Positions 1-64,000 of a stretch of 64,000 nt of DNA are shown here, piece after piece. A model generated the notes under the pieces. That model saw nothing but the letters and a program-made list of their open reading frames with translations. It was not told the origin of the DNA and did no database searches. This stretch comes from Lachnospiraceae bacterium (GTDB lineage: Bacteria > Bacillota > Clostridia > Lachnospirales > Lachnospiraceae). Position numbers and translations under genes: made by a program. How positions within the stretch are numbered: position 1 is the stretch's first letter; the number at the start of each line of letters is the position of its first letter. Location: contig JAFVXW010000011.1 in assembly GCA_017500935.1 (NCBI GenBank), positions 215,819 to 279,818 on the forward strand, in the 5' to 3' direction.

Positions 1-666
1 AGCAATCCGGGAACGGCTGGAATTTGACTATAACTGGGATAATTATTTTCGTCCCAAGGCATTTCTCTTTCCCGAATTTGAGCGGGAACTTCTGGAAGTC
101 AAACCGGACGGAAGCAGGATCATCCGCGATCCCATGGGACTGATCGTCATGGAAAAACCGGGACTGATCTCCATCCCTGCTGAAATCGGGACCACCTTAA
201 CCGGCCGGGAGGCATGGGAAGAACATTATCTGCCAAAGTTTCAGTGAAAAAAAGAACGTATTTTTGAAACCCATATCTTGTCCCCCATTACAGACGGATC
301 ACTTCCCTGTTACAGGAATACGGCATTGATATTGTAACGGTGGACTGTGACGATGATATCACCCATCTTGTCAAATACTGGCTGGAGGGCGGCGTCAATA
401 CCATGTTCCCCCTGGAAGTGGGAGCCTGGGGCCAAAGCTTTGCCCCCCTGCGCGAAACATACGGAAAGGCACTAAGAGGTATCGGCGGCATGAACAAAAA
501 TGTCTTCTCCAAAGACTACAAAGCCGTTGAGAAAGAAATTGAGCGTTTAAAACCAATCATACACATGGGCGGCTACATTCCCTGCCCTGACCATCTGATC
601 GCACCGGATGCAAAGTTTGAGAATGTACAGTATTACTGCGATAAGATGCAGAATATCAGATTATAA
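1..666 (+). pseudogene. URO-D family protein remnant, nonsense plus internal deletion
   Basis: The gene enters from the left edge. Bases 2-247 encode a typical URO-D-like N-terminal stretch (FRPKAF, FPEFERE, IPAEIGTTLTGREAW). It ends at a TGA (245-247) where relatives appear to carry a Trp. A second frame from about 268 to the stop at 664-666 encodes the C-terminal part (EYGIDIVTVDCDDD, YWLEGGVN, MFPLEVGAWG). Roughly 150 middle residues of the usual barrel are absent, so a deletion and frame change lie near 250-268. URO-D-like proteins include true decarboxylases and corrinoid methyltransferases; which this was cannot be told. It is oriented opposite to the next gene, another URO-D-like protein, and shares a terminator region with it. 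Confidence 0.8.
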
Positions 667-679
667 TCAATCAAAAAGT

Positions 680-716
680 CGGGAGGAACCATCCAATGCG
701 ATTCCTCCCGTTTTTT
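680..716 (+). terminator. Rho-independent terminator
   Basis: Nine-base arms CGGGAGGAA (680-688) and TTCCTCCCG (702-710) are followed by six T. An A-rich stretch precedes the left arm, so it may also serve the minus-strand gene ending at 734. It lies 14 nt after the stop of the broken plus-strand gene. Confidence 0.85.
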
Positions 717-733
717 GTTTACATGTTTAACTG

Positions 734-1975
734 TCAGCGCAATGCTTCTTCCATAGCGATCCGATTCCACACGATCAGATTTTCCAGACTGTTTCCGGCG
801 GTACTGATGTCCTTTAACGTAATCTCGCAGGGACAGCCGTTCTTTCTGCACACGTCGATATAGGTCCGGATTTCCCTGCGAACCACCTCCGGTTCTGACG
901 CTGCATAGGGTAAATATGCCGGATTTGCCTTGGCGGAAAGCACATATTTTTTGCCGATGGCCTCCGCTGCCACATGGATATCTGCCCATGGTGTGATGGA
1001 AATCTTGCGCAGCCTGGGAATACGGCTCACAATATCGATCTTGGTATCCAGCGGTTCACAGCATCCGTAATACACCAGCCCAAACGGTTCCATTGCCTTG
1101 ATGGCATAGTCGATCTCAAATTCATCGTGCATGGCCGGAGATACGGTGGACAGAATCTGCGCCAGTGCTCTGCCCCATACATTATTTGCTTTCACATGCT
1201 CATGATCAATGCCGCTGGCTGCCAGTTCCCGGGAAGCCGCTGCCGTACAGTGGCAGTACGCCGGATCGGGATCCAAAAGGCCGAGTGCTTCATACTGTTT
1301 TATGGTGCTGATAAAGCCTTGGGTCAGCTTTTCCATCAGCGCATGCATCATCTCCGGCTCATCCACTAGCGCATACAAAAGATTATCTGCATTCATCATG
1401 GTGGAAATGGTGTCCCATGCCTTGTGACCCAAACCGTAGCCTGTGGCCTCTCCCACCAGCTTGACCGGACAAATATCACCGATGGCTTCACTGATCTTAA
1501 AAAAGTTTTTCAGGGAAGCATCCCTGTCATATGTGATCACGGGCTCTGTGATCGCCTCCACGTCTTCCATTGTCTGAAACTGATTTTCATATTTGTGGGA
1601 TACAATGCTTCCGCCATTCTGCAAAGACAGCGTCTCCTCTTTGACTTCCACCCCGATACCGGTGGTATGAATGATCTTCTCCACAGGAAAATAAGACTTC
1701 ACCAGCATATCCGCCGGGAAGTACCTGTATTGAAATAGGATACGCCTGAGATACTCTTCCGCCCTGCGAAAATCAGGATCCACGCACTGCAGTGTCAGAA
1801 ATCCATCCTGATTCAGCTCATGCCAGGGCAGTTCATTGATAAATACAATGGGTCTTTGCGGACAAAGATCATTGGTATCCGCATGCAGCTCCCAGATTTT
1901 TTTCTCCTGTGCCGCAGCCGCGATCTGTGCATATTGATTTGCCAGTTCTCTTATGATTTTGATATCCTGATTCAT
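734..1975 (-). CDS. Uroporphyrinogen decarboxylase-like (URO-D superfamily) protein
   Basis: A 413-residue soluble protein of the URO-D-like barrel superfamily, which holds both haem-pathway decarboxylases and MtaA/CmuA-type methyltransferases. The motif YYGCCEPLD (G304, C305, C306) resembles the metal-binding region of the methyltransferase branch, and ISITPWADI follows it. This suggests methyl transfer rather than haem synthesis, but the substrate is unknown. The start ATG has AGGAG 7 nt upstream. It is the last gene of a minus-strand run of glycoside hydrolases that starts near 17.6 kb, 93 bases after the GHL6-like gene. Its pairing with sugar-degrading enzymes suggests action on a modified sugar or aglycone; that is inference. 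Confidence 0.75.
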   Translation of the reverse strand: MNQDIKIIRELANQYAQIAAAAQEKKIWELHADTNDLCPQRPIVFINELPWHELNQDGFLTLQCVDPDFRRAEEYLRRILFQYRYFPADMLVKSYFPVEKIIHTTGIGVEVKEETLSLQNGGSIVSHKYENQFQTMEDVEAITEPVITYDRDASLKNFFKISEAIGDICPVKLVGEATGYGLGHKAWDTISTMMNADNLLYALVDEPEMMHALMEKLTQGFISTIKQYEALGLLDPDPAYCHCTAAASRELAASGIDHEHVKANNVWGRALAQILSTVSPAMHDEFEIDYAIKAMEPFGLVYYGCCEPLDTKIDIVSRIPRLRKISITPWADIHVAAEAIGKKYVLSAKANPAYLPYAASEPEVVRREIRTYIDVCRKNGCPCEITLKDISTAGNSLENLIVWNRIAMEEALR

Positions 1976-2068
1976 ACGTTTTCTCCTGATATATTCTGTA
2001 TTTATTGCAGAAAATCCAGACAGTCCGCAAACTGCCTGGATTTTCTGTTTTTATGAACAAGGGGGTAA

Positions 2069-4168
2069 TCAGCAAAATTCAATTTCCGCCATTGTGAAAG
2101 TGTCCAGATAGGGGATTACAAATTCAACATACCCCTCTTTTTCCTTCCAGTCAAGCAGGTTTTCTTCCGGCAGATGTCTGACTGCTTTTACGCATTTACC
2201 GTCTGTGCGCACTTTCACACAAATATTGTAAAGAGGAATGTTGGGCAGTACCTTCTGGAAGGTAACCAGATTCAGGCGCAGCATATCTCCATCCTCAAAC
2301 AGGGTCATATCCACTACCGGATGAGCATCACTTTCAAAAGAAAGAGGCTCTTTACAGATATATTTGATCAGATCCGCAAAATGGGTGCGCAGATGAGGTT
2401 CCGACTCCAGTGCTGCCGTGCAGTAATAGGCTTTGCCCTTTCCGAAAGCATGCTCCGTGATGGCAGCATCACCGTTCCATACGCCGGGAGGATTGCTGTG
2501 AATGGATGCAAACACACTTAAGTCATGGGAATTGGTATAAGGAAGCACAATATCTGCCAGTGCTTTTGTGTCGTCGTGCATCCTGATCTGCATCTGATCT
2601 GCATGGATCGCCAGCGGATATTTGGGGTTCACACCGTTTAAAATGCCCGATACAGGCTCTTTTGCAGCGGGGCCGATATAAGTAAAGTCGGATTCTGTTT
2701 TGCCTCCAAAATCGACGCCAAACACGTCAGAGAGCAGGAAATTGTCATGGCGTACGCCGTCTTTGGTCACCAGAGATGTATTCTTGCTGGCGTAAAGGAT
2801 GCCGCCCTCTGCCACGTACCTGCGCATTGCTTCGATCTCATCATAATCCATGACCAGGATCTCCGGCAGAATGATCACTTTAAACTGAGACAATTCTTCC
2901 AGCTGTGCATAGCTGATGATACCAAAAGGAATATGATGTCTGGACAGCGCATCGCAGGCACCCAGGGATGCCGTCAGATGAGGCATGGAGCCTTCCAGAT
3001 CGGAACCGATCACGCCGGCTTTGGCATACTCGCTGACAGGAGTGCCGTTCTGGGCCAGATCCATCTTGGAATTGGTACAAAAATAGATCGCTACATCCTG
3101 ACGCATCTTCCCGCCCCGGTATTTATCAAAAACGGAAGCCTCCTCAAAAAGCTGCGCCATCACATCATAAACAGGCGTATTGATGGTTCCCACAGGGTCA
3201 ATGGCATCAATGAACACGAAGGCACCGCCGTTTGCCATGGAAACGCAAAGTTTGGACTTTAACAGATCCCTGGATTTTAAGGAGGTGTGATCCTGCAGAC
3301 TCAAATTGGAAGAAGTTTCATAGCCAAACATGGGGTTGGGCGTGATGTTGTACAAAAACTTGTTTACAAACATCGCCTGCATTTCATCGCCGTAAAAATC
3401 TGCCTGCATGAAATCCACTTCATTGCGCAGTTCGGAAGAAATACCAAAACGCCAGTTATTGATCACAGGTCCCACCTGATGTTCCACACTGACACCGGGT
3501 GCAAATTCCCGCACCGCGTCAGTACAGAATTTGGCAATGTCGATGATCCACTCTTCCCGTTTGGTCTGGAACTGCGCCCATACGGGATCTTCCCAATCCA
3601 CAACTTCAGGCATCACTTCCCGTCCGGTTTCCTTGGTATATCTTTCCCGGCAGGAATCGCAGTAACATACGCAGGGCCAGAAGGTCATGTCAAAACGTAC
3701 GTCATCAATCTCATAGCTGCAGATTTCTTTGATCTGTTCTCTTAAGAAGGCTCTGTATGCTGCATTGTTGGGGCAGGCATGTTTGTATCTGCCGGTGATG
3801 TGGGAGGGATTTCCGTCAGAGAGCTTCATGCTCCATTCGGGATGCTTTTCCACTGCCCAGTTATTGAACAGAATACTGTAGTAAGCCACAACCTTGATGC
3901 CTTTTTCCCTGCACAGAGTGCTGACATCCTTGAACATGTCGCGGCCTTTGAAGCCTTTGTGGAATTCACCGCTCTTTGTGGGATAATTGCACAGACCCAC
4001 ATGAGACTGGGTATAGATAACAGCAGACTGGGCACCTACTTTTTCAAGCATTTCCACATACTGCTCTGCACGAAACTGGGAAAGAAAGCTTTCATCCAGG
4101 TCGGTGATATGCATATCAATTACATTTCTTCTATAGGCATGGTTGTACCAGCCATCTCTGTTTTTCAT
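2069..4168 (-). CDS. Glycoside hydrolase, GHL6/GH42-like with beta-galactosidase trimerisation-type domain
   Basis: A 699-residue cytoplasmic protein without a signal peptide. The first ~360 residues look like a (beta/alpha)8 barrel of the GHL6/GH42 kind, with a Cys cluster near 167-173 (CVCYCDSC) typical of this group and DVRFDMTF before it. The middle (about 360-560) resembles the flavodoxin-like trimerisation domain of GH42 enzymes (FKVIILPEILVMDYDE, AEGGILYASKNT). A small C-terminal beta domain follows. RBS AAGGAG lies 7 nt before ATG. It sits 57 bases downstream of the GH78-like gene in the same run. The substrate cannot be read from sequence; a beta-galactoside or related glycoside is possible. 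Confidence 0.7.
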   Translation of the reverse strand: MKNRDGWYNHAYRRNVIDMHITDLDESFLSQFRAEQYVEMLEKVGAQSAVIYTQSHVGLCNYPTKSGEFHKGFKGRDMFKDVSTLCREKGIKVVAYYSILFNNWAVEKHPEWSMKLSDGNPSHITGRYKHACPNNAAYRAFLREQIKEICSYEIDDVRFDMTFWPCVCYCDSCRERYTKETGREVMPEVVDWEDPVWAQFQTKREEWIIDIAKFCTDAVREFAPGVSVEHQVGPVINNWRFGISSELRNEVDFMQADFYGDEMQAMFVNKFLYNITPNPMFGYETSSNLSLQDHTSLKSRDLLKSKLCVSMANGGAFVFIDAIDPVGTINTPVYDVMAQLFEEASVFDKYRGGKMRQDVAIYFCTNSKMDLAQNGTPVSEYAKAGVIGSDLEGSMPHLTASLGACDALSRHHIPFGIISYAQLEELSQFKVIILPEILVMDYDEIEAMRRYVAEGGILYASKNTSLVTKDGVRHDNFLLSDVFGVDFGGKTESDFTYIGPAAKEPVSGILNGVNPKYPLAIHADQMQIRMHDDTKALADIVLPYTNSHDLSVFASIHSNPPGVWNGDAAITEHAFGKGKAYYCTAALESEPHLRTHFADLIKYICKEPLSFESDAHPVVDMTLFEDGDMLRLNLVTFQKVLPNIPLYNICVKVRTDGKCVKAVRHLPEENLLDWKEKEGYVEFVIPYLDTFTMAEIEFC

Positions 4169-4225
4169 ATCTGATCTCCTTACGCTGCTGTCTGAAACAC
4201 TTCGTTTGGCGACTGGTGTATCTGT

Positions 4226-6271
4226 TTACGGATACATCTGCAGAAGCAGTGCGCCGATGTAAGATGCGAAACCGTGGTTCAAACTTGCCAGCATATGTTT
4301 ATGCTCCCAGAGCGTGCCTGTGATATCAGCCATATGACCGAAGAAATCCTTGATTTCTTCTTCCAGCACATCATGCAGGCCCCATTCGTTCAAAAGTTCC
4401 ATACGCATATACATACCCATCAGGGAATTGAGCTTGGGGAAGCCCCATTTCTGCACGCTGGGTTTTAATTCTTCCAAAAGAATCCGGTAAAGTTCCGGAT
4501 AACTCTCACTGTCTGCCACGCCGAAGCGGAATGCATAATGCTGGCAGACTTCGGAAATATCCTCGCACAGGATCAGTTCGTTCTTCTCGTTTCTGACAGA
4601 ATGATCCCGGAAGAACTGTCCGTCAAAGGACATTTCTCTGATGGTCTGGCGGATGCTTTCTGCTTTTTTAAGCAGCTTTTCGTCCTGATACCACTTGCCG
4701 ATCACTTCCAGCATCTCGCTGTAGAGCATATTGCTGGGGTAATTGACATCCTGCCCCCAGTCGTTTGCCTTGGACCATTCAAGAAAATTGTTGGGTGTTC
4801 TTTCCAGCAGACCATATTCATTTTCATACCCTTCAAAATGTGCCAGCAAATCATAGGCTGTTTGATAGAAGCTGTCCACAGAAACTGCTTTGTTGCGATC
4901 TTTGTACTGATCCAGCTCCAGAATAAACCACATCGCCCATTGAGGCATATAAGAACCGCTGATCAAATCTGTCGGATACATGGAAGGCAGCATTCCCCTG
5001 GGTATGGTTTCACAAGTCTGTATCAGGTAATTTTCTACAAAATCATCCTCTACCCACGTCTCCCCGGTAAACGCGTACTCTGCCTGCGCAGTAAAGTAGC
5101 TGTCACAAAGCCATCCGGCTCTTTCTCTGGAGGGGCAATCCATGTAAATGCCCAGAGAATTACATTTGTAAGTTTCCACCGCGGCATCATAAATTTTCTG
5201 CAGCACTTCGTCCTCTGTGTTGGGTCTGGGAATCTCCGGCATGGAATTTCTGCACTTGATCACTTCTGCGCTGTCTAAATCGATGGCGCCTTCCAGCACA
5301 TAGATCGCCCATAACTGGAATCCGCTGATGACGAAGTTGGTAAAATCGACTTTACCGGACATTGCCACACTGAAAGTATTTACGATCTCCCAGTGTTTAT
5401 AGCGAAACTGCCCGTCCACCAGCTTTTCATCAAAGACAAATAAAAGCTTGGTGCCTTCTGCCGCTGTTCCCGTGATATGGAACAGACCTGCCGTGTTCTT
5501 TTTGTTCTTAAACATGGCAAACTGCCCTTTTGCAAGCTTCATGGGCACAGTCTGCGGTTTATCGGAAATGGTATATCCTAACTTTGACACGGTCAGCCAG
5601 GGTGTTTCCGTGATCTCATCCAGCACAAAACCGTTGCGCTGCTCATCAATGCGGTCAATGGCCCCCTGCAGGCTGTCCATCTGCCAGTCATTTTCGATCC
5701 AGCTGTAAGTATCCACACAAATGGCTTTCTCAATGGTCTCCGGCTCCAGATCGGGCATGGGCGCACGTCTCTTCAGATAGATCACATCCAGATCCCGGAT
5801 CTCAATCTCACAGGCCGTATCCGGCAGATGCAGATTCCAGCATTCCGCAAACTGACGCTGGAAAGAATATCTGGTAGTCTTTTGCAGACGGGAGTTGACT
5901 CTGTAACCTGCAAAATCATAACCGGTGGCCGCCAGCACCGTGCCGTCGGCACTCACGATTTCCGCCTGTATAAAACCGGGCTGTTTGACACATTCAAAAT
6001 TGTAGCAGTTATAGCTTGCTGCCTCAATCTCCAACCGATTACTGCCCGCTTCTGCCGCCAGCGCGATCTCATCCACTCTGGCATAACCCTTTGCGGTAGG
6101 GGCAGGTCCGTAATGGATCAGCCTGCCGTTTAACAGCACTTTGTAAAAGCTTGCGCCGGTGAGTTTTAAGAGCAGATTGTCTGCCCCCGTAAACTCTGTA
6201 ACAAACCGGGCCTGAATATTCATTTCATATGCAAGGTCTTTTAACCAGACCGGTTTTGCTTTCAGAAACAT
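4226..6271 (-). CDS. Alpha-L-rhamnosidase-like glycoside hydrolase (GH78 type)
   Basis: About 681 residues with N-terminal beta-sandwich domains and a C-terminal (alpha/alpha)6 barrel. The motif DCPSRERAGW starts at D378 with E383 and matches the catalytic region of GH78, where Asp/Glu residues act in inverting cleavage of rhamnosides. No signal peptide, so it probably acts on imported material. I chose the ATG at 6271 (protein begins MFLKAKPVW) because GGAAAGGAG lies 10 nt upstream. A longer in-frame start at 6358 would run through the 52-bp palindrome array and is unlikely. It follows that array and precedes the GHL6-like gene. GH78 assignment rests on motifs; a related family such as GH106 is less likely. 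Confidence 0.75.
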   Translation of the reverse strand: MFLKAKPVWLKDLAYEMNIQARFVTEFTGADNLLLKLTGASFYKVLLNGRLIHYGPAPTAKGYARVDEIALAAEAGSNRLEIEAASYNCYNFECVKQPGFIQAEIVSADGTVLAATGYDFAGYRVNSRLQKTTRYSFQRQFAECWNLHLPDTACEIEIRDLDVIYLKRRAPMPDLEPETIEKAICVDTYSWIENDWQMDSLQGAIDRIDEQRNGFVLDEITETPWLTVSKLGYTISDKPQTVPMKLAKGQFAMFKNKKNTAGLFHITGTAAEGTKLLFVFDEKLVDGQFRYKHWEIVNTFSVAMSGKVDFTNFVISGFQLWAIYVLEGAIDLDSAEVIKCRNSMPEIPRPNTEDEVLQKIYDAAVETYKCNSLGIYMDCPSRERAGWLCDSYFTAQAEYAFTGETWVEDDFVENYLIQTCETIPRGMLPSMYPTDLISGSYMPQWAMWFILELDQYKDRNKAVSVDSFYQTAYDLLAHFEGYENEYGLLERTPNNFLEWSKANDWGQDVNYPSNMLYSEMLEVIGKWYQDEKLLKKAESIRQTIREMSFDGQFFRDHSVRNEKNELILCEDISEVCQHYAFRFGVADSESYPELYRILLEELKPSVQKWGFPKLNSLMGMYMRMELLNEWGLHDVLEEEIKDFFGHMADITGTLWEHKHMLASLNHGFASYIGALLLQMYP

Positions 6272-6303
6272 ATGCGCACCGCTCCTTTCCGAATTGTGTA
6301 TTT

Positions 6304-6735
6304 CATGCAAATTTAGGTTTTTGGCAAATTTACATGCTTTCTCAAATTGCCAATTCATGCAAATTCCAGTATTTTACTTTCTTGCATGCTCTTAAATACT
6401 GGCGATTCATGAAAATTTTAAATTTTCTCATTTTTGCATGCTTCTATCAATTACCATTTCATGAAAATTTAAGTTTTTTGTTTTTTGAATGCTTTCTTCC
6501 GAACAGCACTGTATGCAAATTTGCCGTTTTCCTGATTTTGCATGATTTATCATTTTGATACTGCATTCAAATTTGCTTTTTTCTTATATTTGCATGCAAT
6601 CTCATTTGCAAGCTACATGCAAATTCCGTTTTTCCACAATTTTGCATGCTCTCCCAATAACCGCAAGCATGCAAATCTCAATTTTTCTTATATTTGCCTG
6701 CCGGAAACCAAATCCCCGGCAGGCAAATTCACATT
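6304..6735. repeat. Tandem array of palindromes, exact 52-bp period, 8 units plus a degenerate ninth
   Basis: Units begin at 6304, 6356, 6408, 6460, 6512, 6564, 6616, 6668 and, degenerate, 6720, always 52 bp apart. Each has a 34-bp palindromic part, left arm CATGCAAATT and right arm TTTTGCATGC, followed by about 18 bp of weakly conserved sequence. The middle of each palindrome is variable but T-rich on the plus strand. Arms differ by 0-2 bases between units. The array fills the gap between the GH36-like stop (6766) and the GH78-like start (6271). 52 bp is five turns of B-DNA, so all units face the same side of the helix. It is not a coding repeat, since 52 is not a multiple of three. Confidence 0.9.
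6692..6728 (-). other. Strong hairpin at the end of the repeat array
   Basis: Thirteen-base perfect arms (6692-6704 and 6716-6728, core TTTGCCTGCCGG) flank an 11-base loop. It forms where unit 8 and the partial unit 9 meet, about 40 nt after the GH36-like stop on the minus strand. No T-run follows on that strand, so it is more likely an mRNA-stabilising or attenuating hairpin than a full terminator. Confidence 0.7.
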
Positions 6736-6765
6736 TTTACAAATCAGGATCAGCAAAGCCGCCCA

Positions 6766-8577
6766 TCATTCCTGCGCAGCAGCGTAGATCGCATCAATAT
6801 CCTCGCAGTATTTGGTCCATACATTGACACGTTTCTGCCAGTCTTCTTCTGTCATCACAACGGTTCTCTTACCGAAGTCTTCGGTCATTTTGTCGATCAG
6901 AGGAGAACCGAAGGTGATGGATTCTTCCATGAAGTTGAGCAGTTCTTCGTGGCTGCCGATACCGCCGCCGTCAGAGTCAATGAGAACGCCGGGGATAGCG
7001 GTGGAGAACAGGTCTGCACGCCATCTCATACAGGAAGACAGGTTGCGCAGTTCTGCCTGCAGGTCATGCAATCTTGCCTGGTCGGTACATTCTGCAAAGT
7101 AAGGGTTGCCGGAGGAGCAGTTGATCAGCGCGTCGGGTTTTATGGATTTTACGGTGTTGTAGATCAGGGACTGCATGCGCTTTAACAGTTCCACACCGTA
7201 TACTTCGGTCTCGAAAATGTAGCACTCAGGATTTCTGGGACGGGTATCTGCATAATCGATCTTGAAGCCGTCACAGTTGAAGCATCCTTCATCGGGAGAA
7301 AGCAGGGTATAGATTGCCTTCTGCAGATATTCTGCATAAGCAGGAGAAGTAGGGTCAGCATGCTGCACAGCGTCTGCATGTCTTGCGCACTGTTCCCACT
7401 GAAGACCTTCTGCATCCCACATCTTGAACCATAACAGAACCTTGCGGCCTTTTGCGTGCTGTTCTTCCACGAATCCGCGCATATCAGGCCATTTTTCCTC
7501 GTCAACGATCAGATCGCCGTAGTTTTTCTGCCACTTGTCATCAATAACGATAACCTTCACGGGAAGGTTTCTTTCTTCGATCTTGTCAACACAACCCTGA
7601 TACAGTTCCTGGGTAGCCAGCTGTTTTGCCTTCTTCCATGCCAGCCATTCGATGTGTTTTAAGTGTGCAACGGACGCATCCTTAAGAGCTTCTTTGTCTT
7701 CAAAGTATTCCTGTCTTGCCTTGCAGTTCTGTTCGCCCCAGCCGCAGAAGAAAGGTCCGCGCCACCAGCGGGGAACATCGGTATATTTAGCGGTATGAAG
7801 AGGCGCGCGCTTGCAGCCGTTGTACTTAAAGTTCCATTCGGTATATGCCTTCATGGCATCCAGTTCATCGGAACCGAAAGTGATCAGCAGATTTGCAGTT
7901 TCCCAGCTGCCGCCTTCGCCTACTTTACGGGGACGGGGATAAGGAACCACAAAGCTGCAGCGGTTTTCAAACAGTTTGTACTGGAATTCGTCGAAATTGT
8001 ATTCGCCGGGTGCCGGACAAAGGCTTACTGCGATAGAGCCTGCAGCTTTTTCGGATACGAAGGGGAAACCAAACATGGGAGGAGCCAGCAGAGTGGAAGT
8101 AATGGTGCTGCTCTCAATGATCTCGCGGTACATTCTCTTCTTGGAGCAATGCAGTGCCAGAGGCAGGGTGTAACCGGATGCTTCATATTCGGTATCATAG
8201 CAGTAAACAACCTTGCCTACAGACTGGAAACCTTCCAGACCGGTGCAGGCATTTTCCAGATCGGGTGCACCGAAATTATAAACATTTTTGCGGGGTTCGC
8301 TTACCTTAGCCTTAAAGCTGATGCCATCTTCTGCAACATCGAGAGTGTAGAGCTTCTTGGCCCAGCGGGTGCTGGCAGTTTCAAACTGGATCACGGTGTG
8401 ACCGTCTTTTTCGCAAACCACTTCTGCTTCCTTCAGGATTCTGCGGTCTTTATCCTCTTCACCCACGTAGATGGTGAGGGGGAACTTAAACCATGTAAGC
8501 CCGTTGTAAGTTACGTGCAGAACATTGTCGATCACTTCCGCTTTGTAAGCAGGGAAATTAAAGGTGATAGGATTCAT
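6766..8577 (-). CDS. GH36-like glycoside hydrolase (alpha-galactosidase/raffinose-synthase type), copy 1
   Basis: 603 residues. A beta-rich N-terminal domain (1-~240) precedes a clan-D-like barrel. VIVIDDKWQ and the tract CDGFKIDYAD place the likely nucleophile at D441. NCSSGNPYF and the downstream Asp of TDQARLHD are in the right place for the acid/base region. No signal peptide. RBS AAAGGAG precedes the ATG. A paralogue of nearly the same length lies at 13676-15484 with the nucleophile at the same residue number. The family acts on alpha-galactosides or transfers galactose, but distant GH36-like members have other specificities, so the substrate is open. The 52-bp array follows immediately. 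Confidence 0.75.
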   Translation of the reverse strand: MNPITFNFPAYKAEVIDNVLHVTYNGLTWFKFPLTIYVGEEDKDRRILKEAEVVCEKDGHTVIQFETASTRWAKKLYTLDVAEDGISFKAKVSEPRKNVYNFGAPDLENACTGLEGFQSVGKVVYCYDTEYEASGYTLPLALHCSKKRMYREIIESSTITSTLLAPPMFGFPFVSEKAAGSIAVSLCPAPGEYNFDEFQYKLFENRCSFVVPYPRPRKVGEGGSWETANLLITFGSDELDAMKAYTEWNFKYNGCKRAPLHTAKYTDVPRWWRGPFFCGWGEQNCKARQEYFEDKEALKDASVAHLKHIEWLAWKKAKQLATQELYQGCVDKIEERNLPVKVIVIDDKWQKNYGDLIVDEEKWPDMRGFVEEQHAKGRKVLLWFKMWDAEGLQWEQCARHADAVQHADPTSPAYAEYLQKAIYTLLSPDEGCFNCDGFKIDYADTRPRNPECYIFETEVYGVELLKRMQSLIYNTVKSIKPDALINCSSGNPYFAECTDQARLHDLQAELRNLSSCMRWRADLFSTAIPGVLIDSDGGGIGSHEELLNFMEESITFGSPLIDKMTEDFGKRTVVMTEEDWQKRVNVWTKYCEDIDAIYAAAQE

Positions 8578-8632
8578 AGGAATTCTCCTTTCATATCTGA
8601 TCCGGTCCGTGTCACGGTCTGCCGGAATTTTT

Positions 8633-10711
8633 TCATATAACAGCTGCTGCAGAATCCGCAGGTATCACCAAACTGTCTGCAAAAGCAGTCAGTTCGCTGT
8701 CGTCTACCAGACGGTACTGTGTAAGTCTGCTGCCGTCATCCAGAATGGGGATCACTCTGACCGGTTCATCTGTGTAGTTGCAGATGATCATGCCTTTTTT
8801 GCCGTCTGCCGTCTCAAACACGGAATAATATGCCATATTTTCGCCGGACTCCAGCATTACTTTGCCGCCTTCCTTATCTTTGAAGGTGCCGTCCCAGAAA
8901 TATTCACGCAGCTGGGTTCTCAAGGCGTCCATCTTATTGCCGTAAGCAATGGTGGCTGCCGCATCGGAGGGCATTCCTTTGAACATATAAGGCTCGTAGC
9001 TCATGATATAGCGGTTTAACAGACTCTGATTTACCATTGCCCTGTCATTGAAGCCGTGAAGAGATGTCATGATGCTGCGATGGGGGCGCTGACGCCGCAT
9101 GTTGGGTTTATGATCTCTGCCCCAGCTTCTGAAATAGGTAAAATCATAATACTGGTACTGGAAATCATAAAGTTCTTCGCCGGCAAAGAGGAATTCTCTG
9201 TCACCGACAATCTCGCGGAAGCCGTTGATCAGTGTTTCATCCCAGGCAAAAATACTTTCTCCGTAACGGTGTCCGTGACTGGTATCAAAACAGCACATGC
9301 TGGGTCCGTGGGAACAACCCTCGTCAAAAAGAATACCGTCCGCTCCCAGATCCACACATTTTTGGAATTCCCGGTTACAGATCTCCCGGTATTCGGCAGA
9401 ACCGAAACACATGGGGATCAGACGTCTGGTACTTACATCGGTCATCTGGGATAAACTCTGGTAATTGTATCCCCTGGTCACATAATAGTTGCCATAAGGA
9501 TCTTTTGCCGCGTATTTGCGGTATATCTGTTCAAAATCTGCTCTGGACTGGTCCGCCCAGGTAAACTTTGCAAACAGGATCACCTTGACGCCCATTTCCC
9601 GGATCTGGCGGATGGCTTCTTTCAGTTCTTCAAAAGTACCCAGTCGGGGATCGGGATCATGGCAGGGATTGTTTCTGTCCTGTCCGCCATGGTTCCAGCC
9701 AACCAGCTGAATCGCCCTGATGCCGTATTTTTTACACTCCTCTCCCACTTTGGGCAGGTCTGTAAAACGCATGCGGAGCTCATCTTCCGGGGAATTGATG
9801 TGAAGCTGCAGCCAGGAATGAGGCTCGCAGACCCATCCGGGAATCTTGCGGGCGGTATTTTCCCATTCATCGGCCCATTTCTGATAGCATTCGATGCCGC
9901 CGGCCCAGTCATTGGTGCAGGCATCCAGTGCAAAAGGCAGAAGTTCGAAATCCATGCCCGGGGCAACAAAGGGAAGATGTCCTACGCTGAAACGGATGTA
10001 AACATCCTTGCCGCCAAAGCTGTCCTCTTCAAAAACCCTGAAGTCGTTGGTATTGCTCCAGCCGGGCAGACACTCTGCAAACCAGGCACAGGCTTCCATC
10101 CTGCGCTGTGTGGCGCAGATCACAAGACTGCTGCCCTTTTCATCGCATACCAGACTCATGGGATTCAACGGCGGATTGCTCTGGTCACTGAGACTGAAGG
10201 TGGGCTGATCCATGGACCAGGAACCGTTGCGGTTGGGGAAAGTGGGATACATCTCCGCCTCTCTCACATTGCACTGGGCACCGTACATGAATTTGTATCG
10301 TTTTGCCCCTTCCGGTCTGTGCAGATCCCCGATGCAGGGATAATACACATTCTCTACCACAAGATCGTCTCTGTTTTGAATCTGCATAAAAAAAACAGCC
10401 TGTTCTTTTTCAATGCAGCATTTTGTTGTGATTTTAATATTATGGGTGCCGCCGAACCTGCTCTTTACCTGATTCCAGGTAAAAGCCACATGATTTTCAT
10501 CAGCTTCCCATTCAGGAGCGTCCTGTTCATTGCCCCAGGCCTGATTGTTGCGTTTTCCCTCCAGCGGGATCATCAGACGCCAGGACAGGCCCAAGTGAGG
10601 TCTTTTTATAATATTCCAATCTGAAACTTTAGAATATAAGCCCACCAGAGAACCGGTGCCGGAATCAAATTCCAAAGTCAGATTTTGGGTTTCCAGTTTC
10701 AGAAGTCCCAT
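8633..10711 (-). CDS. DUF6259-type glycoside hydrolase-like protein
   Basis: About 692 residues. The N-terminal beta-sandwich (LKLETQNLTLEFDSGTGSL onward) resembles those of GH36/GH31-like enzymes. A barrel follows with QLVGWNHGGQD, VKVILFAKFTWAD and DGILFDEGCSH, where D463 is the probable nucleophile and GEELYD may hold the acid/base. A C-terminal beta domain closes it. I start at the ATG at 10711 because GGAGGAG lies 7 nt upstream; a 19-residue longer frame lacks an RBS. No signal peptide. It lies between the GH38 and GH36-like genes, 55 bases before the latter. Activity of this family is poorly characterised; a retaining glycosidase on plant glycans is inferred. Confidence 0.65.
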   Translation of the reverse strand: MGLLKLETQNLTLEFDSGTGSLVGLYSKVSDWNIIKRPHLGLSWRLMIPLEGKRNNQAWGNEQDAPEWEADENHVAFTWNQVKSRFGGTHNIKITTKCCIEKEQAVFFMQIQNRDDLVVENVYYPCIGDLHRPEGAKRYKFMYGAQCNVREAEMYPTFPNRNGSWSMDQPTFSLSDQSNPPLNPMSLVCDEKGSSLVICATQRRMEACAWFAECLPGWSNTNDFRVFEEDSFGGKDVYIRFSVGHLPFVAPGMDFELLPFALDACTNDWAGGIECYQKWADEWENTARKIPGWVCEPHSWLQLHINSPEDELRMRFTDLPKVGEECKKYGIRAIQLVGWNHGGQDRNNPCHDPDPRLGTFEELKEAIRQIREMGVKVILFAKFTWADQSRADFEQIYRKYAAKDPYGNYYVTRGYNYQSLSQMTDVSTRRLIPMCFGSAEYREICNREFQKCVDLGADGILFDEGCSHGPSMCCFDTSHGHRYGESIFAWDETLINGFREIVGDREFLFAGEELYDFQYQYYDFTYFRSWGRDHKPNMRRQRPHRSIMTSLHGFNDRAMVNQSLLNRYIMSYEPYMFKGMPSDAAATIAYGNKMDALRTQLREYFWDGTFKDKEGGKVMLESGENMAYYSVFETADGKKGMIICNYTDEPVRVIPILDDGSRLTQYRLVDDSELTAFADSLVIPADSAAAVI

Positions 10712-10777
10712 AACGTACTCCTCCCACAACTGCATTTTCCGGCAGGCCCGGATACAGACCTGCCGCAAACATCATTC

Positions 10778-13630
10778 TTATTTGTAAATCTTTACCTGTG
10801 CGATGCAGTAAGGATCAACCGCAAATGCAACCGTATTTCCGTCAGCCGCAGCTTCTGCCAGAGTATTGCCGTCAAGATCAGTCATGACCGCTTTGGAAAC
10901 TTCAAAAGGAACACGTACCGTCACTTTATCCTCTTTGCCCATGGTTTCATACATACGGATGGTCAGCGCATCATCTGCAGATACAAAGATACTGCTGATC
11001 ACGGTTCCTGCTGCTTCAAATCCGAGCAGACTGCCTTCTGCCGCCAGCTTGCCGTCATGATATCCGGTAGGCACACCGATCATAGGTCTTGTCAGACGTT
11101 CTGCATCGTATTTGAGCTGTACAGGATTGCCGTCAGTCAGTTTCACAAACACTTTGATGGCATGAATACCGCGCTCCGGATAAGGATCGGGATCATAGGA
11201 GGTATTGATGAGGCTGACAGACAGTGTATTATCCACAAAACGCATACCATACTTACAGTCAGTCATAAGTGCCAGTGTAGTCTGGTCGGTTACCGCACAG
11301 ATACCGGTCAGCGCAGGAATATCAATATAATCTGCCTTGGTAACAGCTGTACCGGCCGGAACGTCTCTCTGTACGCAGTCGGAACCGTTCTTTAAGGGAA
11401 CGCGGAAGGTCAGCAGCGGAATGTTGGCCTGCGCCTGACGGATCTCGTGCCAGTCTACCTTCAGATCATAGGAAAGAGCATCTGCATCTTTATCCAGTGC
11501 AATGGTCATGGTCACATCGGAATGCATTACTTTCTGTTTGAAAGTCACGCTGTCACGCACTTTTCCGCGGCTGTACGCCACCTCATAGGTATCGGTTACA
11601 GGAACGGTCTTCAGATGACGTCCGATCTGCCATGCGGTACCGGGCATTTCCTGGGTCTCCACCAGATACAGACCTGCGGGTGCTGCCAGCATTTCTTCTC
11701 CGGTTTTCTTATCGGTCAAAGAAAGGACCATACCGCTTCCGGTATCAAATTTTGCACAGAGCCTGCTGTTCTCGAGAGTAACAAGGCCCTTGGGTAAATT
11801 GTCATAATTGCCTCTGTCATCTTCCGGACGAACCTTATAATCTGTGGTTTCTTTTTCATAAAGTGCACAGGTGGTATAGCCGAAAGGTTCCACACTCATC
11901 TTTACCATCACGCGGAAATAGTTGTGGCCCCAGTACCAGAAGGGTCTGTCTTTGCCGCAGATTATCTGGAATTCCAGAGGATTTCCATTCTGGTCGATCA
12001 TCTCCAGCTGATTCATCTTGCCGGTATAATCCCAGACGGTCAGTTCCACCACTTCGTCTCTCTTGACTGCAGTAGGATTGAACACTGTGTAAATACGGCA
12101 TTTTCCCGCGCCTCTTTCAGGGTTTGGCACGCCTGCATAATTCTTGATGGCATATCCCACGCCCGCACTTTCGGAAGTGGTATCTGCGATATCATCATCA
12201 TAAGGATACATGGTGGTATCCACATTGCGGGAAATGGTTTCGTAGGCTTTTGCCTGCTGGGTCTGTGCAGTTGCGATGGCATCTGCAAATTTGCCCATGG
12301 CATACTCTCTGGTTTCCTGTACACCGGAACCGGTGAGAATATCATGGAAATGATTAAACAGCACACCTTCCCATGCTTTGCTGTAATGTTTGCCCAGGAA
12401 GTCTGTTCCAAGGGTAAAATGAGACAGTGCGCTCATTTTTTCGGAATCCAGAAGTCCTGCTTCCGCACGTCTGTTGCCCAGTTTCACGCGGCTCTGAGTG
12501 GTGAAACATCCGTCGAAGATAAAGTTTAATTCGCTGTCCAGTACAGGAAGTGTATCTCTGACAGACTCTGCCTTCTCGAAGAATTCATGCAAAGTACCGA
12601 ATTTAATGACAGGGAATACCGGCCATTTCTGCATTTCCAGAATGTTCTCAATATCTCTTCTGGAAGGGCCGCCGCCATGATTACCCACGCCATATACGAT
12701 CAGCGCAGTTTTCAGACCGTTGAACATCTTTTCACATTCAATGGCGAAAGGTGCGCATTCTGTATGTACGCGGCTGTTATACCAGTAAAATTCCTTGTAC
12801 ACCAGGATTTCTTTACCGGAAGGAGCCTTGTAGCGGTACAGATGTAAACCGGGCGCATACACACCGCGGCAGTGATAGTAGTAAGGCACATTACCGAAGT
12901 TGTTGATTTCCGGTACAAAACGGCTGTGTCCGAAGGTATCCGGCGAAAAGTCCACTTTGATATTTTCAACGCCCCATACATCTCTTAAATAGTCTCTGGT
13001 GATACTGATATGGCGGATCAGAGATTCGGTGTCAGGCATATTTTTGTCGGTTTCCACCCATGCATTGGCGGTCACTTCCCAACGGCCTTCCGCGATTCTT
13101 GCCTTAATCTCTTCCATCATGGCAGGATCGTACTCTTCCACGATCTTATAAGTGGATGCCTGTGACTGGGAATAGGTAAATTCCGGATACTCCTGCATCA
13201 GATTCAGCATGGTACGGAAGGAGGAAAGGGTGATCGCCACGGTTTCCTGCCAGCCCCACTGCCAGTTCATATCAATATGGGCATGAGATGCAAAAAGCAC
13301 TTCGTATGTCTTTGCATCACTCTCCATGGGCAGAAGGATCTCTTCTGCTTTGCGGCAGACAGCTTTGCTTAAAACGCCGTCTTCTTCCATGCTGTTTTCC
13401 AGAAGTTCCAGGGAAGCGGTTACTTCCTTCTCATATTTTCCTTCCAGGCGGTCGGAAAGCTTCATTGCAAATAACAATTCAGCCAGGATACGCTCAATAT
13501 GTTTGGGTACCTTGGTGATATTCATGTTATCTTCCACCATAAGAAGGTTCATATCGTGGAAGTTTCTTGACACTTCGCGATTGCCGCCCACCTGTTTTTT
13601 TAATTTTTCATAACGTCCGTATAAGTTCAT
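10778..13630 (-). CDS. Alpha-mannosidase, GH38 (first copy)
   Basis: 950 residues with the GH38 layout: N-terminal zinc-dependent barrel, three-helix middle domain and long C-terminal beta domains. HAHIDMNW gives zinc ligands H118 and D120. SPDTFGHS gives the nucleophile and zinc ligand D231. GVGNHGGGPS is the usual glycine-rich segment. GH38 enzymes cleave alpha-mannosides with retention. RBS AAAGGGG precedes the ATG; no signal peptide, so it acts in the cytoplasm. It is in the same minus run, 46 bases after the second GH36-like gene. A second, shorter GH38 of a different subgroup is at 38404-40869. Confidence 0.9.
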   Translation of the reverse strand: MNLYGRYEKLKKQVGGNREVSRNFHDMNLLMVEDNMNITKVPKHIERILAELLFAMKLSDRLEGKYEKEVTASLELLENSMEEDGVLSKAVCRKAEEILLPMESDAKTYEVLFASHAHIDMNWQWGWQETVAITLSSFRTMLNLMQEYPEFTYSQSQASTYKIVEEYDPAMMEEIKARIAEGRWEVTANAWVETDKNMPDTESLIRHISITRDYLRDVWGVENIKVDFSPDTFGHSRFVPEINNFGNVPYYYHCRGVYAPGLHLYRYKAPSGKEILVYKEFYWYNSRVHTECAPFAIECEKMFNGLKTALIVYGVGNHGGGPSRRDIENILEMQKWPVFPVIKFGTLHEFFEKAESVRDTLPVLDSELNFIFDGCFTTQSRVKLGNRRAEAGLLDSEKMSALSHFTLGTDFLGKHYSKAWEGVLFNHFHDILTGSGVQETREYAMGKFADAIATAQTQQAKAYETISRNVDTTMYPYDDDIADTTSESAGVGYAIKNYAGVPNPERGAGKCRIYTVFNPTAVKRDEVVELTVWDYTGKMNQLEMIDQNGNPLEFQIICGKDRPFWYWGHNYFRVMVKMSVEPFGYTTCALYEKETTDYKVRPEDDRGNYDNLPKGLVTLENSRLCAKFDTGSGMVLSLTDKKTGEEMLAAPAGLYLVETQEMPGTAWQIGRHLKTVPVTDTYEVAYSRGKVRDSVTFKQKVMHSDVTMTIALDKDADALSYDLKVDWHEIRQAQANIPLLTFRVPLKNGSDCVQRDVPAGTAVTKADYIDIPALTGICAVTDQTTLALMTDCKYGMRFVDNTLSVSLINTSYDPDPYPERGIHAIKVFVKLTDGNPVQLKYDAERLTRPMIGVPTGYHDGKLAAEGSLLGFEAAGTVISSIFVSADDALTIRMYETMGKEDKVTVRVPFEVSKAVMTDLDGNTLAEAAADGNTVAFAVDPYCIAQVKIYK

Positions 13631-13675
13631 AGAAAGCCCCTTTCGTTTAAGGAAGTTTATCGAATCAGTCTGAAC

Positions 13676-15484
13676 TCAGTTATTTTCGGCGTAGATTGCA
13701 TCCTGTTCGGCCGCATATGCTTTCCAGGTCTGACGTCTTACATCCCAGTCTTCCTTGGTAAACTTGACTTCTCTTTCACCGCTGTCTTCCGTGATGGTGT
13801 ACATAACGGGAATACCAAGTTTCACAGAGTTTTCCATAAAACGGGCCATTTCTGCATGGCTGCCGGATCCGCCGCTGTCGGTGTCTTTTAATACCCCGGG
13901 CATTGCTGCGTCAAACAGCTCAGCACGCCATTTCATGCAGTAGTAAGTGTTGCGCAGTTCGCCTGCCAGGTCATGCAGTCTTACCTGATCGACAACTTCT
14001 GCAAAATAAGGATGTGCGGAAGAACAGTTGATCAGCGCGTCGGGCTTTACAGCCTTGGCTGCATCATGGATCAGGGTGAGCATCCGCTTTAACAGTTCCA
14101 CGCCGAATGCGTTATTGTCATATGTCTCAATGCGGGGATCTTTGGGTCTGCAGTCAGTGTAATCGATCTTAAAGCCGTCACAGTTAAAACAGCCTTCATC
14201 TGCGGAAAGCAGCTTATACATAGCCTTCTGCACACGCTCTGCATAAGCGGGAGCGGTGGGATCCGCATACTGAACCGCGTCGGTAATTCTCGCACATTCA
14301 TGCCAGGTAAGTCCCTCTGCATCCCAGGTCTTAAACCACAGCATTACTCTGCGGCCTTTTTTGTGTTCTGCTTCTACAAATCCGCGCAGATCAGGCCATC
14401 TTTCGGTATCCACTTCCAGATCACCGTAGTTTTTCTGCCACTTATCGTCAATGATGATCGCAGAAACAGGAAGATCCAGTTCATCCAACATGCGGGATGC
14501 ATTTGTATAAACTTCCTGTGTTGCCAGAGTTTTGGCATCGATCCATGCAAGGCGATCCAGAGCCTTGATATGGGCGGGACTTGCATTTTTGATCTCTTCT
14601 TTATCAGAAAAATATTTCTTTCTTGCGATGGCGTTCTGCTCACCCCAACCGCAGAAGAAAGGACCTCTCCACCAACGGGGAATGGCTGCAGGGCCGCCTT
14701 CATAAGCAGGATTTTTCTTACAGCCGTTGTGGTTGTAATGCCACTGCGCATGGGATGCCAGGGAACCAATTTCGTCCTCGCCAAAAGTGACTACCAGCGC
14801 AGGGCTTTCCCAGCTGTCATTGGAACCCACAAAACGGGGTTTGGGATAAGGCAGGATAAAGCTGCATCTGTTTTCCAGCATCTGATAGCGGAAAATATCG
14901 AAGTGATATTCGCCGGGTGCGGGTGCGATACCGATGGCTACAGAGCCTTTGGCATATTCGGTCACGAAAGGAAATGCAAACATGGGAGGAGACAGGTAGG
15001 TGGAGGAAATGGTTCCGTTTTCTCTTGTCTCACGATACATGCGAAGTTTGGATGCATGGGTTGCAAAGGGAAGATAGTAGCCGGATGCCTCATACATGGA
15101 CTTGGGGCAAAACTCCACTTCACCGATCGTCTGCTGGGGAATCATGTCCGCACCGGTGTATCCCATATCGCCGGCGTCCATTCCTGCCACACTGATGGCA
15201 GGCTGGCTTACCTTTACTTTCAGGCTGATGCCGTCAGGAAGCAAAGAAAGGGTGTAAAGCTTTTCGCCCCAGCATCTGCTGGTTGCGGTAACAGTCAGAG
15301 TGGTTTCCTCTGCATTCTGTGTCACGATGGCAGGACCGCTTAAAATACGGCGCTCTTTGTCGTTTTCACCAACTCTGATGTAAATGGGAAGCTGAAACCA
15401 GTTCAGTCCGTTATAGGTAATGCTGATCACATTGTCAGCAACAACTGCGCTGTAAGCAGGATAATTGCAAGTGATAGGCTGCAT
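13676..15484 (-). CDS. GH36-like glycoside hydrolase, copy 2
   Basis: 602 residues, clearly paralogous to the gene at 6766-8577 along the whole length (YNGLNWFQLPI, CPAPGEY/APAPGEY, RWWRGPFFCGWGEQN, IIDDKWQKNYGDLEVD). The likely nucleophile is D441 in GFKIDYTD, and NCSSAHPYF corresponds to NCSSGNPYF. RBS GGAGG lies 6 nt before ATG. It is the second gene of the run, followed by GH38. Divergence between the copies is greatest at the ends, which suggests an old duplication with separate specificity rather than a recent copy. Confidence 0.75.
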   Translation of the reverse strand: MQPITCNYPAYSAVVADNVISITYNGLNWFQLPIYIRVGENDKERRILSGPAIVTQNAEETTLTVTATSRCWGEKLYTLSLLPDGISLKVKVSQPAISVAGMDAGDMGYTGADMIPQQTIGEVEFCPKSMYEASGYYLPFATHASKLRMYRETRENGTISSTYLSPPMFAFPFVTEYAKGSVAIGIAPAPGEYHFDIFRYQMLENRCSFILPYPKPRFVGSNDSWESPALVVTFGEDEIGSLASHAQWHYNHNGCKKNPAYEGGPAAIPRWWRGPFFCGWGEQNAIARKKYFSDKEEIKNASPAHIKALDRLAWIDAKTLATQEVYTNASRMLDELDLPVSAIIIDDKWQKNYGDLEVDTERWPDLRGFVEAEHKKGRRVMLWFKTWDAEGLTWHECARITDAVQYADPTAPAYAERVQKAMYKLLSADEGCFNCDGFKIDYTDCRPKDPRIETYDNNAFGVELLKRMLTLIHDAAKAVKPDALINCSSAHPYFAEVVDQVRLHDLAGELRNTYYCMKWRAELFDAAMPGVLKDTDSGGSGSHAEMARFMENSVKLGIPVMYTITEDSGEREVKFTKEDWDVRRQTWKAYAAEQDAIYAENN

Positions 15485-15550
15485 ATCATACCTCCTGTTG
15501 ATTTTTGTACGGGTCTGCGCTCCGGGAACGCAGACCCTGTGAAATGTTTG

Positions 15551-17611
15551 TTATTTTACCATATAATCCGGGATCGGGGGTGCGTCATAGGAGAAAGGCA
15601 CGGAAATCTCAATGCTGGGATCAAAATGACTTTCCACAAAACGGATGAAAGGAGGAATGACTGCACCGTAGCTTAACAGGTGACCTTCCACGCTGCGGTC
15701 TGCAATGTTTTCACCGTACAGATCCAGATATTCCTGTGCGTAGGCGTAAGCGGATGTCAGTGCTGCGTTAATGGCTGCACGCTGCTCTGCGGTGGGTTCT
15801 TTTCCTTCTTTATAATCATAAATCTGCTTGATCTCTTCCAGTTTCACCTGAGTGTGAAGATGAACCCAGCTTGCCTTGCAGCGGTTGATCATCAGGCGGA
15901 TAAATGCAATGGCTTCTTTGCTCTTTGCAGTATCCAGCATTGCGGTAAATGCTTCTTCCAGCCAGCGGTATTCCGCGATAGCATGCTCCATTTTTTCGGT
16001 GTCCCATCCGATAGGAGGCTCATATCCATTTTCTTTTACCCAAACTTCCAGACTGCAGAAACCAACGTTGAACAGATAATCTCTGTTGAAGCTGTCCAGA
16101 ATCGCCATTCTGTCACAGGCTTCCACAAACAGATCTGCGTTGCCGATGCCGATTGTTTCTGCGTATTCCTGATAATATGCCTTGGTGGTAACAGGAGTCA
16201 CGGAAGTCTTTGCACCGTAAGCGATCGCCACTTTGTTTTCGGACAGACGCCAATGGTTGATGCAAAGTCCGTATGCATTATCTACGCAGGGCATCTGGGT
16301 CATCTTTTCCAAGCCGTCAGTGGACATCTGCTGTAAGTACATATTGCCGTCAAATTCTGCCCAGGAATAAACCATGGTATTTCCCCAGTCAAATTCACCA
16401 AAGCCGATCTTTTCCACATTGTTGGCAACTGCCAGTGCACCGTGAGCGGGAAGGATACTTCTGGTCACATCAGCAGGCACTTTCTTGCGCATGATGGGCC
16501 ATAAAATCTTTAAGGTATCTGCGCAGGTCAGATACAGACCGGCACGGAGTGCGGGTTTCTTTTCCAGACCTGCCAGCCAGGTATCTCTGCAGTCAATCGC
16601 ACGCAGGATTCTGTCAAGGGAGATTGCACCGCCGCCCAGCTGCTTGAAGGAGAAGGTGGTTCCTTTGCCTTCCACTTCGCCGTTTTCATCCAGAATATCG
16701 TCACCAAACAATGCCGCCATATTTCTGTCAACGGTGTCCATGGACAGATCCCAGATACGGTTGTCTGCACCGCCTTCAAAGGATAACAGCTCCAGAGTGT
16801 CGATCAGAGGATAGGTCTTGCATACTTCATGCAGCATTCTGCCCATTTTTTCCATATCGTCAAATACCGGTTCTACGGAAAGGGTAAGCTCCATACCGCA
16901 TTCCTTCACGCAGTCCATCACCTGATTGAGCCAGTATTTTGCATATTCACCGCGGGCTGCTTCGTTAAAATAAACTTCTTCCATTTCGGGAATGGAAAGA
17001 ACGGTCTTGTTGTTCACACGGCTGCGGGTCAGTGGATCTGCATCTGCCAGAGGATAATCCAGACCATAGTATAAATGTCCTGCCAGGCTTTCCGGATTGT
17101 CAGGTTCCGTTTCATGCCACTGTCCGGGATAGCTGTGGAAAGTGATGGCATTGTACTGCATACGGGCCAGATTTCTGAAATATTCTTTGGCATCCTTTAA
17201 GGTATAGATGGAAACATCCATGGGGAAGTTGATATGCTGTCTGATACCGCGGAGCTTGAATTTGGGATCAAACTCTTTTTTCACGTTAAAAAGAGCATTC
17301 ATATCAAAGGAAGCGGGCAGGGAATAGCCGGTTGCTTCAAATAAAACACCTGCTTCTGTCAGTGCTGCATACACGCCGCAAAGAACAGAGGAGGCATTGC
17401 CGCCTGCGATCTTTAAGTTTGCACCATCACCGCAGAGGGTATAGCAATGGGGCTTTAAGGTATCGTCTGTGCACAGACAGATGTTTGCATCTGCTTCGTT
17501 TTCATTGCAGGTTACCACTGCGGCGGTATACAGGTTCAGAAACATTTTCAGTTCCTGTGCTGCATATTCTGTGGTACGGCATCCTTTTGCAAAATTAAGA
17601 TTGATCTTCAT
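15551..17611 (-). CDS. Unclassified glycoside hydrolase-like protein (GH20/GH67-type N-terminal fold)
   Basis: 686 residues, no signal peptide. The first ~125 residues look like the small alpha/beta domain that precedes the barrel in GH20, GH67 and GH115 enzymes (TEYAAQELKMFLN, ASSVLCGVYAALTEAGV). A barrel follows (LRGIRQHINFP, LARMQYNAITFHSY, MELTLSVEPVFDD, TLELLSFEGG), with a helical C-terminal third. The fold assignment comes from the pattern of strands and the LRGIR-type lead; I do not recognise a named family or confirm catalytic residues, though the Glu pair in SFEGG and SVEPVF are candidates. It is the first gene after a promoter-like sequence at 17749-17776. RBS AAAGGAG is 7 nt upstream. 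Confidence 0.5.
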   Translation of the reverse strand: MKINLNFAKGCRTTEYAAQELKMFLNLYTAAVVTCNENEADANICLCTDDTLKPHCYTLCGDGANLKIAGGNASSVLCGVYAALTEAGVLFEATGYSLPASFDMNALFNVKKEFDPKFKLRGIRQHINFPMDVSIYTLKDAKEYFRNLARMQYNAITFHSYPGQWHETEPDNPESLAGHLYYGLDYPLADADPLTRSRVNNKTVLSIPEMEEVYFNEAARGEYAKYWLNQVMDCVKECGMELTLSVEPVFDDMEKMGRMLHEVCKTYPLIDTLELLSFEGGADNRIWDLSMDTVDRNMAALFGDDILDENGEVEGKGTTFSFKQLGGGAISLDRILRAIDCRDTWLAGLEKKPALRAGLYLTCADTLKILWPIMRKKVPADVTRSILPAHGALAVANNVEKIGFGEFDWGNTMVYSWAEFDGNMYLQQMSTDGLEKMTQMPCVDNAYGLCINHWRLSENKVAIAYGAKTSVTPVTTKAYYQEYAETIGIGNADLFVEACDRMAILDSFNRDYLFNVGFCSLEVWVKENGYEPPIGWDTEKMEHAIAEYRWLEEAFTAMLDTAKSKEAIAFIRLMINRCKASWVHLHTQVKLEEIKQIYDYKEGKEPTAEQRAAINAALTSAYAYAQEYLDLYGENIADRSVEGHLLSYGAVIPPFIRFVESHFDPSIEISVPFSYDAPPIPDYMVK

Positions 17612-17748
17612 TTCGGACTCCTTTCCGTTTTTGAGTTAAAAACGCTTTTCGGATCGCTGTATGTTCCAATTCTGCAATCCCGCGTCATATATCGTAACTG
17701 CATCTTCCTCTGCAGTTATATTCCATGTAAAAACTATGATCTGTTCTA

Positions 17749-17776
17749 AGTATAACACACTCTCGTGTTGGGTAAA
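17749..17776 (-). promoter_or_regulatory. Candidate promoter with an embedded inverted repeat
   Basis: On the minus strand, TTTACC, 16 bp and TATACT form a sigma-A-like promoter about 140 nt before the first glycosidase gene. The spacer holds AACAC-N6-GTGTT, an inverted repeat placed where a repressor would block RNA polymerase. It lies just beyond the terminator of the upstream transport operon, which supports a separate transcript for the glycosidases. Confidence 0.45.
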
Positions 17777-17796
17777 ATGACTAATTTTAAAAGAGA

Positions 17797-17840
17797 AAAG
17801 CCGCCCGGCTTTGTGAAATAATCCAAAACCGAGCGGCTTT
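17797..17840 (-). terminator. Terminator of the ABC importer operon
   Basis: Arms AAAGCCGC (17797-17804) and GCGGCTTT (17833-17840) with a long loop holding further GC pairing. On the minus strand the hairpin is followed by TTTTCTCTTTT. It lies 53 nt after the stop of the binding-protein gene. Confidence 0.75.
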
Positions 17841-17893
17841 CTTATGTGCTCAAAGAGTTAAATTACGCACACACTTTTTAAGTTTAACTAATA

Positions 17894-19669
17894 TTAGTTA
17901 TATAAGGTATTGTAGATTTCGTCTGCACGGCCGGACCAGTAAGCTTCAACTTCTTCTACACCCAGTTCGATACATTCTGCAATGATCTCATCCTGAATCT
18001 TCTTGAATTCTGCATCGTCCTTAGCCAGTACACATTCATGTGCTCTTGCAACGAATGCTTCAGCGATACGGCTTTCCATACGAGCGATGTCGTCGGGACC
18101 GTTGCCGCCGATGATATTGTATACGTCAGTGATGTTGCGCAGGTCATATGCCTTGCCTGCTTCGATCTGGTTACGGGAAGTTTCGATAGGTAAGTTTACA
18201 CCATAGAACTCAGAATAGTCTTTTTCCATGGGAGTCATAGCGTCCATCAGCACCTGATCGGAGAACCACAGGTTCATAGGATATCCGTCAGAGTGGGTAG
18301 CTCTCATGGAAATACCGTAGAACATGTTGTTCAGATATCTGGTCTGCAGCTTAGCGGTAGCATCACCGGTCTTGTTGATTTCGATCATTTCAGGCTTGAT
18401 GGTAGGAACGCCATCTACGTAATCCCACTGACGGCCTTCCACGCCGTTACCGCACATTCTTGCGCCTTCTTCACTGTTGAGGTATTCAAATACCTTCATC
18501 ATCTGTTCCTGATAAGGAGAATCCTTAACAGCACCGATGTAGCAGCCCCAACCGTAATCGGAGTACTTGTTATCCCAGTAGCTTACGCCTTCAACGGGAA
18601 CAGAAATGTAACCTGCGATGGAGTTGGGATCTTCCACCAGAGAGTTTGCTTCCAGATCGCCGCCGTATGCAGGGGAGAAAGGACCTGCCAGCTGACCGTT
18701 GGTAGCTTTCGCTTCCATATCGTCACGGGTCTGGGTCAGAGCGTCGGGATCCATGATACCCATCTGGTTAGCCATGTATGCCCATTCGATTGCAAACCAA
18801 ACACCGGATCTTTCCACATCAGTGATCAGGTTGCAGAATTTACCGTTGATGGTATCCCAACCCATAGTAGGGCTGAAATGAGTGGTTCCGTTAATGTTAC
18901 CCATAGTTGCCCAGGTAGCGATATCGGGAGCCTGATGGAAGGAGAAGCCGTATACCTTATCGCCGTTTTCGGTTTCGGGATGTGCTTCCACCATCTGTTT
19001 AAGAACGTTCAGATAAGATTCTCTGTCAGTGATTTCAGGGCAGCCAAGTTCTTTGTACCAATCCCATCTTACAGTGTAACCGTAGTTCTGGGTTCTGCCG
19101 TTTAATTCGGGACCTACTGCGGTGGTCCATACATGCAGATCGCCGGTATCACCGGAGTTGAAAGCACGCAGAGCGTTTACTCTTACATCGTTGGAGAATA
19201 CGTTGGGAAGCTGATCCTTGTAGTCTTCCAGATTGGTAACCATGCCTGCTTTGATCATGGTATCAACGTAGCTTGAGCCAAGCTTGAACATATCGAAGTT
19301 CAGATCGCCGGATGCCAGCATCATATCGATCTGTTCGTTAGCGCCGTTAACCATTACCAGTTCTGCGCCAGCATATTCACGCAGTGCTGCATTCAGGTCG
19401 TTGAATACTTCGGTAGGCCAGTTGCTGTCAAAGTTGCCGCCTTCATAGATAAAACGGATCTGAACGATTTCTTCTTCCTCTTCCGCTTCTTCCACCTTTT
19501 CTTCAGCGGGCTCTTCTGCCTTTTCTTCTGCAGGAGCTTCTGCCTTCTCTTCGGTCTTGGTCTCAGCAGCAGGCTGCTGTGTTTCTTCTGCTTTCTCGCT
19601 GCCGCAGCCAATCAGAGTGGATGCCAGCAGACCAGTCACCAGAATCATGCTGATCAATTTCTTTTTCAT
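17894..19669 (-). CDS. ABC transporter sugar-binding lipoprotein (LplA-like)
   Basis: 591 residues. The N terminus (MKKKLISMILVTGLLAST) leads into a lipobox LIGC with the acylated Cys at 22. An unusually acidic Glu/Ala/Lys linker runs from about residue 25 to 68 before the folded domain starts at QIRFIYEGG. The size and layout match the large LplA/YtcQ-type family 1 binding proteins that pair with LplB and LplC permeases. It should sit on the outer face of the membrane and deliver an oligosaccharide. RBS AAAGGGG. It is third in the operon after the two permeases and is followed by a terminator. The ligand cannot be inferred beyond the glycosidases nearby. Confidence 0.9.
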   Translation of the reverse strand: MKKKLISMILVTGLLASTLIGCGSEKAEETQQPAAETKTEEKAEAPAEEKAEEPAEEKVEEAEEEEEIVQIRFIYEGGNFDSNWPTEVFNDLNAALREYAGAELVMVNGANEQIDMMLASGDLNFDMFKLGSSYVDTMIKAGMVTNLEDYKDQLPNVFSNDVRVNALRAFNSGDTGDLHVWTTAVGPELNGRTQNYGYTVRWDWYKELGCPEITDRESYLNVLKQMVEAHPETENGDKVYGFSFHQAPDIATWATMGNINGTTHFSPTMGWDTINGKFCNLITDVERSGVWFAIEWAYMANQMGIMDPDALTQTRDDMEAKATNGQLAGPFSPAYGGDLEANSLVEDPNSIAGYISVPVEGVSYWDNKYSDYGWGCYIGAVKDSPYQEQMMKVFEYLNSEEGARMCGNGVEGRQWDYVDGVPTIKPEMIEINKTGDATAKLQTRYLNNMFYGISMRATHSDGYPMNLWFSDQVLMDAMTPMEKDYSEFYGVNLPIETSRNQIEAGKAYDLRNITDVYNIIGGNGPDDIARMESRIAEAFVARAHECVLAKDDAEFKKIQDEIIAECIELGVEEVEAYWSGRADEIYNTLYN

Positions 19670-19747
19670 AATTTTTCCCCTTTCTTAAAAAGAATTGATA
19701 TTTCATCTCTCTCTCAAGAGTTGAATACAAAGTGAATCAAAAATAAA

Positions 19748-20644
19748 TTAACCTTTTACCGCACCGATCATAATACCTTCGGTGAAATATCTTTGCAGGA
19801 ACGGATAGACACAAAAGATCGGGATTGTCACGATCATGGTCAGGGTCAGACGTACCGAATCCGGTGTCATTGCCATCCGTTCGCTCAGATCCATCAGACC
19901 CTGCTGCTTGGACAGCGTCGCAAGTTCGCTGGCTTCTGTCAGTTTTTTCTGCAGCAGATACTGCAGGGTATCGTACTGCGGTGCATTCATATTGTAAATC
20001 TTGCTGTCATACCAGCTGTTCCACTGTCCCACTGCAGAAAACAGTGCTACTGTGGCAAGGATCGGTGTGGACAGCGGAAGGATGATCTTGGAAAAGATCT
20101 TTAACTCGCCGGCACCGTCCAGCATGGCAGATTCTCTCAAGGATGCCGGAATACCGTTTTCCACATAGGTCTTGATCAGGATCATGTTATAGGTTCCCAG
20201 CAGGCCGGGAATGATGTATACCCAGAAATTGTTGAGCAGTCCGTAAGCTCTGAATGTTAAGAATACCGGGATCATACCCGCATTCAGATACATGGTCACG
20301 ATCACCATTCTGTAGAAAAACTTACGGGCGGGCATTCTCTCCAGGGTAAACAGATACGCCATGTATGCGGTAAACAGCAGGGAGGTGAAGGTTCCCAGCA
20401 CCGTACGGACAACTGATACGATGGTTGCCTGCAGGATACCGTCCTGTTTCATGATCTCCATGTAGTTAAACATTGTAACCTGCTTGGGCAAAAGTGTCAG
20501 GGTTCTAACCGGAATGTTGGGATTGCTGATACTGCCGATAAAGATGTACCAGAAAGGATAGATACATACAAAACTCATAAGCAGCAGCACTATTACATTG
20601 ATCACATCACCGATAGTTGTGCGTTGTTTCTTCATGATAAGCAT
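19748..20644 (-). CDS. Carbohydrate ABC transporter permease (LplC/YtcP-like)
   Basis: 298 residues with six predicted membrane helices. The cytoplasmic EAA-type loop is RESAMLDGAGELKIFSKI, which docks the ATPase. It matches the CUT1 MalG/LplC branch. Two ATGs are possible: 20644 has GGAG only 3 nt upstream, while 20635 (MKKQRTTIGD) has it 12 nt upstream; neither is ideal and family starts favour the shorter one. It is 78 nt upstream of the binding-protein gene and 18 nt after the other permease. No ATPase gene is present in the window, so a shared MsmX-like ATPase is assumed. Confidence 0.9.
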   Translation of the reverse strand: MLIMKKQRTTIGDVINVIVLLLMSFVCIYPFWYIFIGSISNPNIPVRTLTLLPKQVTMFNYMEIMKQDGILQATIVSVVRTVLGTFTSLLFTAYMAYLFTLERMPARKFFYRMVIVTMYLNAGMIPVFLTFRAYGLLNNFWVYIIPGLLGTYNMILIKTYVENGIPASLRESAMLDGAGELKIFSKIILPLSTPILATVALFSAVGQWNSWYDSKIYNMNAPQYDTLQYLLQKKLTEASELATLSKQQGLMDLSERMAMTPDSVRLTLTMIVTIPIFCVYPFLQRYFTEGIMIGAVKG

Positions 20645-20662
20645 TTTCTCCTTTCCGATAAT

Positions 20663-21592
20663 TTAGAAGATACTTTCATCTCTGACTCTCTTGGACAGAT
20701 TGTTGACAATAAGCAGCAGCATGATGGAGATCAGGGATTTTGACATACCGATAACAGTACCGTAGGAGTAATCGGATTTTAACAGGGTTGCACGGTATAC
20801 ATACAGGTCGATGGTTTCGATGTTATTCTTTACAACGGTATTATAGAAGTTCAGATACTGGTCAAGTCCGCTGTTTACGAAGCTGGATACCTGCAGCAGC
20901 ATCAATACGATAAAGGTAGGCATCAGGGAGGGAATGGTTATGTAACGGATCCGCTGCATACGGGATGCGCCGTCGATCTCGGCTGCCTCAAACTGTTCTC
21001 TGTCGATACCGGCGATCGCTGCCAGGTAAACGATAGAACTCCATCCCAGACCTTTCCAAAGCCCCAAAGCAGTCTGGAACCAATATACTGCATCCTGATC
21101 TGCGATCAGACTGAAAGGTTCCTTGATCCATCCAAAATCCATCAGCACTGCAGAAACCTTACCGTCAAAGGAGAAAAACTGGAAAGCCAGCGCATACACG
21201 ATAACCCAGCTTACAAAGTGGGGGAAAGTGGTCAGCGTCTGGATCAGACGTTTCAATTTGCTGCTCCGTACTTCGTTCAGCGCAATTGCCAGAACCATGG
21301 AAAGCGGTGCTGTCAGATACCCCAGCAGTGCAAAGACCGCGGTATTTTTCATAACACGGAGCATGTTTTTGGAATCTTCCATTAAGATCTTAAAATTGTC
21401 CAGTCCAACAAAAGGTGTCTTGCTTAACGGAATACCGGGTTTGTAATTCATAAAGCCGATGATCCATCCTGCAAGGGGCACATAGGAAAACATAATAACA
21501 AATACGATACCGGGCAGCAGGTAAAGCAGAAGCTTATAGTTTTTCTTGATTGGTTTTACATTCGGGTTTTTCTCTTTTTTTGCGACAGCCAT
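20663..21592 (-). CDS. Sugar ABC transporter permease (LplB-like)
   Basis: 309 residues. A Lys-rich cytoplasmic N terminus precedes six predicted membrane helices (LLLYLLPGIVFVIMFSYVPL first). The EAA loop is EAAEIDGASRMQRIRYI. This is the LplB/MalF-type partner of the next permease. It is the first gene of the importer operon, with RBS AAGGGGG before ATG and about 180 bases of AT-rich leader upstream. Like other LplB proteins it lacks the large periplasmic loop seen in enterobacterial MalF. Confidence 0.9.
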   Translation of the reverse strand: MAVAKKEKNPNVKPIKKNYKLLLYLLPGIVFVIMFSYVPLAGWIIGFMNYKPGIPLSKTPFVGLDNFKILMEDSKNMLRVMKNTAVFALLGYLTAPLSMVLAIALNEVRSSKLKRLIQTLTTFPHFVSWVIVYALAFQFFSFDGKVSAVLMDFGWIKEPFSLIADQDAVYWFQTALGLWKGLGWSSIVYLAAIAGIDREQFEAAEIDGASRMQRIRYITIPSLMPTFIVLMLLQVSSFVNSGLDQYLNFYNTVVKNNIETIDLYVYRATLLKSDYSYGTVIGMSKSLISIMLLLIVNNLSKRVRDESIF

Positions 21593-21692
21593 CTTACTTC
21601 CCCCTTCTTTTTCTGCTGTTTCGTCTATAAACCAAATTAACGATAATAGAATAAGTTTAATACTTTAAACAAACACAGCCAACACATTACAT

Positions 21693-21765
21693 GTTCATTT
21701 GAACGCATGTCTGATTATGTAATCATCGACAATAACAGTATAGCATTCTATATCCGCCGACTGAA
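21693..21765 (-). promoter_or_regulatory. Candidate promoter and operator of the ABC importer operon
   Basis: On the minus strand TTCAGT (21760-21765), 17 bp and TATACT (21737-21742) form a weak promoter. An inverted repeat GTTCA-N2-TGAAC (21693-21704) lies about 35 nt downstream, ~100 nt before the LplB-like start. A second weak promoter (TTGTTT-18 bp-TATTAT) is closer to the gene. The inverted repeat could bind a sugar-responsive regulator; that is inference. Confidence 0.35.
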
Positions 21766-21966
21766 TGTACTTACTTCCTGCCTGTCTGCGTTTTTTTAGT
21801 ATGTTTGGTTTCTGTTTTTTTATTATTTTTGTACTTTTTTATGGTAAATGGGATTTTTTTATGATAATTATTTATTATAGATGAGTTGTTTTTTGATTTT
21901 GCGCGTTTGACTGTATGTTTGATCCGACCTTTAATCAAGGTGAAATTGTTAAAAAGAAAGCGATAA

Positions 21967-22127
21967 CAAGCAAGATGAAAGTTTTGGGGTCTGATGCTTG
22001 TTGTTGATGCATAGGTGATGGAATTTCCAACAAGCACACAAGCCTTTTTCCGCTCTGATGCTTGTCAACAACGTATAGAGGCGGAATTTCCAACAAGCAC
22101 GCAAGCCTTTTTCCACTCTGATGCTTG
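21967..22127. repeat. Three 34-bp palindromic units at 63-64 bp spacing
   Basis: Units at 21967-22000, 22031-22064 and 22094-22127 are each exactly 34 bp, with arms CAAGCA and TGCTTG (often extended to ACAAGCA/TGCTTGTT). Units 2 and 3 are nearly identical; unit 1 differs in its middle. The spacers of 29-30 bp share GGAATTTCC. The array lies 375-535 bp upstream of the importer operon in a gene-free tract. Short open frames across it (repeating DKHQSGKRL-like peptides) are products of the repeat and not convincing genes. Confidence 0.85.
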
Positions 22128-22185
22128 TCAATGACATGCGGCGGGGAGTGGTTGGCATCATACAAACCGGAAAAGATACATAGAC

Positions 22186-22232
22186 ATCAAAAAAGCAACC
22201 GCCCCGACCAAGGATTAGGTTGCTTTTTTGAT
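22186..22232. terminator. Bidirectional terminator-like hairpin
   Basis: Perfect 15-base arms ATCAAAAAAGCAACC (22186-22200) and its complement (22218-22232) carry A6 and T6 at the base on both strands. No convincing gene ends here, so it may mark the end of a lost gene or insulate the divergent operons. Confidence 0.75.
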
Positions 22233-22310
22233 TTCACAATTTAACCAGGGCGAACCGTTTGCTCACGGCAGCACCTCTTTATATGATTCTTGTAAGTTCA
22301 TTCCACTATT

Positions 22311-22341
22311 TTGTCAATCATTTTATGTTATGTCGTATTAT
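22311..22341 (+). promoter_or_regulatory. Candidate promoter for the GH43 gene
   Basis: TTGTCA (22311-22316), a slightly long 19-bp spacer and TATTAT (22336-22341) lie about 30 nt before the GH43 start. The rest of 22233-22310 shows nothing I can name. Confidence 0.35.
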
Positions 22342-22370
22342 TTCTGTTTCAAAACCGGAAAGGAGTTCTC

Positions 22371-23264
22371 ATGATCATCACAAACATCACCGGGATCGGC
22401 GACCCGCAGATTCTGCTTTATGAAGATACTTATTATTGCTATGCCACAAGCTGGCATGACGGTTTCGCAGTCTGGAGCAGCAAAGATCTGATCCATTGGA
22501 GTAAGCCAAAGCTTGCCCTGGATGCTTCTGTCCATTGGGGTAACGGATGCTTTTGGGCACCGGAGGTAGTTTTCCACAATGGCAGCTTTATCATGCACTA
22601 TTCTGCCCGCTGGGGCAAACCCGACACGCTGCGGATGGGTGTGGCTGTCAGCAGCCATCCGGAAGGTCCCTTTGCCGATGTTACCGGGCAGCCCATGTTT
22701 GATCCGGGCCATTCTGTCATTGACGGTTCCATACTGCGCTGGCAGGGCAGAAACTACTTATATTATTCCAAAGACTGCAGCACCAATCTCGTTGATGGTC
22801 ATCCAACCAGTCAGGTCTATGTTGTGGAACTGGACGAAACGCTCACCCGCCCCATTGGCGAACACAAGCTGATGACTACTCCCGAATTTGCATGGGAACG
22901 CCTGAGTGCGCCCAAACATCCGCTCTGGAACGAAGGCCCCAATGTGATCGAGTGGAACGGCAAGCTGATCATGAACTATTCTGCCAACCATTACGCTTCC
23001 AACGACTATGCGATCTGCATTGCGCAAAGCGAACATCCGGAAGGGCCCTGGATAAAGCATGACTGTGCCAATCCGGTGCTTTCCTGCCGCGAGGATCTTT
23101 TCGGTGCGGGACACAATGCTTTCTTCTATGATAAGGAAGGCGTTTTAAGAACCGCCTTCCATGTGCAGACTGATCCGGCACATCCAAGCGGTGACAGACG
23201 GGTGTGTATCGGAACGGTTGTATTTAAGGAAGCGGACGGAGTTGTGTATCAGGAAATCATATAA
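22371..23264 (+). CDS. Glycoside hydrolase family 43 (arabinan/xylan-side-chain type)
   Basis: 297 residues forming a five-bladed propeller. The GH43 triad is visible: D11 in GIGDPQI (base), D118 in VIDGS (pKa modulator) and E188 in WNEGPNV (acid). No signal peptide, so it acts on imported arabino- or xylo-oligosaccharides. I start at the ATG at 22371 because GGAAAGGAG is 5 nt upstream; a longer frame from 22311 overlaps the promoter. It is on the plus strand, divergent from the importer operon, and ends in a good terminator. Confidence 0.85.
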   Translation: MIITNITGIGDPQILLYEDTYYCYATSWHDGFAVWSSKDLIHWSKPKLALDASVHWGNGCFWAPEVVFHNGSFIMHYSARWGKPDTLRMGVAVSSHPEGPFADVTGQPMFDPGHSVIDGSILRWQGRNYLYYSKDCSTNLVDGHPTSQVYVVELDETLTRPIGEHKLMTTPEFAWERLSAPKHPLWNEGPNVIEWNGKLIMNYSANHYASNDYAICIAQSEHPEGPWIKHDCANPVLSCREDLFGAGHNAFFYDKEGVLRTAFHVQTDPAHPSGDRRVCIGTVVFKEADGVVYQEII

Positions 23265-23282
23265 CGTACAAATTTCAAAAAG

Positions 23283-23319
23283 AACTGTCGGCACTTCATC
23301 GTACCGACAGTTTTTTTCT
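23283..23319 (+). terminator. Rho-independent terminator after GH43
   Basis: Arms AACTGTCGG and CCGACAGTT enclose a 12-base loop, and a run of T follows. It lies 19 nt after the GH43 stop. Confidence 0.9.
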
Positions 23320-23334
23320 GATTCCGCTTATTAT

Positions 23335-24036
23335 TTATTTCTCCAACGGTTCAGCGCAGACACAGCCTATTGCCATGTTCTTCTGAACAGGGCATGCCCA
23401 TCTGACTGCATTTTTGAGAATCTTCTGAATATTTTCGTTATAATAAATAGGATAGGTTTCATGTCCGGGCTGGAAATAAAAGACTTTTCCGTTTCCTTTC
23501 ACCCAGGTACAGCCGCTTCTGAAGACTTCGCCGCTCTTAAACCAGCCGATAAAAACAGTTTCCATCGGTTCGGGAATGAAGAAGGGTTCCCCGTACATTT
23601 CTTCTTTTTCCAGCACTTCTTCGGTCAGATCAGAATTTTGATCATGTTCAGACCCTGAACCGGTACGGGATTTCCCATAAGCCAGATTGTCAGATCGATC
23701 ATATGCACGCCCAGGTCGATCAGAGGGCCGCCGCCGGACTGTGCCTTGGTGGTAAACCAGCCGCCTTTTCCCGGAATACCGCGTCTTCTCTGCCATCCGC
23801 ATCTGCAGCAGTAAATTTCTCCCATTCTGCCGTCATTGATAAATTCTTTCAGATATTTTGCAGTCACACGGTGACGGTTATTTCTGATGACCATCAGATG
23901 TTTGCCGGAAGCTTCTGCTGCTGCTTTCATTTTCTCTGCTTCCTCAACAGACACGGCATCGGGTTTTTCACATAACACATGCAGTCCCTTATTCAGCGCA
24001 TCCACCGCGATCACGGAATGCAGATAGTTGGGCGCC
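23335..24036 (-). pseudogene. Deletion fusion of a Gfo/Idh/MocA oxidoreductase and a ThuA-domain gene
   Basis: Read on the minus strand, 24036 to about 23640 encodes the middle of a Gfo/Idh/MocA dehydrogenase (PNYLHSV, HVLCEKPDAV, GPLIDLGVHMIDL, WLMGNP). At about 23640 the frame changes and the remaining part encodes the C-terminal half of a ThuA protein (FFIPEPMETVFIGWF, RSGCTW, FYFQPGHETYP, NAVRWA). The oxidoreductase lacks its Rossmann GxGxxG start and its C-terminus; ThuA lacks its first half. ThuA and Gfo/Idh/MocA genes are often neighbours in sugar loci, so one deletion probably joined two adjacent genes. The upstream end is cut by a junction with the AraC remnant. Confidence 0.8.
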
Positions 24037-24037
24037 G

Positions 24038-24340
24038 TTTATCTCAGAAAACTACAATACCATCACGGAAAAGGATGCAGCGGATCACTGTAACTTAAGC
24101 TATCATCATTTTTCTTTTGCTATTAAACAGCTGATGGGCAAAAATTTCAGCGAGTATCTGACTTCCATCAAAATCAAGGAAGCAGAAAAAATGCTGCTGA
24201 CAACAGATCATTCCATCACCGATATTGCCTATGAAACCGGTTTTTCCAATGTCAGTCACTTTATTTCCCGGTTTCGGCAGTATAAGGGGATCACGCCGGC
24301 AAAATTTCGGAAGCATGTGATCATTGATAACATGCGCTGA
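24038..24340 (+). pseudogene. AraC-family regulator remnant, DNA-binding domain only
   Basis: About 100 residues of a C-terminal AraC domain with both helix-turn-helix parts (AADHCNLSYHHFSFAIKQ, ITDIAYETGFSNVSHF) and the usual end (FRQYKGITPAKFRK). No start codon or sensor domain remains; the frame begins abruptly at the junction with the oxidoreductase remnant at about 24037. It may once have regulated the sugar locus. An ATG at 24134 would give only half of the domain. Confidence 0.85.
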
Positions 24341-24411
24341 AAGCTGGCCGCATCTCCTCTATCAACCGTATCATTTCCAAAAAAAGTCCAAACAGGCATG
24401 AAAGAAATACA

Positions 24412-24440
24412 TTCATCCAGTCTCCAGAGAATGCTATACT
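24412..24440 (+). promoter_or_regulatory. Candidate promoter for the URO-D-like gene
   Basis: TTCATC (24412-24417), 17 bp and TATACT (24435-24440) lie 57 nt before the start at 24498. The -35 box matches only partly. The rest of 24341-24411 holds nothing I recognise. Confidence 0.4.
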
Positions 24441-24497
24441 GATACCATCCAATCGCATTGTTTATATTCAACTTATTCCATAAAAAGGAGATGCCTT

Positions 24498-25532
24498 ATG
24501 TGGTTTTGCGAAATAATCAAAAATCTGAAAATTGACGACGCCATGATCAATTTTCTGCCCTCCTGGTGGTACAGAAATTACGGCATCGCCTATGGGCCGG
24601 ATATGTATTTTAACCCGGATTACCGTGTAGAAGCATATCAGAAGATGAAAGCGCATTTTTATGAACGTTTTGGAAAAGCCATGGGGATGGAACAGACTGC
24701 GCCCGGTCCCCTCGTCATCGCGCCGGATTTTGACAATACCTATTTTCAGTCCATGATGGGCTTTGAAGTAAGATTTCCTGCGGATCAGTATCCGGTAGCC
24801 GAGGGCTGTCTGACACAGGATCAACGCCTCTCCCTGCAGGTGCCGGATGATTTATGGCAGGTATATCCTTTTACCGAAGTTGCTTCCCAGACAGCATACC
24901 TGAATGAAAAGTTTAAACAGAATCGCCCCCTGTTATTCAGCACCAGAGGTGTCCTCAACGAAGCTGTACAGATCTGTTCCACTGAGTTTTACTGTGATCT
25001 GCTGGATGAGGACATGGACGAAGAAACCGACCGGGTAATGCGTTTTATCTGCGATGTCTTAAAACAGCAGCTTTTACATAATCACACACAGGACCCTTCC
25101 TTTATGCACACAATGATGAACTGCACCTGCGGCATTGCCGGTGCACCGGTCTATAAACAGCGTGTATTTTCTTACGATTGGGAGATTTATCGCTTCTGTC
25201 TGGAGCATGGCATTCCTGTGGCACTCCATCACTGCGGCAAATTTGACGATTTTCTGGATATTTACGGTCAGATGACACAGCTGCGCAGCATCGATATCGG
25301 ACACGAAAGCGCGATCCGACCTGCGCTGGAGCGTTTTCCCAACGCACATATCCGCTATATCATCAGTACCAACCTGCTCAATTTTGGTTCTGTGGAACAG
25401 ATCCGGCAAAAAGCTGCAGATATCCTGCTCCAATGTAAAGGACATGAACACCGCTTTTCCGTTCAGGTACCGGATATTGAATACGGTATGCCGGACGAGA
25501 ATCTGTTTGCGCTGATCGAGGCACTGAAATAA
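24498..25532 (+). CDS. URO-D superfamily protein (methyltransferase-like)
   Basis: 344 residues. The segment ALHHCGKFDDFLDIY (H244, H245, C246) matches the metal-site region of MtaA/CmuA-type URO-D-like methyltransferases, and IDIGHES follows. It lacks the Arg-rich N-terminal substrate site typical of true HemE. RBS AAAAAGGAG is 7 nt before ATG. The stop is directly followed by the GH51-like remnant. With the URO-D-like genes at 734-1975, 1-666 and 45740-46812, this is one of four family members in the window. No corrinoid-protein gene was found nearby, so the methyl donor or acceptor is unknown. Confidence 0.75.
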   Translation: MWFCEIIKNLKIDDAMINFLPSWWYRNYGIAYGPDMYFNPDYRVEAYQKMKAHFYERFGKAMGMEQTAPGPLVIAPDFDNTYFQSMMGFEVRFPADQYPVAEGCLTQDQRLSLQVPDDLWQVYPFTEVASQTAYLNEKFKQNRPLLFSTRGVLNEAVQICSTEFYCDLLDEDMDEETDRVMRFICDVLKQQLLHNHTQDPSFMHTMMNCTCGIAGAPVYKQRVFSYDWEIYRFCLEHGIPVALHHCGKFDDFLDIYGQMTQLRSIDIGHESAIRPALERFPNAHIRYIISTNLLNFGSVEQIRQKAADILLQCKGHEHRFSVQVPDIEYGMPDENLFALIEALK

Positions 25533-26368
25533 TTGAGCAAAGGAAAAGATCTCTATAAAAATATCAAACTTACAAAAGCGCGGAAACCGGCCTTAAAGAC
25601 ATTGTTGGGAGCCTGTCTGGAGGACGTAAACCACGAACTTTACGGCGGCATCTATTCCCAGATGATATTTGGTGAAGCCTTTGAAGAACCGGAAGCAGAC
25701 GCAGCCGGTGTATCCGGTATGTGGCTGCCCTTTGGAGACGGCACACATAAGCTTGTAAACGGCGGCTTTTTAGGCAGCCACAGTCAGGTTTTAACAGATG
25801 CCGGCGTGTATAACCGCGGTCTACCTATTACAAAGACCTCACCACACTGGCTCCTCATCAGCGGATGTTAAAATACGGACTTTCACAGGGTCTGACAGGA
25901 AAAGTGTGGCTTGATTTTCACTGGTCCTCCGACCACGATGATGCACCTGTACCCAGCCCTGAGATCACCTGGTCTATGATGAAACATCTGGATCATATCG
26001 CCCCCGGACACAATGGCAAGCTTTGTGTATTTGAACTGAATGCAGACCGCCACACCTGGGAATGCGGCATGTGCAATGCCTATTCCATTCTCGAAGGCAT
26101 CAATCACAGCGAAATTCTTCCTTTTATGTGCAGCGCCAACTGCCTGCAGGTCGATAAGCACAATGACGACGGATGGGATCAGGGTCTTGTATTCTTAAAT
26201 AACAGAAACGTCTGGTATCAGGCTCCTGCCTGTGTAAACCTTCTGATCAGCAAAATGATGCTGGACAAATGTTTTGATACGGACGAAACACAGATCGATC
26301 TAAAATTCAATTATGCGGCAGCGGAGACGGAAATCTCTGCATTACAATTCCCGGAAATACAATCATGA
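25533..26368 (+). pseudogene. GH51-like alpha-L-arabinofuranosidase remnant with internal deletion
   Basis: The first frame (from a TTG at 25533) encodes an N-terminal region with ACLEDVNHELYGGIYSQM, similar to the EDINH..GGLY start of GH51-type enzymes. At about 25820 the frame changes. The second piece (about 25823 to 26368) starts YYKDLTTLAPHQRMLKYGL and carries the C-terminal barrel edge and beta domain (NAYSILEGINHSEILPFM, WYQAPACVNLLIS). The middle, including the catalytic Glu residues, is missing. It directly follows the URO-D-like gene and ends before a bidirectional terminator. GH51 is the best match by pattern; a related family is possible. Confidence 0.7.
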
Positions 26369-26390
26369 TCTTTATGGTCGAATATTAAAG

Positions 26391-26430
26391 AAGAGCACCT
26401 GATACTAATTCCCCGGTATCAGGTGCTCTT
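26391..26430. terminator. Bidirectional terminator
   Basis: Perfect 15-base arms AAGAGCACCTGATAC (26391-26405) and its complement (26416-26430) with a 10-base loop lie between the convergent GH51-like remnant and telA. Confidence 0.85.
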
Positions 26431-26447
26431 TGGCTTTGTATTCTTTT

Positions 26448-27623
26448 TTATTTTGTGCTCATCTCAAGCAGCTTCTGACGCATTTCATCCTCGATCTGAC
26501 GAAGCTGCATTTCCGCATCGGCACGTCTGGTACGTCCTTCCTGCTGAATGGTCATCACTTCATCCAGAGTGGCGATCAGGGTCTGATTGGTCTGCTTTAA
26601 GGTTTCGATATCCACGATACCGCGTTCGGATTCGCGTGCTGTTTCAATGGTGGCAAGTTTTAAGGCTTCTGCATTCTTTTTCAGCAGTTCGTTGGTCATG
26701 TCTGTCACTTCACGCTGTGCCTGTGCTGCCTGCGCGGAATGATCCACACCGATGGCAAGAACCATCTGGCTTTTCCACAGCGGAATGGTATTTACCAGTG
26801 TGGACTGGATCTTTTCGGACATAACTGTATCATTATTCTGGATCAGGCGGATCTGGGGTGCCATCTGCATGGCAACGGTTCTGGTCAGATCCAGATCATG
26901 AAGTTTTTTCTCAAAACGGTTGCAGAGTTCTGCCATGTCGCGCGCTTTCTGAGTATCCTCAGCCAGTCCGGTCATGTTGGCGCGTTCCAAAAGCATGGGC
27001 AGTTCCTGCTGGCGCACCTGATTGAGTTTCTGGCGGCCGGCCAGAATGTACATGGAAAGCTCTTTATAATAAGTCAGATTCATCTCATACATCTGATCCA
27101 GCATCGCCGCATCTTTTAAGAGCTGATGCTGATGACCTTCCAGCACTTCGCAGATTGCGTTGACATTATTTTCAGCTTTGGCATATTTGGCCTTCATGGA
27201 AGCCAGCTTATTGCCGCCTTTTTTAAAAAGTCCTAAAAATCCTCTTTCTTCCTCATCCTCGTCGATACTTCTTAATTCTGTCACAACAGAAGAAAGTGCG
27301 GTACCGATCTCGCCCAGGTCTCTGGTACGTACATTATTGAGTGCTGTCTGGGAAAAATCAGCGATTTTTTTCTGGGAACCAGCTCCGTACTGCAGCACCA
27401 TCTGGGAATTGGTGATGTCGATCTGTGCAGAAAACGCATCTACCTGACGCAGTTCTTCCGGGGTAAGGATCGCACGGATCTGTTCTTCCTGTGTCATGAC
27501 AGGCTGTTCCTGTACCACTTCCACGATCTGATTCTGCACCGGTGCCGCAGGTGCTTCCTGTGCAAAGGGGTCCAGTGTAAGAGTGGGGCCGTTTTTTATC
27601 ATCTGTTCCATGTTCTGATTCAT
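26448..27623 (-). CDS. telA: TelA/KlaA-family toxic anion resistance protein
   Basis: 391 residues, soluble and mostly helical with coiled-coil character. It matches the TelA family throughout (QMVLQYGAGSQKKIADFSQ, FLGLFKKGG, IPLWKSQMVLAIGV, ATIETARESERGIVDIETL). The family is named for tellurite resistance but is common in Firmicutes without that role proven; it is linked to membrane stress. RBS AAGGAG precedes ATG. It directly follows the XpaC-like gene (10 nt gap), the usual pairing, and is the last gene of the run that starts at ispE. Confidence 0.92.
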   Translation of the reverse strand: MNQNMEQMIKNGPTLTLDPFAQEAPAAPVQNQIVEVVQEQPVMTQEEQIRAILTPEELRQVDAFSAQIDITNSQMVLQYGAGSQKKIADFSQTALNNVRTRDLGEIGTALSSVVTELRSIDEDEEERGFLGLFKKGGNKLASMKAKYAKAENNVNAICEVLEGHQHQLLKDAAMLDQMYEMNLTYYKELSMYILAGRQKLNQVRQQELPMLLERANMTGLAEDTQKARDMAELCNRFEKKLHDLDLTRTVAMQMAPQIRLIQNNDTVMSEKIQSTLVNTIPLWKSQMVLAIGVDHSAQAAQAQREVTDMTNELLKKNAEALKLATIETARESERGIVDIETLKQTNQTLIATLDEVMTIQQEGRTRRADAEMQLRQIEDEMRQKLLEMSTK

Positions 27624-27632
27624 CGTTTCTCC

Positions 27633-29012
27633 TTATCCTTTCATTTCAAAATCATTTGCCGCATAGCCGTCCTGCGCAAGTAAAGTTTTCAGCACTTTTG
27701 CATCGGCTGTGGTTTCCATAGCAGCATCCAGATACAGATCATCCAGAAGCTTTATAAAAGCCTGATTTATCGTATCCATTGTCTCTTCAATTTCTGCTTT
27801 GGCTTTCTGTATATTGTCTCCCTGTACGCCTGCTTTGTCAAACTCCGCATAGGACTCCACCAGTTTAACGGTTGTGGGCAGGTAGTATTCCATAAATTTG
27901 CGCAGCTGGGGCGCCTTTTGCGGCTGCTGCCGGACAACATTGAAAATTCTGGTCAGCAGATAATCCAGCTCATAAAGCTTGTTGGAGATCACCTCGCCGG
28001 GAATATCAATATTTAACTGACGCAGTCTGCCCATATAAGCCTGTCCGTCACGCACGATCTGTGCTTCGCTTCCATTTTCGGCCGCAGCAGCATCCGCTGT
28101 TGCATCGGTATGCATCGCTTCTGCAGCATCCGCCGACTGATCTGTGTTTTCCTTTCCGCTGTTCTTCCCACCGCCGTTTTCTTCCAGAAGCTTTCTGTTC
28201 TCATATTGTTTCTGTGTCAGCTTATACTGCTGCCAGGTCTCATCGTCCAGAATCAGGCAGCTTTCCTGACTGTCCATATGCCCCTGCGGAAAAATCCCAA
28301 GCTTCAGCATCTTGCGCACATCCGCACGTACTTTCCGGATACTCCTGCCGGTATTGCGGGCAATATCTTCCAGTTCCAAAAACTTTTGTCTGCTGCCGAG
28401 CTGTGCATAGCGTTTTGCACGGTTTAAACGTCCAAGGATCTTACATCCCTTTCCGATAAAGCTGCCGCTTAACGCACATAAAAGGCCTGCTCCGACAATC
28501 TGTGTTGTGATCATAACGGTTGGTTTGATCAGCCATATCAAAAGATATGCCAATAACAGCATTCCAAATACACCCGTTCCAATCCCGCCAAACACCGTCC
28601 AGAGAATACCTCCCACCTTGCCGGAGGTATTGACCTGCACACCGGTATTTTCCTTTGTCTTTAACGCGGTCTGTTCAGAAGTCTGCTTCGGCTGCCCGGA
28701 AGTATGCTTTTGCGCTTCGCCGGAAACCGGCGTTTTTGTCTTCTGGGAAGAATACATGGTTCTGCTGTTTCCGTGCTGTTTATATGTATAGCGATAGCGT
28801 TCGGAATAAGACTGACCGGTCTCTGCTTTGTTTCCCGGACTGTTTACTGTCTGGGAAAAACTGTCCACCTGTCTGCGCACTTCATCCACTGCGCTGTTAA
28901 CAGAATCCGTCACCACACGGTGCAGCTGTGCAAAATCCTTAGATTCTATTGCATCCTTTAATGCGCCTGAAATCCGCTCCCCAATATCAGAGTAATCCTG
29001 CCTGTCATTCAT
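27633..29012 (-). CDS. XpaC-family (5-bromo-4-chloroindolyl phosphate hydrolysis) membrane protein
   Basis: 459 residues. An N-terminal soluble and low-complexity Ser/Thr/Lys/Gln-rich part (1-~125) leads to two membrane helices (GILWTVFGGIGTGVFGMLLL and the TTQIVGAGLLCALSG region). A predicted helix-turn-helix-like stretch follows (LEDIARNTGRSIRKVRADV), then a helical C-terminal part (DYLLTRIFNVVRQQPQ, YYLPTTVKL). It pairs with TelA, as is usual for XpaC. The start overlaps the DUF1934 gene by 8 bases, so translation is probably coupled. The hydrolase name comes from an early phenotype and no enzyme motif is visible. Confidence 0.85.
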   Translation of the reverse strand: MNDRQDYSDIGERISGALKDAIESKDFAQLHRVVTDSVNSAVDEVRRQVDSFSQTVNSPGNKAETGQSYSERYRYTYKQHGNSRTMYSSQKTKTPVSGEAQKHTSGQPKQTSEQTALKTKENTGVQVNTSGKVGGILWTVFGGIGTGVFGMLLLAYLLIWLIKPTVMITTQIVGAGLLCALSGSFIGKGCKILGRLNRAKRYAQLGSRQKFLELEDIARNTGRSIRKVRADVRKMLKLGIFPQGHMDSQESCLILDDETWQQYKLTQKQYENRKLLEENGGGKNSGKENTDQSADAAEAMHTDATADAAAAENGSEAQIVRDGQAYMGRLRQLNIDIPGEVISNKLYELDYLLTRIFNVVRQQPQKAPQLRKFMEYYLPTTVKLVESYAEFDKAGVQGDNIQKAKAEIEETMDTINQAFIKLLDDLYLDAAMETTADAKVLKTLLAQDGYAANDFEMKG

Positions 29013-29454
29013 GTACTTCCTCCGGTCTTTGGCCTACCGATTTTGCACAAACAGCAATCCGGCAGTCTGCCACAAACTGATAATCTGCTTCCAGTGTATA
29101 CTCAATGTTTAACAAAAGCTCGTCTCCGGTTTCTGAAACCTGTACGCTGTGGGTATCCACACCGAGCATGATCACACCAAAAGGCGTTCTGTAACTGGTC
29201 AGATTCTTTTTTCCTTCCTCAAAATCCAGCTGCACATTGATCAGCCCGCGCTTTGTAAGGGTCATTTCGTTATCATTAAAGCGCATGATATTTTTGGCAG
29301 GTTCCTGAAATCCTTCCATATACTCATCAAACAAAAGGAAACGGCTGCCGTTTTTCTCATAATACTGCCCGCGCTGCACGGTTTCAATTTCGTCATCCGA
29401 ATCATCATCCATAAACTGCAGGCCGCGGATGGAGATCATCACATCTTTCGTCAT
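29005..29454 (-). CDS. DUF1934 beta-barrel protein
   Basis: 149 residues with the DUF1934 pattern: VMISIRGLQ start, acidic DDDSDDE, then alternating strands (GQYYEKNGSRFLLFDEY, RTPFGVIMLGVDT, LEADYQFVADCRI). The family forms a small calycin-like barrel of unknown function, common in Clostridia and Bacilli. It lies 4 nt after murI and overlaps the XpaC-like gene by 8 nt, so it belongs to the same operon. Confidence 0.85.
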   Translation of the reverse strand: MTKDVMISIRGLQFMDDDSDDEIETVQRGQYYEKNGSRFLLFDEYMEGFQEPAKNIMRFNDNEMTLTKRGLINVQLDFEEGKKNLTSYRTPFGVIMLGVDTHSVQVSETGDELLLNIEYTLEADYQFVADCRIAVCAKSVGQRPEEVHE

Positions 29455-29458
29455 ACTG

Positions 29459-30298
29459 TTAAAATTCCTCTATATTAATGATCTTGGTCGATAAAATGCC
29501 ATACTTGATGATGGAATTGGCAAACTGCATGAATCTGTCCGCGCCGTCACTGACAAAAAACTGATACTTGTTAGTGCCAAGCTGGGGCGGAATCGGATTA
29601 AACAGCCCCTTTTCCATCAAAAGTTCCTTTAATTCCCGCGCTGTCTCATAGGCGGGGTTTACCAGTGTCACATGTTCTCCCATGATCCTGCCCACCGTGG
29701 AACGGATCAGCGGGTAATGGGTGCAGCCCAGGATCAGGGTATCAATGCCGATATCGATCAGCTCGCTCAGATAACGCATGGCGATCTCATCCGTCACCGG
29801 GTCCTGCCAGAGCCCTTCTTCCACCAGCGGCACAAACAAAGGACAGGCTTTGCTTGTTACCTCCGCATTGGGCTTGATCTGTTTGATATATGTACTGTAT
29901 ATATTACTTCCCACCGTACCGGCGGTTCCGATCACGCCGACACGTCCGTTGCGGGTTGCCTCCGCAGCCACTTTGGCTCCGGGACGCACCACACCGATGA
30001 TGGGAATATCAATTTCTTTTTCAATTTCATCCAAAGCAAACGCACTGGCAGTGTTGCAGGCCACCACGATGGCCTTTACCTGCTTTGTCTGCAAAAAACG
30101 CACAATCTGCCTGGAATAACGGGTGACAGTCTCTTTGGACTTGTTTCCGTAAGGCACACGTGCGGTATCGCCGAAATATACGATTTTTTCATTGGGTATC
30201 TGGCGCATGATCTCACGGACCACTGTCAGACCACCGACACCGGAATCAAAAACACCGATTGGTGCCTCGCGCAACGCGTTAATTTCCTCTGTCTTCAT
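29459..30298 (-). CDS. murI: Glutamate racemase
   Basis: 279 residues. MurI makes D-glutamate for peptidoglycan by cofactor-independent two-base catalysis. The two catalytic cysteines are C81 in VVACNTASA and C192 in LGCTHYPL; GVFDSGVGG is the N-terminal signature. I start at the ATG at 30298 (MKTEEINAL), preceded by GGAG, rather than the 13-residue longer form. The start overlaps the upstream small gene by 20 nt, which suggests coupled translation. It is followed 4 nt later by DUF1934. Confidence 0.95.
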   Translation of the reverse strand: MKTEEINALREAPIGVFDSGVGGLTVVREIMRQIPNEKIVYFGDTARVPYGNKSKETVTRYSRQIVRFLQTKQVKAIVVACNTASAFALDEIEKEIDIPIIGVVRPGAKVAAEATRNGRVGVIGTAGTVGSNIYSTYIKQIKPNAEVTSKACPLFVPLVEEGLWQDPVTDEIAMRYLSELIDIGIDTLILGCTHYPLIRSTVGRIMGEHVTLVNPAYETARELKELLMEKGLFNPIPPQLGTNKYQFFVSDGADRFMQFANSIIKYGILSTKIINIEEF

Positions 30299-30539
30299 AG
30301 GTTTTCTTTTCTCCAAACCATTCATCCAGTTTTTCAATCAGGGCAAAACGGATTTTTACCTCTCCTGCCCCTGCCGCGCTGATGCGGGCATAATCAGCAG
30401 CCGGATCTTTTTTTAAACTTCTGTCGTAAGCATCCGTCACTGTGTAAATGTCTTCTGTCAGCGCATACTGGGGATATAAGTTCCCCCAGAACAATAATAA
30501 TACCACAAAACAGACATATGTGCGAAAATTATTTTTCAT
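30279..30539 (-). CDS. Small membrane-anchored or secreted protein of unknown function
   Basis: 86 residues. The N terminus (MKNNFRTYVCFVVLLLFWGN) is a signal anchor or uncleaved signal, followed by a short soluble tail rich in charged residues. RBS GGAGG lies 9 nt before the ATG at 30539; a longer frame to 30620 has no RBS. It overlaps murI by 20 nt, so the pair is probably co-translated. I recognise no family. An imperfect GC-rich hairpin (about 30572-30604) precedes it and could attenuate read-through from the GntR gene. Confidence 0.6.
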   Translation of the reverse strand: MKNNFRTYVCFVVLLLFWGNLYPQYALTEDIYTVTDAYDRSLKKDPAADYARISAAGAGEVKIRFALIEKLDEWFGEKKTYEDRGN

Positions 30540-30654
30540 CAATGCTTCCCTCCACAGCTTTCCTGATAAGTACAGGGCGGGAAAGGGGTTCTTTCCTGCC
30601 CTGTCTGAAAGCATTGACATTTTTTCACGGTTTATTCATACAAGCTGCCGTGTA

Positions 30655-31335
30655 TTACTTTCTTCTGCGTGCTGCAATGGAACGCATAATGGATTTTTCC
30701 TGATTGTCGATATGGGAAATGATCGCTTCCGCTCCCACTTTGCTGTCACGTCTGCTGATCGCGTCAAAAATAATATTGTGCTCCTCGATCAGACGGTCAT
30801 AATGCTCGTCATCCTTGACATATTCCAGTCTGTAACGGTACATCTGCTGGGAAAGATTGGAAAGCATCTGCATCAGTCTGTCATTGCGGGATGCGATCAG
30901 GATAATATCATGGAACGCAACGTCCGCCTGCGCGATCTTGTTGGCATCCTTGGTCTTGATCGCCTTTGCAAAAAGATCGCGGGCATCCATCAGATCTGCC
31001 AGTTCATCCTGTGTGATGCGCTCACATGCCAGTTCCACGGTAAGTGCATCCAGCGCACGGCGCACTTCCAGTACATCTTTTAAATGTTTTTCGGTAATCT
31101 GCGCCACTTCTGCGCCGCGGCGGGGAATCATGGTCACAAGACCTTCCAGCTCCAGCTTACGGATTGCTTCACGGATGGGAGTACGGGAAACACCCAGTTT
31201 ATCTGCCAGATGGATTTCCATCAAACGCTCGCCGGGTTTTAATTCACCAGTTAAAATGCTCTGTCTGAGTGTGTTAAATACAACATCACGAAGCGGTAAA
31301 TAATCGTTATCACCGTCTTTTGCAAATTCGTTCAT
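30655..31335 (-). CDS. GntR-family transcriptional regulator, FCD (FadR) subfamily
   Basis: 226 residues. Residues ~15-80 form the winged helix (LRQSILTGELKPGERLME, LGVSRTPIREAIRKLELEG). The rest is an all-helical FCD domain with the metal-binding D..H pattern (QADVAFHDIIL). Such proteins sense small organic acids or sugars acids. It overlaps ispE by 4 nt (ATGA), so the two are co-transcribed. A TGTATACA palindrome at the predicted transcription start of ispE fits a GntR operator and suggests autoregulation. Confidence 0.92.
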   Translation of the reverse strand: MNEFAKDGDNDYLPLRDVVFNTLRQSILTGELKPGERLMEIHLADKLGVSRTPIREAIRKLELEGLVTMIPRRGAEVAQITEKHLKDVLEVRRALDALTVELACERITQDELADLMDARDLFAKAIKTKDANKIAQADVAFHDIILIASRNDRLMQMLSNLSQQMYRYRLEYVKDDEHYDRLIEEHNIIFDAISRRDSKVGAEAIISHIDNQEKSIMRSIAARRRK

Positions 31336-32225
31336 TCTTCTGTCCCCTCTTTTACACAGGTTTCATGGGTAAAGCCGGTAAAAAATACCTGTTTGGTAAA
31401 TCCGGCGCCGCACATGGCATCATATGCTGCCTTTGCTGTTTCTTCTTTATCAAAAATACCGAACACGGTGGGGCCGCTGCCGCTCATCAGTGCATTGACT
31501 GCACCCTGTTCTTTTAAAAATGTCTTCATCTCTTCAATGATCGGATAAGCTTTGACTGTCACTGTCTCCAGAACATTGCCCATCCGGTCTGTGATCCCAT
31601 ACAGATCCTGACTGCGGATCGCCTCCACCATACCGTCAATATCGGGATGATACTGCAGGGTATTGGCATGAAGATTTTCATACACAAACTTGGTAGATAC
31701 ATTGATATCGGGCTTGGCAATGACCAGCCAGGCATCCGGCACATCGGGAAGCTTTGTCAGAATCTCACCGATGCCTTCCGACAGCGCGGTTCCTCCCATC
31801 AGACAATAGGGTACATCCGCCCCGATCTTTACTCCAACCTGCTGCATCTGCTCCATGGTAAGTCCAAGTTCAAACAGTTCATTCATGCCAAAAATGGCTG
31901 CTGCCGCATCTGTGCTGCCGCCCGCCATTCCTGCCGCAATGGGAATATTCTTCTCAAGCTTTACCGAAACACCGCCGTTTATGCCAAAGGTCTCCTTCAT
32001 CCGTTTGGCAGCTTTATAGATCAGATTGCTCTCATCTGCCGGAAGCTCTTCTTTGTCTGTTGTCACCCGGATCTCATCACTATCCAGTCTGCACATGGTA
32101 AGCACATCGTAAATGCCCACCGTCTGCATTACCATCTTCACTTCATGGTAGCCATCCGGGCGTCTTCTGAGTACGTCCAGTCCAAGATTGATCTTGGCCA
32201 TGGCTTTGTAGCGCAGCTGTACCAT
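31332..32225 (-). CDS. ispE: 4-diphosphocytidyl-2-C-methyl-D-erythritol kinase
   Basis: 297 residues, a GHMP kinase of the non-mevalonate isoprenoid pathway. It phosphorylates CDP-ME. AKINLGLDVLRRRPDGYH is the N-terminal signature, PIAAGMAGGSTDAAA is the ATP loop (about residues 91-106), and MSGSGPTVFGIF is motif 3. I use the ATG at 32225, with AGAGGTG 6 nt upstream; the GTG at 32234 lies inside that ribosome site. It leads an operon with the GntR regulator and has a clear promoter. Confidence 0.93.
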   Translation of the reverse strand: MVQLRYKAMAKINLGLDVLRRRPDGYHEVKMVMQTVGIYDVLTMCRLDSDEIRVTTDKEELPADESNLIYKAAKRMKETFGINGGVSVKLEKNIPIAAGMAGGSTDAAAAIFGMNELFELGLTMEQMQQVGVKIGADVPYCLMGGTALSEGIGEILTKLPDVPDAWLVIAKPDINVSTKFVYENLHANTLQYHPDIDGMVEAIRSQDLYGITDRMGNVLETVTVKAYPIIEEMKTFLKEQGAVNALMSGSGPTVFGIFDKEETAKAAYDAMCGAGFTKQVFFTGFTHETCVKEGTEE

Positions 32226-32259
32226 TTGCGTCACCTCTGTTTGTACTTTCTGTGTATTT

Positions 32260-32309
32260 TGTATACATAGATTGTATCTATTTTAATACAATTTACACCT
32301 GTTTGTCAA
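32260..32309 (-). promoter_or_regulatory. ispE-gntR promoter with a GntR-type operator
   Basis: On the minus strand TTGACA (32304-32309), 18 bp and TAAAAT (32280-32285) form a good sigma-A promoter. TGTATACA (32260-32267), an 8-bp perfect palindrome of the form used by GntR/FCD proteins, sits just after the expected start site. A second pair TTGTAT..ATACAA overlaps the -10 region. The regulator is encoded by the second gene of this transcript. Confidence 0.6.
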
Positions 32310-32390
32310 CCCGGATATGCAGATATATTATGCTGTGAGGGGCTGTAAAATGCAGGAAATATGCGGATTTTTTCTGTTTCCAAAAGATTA

Positions 32391-32424
32391 ACAGCCGCAG
32401 ATATTCCATCACATCTGCGGCTGT
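32391..32424 (-). terminator. Hairpin after the toxin-antitoxin pair
   Basis: Perfect 12-base arms ACAGCCGCAGAT and its complement with a 10-base loop lie 16 nt after the toxin stop. On the minus strand TTAATCTTTT follows, a weak T-run. The tract 32310-32390 shows nothing else. Confidence 0.6.
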
Positions 32425-32439
32425 CCAACTCATCATCTA

Positions 32440-32754
32440 TTATTTCAGCTTCTTCGGGTAATTCTCCAACCCATGAAAAATCCCAAGTATGTAGACAACA
32501 TGATTTACCACTTCAAACACAATCAAATAATTCATATCCGATACCAATGCTTCCCTATACTCCCTTTTGGCAAGAAACGGATTATTACTGATTGGAAACT
32601 GATACGGATTTTCTTCCAGACGTTTATAAAGCTTGTCAATCCCATTGATCAAATGAGAAGCTGCATCCGGATTCTTTTTTTCAAAAATCAGATATCCTAC
32701 CAAACCGTCCAGCAGGGTATCTGCATGTTCTGTAATTTCAAGCCTATAAGCTAT
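32440..32754 (-). CDS. RelE/ParE-family toxin, with ATA in place of the expected start codon
   Basis: About 104 residues if read from the ATA at 32754. The body matches ParE-type ribonuclease/gyrase toxins (PYQFPISN, YREALVSDMNYLIVFEV, YILGIFHGLENY). Relatives begin M-A-Y-K-L-E-I-T-E-H; here IAYRLEITEHAD follows the ATA, and a stop lies just upstream in frame, so the natural start seems mutated ATG to ATA. The next usable start is a TTG at 32703, which would drop 17 residues. An RBS-like GAGGGAG sits 4 nt before the ATA, and the frame overlaps the antitoxin end by 11 nt. The toxin may be translated poorly or not at all. Confidence 0.7.
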   Translation of the reverse strand: MAYRLEITEHADTLLDGLVGYLIFEKKNPDAASHLINGIDKLYKRLEENPYQFPISNNPFLAKREYREALVSDMNYLIVFEVVNHVVYILGIFHGLENYPKKLK

Positions 32755-33004
32755 ACTTCTCCCTCATAGTCTGTAACGCAGCTTTCGCATCCCTGGTATT
32801 CCCTGATTCTACCTGCTGTGCAGAAATTTCAAGATCTGTATACATTTTTTCTCTGCGCATCGTTTTTTCGTATGCTTCCATACTCATAATGACCAGATCT
32901 CCATATCCGTTTTTTGTTACATAAATAGGTTCATTGGTGCTGTGGCACATTTCAGATATTTCGGATGTATTTTTTAAATCTTTAATCGGTATAATAGTCG
33001 GCAT
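32744..33004 (-). CDS. Phd/YefM-family antitoxin
   Basis: 86 residues with the Phd/YefM N-terminal DNA-binding domain (IPIKDLKNTSEISEMC, EPIYVTKNGYGDLVIMS) and a flexible helical C-terminal tail that should bind the toxin. I start at the ATG at 33004 with AAAGGTGG upstream; a longer frame to 33055 lacks an RBS. The antitoxin comes first and overlaps the toxin frame, the usual layout. Such proteins repress their own promoter. The interval 33005-33218 between it and the divergent lipoprotein remnant holds no gene. Confidence 0.85.
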   Translation of the reverse strand: MPTIIPIKDLKNTSEISEMCHSTNEPIYVTKNGYGDLVIMSMEAYEKTMRREKMYTDLEISAQQVESGNTRDAKAALQTMREKYSL

Positions 33005-33218
33005 ATAGTCACCACCTTTCTTGCATGGCCATATTATACCATTATTATGCCACATTCACAATCATTCATTTCGGATAAGTTCAGGAAGATTCAGGCAATT
33101 TTCAAGATTCCGCATTTTCACAATATAAACATATTTATTTCATATAATAAATTCCGGCACATTCTCTGTGCCTGTGTTACATAACAATAACACCCTGCAA
33201 AATCTTAAAAAGAAAGGT

Positions 33219-33509
33219 ATGTATCATGAAAAAAACTGTGTGATTCTCGCTATTGCCCTCTCAGCTTCCTGTCTGCTGAGCGCATGTTCTTCCCAGGCCC
33301 CTGCCTCTGCCGGCACTGACGCGGCAGAACTGGTCATGGATATTGCCACGACCCAGTATTTTACCGACGAAGCCGTAAACGATAAGGATATTGAAAAAAT
33401 CCTGCTTGTCGGCAAAGAAGACACCTCTGTTGACAAAAACGCTGACGGATATACCGGTGCAACAGAACGTAATCCTCTGGATGAAGTTGTTACATATGTG
33501 ACCAAATAA
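33219..33509 (+). pseudogene. Internally deleted nitroreductase-like lipoprotein gene
   Basis: The frame encodes a lipoprotein signal (CVILAIALSASCLLSAC) with the acylated Cys in LLSAC, then a start resembling nitroreductase-like lipoproteins (MDIATTQYFTDEAVNDKDIEKILL). It jumps directly to a C-terminal tail (DGYTGATERNPLDEVVTY). The FMN-binding middle is missing, so an in-frame deletion is likely. The best RBS serves the ATG at 33226, but a run of seven A (33229-33235) puts that start out of frame (MKKTV-stop); eight A would restore MKKNCVIL. The in-frame ATG at 33219 has its ribosome site only 1 nt away. Confidence 0.6.
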
Positions 33510-33537
33510 AAACACACATCTCCGTGTGTGCCCATCT

Positions 33538-33577
33538 AAAAAAAGTGTGCGTCCCCCAAACGACGCACACTTTTTTT
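33538..33577. terminator. Bidirectional terminator
   Basis: A perfect stem with GTGTGCGTC and GACGCACAC cores, A-run before and T7 after, and an 8-base loop, lies between the convergent lipoprotein remnant and the SPOCS/LysM gene. Confidence 0.9.
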
Positions 33578-33595
33578 CCTGCAATTTCTCTGTTT

Positions 33596-35155
33596 TCACG
33601 CACCCTTCACGATCAGCAGCTTATCCCCGACCCTGATTTCATCCCCGGTCAGCCCATTCATCTCTTTCAGGCTCTGCACCGGCACATAATAGCGTTTGCC
33701 GATATTCCAGAGAGTATCTGCAGGCTGTACAAAATAAACCACCATCCCCGGCAGCGCGTTGATCCGCACATGATCCAGTTCCTTTACCTGAATATCTGTC
33801 ACGACCGGCTCCTCAAACTGGCGGCAGACAAAGCTTTTCAAAGACAGCTGCGCTTTAACTTCCACCTCTTTTGTATCCACCGCTGCTGCCTGCAGCTGCT
33901 CCAGCACAGGGTCGATCCGCCAGATACCGTCCGCTTTCTGCGCCTGCGGAATTTCCAGCGTATAGGAAAACGGAATACTTTCTCTTTTGCCTCCAAAAGG
34001 CATATCCGGATTTTTACTGCTGTAAAGCATTCTCACCTCTACACTGCCCCTGACCAGAATCCCTTCGGCAGTCACCTCGGTATGATCTACGATCACATCC
34101 CCGGCAATCATGCAGATTTTATGGAGTTCTGCCTCCTGTCCGGTAAGCTGTATCCGTCCGTTCACCCTGCATTTTCCTGTATTTTTACTCAACAGCATCT
34201 GAAACTGTCCTGTCTGTCGGATGGCTTCCACTTCTTTTTCCACGCTGTAGATATCAGAAAGAAGCTCTGTTTCGATCTCCTCATACAGCTTCATATCCAG
34301 ATCCAGCACCAGTTCCAGACCAATTTTCCGTTCCTCGCCGTCCTCGTCGGCTTTTATCTCCATCTCCTTATGTCCGATCCGGCAGCGGATATCTTCCAGC
34401 ATCTCCCGGCGCATTCCCTGACATTCCAGCGAGCCGGAAATCGGGATACTGGTTTCATACCATTGAAACGGCCGCTGTTCTCCCTCTCCCTCATAAAAAA
34501 GAAAAACCTCCAATTCTCCGTGCAGGCGCATGTTTTCGTCACCGATTTCATAGCCAATATCCTTTACCCGGCAGGACTGCCAGACAGGCTGAAAAATATT
34601 GGGCATCCCGGCAGGCAGCTCCAATTCTTTGCGGATTCTGAAAATATCCTTTTTACAGATGGCAAGATGCAGGGATTTTACATTCTTTTTCTGAATCTCT
34701 GCATTTTCATCATTGACGATCCCCACTGCCGGCATCACATCTTCAAAGCCCTCCGCACACACATGCAGCCTTGCCACTGCCTGTACGGATAATTTGCGGG
34801 AATTGATCATGCCCACGCTCAGATCCTCCAGCAAAGTCTCAACCACTGCATTATCACCGCCTGCAATCCCTTTTACAAAAATTTTTTCCTCAAACGGTAA
34901 GGTTCCTTCCATACTGGCCGGTCTGTGGATTTCTTCGTCCGAAAGATAAAAAACGCAGAAATGCAGTTTTCCCCTGACATGTACATGGTCTTCCATGACC
35001 CGGATTTCTTCCGTCTGAATATCCCCTTTTTCTGTCACCAGTATAAAAACATCGGGTTTTGCATCCGTGATGTTGATGTCATCCTCCAGTACGATCTGTG
35101 TCTGCGCCTCACCCTTTATCCGGTCCATATGTATATTTTTCCGAAGCAGTTCCAA
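33596..35155 (-). CDS. SPOCS (DUF3794) and LysM domain protein, SipL-like
   Basis: 519 residues. SPOCS/DUF3794 modules occupy residues 1-~450 (NIHMDRIKGEAQTQIVLEDD, SLHLAICKKD, KSLHL patterns, VVDHTEVTAEGILVRGSV). A LysM domain lies at the C terminus (DTLWNIGKRYYVPVQSLKEM, VGDKLLIV). In C. difficile, SipL links the coat factor SpoIVA to spore coat assembly in the mother cell; a similar role is inferred. The start is a TTG at 35155, matching relatives that begin M-E-L-x-K-K-N-I-H-M, with GGGGAGG 8 nt upstream. That ribosome site lies inside a 15-bp stem followed by a T-run (35164-35209). It follows pyrD. Confidence 0.8.
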   Translation of the reverse strand: MELLRKNIHMDRIKGEAQTQIVLEDDINITDAKPDVFILVTEKGDIQTEEIRVMEDHVHVRGKLHFCVFYLSDEEIHRPASMEGTLPFEEKIFVKGIAGGDNAVVETLLEDLSVGMINSRKLSVQAVARLHVCAEGFEDVMPAVGIVNDENAEIQKKNVKSLHLAICKKDIFRIRKELELPAGMPNIFQPVWQSCRVKDIGYEIGDENMRLHGELEVFLFYEGEGEQRPFQWYETSIPISGSLECQGMRREMLEDIRCRIGHKEMEIKADEDGEERKIGLELVLDLDMKLYEEIETELLSDIYSVEKEVEAIRQTGQFQMLLSKNTGKCRVNGRIQLTGQEAELHKICMIAGDVIVDHTEVTAEGILVRGSVEVRMLYSSKNPDMPFGGKRESIPFSYTLEIPQAQKADGIWRIDPVLEQLQAAAVDTKEVEVKAQLSLKSFVCRQFEEPVVTDIQVKELDHVRINALPGMVVYFVQPADTLWNIGKRYYVPVQSLKEMNGLTGDEIRVGDKLLIVKGA

Positions 35156-35163
35156 AACAAAAA

Positions 35164-35209
35164 CCTCCCCTGTGCATACTGATTCCTTAAAACATATGCA
35201 CAGGAGAGG
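35164..35209 (-). promoter_or_regulatory. Terminator-like hairpin that buries the ribosome site of the SPOCS gene
   Basis: On the minus strand the arm at 35209-35195 pairs with 35178-35164 over 15 bp (one G-U pair in RNA) around a 16-base loop. The 3' arm contains the Shine-Dalgarno GGGGAGG (35170-35164). It is followed at once by TTTTTGTTTT, inside which the TTG start lies. The element can thus act both as an intrinsic terminator for pyrD transcripts and as a translation block. Confidence 0.7.
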
Positions 35210-35244
35210 GGTTTCATTACTTCTTTTATATGCTCCGATACCTC

Positions 35245-35280
35245 CCGGATTGCTCCGCGCTTCGCGTTCCCGCAATCCGG
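35245..35280. other. GC-rich inverted repeat downstream of pyrD
   Basis: Nine-base arms CCGGATTGC and GCAATCCGG enclose an 18-base, itself partly palindromic, centre (CGCGCTTCGCG). It lies 40 nt after the pyrD stop on the minus strand and lacks a T-run. It may be an extragenic palindrome or the first stem of the leader ahead of the SPOCS gene. Confidence 0.6.
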
Positions 35281-35320
35281 CCCGCCATTCGGATATCGTG
35301 GTGCTTACGCCCTTGGTATC

Positions 35321-36226
35321 TTATTTTACACAGCCAATCATGTCATTAATATCTTCAATACCGTGTTTTGCCATGAACGCTTCGATACCGTCTGCCACTT
35401 CCACAGTGGTGTAGGGATTGACAAAGTTCATTGCGCCGACAGCAACTGCGGTTGCACCGGCCATCATAAATTCGATGGCATCTTCTGCGGTTGCGATACC
35501 GCCCATACCGATGATCGGGATCTTAACTGCATTTGCACACTGGTAAACCATGCGAACAGCCACAGGCTTGATGGCAGGGCCGGACATACCGCCGGTCTTG
35601 TTTGCCAGCACGAATTTTCTTCTCTCGATATCGATCTTCATACCGGTCAGGGTGTTGATCAGAGAAATTGCATCTGCACCTGCCGCTTCAGCCGCACGCG
35701 CCATCTCGGTGATGTCGGTGACATTGGGAGAAAGCTTCATGATCACGGGCTGTTTTGCGATCTTTTTGATGCGGGAGGTGATGTCAAAGAGAGCATCTGC
35801 CTTCTGGCCGAATGCGATGGCACCTTCTTTTACGTTGGGACAGGAAACGTTGATTTCAAGCATATCGACTCTGTCCTGATCGCCCAGCTTTTCTACCACA
35901 TCCAGATAATCTTCCACGGATTTGCCGCAGACATTTACGATCACCTTGGTGTCATACTGCTTTAAAAAAGCAAGATCGCGCTCGATAAACACATCGATGC
36001 CGGGATTCTGCAGACCGATGGCATTGAGCATACCGCCGTAAACTTCTGCCACTCTGGGAGTGGGGTTTCCGGGCCAGGGTACATTTGCCACGCCCTTGGT
36101 CACAACTGCGCCCAGACGGTTTAAGTCCACAAATTCACCGTATTCCATACCGGAACCAAAGGTACCGGAGCCGGTCATAACCGGATTGTTAAATTCCACA
36201 CCTGCAATGGTAACTTTTGTATTCAT
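35321..36226 (-). CDS. pyrD: Dihydroorotate dehydrogenase B, catalytic subunit
   Basis: 301 residues, FMN barrel of the class 1B enzyme that oxidises dihydroorotate to orotate with NAD+ through PyrK. NVSCPNVKEG carries the catalytic base C129, which marks class 1 enzymes. GMGGIATAEDA and AVAVGAMNF are phosphate-binding loops. The start overlaps the pyrK stop by one base (TGATG). It is the last pyr gene of the GH38-pyrC-pyrK-pyrD run. Confidence 0.97.
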   Translation of the reverse strand: MNTKVTIAGVEFNNPVMTGSGTFGSGMEYGEFVDLNRLGAVVTKGVANVPWPGNPTPRVAEVYGGMLNAIGLQNPGIDVFIERDLAFLKQYDTKVIVNVCGKSVEDYLDVVEKLGDQDRVDMLEINVSCPNVKEGAIAFGQKADALFDITSRIKKIAKQPVIMKLSPNVTDITEMARAAEAAGADAISLINTLTGMKIDIERRKFVLANKTGGMSGPAIKPVAVRMVYQCANAVKIPIIGMGGIATAEDAIEFMMAGATAVAVGAMNFVNPYTTVEVADGIEAFMAKHGIEDINDMIGCVK

Positions 36227-36993
36227 CAGATGTCTACCTCCCTTGCTTCAAATACAGGGCCGTCTGTACAGATACGTGTATTGTTTACATGAGAATGGTG
36301 ATCTACTTCTTTTGTCTTGCAGACACAGCCCAGACATGCGCCTACGCCGCAGGCCATGCGCTCTTCCAGAGAAATATAGGCAGGAATGCCTTCTTTTTCT
36401 GCGTACTGTTTGATGGCACGAAGCATCGGCATAGGACCGCATGCAAATATCACATCTGCCTTTAAGCCGTTTGCTGCGATCGCATCCATAACATTGCCCT
36501 TTGTTCCAACGCTTCCGTCTTCTGTTGCAACGATTACTTCGCCGTTTGCCTCAAAATCTTCTTTTAAGAAGGTCTGGCTGTCACGGTAACCAACAATGAT
36601 CTTTTTATCGCAATTTAATTCCTTTGCAAGCTGCAGGATCGGAGGAACACCGATACCGCCGCCCATTAAAAATGCGGTCATGCCTTCTTTGGCTGCATCT
36701 ACGGGGAAGCCGTTGCCCAGTACGCCCAGAATGTCAACGGTATCTCCTTCTTTTAAATTGGAAAATTCTGCGGTTCCCTTGCCTGCTACACGGTAAACCA
36801 GACGCAGGGTGTCCTCACCCACTTCACAGATACTGATGGGACGGGGGAGCAGTGTGCTCTTATCCTTGGGGTAAACTGCCACAAACTGTCCGCATCCTGC
36901 CTGCGCTGCCAGATCGGTCTTTAAACGCAGATCAAAAATGCCTTCTGCCAGCTTTGTCTGGCTGATGACAGTGGCTGCATGTTTCTTTTTCAT
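36226..36993 (-). CDS. pyrK: Dihydroorotate dehydrogenase B, electron transfer subunit
   Basis: 255 residues. An N-terminal FAD-binding beta barrel (RPISICEV, YRVAGKGTAEFS) is followed by an NAD-binding fold (GGGIGVPPILQLAKEL) and a C-terminal 2Fe-2S site with C215, C220, C223 and a final Cys in NNTRICTDG. It passes electrons from PyrD to NAD+. RBS AAGGAG precedes ATG. Overlaps pyrD by one base and lies 48 nt after pyrC. Confidence 0.97.
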   Translation of the reverse strand: MKKKHAATVISQTKLAEGIFDLRLKTDLAAQAGCGQFVAVYPKDKSTLLPRPISICEVGEDTLRLVYRVAGKGTAEFSNLKEGDTVDILGVLGNGFPVDAAKEGMTAFLMGGGIGVPPILQLAKELNCDKKIIVGYRDSQTFLKEDFEANGEVIVATEDGSVGTKGNVMDAIAANGLKADVIFACGPMPMLRAIKQYAEKEGIPAYISLEERMACGVGACLGCVCKTKEVDHHSHVNNTRICTDGPVFEAREVDI

Positions 36994-37041
36994 AGCCTTT
37001 ATCTCCTTATTTTTTGCGTTTTATCAATTTTCAGACTGCTT

Positions 37042-38379
37042 TTATGCCTCATAAACCACTTTGCCTTTGCAGATGGTCATCATGATCTGACCGGTCAGAT
37101 CTGCACCGATAAAAGGGGTATTCTGGGATTTCGACACAAATTTTTCCGGTTTCCATGCTCTGTCTGCATCAAACAGCACCAGATCGGCAGGGCCGCCTTC
37201 CGCCAGATAACCTGCATCCAGTTTGTAAAGCTTAGCTGGGTTATAGCTTGCCTTTTCCATCAGCTGCAGAGCAGTCAGTTCTCCGGTTTTTACCAGATGC
37301 ATCCAGCCCAGTGTCAGGGAAGTTTCCAGACCGATGATACCGCTGGGAGCCTTGGTCACATCCTGCGCTTTTTCTTCTGCGGTATGGGGTGCATGGTCTG
37401 TCGCGATCAGGTCAATGGTGCCGTCTTTGAGTGCGGCAATGATAGCCTGTCTGTCCGCTTCTTCGCGAAGAGGCGGATTCATTTTTGCCATGGTGCCATG
37501 CGCGATCGCAGCATCCTCTGTCAGGGAAAAATGATGGGGTGTCGCTTCTGCATGAATACGGCTGCTCTTTGCTGCCGCACAGCGCACCAGCTCCACCGCT
37601 TCCTTGCTGCTGATATGCTGGATCACCACATCTGCGCCGGTTTCCAGTGCAATGGCAAGATCACGCTCCACCATATCGATCTCGGCCTGTCTGTCGGAAC
37701 CGCCAATGCCGAAATGGGCACTTGCCTTACCTGCATTGATACCGTTGTTTTTGATAAATGCCGGATTTTCTTCATGGAAACTGATGGGTGCATCCAGACG
37801 CGCTGCTTCTTCCATGGCTTTTCTGGCAAGATTGGCGTCAAGGATCGGCACACCGTCATCGGTAAAACCGACTGCCCCTGCTTTTAACAGACTTTCCATG
37901 TCCACCATTTCCTTGCCTGCCATGTCCATGGTTACATTGGCACAGGTGTACACGTTGATGCCTGTTTTTGCGCCTTTTTCCATGACATAACGCAGGGTTT
38001 CCACGTTATCCACATGGGGATTGGTGTTGGCCATCAGCACCACGCTGGTCACGCCGCCTGCTGCCGCAGAACGGGCACCGGTTTCAATGTCTTCTTTATG
38101 GGTAAATCCGGGATCCCTGAAATGGACATGGGCATCCACAAGACCGGGCAGGGCATACATGCCGTCTGCGTCGATGACACGCAGGCAACAGCCGCAGTCA
38201 GCGGTATTTTCAGCTGTTTTGGCAGTCTCTGCATCGGTTTTGGCATCATATCCGCTGATCACTTCTGCAGCGATCGCAGCTTTAATGGCTGCGATCCTGC
38301 CGTCTTTGATCAGAATATCACGCTTGCCGTCTGTCTGGGTTTTCGGGTCGATCAGATGGCAGTTTTTGATCAAAATCAT
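37042..38379 (-). CDS. pyrC: Dihydroorotase
   Basis: 445 residues of the amidohydrolase superfamily; it cyclises carbamoyl aspartate to dihydroorotate. DAHVHFRDPG gives metal ligands H84 and H86, and IATDHAPH is the C-terminal catalytic motif. A Cys-rich insertion (ADCGCCLRVIDAD) and the acidic Lys/Ala stretch before it are unusual additions near residues 40-65. I start at the ATG at 38379, 9 nt after GAGAGG; the longer frame reads into the stop of the GH38 gene. The gene begins only 25 nt after that GH38 stop. Confidence 0.95.
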   Translation of the reverse strand: MILIKNCHLIDPKTQTDGKRDILIKDGRIAAIKAAIAAEVISGYDAKTDAETAKTAENTADCGCCLRVIDADGMYALPGLVDAHVHFRDPGFTHKEDIETGARSAAAGGVTSVVLMANTNPHVDNVETLRYVMEKGAKTGINVYTCANVTMDMAGKEMVDMESLLKAGAVGFTDDGVPILDANLARKAMEEAARLDAPISFHEENPAFIKNNGINAGKASAHFGIGGSDRQAEIDMVERDLAIALETGADVVIQHISSKEAVELVRCAAAKSSRIHAEATPHHFSLTEDAAIAHGTMAKMNPPLREEADRQAIIAALKDGTIDLIATDHAPHTAEEKAQDVTKAPSGIIGLETSLTLGWMHLVKTGELTALQLMEKASYNPAKLYKLDAGYLAEGGPADLVLFDADRAWKPEKFVSKSQNTPFIGADLTGQIMMTICKGKVVYEA

Positions 38380-38403
38380 GTTGGTGTTTCCTCTCGTTGT
38401 CAA

Positions 38404-40869
38404 TTACATATCATACTCTGTCAGAAGCACTTCTTTCCATTCTGCCGCGCCGTCTGCCAGATAATAGGTGTTTGCAGAGTAAGGGGTGAACGATGCTTTT
38501 AACGCCACGGGTACCATATCACCGCTGACAGTCACATCACATGCCCTGCCGTCTGTCTCATACAGACGCAGGATCATGCCGGTTCCATCTTCGCTTCTCT
38601 TGCATGCAGACAGGATCACATTGTCCTGATCCACCTTGATCGCACCGTAGGTTAATGCCTTGATGGGGCCTTCATGCCAGTTTTCCACAATATTGCTCAT
38701 GGGCTTGTTCAGCTGACGGGCTGCTTTGATCACAGGTGCCCAGCTGTCTGCCACAGGCATCCATTCGTAGGAAAATTCGATTCTGCCCTGGCTGGTAAAT
38801 TCACTCTCGGTATCTCTGGGGCCGCCGTGGTCGCCATAAACAGGGCTTCTGAGTACAGTCTGGTAAATGGTGCCGTCTTTTACGCTTGAGCTGTAAGTAT
38901 TGTTGTTTAAGATCGCGTAGCCGCCGTTATCGCCCTTGACTGCAGTCCAGGTCAGCCCGGGTTCTTCCTCGCCGTCTGCGGGACGCTCGATCACGCCGAA
39001 GGGAATCTCATAGAATGCCTTGGGATTTTCCACCTTCATGGGCCATGCCAGCTTCAGCATCTTGTATTTTTCATGCCAGTCTGCAACTGCCTTTACCTTC
39101 AGATGATCGCTGCCTGCTTCCAGAGAGAAATACTGGGTCAGTCTGGAATCGTTGTAACGGCTTACCACTTTTACGGTTGCGCGCACAGGACCGTTTTCTG
39201 TCACAGTTACTTCTGCGTCGGAAAAACGTGCCATCGCATCGGTAAAGAAGTTCTTATTGTGGCTCCAGCAGTCATGATAATACTCGTCAATCACAGTGGG
39301 AACCGCCGCGCGGCCGCAAATCAGCTCTTTGCCGGTACGCTTGTCAATAAAGGAGGTAATGTAGCCGCTGTAATGTTCAAAACGGATCTTATAAAATTCA
39401 TTTTCCAGTACAGTGCCTTCGTGGCTGTTTGCTGTGAAGGTTCCTGTATATGCAGCTGCTTTTACGCTGCTTTCTTCTTTATTTACAAAAGGTACAAACT
39501 GTTCTGCCGGTCTTGCCATCACATCGCCCTGCAGATAATAAACCGCATAGCCAAGGGCCGGCACTTTTGCCTTAAAAATAACATCTTCACGGTGGAAGCA
39601 TTCCTGCACGGTAGAATGAGTCAGCTGGCTGGGAACCACATTGCCTTCACTGTCAACCACGCTGTCTGCGTGTTTGTTGATGCGCACCAGTTCCTCTGCG
39701 TCAAATCCATGAGGGTTAAAGATCACAACCGGCAGACCCTTGGATTTGTCTGTTGTATCCACAGCCCAGGAAATGGTCTGCAGTGCATTGTTTTCCTCGA
39801 TTGCCGCAGTATGCAGTGCCATACCGTACAGATACTGTGCATCGTCATAAACTTCCTTGATGGAGCAGCCGTCCATGGAATCATGGAAATGCAGGAAGCA
39901 TACATTGCGCCATGCATCTGCAAATTTTTCAGTTTTTACCTTTCTGCCGCAAAGCTTATTGTTGAGCATTGCGAAATTCTCTGCTGCGCCCAGTTCCACT
40001 TCGCTTCTGCGGATACCGTTCTTGATGGCAGCAACGGTTGCATAACAGCCTGCCGCATGGTGCTGCAGATCGTCATGATATTCCGGAATTTCTGCGCCGG
40101 ACTCACGAACTGCCTTGAAAAAGTCACTGACATCGGAATACACCAGTTCTCTGTCAGGATTTGCCTTCTGATATTCTCTAAAAAGCTCTAAATTGCGGAT
40201 GGTAGGACCGCCGCCATGGTTGCCGACACCGTAAAACAAAGGCGCCTGGTCAAGATCATTGAGCATCTCGTCCAGCTGTCCCACACGCTTGTCAATATCT
40301 TCCAGTTCATTTGCATTAAAGTTGTAGCCATCCAGAATACGGCAGGTCAGTACGGAGGAGCCGTCAGGAGATACCCATTCAAACACATCGGTTTCCATAG
40401 GCTTTTCAATATTGGAGGGACGCATATAAATGTAGCTGTCCATACCGCTCTTTTTTAAGATCTGGGGCAGCATCAGATTATGACCGAAGCTGTCCACATT
40501 GTAGCCGACTTTGGCAGTCACGCCCAGATTTTCTTTAAAATAACGCTGCGCATACAGAGACTGTCTTGCATATGCTTCGCCGGAGGGCAAATTACAGTCG
40601 GGCTGTACATGCCAGCCGCCAACCACGGTAAAACGGCCTTCTTTTACTCTTTCTTTGATCTCTTCAAACATTTCGGGGGCAAACTCCTGTACCCACTGAT
40701 AAACGGATGCTGAAGAACATACAAAACGGAATTCGGGAAATTCTTTCATACGGTCCAATGCGGAACGGATTGTTGCTTTGGCTTCTGCAGAACCTTCCTG
40801 CCAGCGCCACTGCCACACGGGATCCAAATGTGCGTTGCCTACGAGAAATACCTGATTTTTCTTTTTCAT
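38404..40869 (-). CDS. Alpha-mannosidase, GH38 (second copy)
   Basis: 821 residues. GNAHLDPVWQWRW gives zinc ligands H14 and D16, and YNVDSFGHN the nucleophile D126; GVGNHGGGPT follows. The remainder is the three-helix and beta-sandwich tail of GH38. No signal peptide. It is shorter than the GH38 at 10778-13630 and has a different nucleophile context, so the two are distant paralogues. It has its own promoter (40939-40967) and leads directly into pyrC with 25 nt between stop and start, so the pyr genes are probably on its transcript. Confidence 0.92.
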   Translation of the reverse strand: MKKKNQVFLVGNAHLDPVWQWRWQEGSAEAKATIRSALDRMKEFPEFRFVCSSASVYQWVQEFAPEMFEEIKERVKEGRFTVVGGWHVQPDCNLPSGEAYARQSLYAQRYFKENLGVTAKVGYNVDSFGHNLMLPQILKKSGMDSYIYMRPSNIEKPMETDVFEWVSPDGSSVLTCRILDGYNFNANELEDIDKRVGQLDEMLNDLDQAPLFYGVGNHGGGPTIRNLELFREYQKANPDRELVYSDVSDFFKAVRESGAEIPEYHDDLQHHAAGCYATVAAIKNGIRRSEVELGAAENFAMLNNKLCGRKVKTEKFADAWRNVCFLHFHDSMDGCSIKEVYDDAQYLYGMALHTAAIEENNALQTISWAVDTTDKSKGLPVVIFNPHGFDAEELVRINKHADSVVDSEGNVVPSQLTHSTVQECFHREDVIFKAKVPALGYAVYYLQGDVMARPAEQFVPFVNKEESSVKAAAYTGTFTANSHEGTVLENEFYKIRFEHYSGYITSFIDKRTGKELICGRAAVPTVIDEYYHDCWSHNKNFFTDAMARFSDAEVTVTENGPVRATVKVVSRYNDSRLTQYFSLEAGSDHLKVKAVADWHEKYKMLKLAWPMKVENPKAFYEIPFGVIERPADGEEEPGLTWTAVKGDNGGYAILNNNTYSSSVKDGTIYQTVLRSPVYGDHGGPRDTESEFTSQGRIEFSYEWMPVADSWAPVIKAARQLNKPMSNIVENWHEGPIKALTYGAIKVDQDNVILSACKRSEDGTGMILRLYETDGRACDVTVSGDMVPVALKASFTPYSANTYYLADGAAEWKEVLLTEYDM

Positions 40870-40938
40870 AGAAATGTATTCCTTTCTGTTCTGAATTTGC
40901 TTTTGGGACCTTAAAACACACTTTGCCCACTTTATAAC

Positions 40939-40967
40939 ATTATGTCATAGGCAAACGGGAAGGTCAA
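40939..40967 (-). promoter_or_regulatory. Promoter of the GH38-pyrCKD run
   Basis: TTGACC (40962-40967), 17 bp and CATAAT (40939-40944) on the minus strand make a near-consensus promoter about 70 nt before the GH38 start. No PyrR-type leader or attenuator was recognised in the 70 nt. Confidence 0.6.
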
Positions 40968-40970
40968 TGA

Positions 40971-41010
40971 AAAAAGCAGCCACCCGGTGTTCTTTTGAGT
41001 GACTGCTTTT
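40971..41010 (-). terminator. Terminator after the CARF nuclease gene
   Basis: AAAAGCAG-CCAC pairs with GTGA-CTGCTTTT across a 15-base loop; on the minus strand TTTTTT ends it. It begins right after the stop at 41013. Confidence 0.75.
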
Positions 41011-41012
41011 CT

Positions 41013-42158
41013 TTATCTTACTTCAATCTTCATTTCTTTCGCGCGCTGCATATCGGTACGCGATAATTCCCTGGTCGCCACCAGCACTTTCTTTGCATGC
41101 CTGCCGCCGAACTTTTCTGCTACGGTATGAAGCTCATACAGCGCATTTTTATCCACTTGTCCGTTTTTACAGGAAATAAAGGTCGGTACACATCCATGCA
41201 AAACCAGCACATCCACTTCGTTTAATACATCTTCCCTGCCGTCCCTCTGGATATAGCCGTCCCAATCCAGATGAATGCCCACAAGGCAGTCTGTGCTGTT
41301 TTTCTTTTCTTCCATATAAGTGTGCAGCTCCAGAATGCTTCCGGTATTTAACATACACTCTTTTACAAAGCCATTCAGATAACGGAACGAAAGATCTCCG
41401 TCATATACAGCCTGCCAGATCAGTCCTTCGCGTTCACATTCTGTCAGCAAGCCGGACAGTTTCTCCGGTGAATCCAGCTTTCTGCTTTCCTTAAGATAGG
41501 AAGACACTTCTTTTTGAGTCAGCTCCACACTCAGGCCATATTCCGTATTGGAATAGCGTTTGAGCATGTCTGAAAAGGCATTCCAGATATCAGCATTGCC
41601 ATCGGAAACTTTCCATAATTTGGGCATCAGCTCCTCAAAGTCCTCATGTTCTGCAGATGCCAGCGCCTTGTTTAATCTGTAATTGATCACACCGCCCTGC
41701 ATCTCGATAAACTTATTCAGGTCCAATTTAATATCTTGCTTTTCCGCCACTTTGCTGATGCCGTGTCCGGCACCGGTATTTAACTCGATCAGTGTATCAC
41801 TGTCGATATCATAACAGTGCATAGGGGCATGCAGCTCTCCCGAGAGCACACCAAAGGCTGCCAATATCAGCGGTTCTCCGCCGGTGATATCAAAAAACAC
41901 ATGATTGTTATCATCATATTCCCGCTGCAGAACCTTGCGCATGGTGCGCAGCACGGACTCAAAATCCTTGTGGGAAACCTCATAAAAAGCAGTTTCCTCT
42001 ACCCCGCAGTGCCGAAGCAGGAAACGTTCGACCTGTCGCTTCTGTTCCTGAATCACTTCTTTATAGCCAAAAAAGATGGTTTTATCCACCTGATAGTGCA
42101 GGCTGGTGATCACATTTTCTATGGCTTCATTTACTAAAAATTCTACATTGACGATCAT
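41013..42158 (-). CDS. CARF-domain PD-(D/E)XK nuclease, Card1/Can2-like (DUF1887)
   Basis: 381 residues. The N-terminal ~140 residues form a CARF-like Rossmann domain; FFDITGGEPLILAAFG (residues 88-103) matches the NxTGGTK-type loop that contacts cyclic oligoadenylate. A helical linker follows, and the C-terminal part is a restriction-like nuclease with E277, NEVDVL (D316), and FISCKNG (K331), ending YELHTVAEKFGG. Card1 and Can2 are DNA/RNA nucleases activated by cyclic tetra-adenylate made by type III CRISPR systems. Here the usual Glu before Cys-Lys is Ser329. There is no Cas gene, array or cyclase in the window. It lies 1 nt after an AEC transporter gene, and translation is likely coupled. 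Confidence 0.8.
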   Translation of the reverse strand: MIVNVEFLVNEAIENVITSLHYQVDKTIFFGYKEVIQEQKRQVERFLLRHCGVEETAFYEVSHKDFESVLRTMRKVLQREYDDNNHVFFDITGGEPLILAAFGVLSGELHAPMHCYDIDSDTLIELNTGAGHGISKVAEKQDIKLDLNKFIEMQGGVINYRLNKALASAEHEDFEELMPKLWKVSDGNADIWNAFSDMLKRYSNTEYGLSVELTQKEVSSYLKESRKLDSPEKLSGLLTECEREGLIWQAVYDGDLSFRYLNGFVKECMLNTGSILELHTYMEEKKNSTDCLVGIHLDWDGYIQRDGREDVLNEVDVLVLHGCVPTFISCKNGQVDKNALYELHTVAEKFGGRHAKKVLVATRELSRTDMQRAKEMKIEVR

Positions 42159-42159
42159 T

Positions 42160-43098
42160 TCACATAAATCCCATCTGTTTTAATACAAAGATCCAGACAA
42201 AAATCGTCAGGATCGCAAGCCCTGAGGTAAACACCACGATCTGTCCTGCCAGCTCGCCGTCACCGCCCATCTGCTGTGCCATCGGATAAGAGGAAACTGC
42301 CGTGGGTGCGCCGAACATGATCAGGATCGGAACCAGCATTTCATTGCGGAACCCAAGCAGCACGCCAGCCGTGATCATAAGAAGCGGTGAGAGCACCAGT
42401 TTGCCGCCGACCGCGATCAGAAGCTGTTTTGCATAGCCTTTGATCCTGCCGAATTTAAAGTCGCCGCCCAACGCCACCAAAGAAAGCGGCGTTGCCACTC
42501 TGCCAAGATCCGTGATGGACTTTTCCACAGCGGAGGGCAGATTGAGTCCTGCCAGATTGCATAAAATACCTGCCAGTGAAGCGATGATCAGCGGATTGGT
42601 CGCGATGCCTTTTGCAATTTTTCTGACACTGGGCTTGCCGCCGCGGAAGGTTTCCAGCGTCACCACTGCCAGCACATTAAAAACCGGAACAATGATTCCC
42701 ACCAAAAGAGAAGTCGGTCCTGCTTTTTCTTCGCCGCACAGAGAAATCGCCACAGGCAGTCCAAACAGGGCAAAATTGCTTCTGAAAATCCCCTGTACGA
42801 TAACGCCGCATCTGGAAGGTTCTTTTTCCAGCTTTGGAATCAGCCAAAACAACACGGCAAAGAGCACCAGGATCGCCGCCACGGCAAAGAGCAGAAGCTT
42901 TGCGTCAAAGGCATCAGCCAGATTTGTGGTATACACATTGTTGAACAGATAGATAGGCAGAAACACCTTAAAACACAGTTTATTTAATTTTTTCAGGGTC
43001 GGTTCGTCATACATGTTGATCCGGCGCAGAAAATAACCCAGCGCAATACAGATAAACAAGGGCAGAACCACATTAAAGGAAATGATCAGATTTTCCAT
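42160..43098 (-). CDS. AEC-family (auxin efflux carrier-like) transporter
   Basis: 312 residues, about ten predicted membrane helices in two inverted halves (VVLPLFICIALGYFLRR first; GFRNEMLVPILIMFGAPTA conserved in the second). AEC proteins move small organic acids such as malate or amino acids. RBS AGGAG precedes ATG. It is 27 nt after murF and 1 nt before the CARF nuclease gene, so it probably belongs to the ddl-murF transcript. The substrate is not evident. Confidence 0.9.
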   Translation of the reverse strand: MENLIISFNVVLPLFICIALGYFLRRINMYDEPTLKKLNKLCFKVFLPIYLFNNVYTTNLADAFDAKLLLFAVAAILVLFAVLFWLIPKLEKEPSRCGVIVQGIFRSNFALFGLPVAISLCGEEKAGPTSLLVGIIVPVFNVLAVVTLETFRGGKPSVRKIAKGIATNPLIIASLAGILCNLAGLNLPSAVEKSITDLGRVATPLSLVALGGDFKFGRIKGYAKQLLIAVGGKLVLSPLLMITAGVLLGFRNEMLVPILIMFGAPTAVSSYPMAQQMGGDGELAGQIVVFTSGLAILTIFVWIFVLKQMGFM

Positions 43099-43125
43099 AA
43101 AGTATACTCCTGCTGCAGCCGTATT

Positions 43126-44541
43126 TTACTGCAGTTTTTCCACGATCCTGTCATATGCCATGCCATGGGATGCCTTGATCAGCACAGAATCTCCGGGCTT
43201 GAGATATGTACAGATCTCTGCCAGCAGCGCATCCGTATCTGCAAAATGATACACCTCTGTCATACCGGCCTCTTTCGCAGCTTCTGCCATATTTTCAGAC
43301 AGCTTTCCGGCACAAAGCAGACAGTCCACACCGTTTTGGGCCGCATAAGCACCGATCTTGGCGTGCATCTGCACTTCATTTTCGCCCAGTTCAAACATAT
43401 CGCCAAGCACAGCTACTTTTCTGCCCAGTGCCTGCCCCAGCATATCGATGGCAGCCTTCATGGAAACAGGGTTTGCATTGTAGCAGTCATCGATCAGGAC
43501 CAGTTCTTTTGCTTCCACCACACGGCTCCTGCCTTTGACTGCTTCCACGCAAGCGATACCGGCTGCGATCTGCTCTGCGTTCAGTCCAAGCTGCAGTCCC
43601 ACCGCAGTGGCTGCCAGGGCATTTAATACCATATGCATACCCGGAAGCGGAATCTGTACCGCAAAGCTCTGTTCTTCCCGCACATGGATCACTGCCGTGC
43701 TGCCCAGAAGTCCGCGGCTGACAATGTCTGTCGCATAAATGTCATTGTGTTCGGAAAGGCCAAAACGCACAGGCGCTTTTCCATGTACCTCGGAAATGGT
43801 GATCAGTTTGTCATCATCGCCGTTGACACACACACTGCCCCCGGGATTCATATTGGTAAAAATCTCGGATTTTGCACGCAGGATACCGTCTCTGTCACCC
43901 AGATATTCCAGATGACACTGACCGATATTGGTCATCACGCAGATGTCGGGTTTTGCGATCTCGCTCAGGCGGGTCATTTCACCGAAATGATTGATGCCCA
44001 TTTCCACAACTGCGCATTCTGCATCTTCGGGCATGGCAAACAAAGTCAGCGGCACGCCAACTTCATTATTAAAATTCCCCATGGTTTTATGGGTTTTATA
44101 TTTCTGTGCCAGTACGGAAGCCACAAATTCCTTGGTGCTGGTCTTTCCCACACTGCCCGTGATACCCACCACGGGAATCTCCATCTGGCTGCGGTAAAAT
44201 GCTGCGATCTTACGCAGTGCTTCAAAGGAATCCTTTACCACAATACAGGGGCCGTACAGTTCTTCCGGTTCTTTTTCACAGACAACACCAATGGCGCCTT
44301 TTTCAAACACCTGCCTGATAAAGCTGTGTCCGTCCACTCTCTCACCGACGGTTGCCACAAACACAAAACCCGGCTCTGCTTTACGGGAATCCAGTACGAT
44401 CCCCTTTGCCTGCTGCGCAGACGCGCTGCGGATCACAGCCATCCCCCTTGCCGGGCAGCTCTCTGCGCCCTTGCTGCCGGAGGGGATCAGCAGTCTTCCC
44501 TGGCAGGCTCTGGCGATATTCCATAAAGTCATATTTTTCAT
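43126..44541 (-). CDS. murF: UDP-N-acetylmuramoyl-tripeptide-D-alanyl-D-alanine ligase
   Basis: 471 residues with the three Mur-ligase domains. The ATP loop GITGSVGKTSTKEF holds K133, and the central and C-terminal parts (MGNFNNEVGVPLT, VLIDDCYNANPVSMKAAI, VLGDMFELGE) are typical. It adds D-Ala-D-Ala to the UDP-MurNAc tripeptide in the cytoplasm. RBS GGAGG lies 6 nt before ATG. It follows ddl, which makes its substrate, across a hairpin at 44553-44589. Confidence 0.96.
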   Translation of the reverse strand: MKNMTLWNIARACQGRLLIPSGSKGAESCPARGMAVIRSASAQQAKGIVLDSRKAEPGFVFVATVGERVDGHSFIRQVFEKGAIGVVCEKEPEELYGPCIVVKDSFEALRKIAAFYRSQMEIPVVGITGSVGKTSTKEFVASVLAQKYKTHKTMGNFNNEVGVPLTLFAMPEDAECAVVEMGINHFGEMTRLSEIAKPDICVMTNIGQCHLEYLGDRDGILRAKSEIFTNMNPGGSVCVNGDDDKLITISEVHGKAPVRFGLSEHNDIYATDIVSRGLLGSTAVIHVREEQSFAVQIPLPGMHMVLNALAATAVGLQLGLNAEQIAAGIACVEAVKGRSRVVEAKELVLIDDCYNANPVSMKAAIDMLGQALGRKVAVLGDMFELGENEVQMHAKIGAYAAQNGVDCLLCAGKLSENMAEAAKEAGMTEVYHFADTDALLAEICTYLKPGDSVLIKASHGMAYDRIVEKLQ

Positions 44542-44552
44542 AAATAACCTCC

Positions 44553-44589
44553 AAATGCGGCACGAGTCTGACCGACTTATGCCGCATTT
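44553..44589 (-). other. Hairpin between ddl and murF
   Basis: Ten-base arms AAATGCGGCA and TGCCGCATTT enclose 17 bases, about 30 nt after the ddl stop. On the minus strand the 3' arm runs directly into the GGAGG of murF, with only three T. It could be a weak terminator or tune murF translation. Confidence 0.6.
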
Positions 44590-44619
44590 TCCAACTTTTC
44601 AATGTCTTTTACAATTCTG

Positions 44620-45648
44620 TTACTCTTCAAATGCCATATCGATGATCTTCTGGCAAAGCTGATCATAACCGATTCCCACTGCTGCCGCTTCCTGCGGGAT
44701 CAGGGAGGTGGGAGTCATACCCGGAAGGGTGTTGGCTTCCAGACAGTAAGGATTGCCGTCTTCATCCATCATAAAGTCCATGCGGGCATATTTTTTCAGG
44801 CGCAGAGCCTTAAATACGTCTTTGGCAATCTGCTGGATCTGCAGAGTATGCGCTTCGTCCAGATCAGCGGGACAGGTTTCCACTGCGCTGCCTGCCTGAT
44901 ATTTATTTTTATAATCGTAAAAACCAACCTTGGGTGCAATCTCAACGATGGGCAGTGCTTCGCCGTTCATCACGCCGCAGGTAAACTCTCTGCCCTTAAT
45001 ATACTGCTCTACCACAACCTGATCGCCGTAACGGAAGGCATCTGCCAGAGCAGCTTCGTATTCACTCTCTTGCTTTACAATGGAAACACCTACGCTGGAA
45101 CCGCCCTCGGAAACCTTAACCACACAGGGAAATACCGGCTTTTCGGTACAGGGTACACCTTTTTTCACCACAAATCCCCTGGGAGTGGGAATACCGTTCA
45201 TGACAAACAGTTCCTTTGCCAGTCCCTTATCCATTGCCAGCGCGCTGCTGACATAATCGGTACCGGTATAACGGATGCCAAGCAGGTCGAATGCCGCCTG
45301 AAGCTTGCCGTTTTCACCCTCTTCTCCGTGCAGCGCCAGAAATGCCACATCGGCCATCTGGCAAAGCTCGATCACATTGGGGCCAAAAAAGCTCTTGCCG
45401 CCGTCCCTGCGCATTGCCTTTACCGCACTGATATCCGGATTGATCTCCTTGATATTGGCAATATCCCTGCTCCAGTCCTCATCCAGTTCAAAAATGCCTT
45501 CCAGAGAGTCTCTTTCCAGACCAAGATACACATCTGCTAAAATCACCTGGTGTCCAAGACGCTTTAACGCCTGATATATCATTTTCCCGGAAATCAGGGA
45601 AACATCTCTCTCGGTGCTGATACCACCGCATAAAACCACGATTTTCAT
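44620..45648 (-). CDS. ddl: D-alanine-D-alanine ligase
   Basis: 342 residues of the ATP-grasp family. LCGGISTERDVSLISG is the N-terminal signature; VKVSEGGSSVGVSIV and EQYIKGREFTCGV are ATP-grasp segments; NPYCLEANTLPGMTPTSLIP is the C-terminal substrate loop. It joins two D-Ala for peptidoglycan. RBS AAGGAG lies 6 nt upstream and a promoter at 45687-45715. First gene of the ddl-murF-AEC-CARF run. Confidence 0.96.
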   Translation of the reverse strand: MKIVVLCGGISTERDVSLISGKMIYQALKRLGHQVILADVYLGLERDSLEGIFELDEDWSRDIANIKEINPDISAVKAMRRDGGKSFFGPNVIELCQMADVAFLALHGEEGENGKLQAAFDLLGIRYTGTDYVSSALAMDKGLAKELFVMNGIPTPRGFVVKKGVPCTEKPVFPCVVKVSEGGSSVGVSIVKQESEYEAALADAFRYGDQVVVEQYIKGREFTCGVMNGEALPIVEIAPKVGFYDYKNKYQAGSAVETCPADLDEAHTLQIQQIAKDVFKALRLKKYARMDFMMDEDGNPYCLEANTLPGMTPTSLIPQEAAAVGIGYDQLCQKIIDMAFEE

Positions 45649-45686
45649 AAAAAACTCCTTTTATCTGTTAAATGACCTTTCCGTTT

Positions 45687-45715
45687 AGTATACGCTCCAA
45701 ATCCCCTGACGTAAA
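45687..45715 (-). promoter_or_regulatory. Promoter for the ddl-murF run
   Basis: TTTACG (45710-45715), 17 bp and TATACT (45687-45692) on the minus strand lie about 40 nt before the ddl start. Confidence 0.55.
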
Positions 45716-45739
45716 GAGACTTTTCGCAAAACCGTCTGC

Positions 45740-46812
45740 TTACCGGTACTTCTCCACTGCAGCCAGCGCTCTCTTTGCATCTTCTTCATCCTGCGCATAG
45801 TACCAGATCACGGTTTTGGAATCTGACAGAAGATCACCCATATTCACAAGCTCGTCATAGGTAGGTGCGATCACGATCACCTTATCCTGCAGCACCTCTC
45901 TGTGCTTACGGTATACCTCCACCGCACGCGCACAGTTGGGATCGCTGGAAAGCTCCATGAGCTTGATCTTATCCACACCGGCAAACACAGGGATCATGCG
46001 CTCACCAAGGGAATGCACATGCAGCATCGCCATATCGCAGTCCGCCACACAGGCCTTTAAGGCATCAAAGAAATGTTCCTCGTAAACTTCACGCGAGATC
46101 ATGGTAGAGAAATCCTCTGAAATATGCCCTACGCACTTGCCCGGCATCCACATGCCAAAACCGGTGATGGTGCCGCCTGCGATCTTTGTCGCCTGTTCGC
46201 GCTGCAGATCCAGTGTGAAATTTACCGCCTTTGCACAAAACTTCATCATCTCGTGCAGGGTATCCTCATCATCGTAAATATCATAAAAAAGATCATTGCC
46301 GCGGATCGCATTGGCGATGTCAGACGGGCCGTCTGCGCCGCGCATACGCACAGGAATGTAGCTGCCCCATTTTTCCCGCATATAGGCGATGCCGTCCACC
46401 ACAAGACGGATCCACAGATTGTTTCTGTCCAGCTTTAAATTTCTGAAGCCTTCGATAAATCGCAGATCTGATGCTGGAAGGTGGTCTCTTCCGTAAAATC
46501 CACCTGTCCGCCCAGAAAGGCCGTATGCTCTGCAATCCCGTACCAGGGAGAAGTGGAAGGGATAAAATCATCCTCGATCTTATCGTGAAAACGCGCAAAC
46601 AGATAATCCCTCTCTGCGATCTTGTCCAGATATCTTTCCATATCCTGCGGGAAAGAAAAGCTGTTTAACGGCTCTGCCGCCGGAAGCTTCAAAGATGCAC
46701 AGGATTTGATCTGAATCTGCACACCGCTTTTTTTCTGTTCATAAAAAGCCCGTGCGCGCTCTGCTGTCTTTTCTGCTTTTTTGTAGTCAAAAGGGATATA
46801 CTCTCTGTTCAT
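45740..46812 (-). pseudogene. URO-D family protein gene with a single frameshift
   Basis: The first ~125 residues (from the ATG at 46812, AAAGGA 8 nt upstream) read REYIPFDYKKAEKTAERARAF..GGQVDFTEETTFQHQ. At about 46460 the frame shifts by one base. The rest, DLRFIEGFRNLKLDRNN through VDGIAYMREKWGSYIPVRM to ALAAVEKYR, is open to the stop at 45740. Joined, they make a complete ~355-residue URO-D-like protein of the MtaA-like type. A single indel means this may be a recent mutation or a sequence error. It sits downstream of another decayed gene, a glycyl-radical activase. Confidence 0.75.
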
Positions 46813-46836
46813 CGTCTGTTCCTTTCTTTTCACAAA

Positions 46837-46867
46837 ATCCTCCGGGACTCTGCCGTTCCCGGAGGAT
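46837..46867 (-). terminator. Terminator between the activase remnant and the URO-D gene
   Basis: Ten-base arms ATCCTCCGGG and CCCGGAGGAT with an 11-base loop; on the minus strand TTTTG follows. It abuts the stop of the activase remnant. Confidence 0.75.
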
Positions 46868-47372
46868 CAAAATCTCAACATTTTACATTCTTTCCAACAT
46901 CCATAAAGGGCTGGCAGAATGCCTGCATCGGAAAGCTTTTTAATATTTTCCTTGATCAGCTGATTATGTACGCCGACAGCCTTTACATGTGCCTCATCGT
47001 CCATGCACTTTAAATCATAGAGAAACAGATCCACATAGGGAAGCACCTCTTCCGGCGTATAGGTTTTTCCCATCATCGTCAGCGCTTCCGCATAACATCT
47101 GTCGGTGCACCTGCCGCAGGCAATACATTTTTCCCGTTCAAATTACCGCACGCCGTCTTTCATGACATGCCACTGGTTCGGACAAATCTCAAAGCACTTA
47201 CCGCATCCGATGCACTTTACAGGCAAAAATTCCACCTCTCTGCCCGGATGTATGGATTTCGGATTGTGACACCAAAAGCAGTGCAGATTGCATCCTTTGA
47301 AAAAACAGTGGTCCGGATTCCCGGTCCGTCATGTACAGAAAAACGCTGGATGTCAAAAATCGTAGCCTGCAT
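46867..47372 (-). pseudogene. Glycyl-radical-enzyme activase (radical SAM) remnant
   Basis: From the ATG at 47372 (GGAGGAG 6 nt upstream) the start MQATIFDIQRFSVHDGPGIR is typical of PflA-like activases. In the T-rich codons just after, a one-base shift moves the frame. The shifted frame gives the radical SAM cluster GCNLHCFWCHNP and two ferredoxin-like clusters (KCIGCGKCFEICP and KCIACGRCTDRC). A TAA interrupts between the clusters. After PYVDLFLYDLKCMDDEAHV the protein ends early in unrelated sequence, so most of the barrel is lost. No glycyl radical enzyme gene is in the window. Confidence 0.85.
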
Positions 47373-47480
47373 AATTGACTCCTCCATGTCCTTTTACCAT
47401 TGAAAAATACACAGCAGCTGTTTTTTTCAACTTAACATATCCGGACATGGGAGTCAATCGAATTTGCAGTTTTCTGAAAA

Positions 47481-48440
47481 TCACCCCAGAAAATCCAGCG
47501 GATTCACAGGCTCCTGCTCTTTGGTCAGTTTCAGATAGACATTTGTCCCCTCTTTGGCGTAATACTTGGTGGGCGCTGCCACTTTTCCAATATAAACACC
47601 GCTCTCAACCAGTTCCCCTTCTTCCACACTGACATCTGTCAGCTGTCCGTAAGTCAGTTCATAGCCGTTTCCCAGATTCATCACCACGGTTGTTCCGGTC
47701 TGCGGATCATTGTAAACCGCCTTTACGATCCCATCTGCCGCACAGGCGATATTGGTTCCCTGCACTGCACCGATGACGATCGCCGGGTTATATTTATACT
47801 GCTGCAGGGTCTGAAAATATACCGTCTTATCCATGCTGTAATTTAACAGTACATTTCCGACAACCGGCCAGTTTAAATCCGTATTTTCATCAAAATGCAG
47901 ATTTCTTTCTTCCTGCATGGCATTGGCAACAGCTTCCAGTGCCGCCTCCTCTGCGGTCTGTGTCTGGCTCTCCCCTTCGCTTTCTGCTGCCGTTCTTTCA
48001 GTTTCCTTACGTGCAACGGCATTTCCGTTTACCGTGTCATACTCCGCATATCCCACGTTTTCTGCCTGTTGCGTAACCTCATTGGGCTCCGGCATGCTTT
48101 CAGCCTGCAGTCCTTCCTCTGCTGCCGGACTGCTGTTTTGTGCTGTATCCTGTTGACTGTCGTTCAGCAGGGCATCCTGCTGTACATAATAGGGATCGTA
48201 ATCCAGTTCCCCGATGTCATTTTTGCTGGTGTAGTTTTCCACCTCACGATTCTGGGTCTGCGCAGAATCCTCTTCCTCCAGCACGGAAAAATCCAGAATA
48301 TTTTCTTCCTGCGGCACAGACTGACTGTTTTGATAAACAGTAACACCGGCAGCACTCACAGCGGTCAGTACCATGACACTTCCTGCGATCATCACAAACT
48401 TTTCTCTGCGGCGCATCTGGCTTGCTCTTCTTCTCTTCAT
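47481..48440 (-). CDS. spoIIQ: SpoIIQ-like forespore protein with inactive LytM (M23) domain
   Basis: 319 residues. A basic N terminus (KRRRASQMRRREK) and one membrane helix (FVMIAGSVMVLTAVSAAGVTV) precede a long acidic Gln/Glu linker and a C-terminal M23-like domain. In active LytM enzymes zinc is bound by His in H-x(n)-D and HxH; here the matching sites read VMNLGNGYELTYGQL, so the His ligands are gone. SpoIIQ pairs with SpoIIIAH across the forespore membranes. It follows spoIID by 60 nt, an arrangement known in Firmicutes. I use the ATG at 48440, with AAAGGAAG upstream. The interval 47373-47480 holds no gene. Confidence 0.8.
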   Translation of the reverse strand: MKRRRASQMRRREKFVMIAGSVMVLTAVSAAGVTVYQNSQSVPQEENILDFSVLEEEDSAQTQNREVENYTSKNDIGELDYDPYYVQQDALLNDSQQDTAQNSSPAAEEGLQAESMPEPNEVTQQAENVGYAEYDTVNGNAVARKETERTAAESEGESQTQTAEEAALEAVANAMQEERNLHFDENTDLNWPVVGNVLLNYSMDKTVYFQTLQQYKYNPAIVIGAVQGTNIACAADGIVKAVYNDPQTGTTVVMNLGNGYELTYGQLTDVSVEEGELVESGVYIGKVAAPTKYYAKEGTNVYLKLTKEQEPVNPLDFLG

Positions 48441-48500
48441 ACAAAACGCTTCCTTTCTGTAATTCATCGTTCAAGCATAGTTTTGCCAGCCGCCGAAAAG

Positions 48501-49535
48501 TTATTCCATTTTTTCCAGTGTTACCCCTTCAAAAAAGACATCCAGAAGTTTTTGATAATCATTTCCCTCCTGTGCAAGAAGTTCTGCGGCATACTGGTCA
48601 AATCCCACACCATGCCCGATTCCTCTGGTGGTAAAAATCAGATTTTCTCCTTCCTGCTCCAGACTGATATGTGCCGAAGCCAGTCCGAACATCTGCCGGA
48701 AGCGTTCTCCCTCCACATGCTGTCCGTTACATTCTGCATACATGACATATCCTGTGCTGTCCTTGACCAATCTGATCCGCAAATTCTGCTCTGTCACCGG
48801 AATCTGCTCTTTTTCAAAAACTGCCAGCACATCCTTTTGTTTTAAGATCACCTTCTGCAGATACTCTGCCGCTTCCAGATTATGCGGACATTCCACGCTT
48901 TTACACCACGAAAAACTTTTGTCCTCCCATATTTGTGCGCTGTCGCGTGTCTTTCCGGCACTCAGCCTGAAATAGGGCGGGCTGATGACCTGCCCTTCAT
49001 AACAAAGTATAATGCCGGCAGTTGTCTGCACCGCGTCCGTAAATTTATCTTCGTACTCTTTGGTTTTATCCTGCCACAGTTTTTTTCTGTCTGTTTTATC
49101 CAGATAAGAAAAGTCTGTTGCTTCCCCGTCTGCCTTAAAAAGACTGCGCAGGATCACCGCCTGGGCTTTGAGTGTTTCTGTGCTGTAATGTCCCGGTATA
49201 CAGGCCGCCAGCACTCCTGTCAGAAATTCGGTTTCTGTCAGATTGACAGTGCCGTTTTTGACAGGCCAGGCAATGTCGTGTTTTTCAGATACCGCTGTTC
49301 TTTGTCTTTCGGTCTGTTCTGCCACTCGCCCTGCCGTCTGTTCTGCATACTGTCCTGCTGACGGTTCTGCGTACTGCCCTGCCGTCTGTCCGGCCGCTTC
49401 ACCGGCGGGCGGTGACGGAAGTCTGGCGCAGATGTAAACCAGCCATCCCAAAAACAAAAGAACCGCAAGAAGGCTGCGGCAATGCTTTCCTCTTACGGTT
49501 CTTCTTATTCTTTGTTCTGTTTTTCTGCGATGCAT
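48501..49535 (-). CDS. spoIID: SpoIID-like lytic transglycosylase of sporulation
   Basis: 344 residues with one N-terminal membrane helix (SLLAVLLFLGWLVYICARL). A low-complexity linker with repeats of the kind AGQYAE follows (about residues 45-75). The SpoIID domain starts near FLTGVLAACIPGHYSTETLKAQ, where the Glu of STET is the likely catalytic residue. The end is GIGHGVGFDQYAAELLAQEG, a family signature. It degrades peptidoglycan during engulfment. The start is the ATG at 49535, with GGGAGG 4 nt upstream. spoIIQ follows. Confidence 0.9.
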   Translation of the reverse strand: MHRRKTEQRIRRTVRGKHCRSLLAVLLFLGWLVYICARLPSPPAGEAAGQTAGQYAEPSAGQYAEQTAGRVAEQTERQRTAVSEKHDIAWPVKNGTVNLTETEFLTGVLAACIPGHYSTETLKAQAVILRSLFKADGEATDFSYLDKTDRKKLWQDKTKEYEDKFTDAVQTTAGIILCYEGQVISPPYFRLSAGKTRDSAQIWEDKSFSWCKSVECPHNLEAAEYLQKVILKQKDVLAVFEKEQIPVTEQNLRIRLVKDSTGYVMYAECNGQHVEGERFRQMFGLASAHISLEQEGENLIFTTRGIGHGVGFDQYAAELLAQEGNDYQKLLDVFFEGVTLEKME

Positions 49536-49645
49536 AAATCCTCCCGGACAGCTTTTTAAGTGATCTGTCTCTCCCACACTATATGGGACAGGGAGTATCT
49601 TTATGCATGTCTGCCATATTTAAGACAGCACAATTTTTATCAGGC

Positions 49646-51940
49646 TCATCCGTCCACACGGTTATAGTTGATCAGGCAGCCCTTTAAGATGATCTGTCTT
49701 TCCTCATCGGTAAGCTCACCCATAGTCAGAGTGAAGGGAACAAGGGAGTCCTCTTTTACCACATAAGCCTGAATTTCGGAAGCTTTTGATTCAACCGCTT
49801 CTCTGATGCCGGGCAGGAACAGATAGTCAAGGTTTTTGAAAGGAAGCTCTCCTTCGGGGATCAGCAGGGGAAGCATACCCCAGTTGATCAGATTGGAGCG
49901 GTAACGCTTGGTGGCATATTCGTTGGCAATGTTTGCCCAGCCGCCAAGTACCTTCTGACAGCTTGCCGCCTGTTCACGGGCAGAGCCGTCACCGGGTTTT
50001 ACTGCAAAAATGGTGGAGCCAAAGCCCAGATTTTCTTTGGAAAGTCCGGAAAACTGCTTGCCGATCACCTGTACCACGGGCAGAAGTTCCGGTTTTGCCT
50101 CGATGGGACATCTGCCTTCCATGATGGCAGTCTGTGCCACCTGAATGTCCTTGGCAAGACCTACATATGCGGGATCTTTTCTGGATAAGGTAAATTCAGC
50201 CAGACCAAGGGGATTTGATCTGTAAGAGCTGGTTTCACCGGAAGGAATCAGTTCATCTGTGGTGGTAACGGGATCATGGATCTCGGAAACCACACGCAGC
50301 ACCATATTGTCAGGGAGTGCGCACATTTTCGGCCAGTCCTTGATATTGGGACCAAACTGGATTTCCACATCAGGATCAGCAGCACCGTGGGAATCAAAGA
50401 CACGGTTTGCGTAAATGTTTGCATCAAAATGATATTTGTATTTGCCGATCTCACCGTCAAACTCGGTTGCCGCAGTCAGCAGGCCCTTATTGGCTGCAGT
50501 CGCTGCAATGGAACGTGCGTCCATAAGCGCAACGGAAGAAATCTGACCGTTCTGGAGCTTGGAGCCTTCACGGTTGGGGAAGTTTCTGGTGGAGTGGCGG
50601 ATGGAGAATGCATTGTTTGCGGGAGTGTCGCCTGCGCCGAAGCAGGGGCCGCAGAATGCAGTCTTTAATACGGCGCCGGTTTCCAAAATAGCTGCCGCAC
50701 AGCCGTTTTTGATCAGTTCCATATATACGGGCATGGATGCAGGATATACGCTTAAGGTAAATCCGTCATTTCCAATATAGCTGCCTTTCAGGATATCTGC
50801 TGCAGCGCAGATATTTTCAAATCCGCCGCCTGCACAGCCTGCAATGATACCCTGATCCACATAGAATCTGCCGTTTTTCACCTTATCTTTTAAGCTGTAG
50901 GGTACTGCATTGTCCAGGCTGACAGCTGCATTTTTTTCTACATCCGCAAGGATATCGGTAAGGTTTGCATTGAGTTCTTCAATGGTATAGGTATTGCTGG
51001 GATGGAAAGGCATTGCGATCATGGGTTTTACCTTGTCCAGATCCACACAGATCAGACCGTCATAGTAAGCAACCGCGCCGGGATTTAACTCTTTGTATTC
51101 CTCTTTGCGGCCATGGATCTCGTAAAACTCTTTGATCTGGTCATCTGTTTTCCAGATGGAGGACAGACAGGTGGTTTCTGTGGTCATAACGTCGATGCCG
51201 ATACGGAAATCTGCGCTCATGTTTGCCACACCGGGGCCAACAAATTCCATCACTTTGTTTTTGACAAAGCCATTTTTAAATACAGCACCAATAATTGCCA
51301 GTGCCACGTCCTGAGGACCAACACCCTTTGCGGGAGTTCCGGTCATATAAACACAGACAACACCAGGCATGTTGATGTCATAGGTCTGATTGAGCAGCTG
51401 TTTTACCAGCTCAGGGCCGCCTTCGCCCATCGCCATGGTTCCCAGTGCACCGTAACGGGTGTGGGAGTCAGAGCCAAGGATCATCTTGCCGCCGCCGGCC
51501 ATCATTTCTCTTGCAAACTGATGGATAACTGCCTGATGAGGGGGCACATAAACGCCGCCGTATTTTTTTGCACAGGTCAGACCGAACATGTGGTCATCTT
51601 CATTGATGGTACCGCCTACTGCACACAGGGAATTATGGCAGTTGGTAAGTACATAGGGGATTGGAAACTTTGTCAGGCCTGATGCTCTTGCAGTCTGGAT
51701 GATACCGACGAAGGTGATATCATGGCTGGTCAGCTTGTCAAACTTGATGCGAAGTTTTTCCATATTGCCGGAAGTATTGTGATTTTCCAGAATGCCGTAA
51801 GCAATAGTCTGTTTTGCTGCTTCCTGCTTTGTTACGTTACAGCCGGTCTTTGCCGCAAGACATGCAGCCGCCTCGGGACCGTCTGCGATCAGTTCGGTGC
51901 CGTTTACCAGGTAAACGCCGCCTTTGTGTAATGTAACCAT
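49646..51940 (-). CDS. Aconitase-family hydratase
   Basis: 764 residues. The family's iron-sulphur cysteines are visible, with [19 protein letters not shown] near residue 430 and an earlier Cys in the QTARASG/NCHNSLC region; [20 protein letters not shown] and swivelling-domain motifs are in the C-terminal part. This is the single-chain hydratase type found in Clostridia rather than classical AcnA/AcnB. The exact substrate (aconitate, homoaconitate or another acid) is uncertain. It stands alone between spoIID and a sugar kinase. RBS GAGAGG precedes ATG. Confidence 0.8.
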
Positions 51941-52033
51941 TGTTTTTACCTCTCTCTAAAACATTGTGTGCTGCCAGTGCACACGGAGTATATGCAATTT
52001 CGGCCATGTGCCGGAGCGCATGGCCGCTTGGGA

Positions 52034-53149
52034 TTAAATATACTTTTCTACAACTGCTGCCATCTCATCCCATCTGGCTTCCATATCGGCAACCAGCTTA
52101 AACTGGGTTCTGCAGCGGTCCAGATTGTGATTTTCACGATGGATCTTGAAATATACATCGTTCTGCAGATGGTCTGTCAAAAAACGCATGCCGCATTCTA
52201 AGGTCATCATCTTTGCACCCACAGGCATCATGCGGATCTCCTTTTCAGTCAGACTGCCGCCGCAGCCTTCCACATAGCCTTTGGTGAATGCTTCAAACAG
52301 TTCCAGATCAAAGTTTACCAGTTCCAGATCCTGTTCATCCTCTGCACCGGTGGTCGCACCGAAACGGATGGAATCGCCGTAGTCATACAGCGCAGAACCG
52401 GGCATAACGGTATCCAGATCCACAACGCATAATACTTCACCGGTCTTATCGTCAAACATAACATTGTTTAACTTGGTGTCGTTGTGGGTAACGCGCAGCG
52501 GAAGCTCGCCCTTATCCAGCGCATCACAGATCAGGTGACAGAATGCTTCTCTTTCCAGTACAAACTGAATTTCTTCCTGTACATCCTTGGCTCTGCCGCA
52601 GATATCTTCTTCCAGGGCCTGTTTGAACTTGGCAAAACGATCCACTGTATTGTGGAAATTGGGAATTGTTTCATAAAGAGTTGCCGCAGGATACTCTGCC
52701 AGCTTGCGCTGGAACTGTCCGAATGCCACTGCACTCTTGTAAAAATCTTCCGCACTTTCCACAAGATCATAGGAAACTGCATTCTCGATGCAGAGATATG
52801 TTCTCCAGTAATCGCCATTTTCATCAGACATGAAGTTGGCTTGGTCTCTGGTCTGGATGACATTTAAGGTTTCTCTGTTCACATCACCGCCTGCTGCCTG
52901 GATCTGATCACGCAGAAATGCTGTTACATGAACAACGTTTTCCATCAGCTGCGCAGGATTCTTGAAAATCTCATGATTCATTCTCTGAAGAATGTAGCGG
53001 TTTACACTGCCGTCTTCTTCTTTGCAGGTAACACGCAGGGTATCATTGATATGACCGCTGCCAAAGGGAATCACTTCGACAACTTCACCCTTCATGTCAA
53101 AACAGGGAACAACATTGTGTTTGATCTCTTCTAATCCGATCGGTCCCAT
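52034..53149 (-). CDS. N-acetylhexosamine 1-kinase-like phosphotransferase
   Basis: 371 residues of the APH/choline kinase fold. FGSGHINDTLRV is the nucleotide loop, THNDTKLNNVMF gives the catalytic base D224, and VVDLDTVMPGSALYDYGD the Mg site. The match is closest to NahK/LnpB, which phosphorylates GlcNAc or GalNAc from lacto-N-biose and galacto-N-biose. No lacto-N-biose phosphorylase is in the window, so the function is inferred from similarity. RBS GGAGG lies 10 nt upstream. It follows glgP by 57 nt. Confidence 0.75.
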   Translation of the reverse strand: MGPIGLEEIKHNVVPCFDMKGEVVEVIPFGSGHINDTLRVTCKEEDGSVNRYILQRMNHEIFKNPAQLMENVVHVTAFLRDQIQAAGGDVNRETLNVIQTRDQANFMSDENGDYWRTYLCIENAVSYDLVESAEDFYKSAVAFGQFQRKLAEYPAATLYETIPNFHNTVDRFAKFKQALEEDICGRAKDVQEEIQFVLEREAFCHLICDALDKGELPLRVTHNDTKLNNVMFDDKTGEVLCVVDLDTVMPGSALYDYGDSIRFGATTGAEDEQDLELVNFDLELFEAFTKGYVEGCGGSLTEKEIRMMPVGAKMMTLECGMRFLTDHLQNDVYFKIHRENHNLDRCRTQFKLVADMEARWDEMAAVVEKYI

Positions 53150-53205
53150 GAGTCTAAAGCCTCCTTATCTTCTGAGGTCAGCGCATAGCGCATATTTTTT
53201 ATCTC

Positions 53206-55689
53206 TTATTTGGAAAGAACTTCCTTCTGGGGAAGAACAACCTTGTCAAGATGCCAGATTTCATCCACGTACTGCTGGATGGTTCTGTCGGAAGTAAACT
53301 TACCGGAGCAAGCTACGTTTAAGATTGCGCTCTTAGCCCAGTTCTTTTCATCTCTGTAAGCAGCTTCCACTCTGCGCTGTGCATCGGCATATGCCTTAAA
53401 GTCAGCCAGAATGAAGTAGGTATCTGCCTTAGAAGTGCTCTGGGTGTTGAGCAGGGAGTTGTACAGAGGGCGGAACAGCTCTGTATCGCTGGAATAGGTT
53501 CCGTTGATCAGCTGCATCAGCACGCGGCGGATATCCTGGTCATTGTTGAAGATATCCATGGGGTTGTAGCCGCCGTAGTTTTCATAATGAATAACCTGAT
53601 CGGAGCTTAAACCAAAGATAAATGCGTGATCCTGGCCAACTTCTTCCACGATTTCCACGTTAGCACCGTCCATGGTACCCAGGGTCAGTGCGCCGTTTAA
53701 CATAAACTTCATATTACCGGTACCGGACGCTTCCTTGGATGCAGTGGAGATTTGCTCGGAAACGTCTGCAGCAGCAAAGATCCATTCAGCGTTGGATACA
53801 CGGTAGTTTTCGATAAATACAACTTTGATTCTGCCGTTTACAACAGGGTCGTTGTTGATCACATCAGCTACGGAGTTGATCAGCTTGATGGTCAGCTTCG
53901 CATTGCGGTAGCCTGCAGCAGCTTTTGCACCAAAGATGAAGGTTCTGGGATAGAATTCCATATCCGGATGATCCTTGATCTCGTTGTACAGATACATTAC
54001 ATGCAGGATATTCAACAGCTGACGCTTGTATTCATGCAGTCTCTTTACCTGTACGTCGAAGATGGAACGGGGATCTACTTCGATGCCGTTGTGCTTCTGG
54101 ATGTATTCAGCCAGACGAACCTTGTTCCGGTATTTGATGTTCATAAATTCCTGCTGTGCCTTTTCATCATCTGCATAGACAGCCAGCTTGGAGATCTTGG
54201 GCAGATCGGTGATCCAGTCATTGCCTACATGAGCGCTTACCCAGTCAGCAAGAAGGGGGTTGCCGTGAAGCAGGAAACGTCTCTGGGTGATACCGTTGGT
54301 CTTATTGTTGAACTTTTCAGGCATCATTTCATAGAACTCTTTTAATTCCTGATGCTTTAAGATCTCGGTATGCAGTCTTGCAACACCATTTACGGAGTAG
54401 CCTGCTGCGATTGCCAGATGAGCCATCTTAACCTGTCCGTCGTAGATGATCGCCATCTTGCGCACTTTTTCCTGATTGCCGGGGTAAACCTGCTGGATCT
54501 GTGCTACAAATCTCTTGTTGATCTCTTCTACGATCTGATAGATTCTGGGAAGCAGTCTGGAGAAGAGCTCGATAGGCCATTTTTCCAGAGCTTCGGACAT
54601 GATGGTGTGGTTGGTGTAAGCACAGGTCTTGGTGGTAACTGCCCACGCTTCATTCCAGGTCAGATAATGTTCATCCATCAGCACGCGCATCAGTTCTGCA
54701 ACTGCTACGGTAGGATGGGTATCGTTTAACTGGAAGGTTACTTTTTCATGGAACTTGCGGATATCATCATGCTTTCTCATGTACTTGGCAACTGCTTCCT
54801 GTACAGATGCAGAGATGAAGAAGTACTGCTGTTTTAAACGCAGCTCCTTACCTGCATAGTGGTTGTCATTGGGATAAAGAACTTCTACAATGTTCTTTGC
54901 CAGGTTTTCCTGTTCTACTGCCTTCTGATAGTCACCTTTATCAAAGGAGTCAAGGCTGAAGCAGTTTACAGGCTCTGCATCCCAGATACGCAGGGTATTT
55001 ACGATACCGTTGCCATAGCCAACGATGGGCATGTCATAGGGAATTGCCTTAACGGACTGATAGCCTTCGTGGGTGAACACTGCACGGCCGTCAGCATTGA
55101 TAGTGGTGCGGACCCAGCCGCCGAACTTAACGGTCTTTTCATACTCAGGACGGCGCAGTTCAAAAGGATTGCCGTCAACCAGCCAGTTGTCCGGAACTTC
55201 CACCTGATAACCGTTTCTGATCTCCTGCTTGAACATACCGTAGTGGTAACGGATACCGCATCCGTAAGCGGGATAACCCAGAGTTGCCAGGGAATCCAGG
55301 AAACATGCAGCCAGACGGCCAAGACCGCCGTTACCAAGCGCTGCATCGGGCTCCTGATCTTCGATCACATTGATATCCAGACCAAGTTCAGCCAGAGCTT
55401 CCTTTACACTTTCATAAGCCTGCAGGTTGATCATATTGTTGCCCAGAGCACGGCCCATTAAGAACTCCATGGACATGTAATATACCATTTTGGGATCCTG
55501 CTCGTCATATTCTTTCTGGGTGGTCATCCAGTTATCAACGATCACGTCCTTGATCGCATAGGAAACCGCCTGAAAGATCTGCTGTTCATTCGCTTCTTCA
55601 AGAGTCTTTCTGAAAAGCATTTTCACATTGCTTTCCACTGTTCTTTTAAAGAGCTCTTTATCGAATTTAATAGATGATTTTTTCAACAT
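53206..55689 (-). CDS. glgP: Glycogen/starch phosphorylase
   Basis: 827 residues of GT35. EASGTGNMKFMLNGALTLGT holds the PLP lysine K661, and GNGGLGRLAACFLDSLATL is the N-terminal signature. It releases glucose 1-phosphate from alpha-1,4-glucans. I start at the ATG at 55689 (MLKKSSIKFD) because GAGGAGGAG is 4 nt upstream; a 21-residue longer frame lacks an RBS. A strong promoter lies at 55766-55793. The kinase gene follows. Confidence 0.96.
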   Translation of the reverse strand: MLKKSSIKFDKELFKRTVESNVKMLFRKTLEEANEQQIFQAVSYAIKDVIVDNWMTTQKEYDEQDPKMVYYMSMEFLMGRALGNNMINLQAYESVKEALAELGLDINVIEDQEPDAALGNGGLGRLAACFLDSLATLGYPAYGCGIRYHYGMFKQEIRNGYQVEVPDNWLVDGNPFELRRPEYEKTVKFGGWVRTTINADGRAVFTHEGYQSVKAIPYDMPIVGYGNGIVNTLRIWDAEPVNCFSLDSFDKGDYQKAVEQENLAKNIVEVLYPNDNHYAGKELRLKQQYFFISASVQEAVAKYMRKHDDIRKFHEKVTFQLNDTHPTVAVAELMRVLMDEHYLTWNEAWAVTTKTCAYTNHTIMSEALEKWPIELFSRLLPRIYQIVEEINKRFVAQIQQVYPGNQEKVRKMAIIYDGQVKMAHLAIAAGYSVNGVARLHTEILKHQELKEFYEMMPEKFNNKTNGITQRRFLLHGNPLLADWVSAHVGNDWITDLPKISKLAVYADDEKAQQEFMNIKYRNKVRLAEYIQKHNGIEVDPRSIFDVQVKRLHEYKRQLLNILHVMYLYNEIKDHPDMEFYPRTFIFGAKAAAGYRNAKLTIKLINSVADVINNDPVVNGRIKVVFIENYRVSNAEWIFAAADVSEQISTASKEASGTGNMKFMLNGALTLGTMDGANVEIVEEVGQDHAFIFGLSSDQVIHYENYGGYNPMDIFNNDQDIRRVLMQLINGTYSSDTELFRPLYNSLLNTQSTSKADTYFILADFKAYADAQRRVEAAYRDEKNWAKSAILNVACSGKFTSDRTIQQYVDEIWHLDKVVLPQKEVLSK

Positions 55690-55765
55690 GTTACTCCTCC
55701 TCAAGTTTTGCGTCTTTCGTAAAGCGCGTACTTTGCGCGCCTGATATGGCAACTATAACTCTACT

Positions 55766-55793
55766 ATTATACCATGCAAAAAATTCTTTGCAA
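55766..55793 (-). promoter_or_regulatory. glgP promoter
   Basis: TTGCAA (55788-55793), 16 bp and a consensus TATAAT (55766-55771) on the minus strand. The -35 box is part of an inverted repeat TTGCAAAGAATTTTTTGCA that could be a regulator site. The rest of 55690-55952 shows no gene. Confidence 0.65.
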
Positions 55794-55952
55794 CAGACGA
55801 ATTGCCAATTTTCGATATGTTTTTTAAGCATTATGCGTAAAAAGTGTCTATTTTTCTGCTAAAACAGCGGTTTTTCCGCCTGAGGCTTCAGACTCTTTGG
55901 ATAAATTCAGGTCTATGCATCAAAAATATGTCCCCGGAATCTGTCCGTATGC

Positions 55953-57296
55953 TCATTTGGGTATATACGGTATTTTCTTCACTGAAGAATCCTTTCTGTC
56001 ACGGTTCTTTTTCCAGACTGCCGTTCCCAGATTCCACAACGGAATAAAATACAGATACCAGGCTGTCAGGATACATGCCATCGGAGCTTCAACTGCCGCC
56101 AGCACAACCGCTCCGGCAATGGACCATGGAATGAGAGGCGCAATGACAACCGCCGTATTTTCAAGATTCACCGCCATCTTTTCCGGATCCTTTTCAACAT
56201 CAGCGCAAAGCTGATGGGTCAGCATGATGGTCAGTGTCTGATTGCAGGAAATCATACCGGTGATAATGGAAGTCAGCAAAATCGTCCCGAAAGGCGTTGC
56301 CTTCTGACTGATCTGTTCCAGCTTGCTTTTGATGCCATCCAACAGGCCGGTTCCGTTAAACATACCCGCATAACAGGAAGAAATGCACACGATCAAAACC
56401 ACCTTGATCATGGACAAAACACCGCCGCCGGACATGATCTCTGCCAGTTCTGACGGCTGCGGCTGATATCCATACAAAGCCATTCTGACAAGCTCTGCAG
56501 GGGCAATCTTCTGAATCAGAACGCATACCGCCACACTGCAGAGTACGCTGATACTCATGGCAATGCGCACATTCACCCGCAGCACTGACAACAGTAAGAT
56601 CACAACTGCCGGAATCACCGCCGCCGGATGCAGTACAAAGTATTTTTCAAATATCTGCTGGATTCCCGAGTTATCGCCGTGTACCTCGATGCCCGACCCG
56701 ACTATTGTATACAATATACATGCTGCTGCAAAAGGAACCGCCGCTGTTTTCACCATATTGATCAGATTCCGGTAAATCTCCGTTTTAGTCAGGGAACTGA
56801 CCAACAGCGCGCTGGTAGACATCGCAGAACACCTGTCTCCAAAATAGGAGCCTGCCAGAACCGCACCGCCCGTAAAAAAAAGCGGAACGCCCATACTTTG
56901 AGCCATGGCAACACAGATCACGCCCATTGTCGCCGCGGTTCCCATCGCCGTTCCTGTCAGAAACGAAATCATGCAGCACAGCAAAAACGTGATCAGCACC
57001 ATGATCTGCGGCGCACAGATTTTGGTGGAATGGAATACAATATAAGGAATGGTTCCCCCGGCACGCCATAGGGCTGTGAGAATACCGATCAGTACAAATG
57101 TGATCAATATGTTTTTTACTGTCTTAATACCTGAAAAAGCAAGCGTAAACATTTCCCGCACGGTATGTTTTTTGTATATGCCATAAGCGAAAAATACCCA
57201 AAATCCAAAGAGCAGCGCATACACAATGGACAGGTCCAATCCGATACACAAAAACAATGCCAGAACAAAAATCACCAGTACAGTTATTTCCATCAT
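55953..57296 (-). CDS. NhaC-family Na+/H+ antiporter-like membrane protein
   Basis: 447 residues with about eleven predicted membrane helices. LTGTAMGTAATMGVICVAMA, GGAVLAGSYFGDRCSAMST and the C-terminal ISCNQTLTIMLTHQLC are typical of NhaC. The family exchanges Na+ for H+, and some members exchange malate for lactate. The ATG at 57296 is 11 nt after GGGGAG. It stands alone, upstream of glgP. Confidence 0.88.
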   Translation of the reverse strand: MMEITVLVIFVLALFLCIGLDLSIVYALLFGFWVFFAYGIYKKHTVREMFTLAFSGIKTVKNILITFVLIGILTALWRAGGTIPYIVFHSTKICAPQIMVLITFLLCCMISFLTGTAMGTAATMGVICVAMAQSMGVPLFFTGGAVLAGSYFGDRCSAMSTSALLVSSLTKTEIYRNLINMVKTAAVPFAAACILYTIVGSGIEVHGDNSGIQQIFEKYFVLHPAAVIPAVVILLLSVLRVNVRIAMSISVLCSVAVCVLIQKIAPAELVRMALYGYQPQPSELAEIMSGGGVLSMIKVVLIVCISSCYAGMFNGTGLLDGIKSKLEQISQKATPFGTILLTSIITGMISCNQTLTIMLTHQLCADVEKDPEKMAVNLENTAVVIAPLIPWSIAGAVVLAAVEAPMACILTAWYLYFIPLWNLGTAVWKKNRDRKDSSVKKIPYIPK

Positions 57297-57375
57297 TTGT
57301 CAAATTCTCCCCTTTTGTACTTTGTACGTCGGTCTTGGTTCAAATATAGCTTTTTTCACAAAATAAGACAACATA

Positions 57376-57400
57376 AAAAGGCAGGTTTCCCCGCCTTTTT
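57376..57400 (-). terminator. Terminator after the Rpn-tail gene
   Basis: AAAAAGGC and GCCTTTTT arms with a short loop, 10 nt after the stop at 57410 on the minus strand. The A/T runs could let it work in both directions. Confidence 0.7.
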
Positions 57401-57409
57401 GTCTGGCTC

Positions 57410-57682
57410 TCAAGCAAGGCTTTTCAGCCAGTATGTCTCCATCCGTTCATCGTCCAGTTTGAACAGCTTTTTTAGTTTGGAAAAGATTGTATCTTTCGTT
57501 TCTCCTTCCGCAATATCTGAGCGAATCAGCGTAATGATACACCATTCCATGCCAAGCTCCATACCGCGTCTGTGTCCCTGCATAATGCCCTGTTTTATTC
57601 CCAATTCTTTTCCTTGTTCTAATCCCTGCTTAACCCCGGCATTAAATCCATCATCGTAAATCAAATTTCCTAAATATGACAT
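57410..57682 (-). CDS. C-terminal tail of an Rpn-family nuclease/transposase-like protein
   Basis: 90 residues. A Gly/Gln/Glu repeat tract (GVKQGLEQGKELGIKQGIMQ) leads to a short helical end (FSKLKKLFKLDDERMETYWL). Both are typical of the C-terminus of Rpn (PD-(D/E)XK, formerly transposase_31) proteins. The catalytic N-terminal domain is absent. AAAGGAGG lies 8 nt before the ATG at 57682, so this small version may be expressed on its own rather than being a plain fragment. No inverted repeats or transposase genes flank it. Confidence 0.6.
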   Translation of the reverse strand: MSYLGNLIYDDGFNAGVKQGLEQGKELGIKQGIMQGHRRGMELGMEWCIITLIRSDIAEGETKDTIFSKLKKLFKLDDERMETYWLKSLA

Positions 57683-58202
57683 ATTCACGACCTCCTTTAT
57701 CTCAGTCCCGCAAACCTTTCCCGGTATTTTCAGCCAAGCTAAAACCTCCTTTCAAAAATACTGTGACGCAGCTTTATGCACAATATCCTCTGCATGGCTG
57801 ACGGACTGTTCTCTTCTGTCATCAACAGATGTCTTCTTTTTTTCCTTCTGCATTTCCCTCTCTTTCCGGAATGCGCAGCATTGTTGTGTGTACGTTTTTT
57901 TATTATCGCAATTTCATTATATAACACAACAAATACACAGGCAATAAAAATCATTCTTTTTTCGATATTCAATTTTTGTTTTTTCATTCAGATTTGCTTG
58001 CCGATACGGCATGACTCACAAAACCCTCTGCGTTTTGTGCAAGAAACCGCGCTCACCTACATGATGCGGCTAAAACAATGTTACCATTCACAGTAACAAA
58101 AAAGATACAGCGGCATCTTCATCCCAACCGCTGCTGTGACAGTCTGCACATTCCTGCTGCCTGTTGTATTACTATAACACAGACAGCAGGAAAATGTAAC
58201 CT
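57683..58202. other. Intergenic tract without a convincing gene
   Basis: I see no supported gene here. A short minus-strand frame (57739-57987) starting MKKQKLNIEKRM has a possible membrane helix but no ribosome site. An imperfect hairpin (CCTGCTG and CAGCAGG arms, near 58152-58192) lies just after the GNAT gene stop. Confidence 0.5.
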
Positions 58203-58622
58203 CTAAATTCCTTTTACCAAAAACAATTCCATCGGCTGTTCGTACCTGGGAATATCAACCACAAAACCGCCGCAGTCCTTATATCCTGCCTTTCTGTAAA
58301 AATGCTGTGCCTGCTCATCCACCTGCGTGGAAGTCAGAAGCATACCGTATCCCTGCGCTTTCATATCTTTTTCCCAGTGCTCCATCAGCATTCTTCCATA
58401 GCCTTTTTTCTGAAATTTCCAATCCACAAAAAGCAGGGTACAAAACGGGGTATTGTCCCAGAAAAGATTGTATCGCAAAATACCGGCCGGACGACCGTCT
58501 TCTAACAGCACATAGCCTCTTTTGTCACGTACTTTTCCGGCAAATTCTTCTTCCGGCAGATGTCTGTCCAGGGTGTACCAGAAATCCTTATCTTCTGTTT
58601 GCACATATCTGATCACTGTCAT
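58203..58622 (-). CDS. GNAT-family N-acetyltransferase
   Basis: 139 residues. The acetyl-CoA loop QKKGYGRMLMEHW is preceded by the strand FCTLLFVDWKF, the core of a GNAT fold; YRKAGYKDCGGFVVD is the usual C-terminal part. Substrate unknown. RBS AAAGGAG lies 7 nt before ATG. It follows the membrane-protein gene by 12 nt, so they are likely co-transcribed. Confidence 0.88.
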   Translation of the reverse strand: MTVIRYVQTEDKDFWYTLDRHLPEEEFAGKVRDKRGYVLLEDGRPAGILRYNLFWDNTPFCTLLFVDWKFQKKGYGRMLMEHWEKDMKAQGYGMLLTSTQVDEQAQHFYRKAGYKDCGGFVVDIPRYEQPMELFLVKGI

Positions 58623-58634
58623 TTGCTTTCTCCT

Positions 58635-59999
58635 TTACTTCTCTCCGGCAGCTTCCTGGTATTCCTTTGTTCCAACATCCTCCCAGGCTTTTTTCCCGGA
58701 GGCGATCACCCGGTCTGATCCGGTTTCCGCCGCGTATGTATTCAGAATGACTGTGTTGTTTAAAAACAGACTGCCATCTTCATCCCTGCAGTACTCTTCC
58801 CGGTACAGCACAAAAAGCTCACATTTTCCGTTTTTGGATGGCCGGTCATATACCAGTGTGTACAGATATTTATCTGCGCTGCTGCCATCTGCGGTCTCTT
58901 CTCCCAGTTCCAGATAAAAATTACCTTTTGCGTTATGACAGGGTTTGTAAGAATATCCTTCCGCTGCTAGTACCTCTTGATAGATTGCTTCTGCTGCTTT
59001 TTCCACCGGATTCTCTGCGATCATCTCTGTCTGTACGTGCACTTTTGTTCCTGCACTGTATTGTTCACTTTCCTTAAGCTGCTCCTCATATTCTTCCCAA
59101 AACCGGACACTGTCCTCATACTCAGCAGTCACTCTTTCTTCCACAAGCTCTGCATCCAGATAATATTCTTCCTCCAGCCGTTCCCATTGATCCAGCTTTC
59201 CAAACGGCACAATACCCGAAATGTTATCTTCTCCGTCTTCGCAGTAAAATCCGATCACACCTCTGTGTTTTTCAAAAAAGGCCGTCTGTGACATCATATA
59301 TCCGATCAAACCGGTAATTTCCTCCGAAAAATCCCGGATATCCTCTTTTCCTTCCAGCTCCAGATACAGCCCTCTGTCCATATCGTAATGATTTGCGGCA
59401 ATCTCAAACTTACGCTCCATCCGTTGTTCCTGCATACCTTTCTTTGCCAGATAAACAGTCACACATTCTGCAAAATTATCCTCCAGAGCCATACCGCTGC
59501 CGTACACCTGAACATCCAGAACAGAAAATTCCTCCGCAAAATCCCCGTATTTCTTCTGCAGATATTCCTCTTTCGCTTTTACAGTCAATTCCCCCGGCTT
59601 TCTGAGCACGACTGCCGCCGGTTCATAATATTCATAGTGTGATGCCCCCAAAAACTCCGATTCATTGACCACCAGCAAATGTCTTGTCAGCTGTTTTTCC
59701 TCCTTTACAGAAAAAAGGATAAACAAAAATGCCCAGAATCCCAGATACAGATAGACAGCAGCTGCCGCCGCTGTCAGGATACCTTTTAGCGCAATATGCA
59801 GTTTTTCAAGCTTCCACAGCCAGATTCCCGCCAAAACCAGAAGCAGCAGCGGCAAAACAAACGCTGCCATTCCTTTTCCCACAATATCCGTCCACATACG
59901 GTAAGAATACTGCGTATGCGGCAGGATCAGGCAGCCGATCAGATAAAGAAGCGACAAAACTGCCGTTCCAACTGCCATTCTTTTCAGAAATTTCATCAT
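58635..59999 (-). CDS. Membrane protein of unknown function
   Basis: 454 residues. Three predicted membrane helices occupy the first ~95 residues (AVLSLLYLIGCLILP, FVLPLLLLVLAGIWLW, VYLYLGFWAFLFILFSV). A long hydrophilic C-terminal domain rich in Glu and Tyr follows, including YYEPAAVVLRKPGELTVKAK. I do not recognise a family. A GGAG lies 12 nt before the first of two adjacent ATGs (59999). It precedes the GNAT gene in the same direction. Confidence 0.65.
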   Translation of the reverse strand: MMKFLKRMAVGTAVLSLLYLIGCLILPHTQYSYRMWTDIVGKGMAAFVLPLLLLVLAGIWLWKLEKLHIALKGILTAAAAAVYLYLGFWAFLFILFSVKEEKQLTRHLLVVNESEFLGASHYEYYEPAAVVLRKPGELTVKAKEEYLQKKYGDFAEEFSVLDVQVYGSGMALEDNFAECVTVYLAKKGMQEQRMERKFEIAANHYDMDRGLYLELEGKEDIRDFSEEITGLIGYMMSQTAFFEKHRGVIGFYCEDGEDNISGIVPFGKLDQWERLEEEYYLDAELVEERVTAEYEDSVRFWEEYEEQLKESEQYSAGTKVHVQTEMIAENPVEKAAEAIYQEVLAAEGYSYKPCHNAKGNFYLELGEETADGSSADKYLYTLVYDRPSKNGKCELFVLYREEYCRDEDGSLFLNNTVILNTYAAETGSDRVIASGKKAWEDVGTKEYQEAAGEK

Positions 60000-60101
60000 A
60001 ATCAATCTTTTCTCCAAAACCATGTATCTTTTTCACATTTATTGGTCTTAAGATATCACATCATGCATCATATCGGCAACCCGCCCTGCATAATGCAGCA
60101 C

Positions 60102-60123
60102 AGCCCGCCAAAACTGGCGGGCT
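60102..60123 (-). terminator. GC-rich hairpin after ileS
   Basis: Nine-base arms AGCCCGCCA and TGGCGGGCT with a four-base loop lie 19 nt after the ileS stop. No T-run follows on the minus strand, so termination would be weak or factor-dependent. Confidence 0.5.
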
Positions 60124-60141
60124 GCATCAAACAAACATTTA

Positions 60142-63100
60142 TTATTTCTTTTCTACGCAGATGGTCACGGTTTCGCCGTTTACATTCCACTCTTTTACGA
60201 TTGCCAGTTCCTGTCCGCAAACGATTTCGTCTGCCAGAACTTTGCCTGCAACAGTGTCCACGTTTTTCAGAACGATCTGTGCGATCTTGTCATTGCCGTT
60301 TAAGGAAACAGCGATGTGATCCATTACTTCAAAGCCGGAATCCTTACGCATGGTCTGAATCTTGCTGATCACTTCGTATACAAAACCTTCTTCGATCAGT
60401 TCTTCGGTCAGGTTGGTATCCAGAACAACGGTCATGTTGTTGTCAGCTTCGGAAACATAGCCTGCTTTCTGGCTCATGTCGATGAGCAGGTCGTCCTTGG
60501 TCAGGGCAACTTCCACATCGCCGACCATGAACTTGAGTACACCGGTCTCATTAAGTTCATCCATAGCTGCATTGCCGTCCAGAGTTTCCAGATTCTTCTT
60601 GATGCCGCCAAGCTGTTTGCCGTATTTGGGACCAACGGTACGAAGCTGGGGCTTGAAGGTATAGGATGTGAAGTTTCTTACGTCATCGGTAAATTCCACC
60701 TTCTTCACATTCAGTTCGTCTTCGATGATCTCCTGGAAGAATGCAGACAGGGTGTTTTCTGCCTTTACAAACATGGTACCGATGGGCTGACGGTTCTTGA
60801 TGTTTGCGTTGTTGCGGCATGCGCGGCCCATAACAACAATCTTTAATACTTCAGCCATATCAGCTTCCAGCTGTGCATCGATCATGCTTTCATCCACAAC
60901 AGGGAAATCGCACATATGGATACTTTCGGGAGCGGATGCATCGTTTACTCTTACCAGATTCTGGTAGATTTCTTCAGTCATGAAAGGAATCATGGGTGCT
61001 GCTGCCTTTGCAACAGTTACCAGTGCAGTGTACAGGGTCATGTATGCATTGATCTTATCCTGCTCCATGCCCTTTGCCCAGAAACGTTCACGGCTTCTTC
61101 TTACATACCAGTTGCTTAAGTCATCCACGAAGTCTTCCAGCACTCTTGCTGCTTCGGGAATCTTATACTGATCGAGGTTATTGTCCACTGCTTTTACCAT
61201 GGTGTTCATCTTGGAAAGCAGCCACTTATCCATAACAGGAAGCTTATCGTATTCAAGCGCATAATCCTGTGCGTTGAAGCTGTCGATATTTGCATAGAGC
61301 ACGAAGAATGCATAAGTATTCCACAGTGTGCTCATGAACTTACGCTGACCTTCGATAACGGCTTTGCCGCTGTAGCGCTTGGGAATCCAGGGTGCGGAAA
61401 CGGTATAGAAATACCAGCGGTTTGCGTCTGCGCCGTACTGCTCTAAGGATTCAAAAGGATCTACCGCGTTGCCCTTGCTCTTACTCATCTTCTGGCCGTT
61501 TTCATCCTGTACATGACCCATTACGATAACGTTTTCGTAAGGAGACTTGTTAAACAGCAGGGTGGATTCTGCCAGCAGGGAATAGAACCATCCGCGGGTC
61601 TGGTCAACTGCTTCGGAGATGAATTTTGCAGGGAACTGCTGTTCAAACAGATCCTGATTTTCAAAAGGATAATGATGCTGTGCAAAAGGCATTGCGCCGG
61701 AGTCAAACCAGCAGTCAATTACTTCGGGCACACGGTGCATGGGCTTGCCGCAATGAGGACATGCGAAAGTCACTTCATCAATATAAGGGCGGTGCAGCTC
61801 TACATTCAGATCAGGATTGCCGGTCTTTTCAGCCAGTTCTGCCTTGCTGCCGATGGATTCCATATGACCGCATTCACATTCCCAGATATTTAAAGGAGTA
61901 CCCCAGTAACGGTTTCTGGAGATTGCCCAGTCCTGTACATTTTCAAGCCAGTCACCAAAACGGCCCTTACCGATGGATTCGGGGATCCAGTTAACGGTAT
62001 TGTTATTGCGGATCAGATCTTCTTTTACGGCGGTCATCTTGATGTACCAGGATTCACGCGCATAGTAGATAAGGGGAGTGTCACATCTCCAGCAGTGAGG
62101 ATAGCTGTGCTCGTACTTGGGTGCGGAGAACAAAAGGTTTGCCTTGATCAGATCATCAATGATCATGGGATCTGCCTTTTTGCAGAATACGCCTGCCCAG
62201 GGAGTTTCCTTGGTCATCTCACCTTTGCCGTCAACCAGCTGTACGAAAGGAAGGTCGTATTCACGGCCCACATTGGCATCGTCTTCACCGAATGCAGGTG
62301 CGATATGAACCACACCGGTACCGTCGGATAAGGTTACATAGTCAGCACAGGTTACATAGTGTGCTTTTTTCTTCTGTCTTTCACAGATTTCAACTGCACA
62401 GTCAAATAAAGGCTCATATTCCTTGTATTCAAGGTCTTTGCCCACATAGGTTTCCAGCACTTCGTATGCAGGAGTTTCTTCGCTGCCAAGCTTGCCAAGA
62501 ACAGTGTCTAACAGAGCCTGTGCCATATAATAGGTAAAGCCGTCAGCTGCTTTTACCTTGCAGTAGGTTTCCACAGGGTTTACGCAGAGCGCCACGTTGG
62601 AAGGCAGAGTCCAGGGAGTGGTGGTCCATGCCAGAATGTATGCCTCTTCACCTTTTACTTTAAAACGTGCGATGGCGGAACGTTCTTTTACATCCTTATA
62701 GCCCTGTGCAACTTCCTGTGCAGACAGAGGGGTTCCGCAGCGGGGACAGTAAGGAACGATCTTAAAGCCCTTGTAAAGCAGGCCCTTGTCCCAGATCTGC
62801 TTTAATGCCCACCATTCGGATTCGATATAATTGTCATGATAAGTTACGTAAGGATCATCCATATCCGCCCAGAAACCAACGGTGCCGGAGAAATCTTCCC
62901 ACATGCCCTTGTATTTCCATACGCTTTCCTTACATTTGTCAATGAAAGGCTCCAGACCGTATTCTTCGATCTGTTCCTTGCCGTCTAAGCCCAGAAGCTT
63001 TTCCACTTCCAGCTCAACGGGCAGACCGTGGGTATCCCAGCCTGCTTTTCTCAAAACGGAATAGCCCTTCATTATTTTATAACGGGGAATAATATCCTTC

Positions 63101-63291
63101 ATTACACGGGTCAGGATATGACCGATATGAGGCTTGCCGTTTGCCGTCGGCGGTCCGTCGTAAAACGTAAAGACGGGCTTGCCCTTTGTATCTTCGTTGG
63201 TTTTTTCAAAAACCTTGTTTTCTTTCCAGTAATCAAGAACTCGTTTTTCTCTTTCAACGAAATTGAGTCCGGTATCTACTTTTTTATACAT
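60142..63291 (-). CDS. ileS: Isoleucyl-tRNA synthetase, type 2
   Basis: 1049 residues of class I. HIGH is at 55-58 (PHIGH) and KMSKS near 600 (GQKMSKSKGN). The long editing domain and C-terminal tRNA-binding part match the eukaryote-like type 2 enzymes, a class often insensitive to mupirocin. It charges tRNA-Ile in the cytoplasm. The start is the ATG at 63291, with AAGGAG 6 nt upstream; a 13-residue longer frame lacks an RBS. No T-box leader was seen upstream. Confidence 0.97.
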   Translation of the reverse strand: MYKKVDTGLNFVEREKRVLDYWKENKVFEKTNEDTKGKPVFTFYDGPPTANGKPHIGHILTRVMKDIIPRYKIMKGYSVLRKAGWDTHGLPVELEVEKLLGLDGKEQIEEYGLEPFIDKCKESVWKYKGMWEDFSGTVGFWADMDDPYVTYHDNYIESEWWALKQIWDKGLLYKGFKIVPYCPRCGTPLSAQEVAQGYKDVKERSAIARFKVKGEEAYILAWTTTPWTLPSNVALCVNPVETYCKVKAADGFTYYMAQALLDTVLGKLGSEETPAYEVLETYVGKDLEYKEYEPLFDCAVEICERQKKKAHYVTCADYVTLSDGTGVVHIAPAFGEDDANVGREYDLPFVQLVDGKGEMTKETPWAGVFCKKADPMIIDDLIKANLLFSAPKYEHSYPHCWRCDTPLIYYARESWYIKMTAVKEDLIRNNNTVNWIPESIGKGRFGDWLENVQDWAISRNRYWGTPLNIWECECGHMESIGSKAELAEKTGNPDLNVELHRPYIDEVTFACPHCGKPMHRVPEVIDCWFDSGAMPFAQHHYPFENQDLFEQQFPAKFISEAVDQTRGWFYSLLAESTLLFNKSPYENVIVMGHVQDENGQKMSKSKGNAVDPFESLEQYGADANRWYFYTVSAPWIPKRYSGKAVIEGQRKFMSTLWNTYAFFVLYANIDSFNAQDYALEYDKLPVMDKWLLSKMNTMVKAVDNNLDQYKIPEAARVLEDFVDDLSNWYVRRSRERFWAKGMEQDKINAYMTLYTALVTVAKAAAPMIPFMTEEIYQNLVRVNDASAPESIHMCDFPVVDESMIDAQLEADMAEVLKIVVMGRACRNNANIKNRQPIGTMFVKAENTLSAFFQEIIEDELNVKKVEFTDDVRNFTSYTFKPQLRTVGPKYGKQLGGIKKNLETLDGNAAMDELNETGVLKFMVGDVEVALTKDDLLIDMSQKAGYVSEADNNMTVVLDTNLTEELIEEGFVYEVISKIQTMRKDSGFEVMDHIAVSLNGNDKIAQIVLKNVDTVAGKVLADEIVCGQELAIVKEWNVNGETVTICVEKK

Positions 63292-63486
63292 AAAAAACTC
63301 CTTGTAAACCGAAGCGTTTATCTTCCACAACGGTTCAGGTTTTATAAAATTAAGCCGATTTTAACTGTACACGACTTCATTCTAATAATTTTAACAAAAA
63401 AAGTCTGCCTTGTAAAGCATTTTAAGGCACAACTTTTATTATATGGGATATTTCCTGAATCGCCACGCATATATATCTATGACGTA

Positions 63487-63548
63487 ACAAACGACTATTT
63501 CAAATATATATGACAAACAGTTATATATAACAAATAACTATTTCAAAT
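63487..63548. repeat. Short direct repeat in an AT-rich gap
   Basis: ACAAACGACTATTTCAAAT and ACAAATAACTATTTCAAAT, two mismatches in 19, start about 43 bp apart just before the last open frame. The surrounding tract 63292-63566 is AT-rich and holds no other gene. Confidence 0.6.
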
Positions 63549-63566
63549 GCGGACGGTAGGATTATT

Positions 63567-64000
63567 ATGAGATTTTTTAATCGTGCGTACGGCACCCGTA
63601 TGAAAAACGTTTACGATTACAGCGGATATACGATAAATCGCAGAAAAAAACGTGTTTACGGTAAAAAAACCGACAATATAAAAGCGGGCGGAGCTACAAA
63701 AAATTCTTCGGGAAATAAAATTACGCTCAAGGAAAACGCCGTTGCACGGCTTATTCACTCCGTTATAGATTTTTTTGCAGGCAAAAAAACATTCTTCTTC
63801 ATAGCATTTATCGTCATAGTTGCCCTTTTTTCTCTTATCCCCACGGAGCGTGTTATAATCCTGGGAGAAAAAACTTATTTTGCTATGGAAATGGCAGTTC
63901 TTGCAGACGAGGGTACAGCTTATACTCTTGCCGGCGAAATTATGGCACTTGGTGGCGGCAATATAATACGCAAGGACGACGGCTTCAGAATTCTTGCGTC
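63567..64000 (+). CDS. Membrane-anchored protein with a SPOR-like domain, runs off the window
   Basis: 144 residues to the window edge, open at the 3' end. A basic N-terminal tail (NRRKKRVYGKKTD) leads to a membrane helix (FFFIAFIVIVALFSLIP), then a periplasm-side start of a domain with LAGEIMALGGGNIIRKDDG, which fits the SPOR pattern of peptidoglycan-binding domains. A weak ribosome site (TAGGA) precedes the ATG. Codon use differs from the window: many ATA Ile codons and repeated AAA/AAT, unlike the ATC/ATT preference elsewhere. It may be foreign or belong to a different assembled sequence. Confidence 0.5.
   Translation, partial: MRFFNRAYGTRMKNVYDYSGYTINRRKKRVYGKKTDNIKAGGATKNSSGNKITLKENAVARLIHSVIDFFAGKKTFFFIAFIVIVALFSLIPTERVIILGEKTYFAMEMAVLADEGTAYTLAGEIMALGGGNIIRKDDGFRILA

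Follow-up and report, generated by a model that had tools for sequence, protein, structure and literature searches.

A palindrome array between two glycosidase genes is probably one copy of a genome-wide family of helically phased intergenic repeats

The stretch of 64,000 nucleotides analysed here, which we call the window, comes from the draft genome (3.56 Mb, 87 contigs) of a Lachnospiraceae bacterium. Two co-directional genes on its minus strand adjoin a palindrome array: a GH31-like upstream gene (6766-8577) with a match to the GH31 TIM barrel (6e-9), and a rhamnosidase-like downstream gene (4226-6271) with a match to Bac_rhamnosid6H (1.3e-13), matches that fit the glycosidase identity first assigned to both. 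A longer form of the downstream ORF, which reaches to 6358 and starts inside the array, is probably an over-extended start, and the gap from the stop codon at 6766 to the probable start codon at 6271 is mostly taken up by the array. The array itself (6303..6727, not assigned to a strand, like the features within it) comprises eight dyads spaced 52 bp apart, followed by a ninth half-site, with palindromes at 6303..6337, 6355..6389, 6407..6441, 6459..6492, 6511..6545, 6563..6597, 6615..6649, and 6667..6701, and the ninth left half-site beginning at 6719. Each unit approximates GCANNCAAA-N17-TTTGNNTGC (35 bp) followed by a 17-bp linker, and palindromes 6 and 8 match the seven fixed positions in both half-sites. 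In palindrome 4 the right half-site comes 1 bp early, 25 rather than 26 bp from the left one, an offset that is cancelled by an 18-bp linker that puts the fifth unit back in register. An outward hairpin (6692..6728), with 13-bp arms at 6692-6704 and 6716-6728, is made up of the ninth half-site and the right half-site of palindrome 8. It lies just past the point where the upstream gene stops, and on the transcribed strand it is not followed by a T-run.

The palindrome array with a 52-bp period that the original prediction placed between these glycosidase genes is real. Identity at lag 52 over 6300-6735 was 0.596, compared to 0.292 +/- 0.024 in 2000 dinucleotide shuffles (z 12.8), and the shuffle maximum at any of the lags scanned, 20 to 119, was 0.406. 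The array contains 18 half-sites with at most one mismatch in seven positions, and shuffled sequences contained a mean of 5.7 and a maximum of 14 (n=1000). Assembly error is an unlikely source of the array because its unit recurs on many contigs with both 62-bp and 52-bp periods. We found no match at gathering score when the window was searched against Rfam, and we rejected a CRISPR array as an identification, as the repeats here are degenerate half-sites recurring at many loci rather than near-identical repeats. At a threshold of E 1e-100, no genus-mate yields a homologue of the downstream gene, and there is therefore no empty site with which the window array could be compared.

A search of the own genome with the window array recovered similar stretches on other contigs, and the dyad pattern GCANNCAAA-N17-TTTGNNTGC, allowing at most one mismatch, occurs at 67 sites in this genome compared to 1 for a reversed control. 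We read 22 loci with at least one dyad each (the window, L009-L017, L019-L021, and L025-L033), a lower bound for the genome; one further BLAST match, L018, is not an array and was left out of all counts. The original prediction had set its array apart from a unit scattered over many sites without a fixed period; the unit is indeed found at many sites, but its periods are fixed. At 15 of the 21 loci outside the window we searched 30 neighbouring proteins, 29 of which had a Pfam match, and these include a purine phosphorylase, a PHP protein, an amidase, an iron hydrogenase, a glutamine synthetase, a pyruvate kinase, and a germination protein. With the window counted, the neighbours at the 16 searched loci are unrelated and have no common theme, and no transposase was detected among the flanking proteins searched at these loci. 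The location between two glycosidase genes had invited a reading of the array as an operator for a regulator of that operon, or as a decoy or an expression-ratio element specific to it. Because the unit is genome-wide and its neighbours are unrelated where searched, an operator for the glycosidase operon is not the explanation, and we regard this reading as very improbable; the decoy and expression-ratio variants are likewise not supported.

Two other rows of sites in the own genome have a different make-up. At 21965-22150 of the window, an unrelated row of palindromes with AACAAGCA...TGCTTGTT units at 63-64 bp steps lies between divergent ORFs, one permease-like (20663-21592, minus strand) and one at 22311-23264 (plus strand), and is perhaps a true operator array. 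A second locus (L164:4327-4620) carries five ACATGTAC-type units with a 63-64 bp period, apparently also between divergent ORFs, with a half-site and inner spacing unlike those of the main family. Separately, L161:2311-2590 holds a dense cluster of TTATCCACA-like sequences, which look like DnaA boxes and perhaps the chromosome origin.

To describe the geometry of the family, we took a census of distances between half-sites (at most one mismatch in seven) in 20 arrays with 224 half-sites, making no use of the unit registers set by eye. Facing, or inward, half-sites are separated by 26 bp in 66 cases, by 27 in 8, and by 25 in 2, and back-to-back, or outward, half-sites lie 26 bp apart in 14 cases, 27 in 10, 36 in 36, and 37 in 6. 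An inward distance of 59 bp occurs 7 times and is probably 62 minus 3, since GCATGC is its own complement; all remaining values occur at most 3 times, and the shuffle mean is 0.01 per distance. Of 28 exact outward pairs found genome-wide, 26 have a gap of 17, 18, 27, or 28, although 30 lengths (10-39) were allowed, and the reversed control gave a single pair. An inward distance of 26 bp combined with outward distances of 26/27 or 36/37 bp places dyads 52/53 or 62/63 bp apart, and the dyad spacings are thus whole helical turns, five (52/53 bp) or six (62/63 bp). Of the 91 linkers in 18 arrays, 27 come from periods of 52-54 bp and 64 from periods of 60-63 bp. The unit, curvature, and period statistics for these 18 arrays exclude two single palindromes (L028 and L033) and two loci with two units (L029 and L030); their unit registers were set by eye, with degenerate units placed by spacing. 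Several arrays are mirror-symmetric in their spacings or nearly so, namely L010 (62,62,53,62,62), L012 (62,62,62,53,62,62), L017 (62,62,53,63,62,62), and L026 (62,62,52,62,62). L011, L020, and L031 are not mirror-symmetric, and the window array, with all steps at 52, is the plainest.

The exact pattern of the own genome (type A) is absent from all 12 genus-mates, but one of them, G005, carries related geometry in other sequences. Three of its arrays (L070, L167, and L168; A'-type) have GCATGTAAA-type half-sites and a period of mostly 62/63 bp. A second family in the same genome, type B, has the half-site GGGGTAT within a 228-bp repeat with terminal inverted repeats. Across 30 type B loci, 75 pairs of facing half-sites lie at the expected distance and none at one bp more or less, and in 6 of the 7 elements read there are four dyads at spacings of 70/71-52-71. 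The claim that spacing, in whole helical turns, has been kept over sequence is therefore strengthened, as the alternatives to 52 bp are 62/63 bp (six turns) and, in the genus-mate, 70-71 bp (seven turns of ~10.2 bp).

Runs of A or T in the arrays are commonest at the dyad centre and rise again at distances of about 10, 21, 31, and 41 bp from it, and the dyad centre is 99% A+T (109 units) with no fixed sequence. When periods of 8-14 bp were scanned, the best A-tract period was 10.25-10.45 bp in 17 of 17 own arrays tested outside the window, compared to 5 of 43 control intergenic regions with a best period of 10.2-10.5 (Fisher 7e-11). In G005, the best period was 10.4-10.5 in three of three A'-type arrays and 10.2-10.25 in six of six type B elements (L064 was dropped from this count), whose 71-52-71 spacings fit 19 turns of 10.2 bp. 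At the best period, A-tract strength exceeds that of controls only moderately (0.29-0.60, compared to a control median of 0.35), and it is the shared period rather than the strength that sets the arrays apart. Linkers of the 62-bp type examined alone show a phase coherence at 10.4 bp of 0.41, compared to a maximum of 0.25 in 400 shuffles, with tract peaks 21, 31-32, and 41 bp from the dyad, and the sixth harmonic of the 62-bp unit reaches 9.0, with the next at 3.9. Linkers of the 52-bp type alone showed no significant phasing (P 0.20 and 0.15). Using a wedge model (nominal wedge values; 40-60 shuffles per sequence), we obtained a predicted curvature z of at least 2.0 in 17 of 18 own arrays, compared to 13% of 46 controls, and in 7 of 7 type B elements (6 of 7 with AA wedges only). 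The window array has a predicted curvature z of -0.6, that is, none, and a best A-tract period of 8.7 bp, with 10.4 second yet above all 500 shuffles; the case for phasing therefore comes from the family and not from the window copy. As a separate observation, an intergenic segment at 55752-55952 of the window, upstream of an 848-aa ORF on the minus strand, has a very high predicted curvature (z 16).

The arrays show some preference in gene context. By automatic ORF calling, 10 of the 22 loci lie between convergent genes, 9 between co-directional genes, and 3 between divergent genes. The convergent share of 10/22 compares to 13/80 for gaps of at least 150 bp (P 0.006) and to 8/31 for gaps of at least 250 bp (P 0.12). 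Reading by eye assigned L027 as divergent and L029 and L030 as co-directional, giving two divergent loci instead of three. This convergent tendency, together with regular intergenic palindromes in alternating orientation and phased AT tracts, is what would be expected of a topology site resembling BIME-2, at which gyrase or a DNA-wrapping nucleoid protein would relieve or insulate supercoils between genes. The analogy draws on E. coli, where the reported gyrase motif is symmetric, spans 130 bp, and has arms with a 10.75-bp period, and where BIME-2 elements are enriched for gyrase sites (PMC6379681). The period here is 10.2-10.5 rather than 10.75 bp, however, and the genes flanking the window copy are co-directional, with no curvature predicted for the copy itself. 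We hold such a topology site to be unlikely, if worth keeping in mind.

The original prediction had also raised the prospect of a chain of hairpins in RNA, and an element of this kind, stabilising the upstream mRNA or terminating transcription, could account for the strong predicted RNA folding of both strands of the window array (fold-energy z -6.5 and -6.2), although any row of palindromes would be expected to fold well. The MFE structures of the window do not, however, form a regular hairpin chain. Across the family, the two arms share their variable dinucleotide in 32 of 66 facing pairs, where 24.6 would be expected (P 0.01), and same-orientation neighbours share it in 54 of 122 cases, where 36 would be expected (reached in 0 of 5000 shuffles). 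Arms of one dyad thus agree no better than neighbouring half-sites do, and compensation specific to the arms is absent. The loop keeps a length near 17 nt but, apart from its A/T centre, varies freely in sequence, and this, with the lack of arm compensation, points to recognition of duplex DNA. Part of the RNA claim survives at the array edges: where they adjoin the 3' end of a gene, the outermost palindromes pair better between their arms than the rest (9.24 of 12, n=25, compared to 7.80, n=84; P 0.001), and 6 of these 25 combine at least 5 T in the next 9 nt with all 12 arm positions paired or nearly so. Judged by sequence, those at the left of L011, both ends of L025, and the right of L026, L020, and L032 look like intrinsic terminators. 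T-runs after palindromes show no overall enrichment (P 0.46), and the two (by eye) or three (automatic) loci between divergent genes fit poorly with an RNA role. An RNA element as the general explanation therefore seems to us rather improbable.

Sequence outside the half-sites indicates how the copies are related. We compared arrays at positions outside the half-sites, where the background agreement is a mean of 36% over 2161 comparisons, and several pairs agree above this level: L016 with L021 (162 of 238 positions), L027 in reverse complement with L021 (138 of 209), L015 with L021 (124 of 193), and L017 with L013 in reverse complement (129 of 227). At least some arrays are thus copies at different places. 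The window array agrees with itself shifted by one unit at 113 of 221 positions (log10 P -5.5), and its best agreement with another array (log10 P -3.7) is not significant among the 2161 comparisons; it is closer to its own one-unit shift than to any of the other arrays, a pattern that tandem amplification would be expected to leave. With all its steps at 52 bp, the window copy resembles a family member that was tandemly amplified or is decaying. Several type A elements are dyad-symmetric as wholes, and the dispersed homologous copies have no ORF of their own (by inspection), as is characteristic of MITEs. Type B has terminal inverted repeats, with ends GGGGTATATAC...GTATATACCCC and variants of these, and its near-full-length copies are 71-86% identical to the query. 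Aligned flanks of seven type B copies gave no clear target-site duplication, and the ends have no unique delimitation. Type B lies between convergent genes at 5 of 17 loci, which is no preference (L187, L189, L196, and L204 of the 21 loci were dropped, as their ends were not found automatically).

Both families are narrowly distributed. Type B has 41 matches in G005, some overlapping, and none in the other 12 genus genomes, own genome included. With the pattern GCAWGYAAA-N17-TTTRCWTGC (at most one mismatch) in 395 genomes, we found 40 matches in the own genome and 14 in G005, while among the other 393 genomes 20 have 1 or 2, for a total of 24 matches compared to 8 for the reversed control. Viral contigs gave no match to the array pattern. 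A pattern of three half-sites gave three matches in a collection of genome contigs that may omit the own genome, all with a gap of 22, which is outside the phased set; two of them are one stretch in two Yaniella genomes, and they look like chance matches, perhaps in coding sequence. De novo screens of stretches from six genus-mates (G001, G003, and G007, 200 kb each; G011, 178 kb; G012, 138 kb; and G006, 120 kb without N), with G002, G004, and G008-G010 left out, detected no dyad row in samples of a size that, at the match density of the 395-genome search, could miss sparse families. A CRISPR-like array with a 66-67 bp period is present in G007 (L107:13910-15850).

In two of the screened genus-mates we found ordinary MITE-like repeats whose sequence is conserved. 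In G003 (L217 and L222-L225; also between the glutamine synthetase III gene and tRNA-Gln in L039) this is a dispersed inverted repeat with GAAAAACGC arms 57-63 bp apart. In G006 (L229:2947, L232:19060, and L234:1271 and 3816) the repeat has ends like GTTCAGCC...GGCTGAAC and holds one palindrome of 35 bp in total length (4 exact sites, 6 with a mismatch), a length that is probably a coincidence. The presence of such ordinary repeats in G003 and G006 makes a plain mobile-repeat origin likelier. The gap between the glutamine synthetase III gene and tRNA-Gln differs between species: it holds a type B copy in G005, an array and a convergent aldolase gene in the own genome, and an unrelated repeat in G003, whereas in G006, G008, and G009 the tRNA lies only 118-191 bp after the glutamine synthetase III gene (the tRNA was called in L034, L035, L042, L043, and L045). 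The gap is a possible insertion hot spot (L034, L035, and L039, compared to L042, L043, and L045).

These observations bear on the possibility that the family is a selfish MITE-like repeat, with half-sites bound by a transposase acting in trans and a spacing that reflects a requirement of transposition, free of any host function. Homology between copies outside the half-sites, the terminal inverted repeats and sequence identity of type B, the occupied and short versions of the glutamine synthetase III/tRNA-Gln gap, and the species restriction of the arrays alongside ordinary MITE-like repeats in genus-mates are all consistent with it. Against this, no transposase is found among the proteins flanking the 16 searched loci, the loops and linkers of type A are near chance agreement (36%) while spacing and half-sites are kept, which differs from a dead repeat, and A-tract phasing outlasts sequence divergence. 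We weigh a purely selfish repeat as a serious possibility that falls somewhat short of being the probable one. A RAYT/REP origin was tried and rejected, as PF01797 (Y1 transposase/RAYT) has no match in either the own genome or G005; the same search was positive in 5 of 14 control genomes and in 4 of the 13 genus genomes (G007, G008, G010, and G011).

Taken together, the evidence favours a role in DNA bending or in organising the chromosome, or else a mobile repeat, over a switch dedicated to a single operon. We think it probable that the window array is one copy of a genome-wide, BIME/MITE-like interspersed family whose members are phased sites for a dimeric DNA-binding or DNA-bending protein. 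Each dyad consists of two degenerate 9-bp half-sites (GCANNCAAA) that face each other nearly always exactly 26 bp apart, and in the mechanism we propose these would be read in double-stranded DNA by a putative dimeric, sequence-specific protein. Bound dimers would be aligned along the same face of a DNA that is bent or bendable, and could form a coiled nucleoprotein segment between genes that may hold or relieve supercoils. Copies might have spread as non-autonomous MITE/BIME-like repeats, with the host using or tolerating them near the ends of genes, where intrinsic termination could fall to some of the outermost palindromes. A more specific version, in which the family is an architectural element that forms intergenic coils and whose dimer half-site changes between species while the geometry is kept (26 bp; five, six, or seven turns), is a tentative proposal that we consider doubtful at present; if true, the nucleoid of this lineage would contain a module comparable to a nucleosome or an insulator.

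Palindromic intergenic repeats are usually explained as by-products of transposases that fold as single strands. The constraint observed here falls on the geometry of the double helix, with whole-turn spacing differences and in-phase A-tracts, and two species keep this geometry with different recognition sequences. The arrays also offer a handle for pulling down the putative nucleoid or transposition protein.

Literature searches returned no description of this array family among the matches listed, and of the matching passages in PMC12306157 one treats Bacillota and none the family. Phased A-tracts are reported to be statistically linked to nucleoid proteins in prokaryotic genomes (PMC3940949), and the arrays resemble such DNA in having A-tracts in helical phase, but here the tracts lie in discrete repeats that also bear paired, sequence-specific half-sites. 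BIME-2/REP arrays, for which binding of gyrase and other proteins is reported (PMC2817692, PMC6379681), share with our arrays an extragenic location, regular spacing, alternating orientation, many copies, and restriction to a species. They differ in that the own genome and G005 have no Y1/RAYT transposase, in having a conserved REP stem where we find degenerate 9-bp half-sites 26 bp apart, and in that the loops and linkers of our arrays are hardly conserved and the dyads lie whole turns apart on phased A-tracts. The foot of the REP stem is described as carrying a GTAG or CGTC tag (PMC3733652), and the consensus of positions -8 to -1 over 129 half-sites shows neither; membership in the REP/BIME class fails because of the transposase and the tag. 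MITEs such as BOX, RUP, and Nezha are likewise described as short, dispersed, intergenic, and strongly folding, with modular inner repeats (PMC3049150). In our family, by contrast, the whole array is built of dyads of equal geometry, and its versions in different species share geometry and not sequence; a transposase matching MITE-like mobility is missing among the flanking proteins searched. By analogy, BIME-2 arrays would be the nearest functional counterpart of the family, and MITEs such as BOX the nearest evolutionary one.
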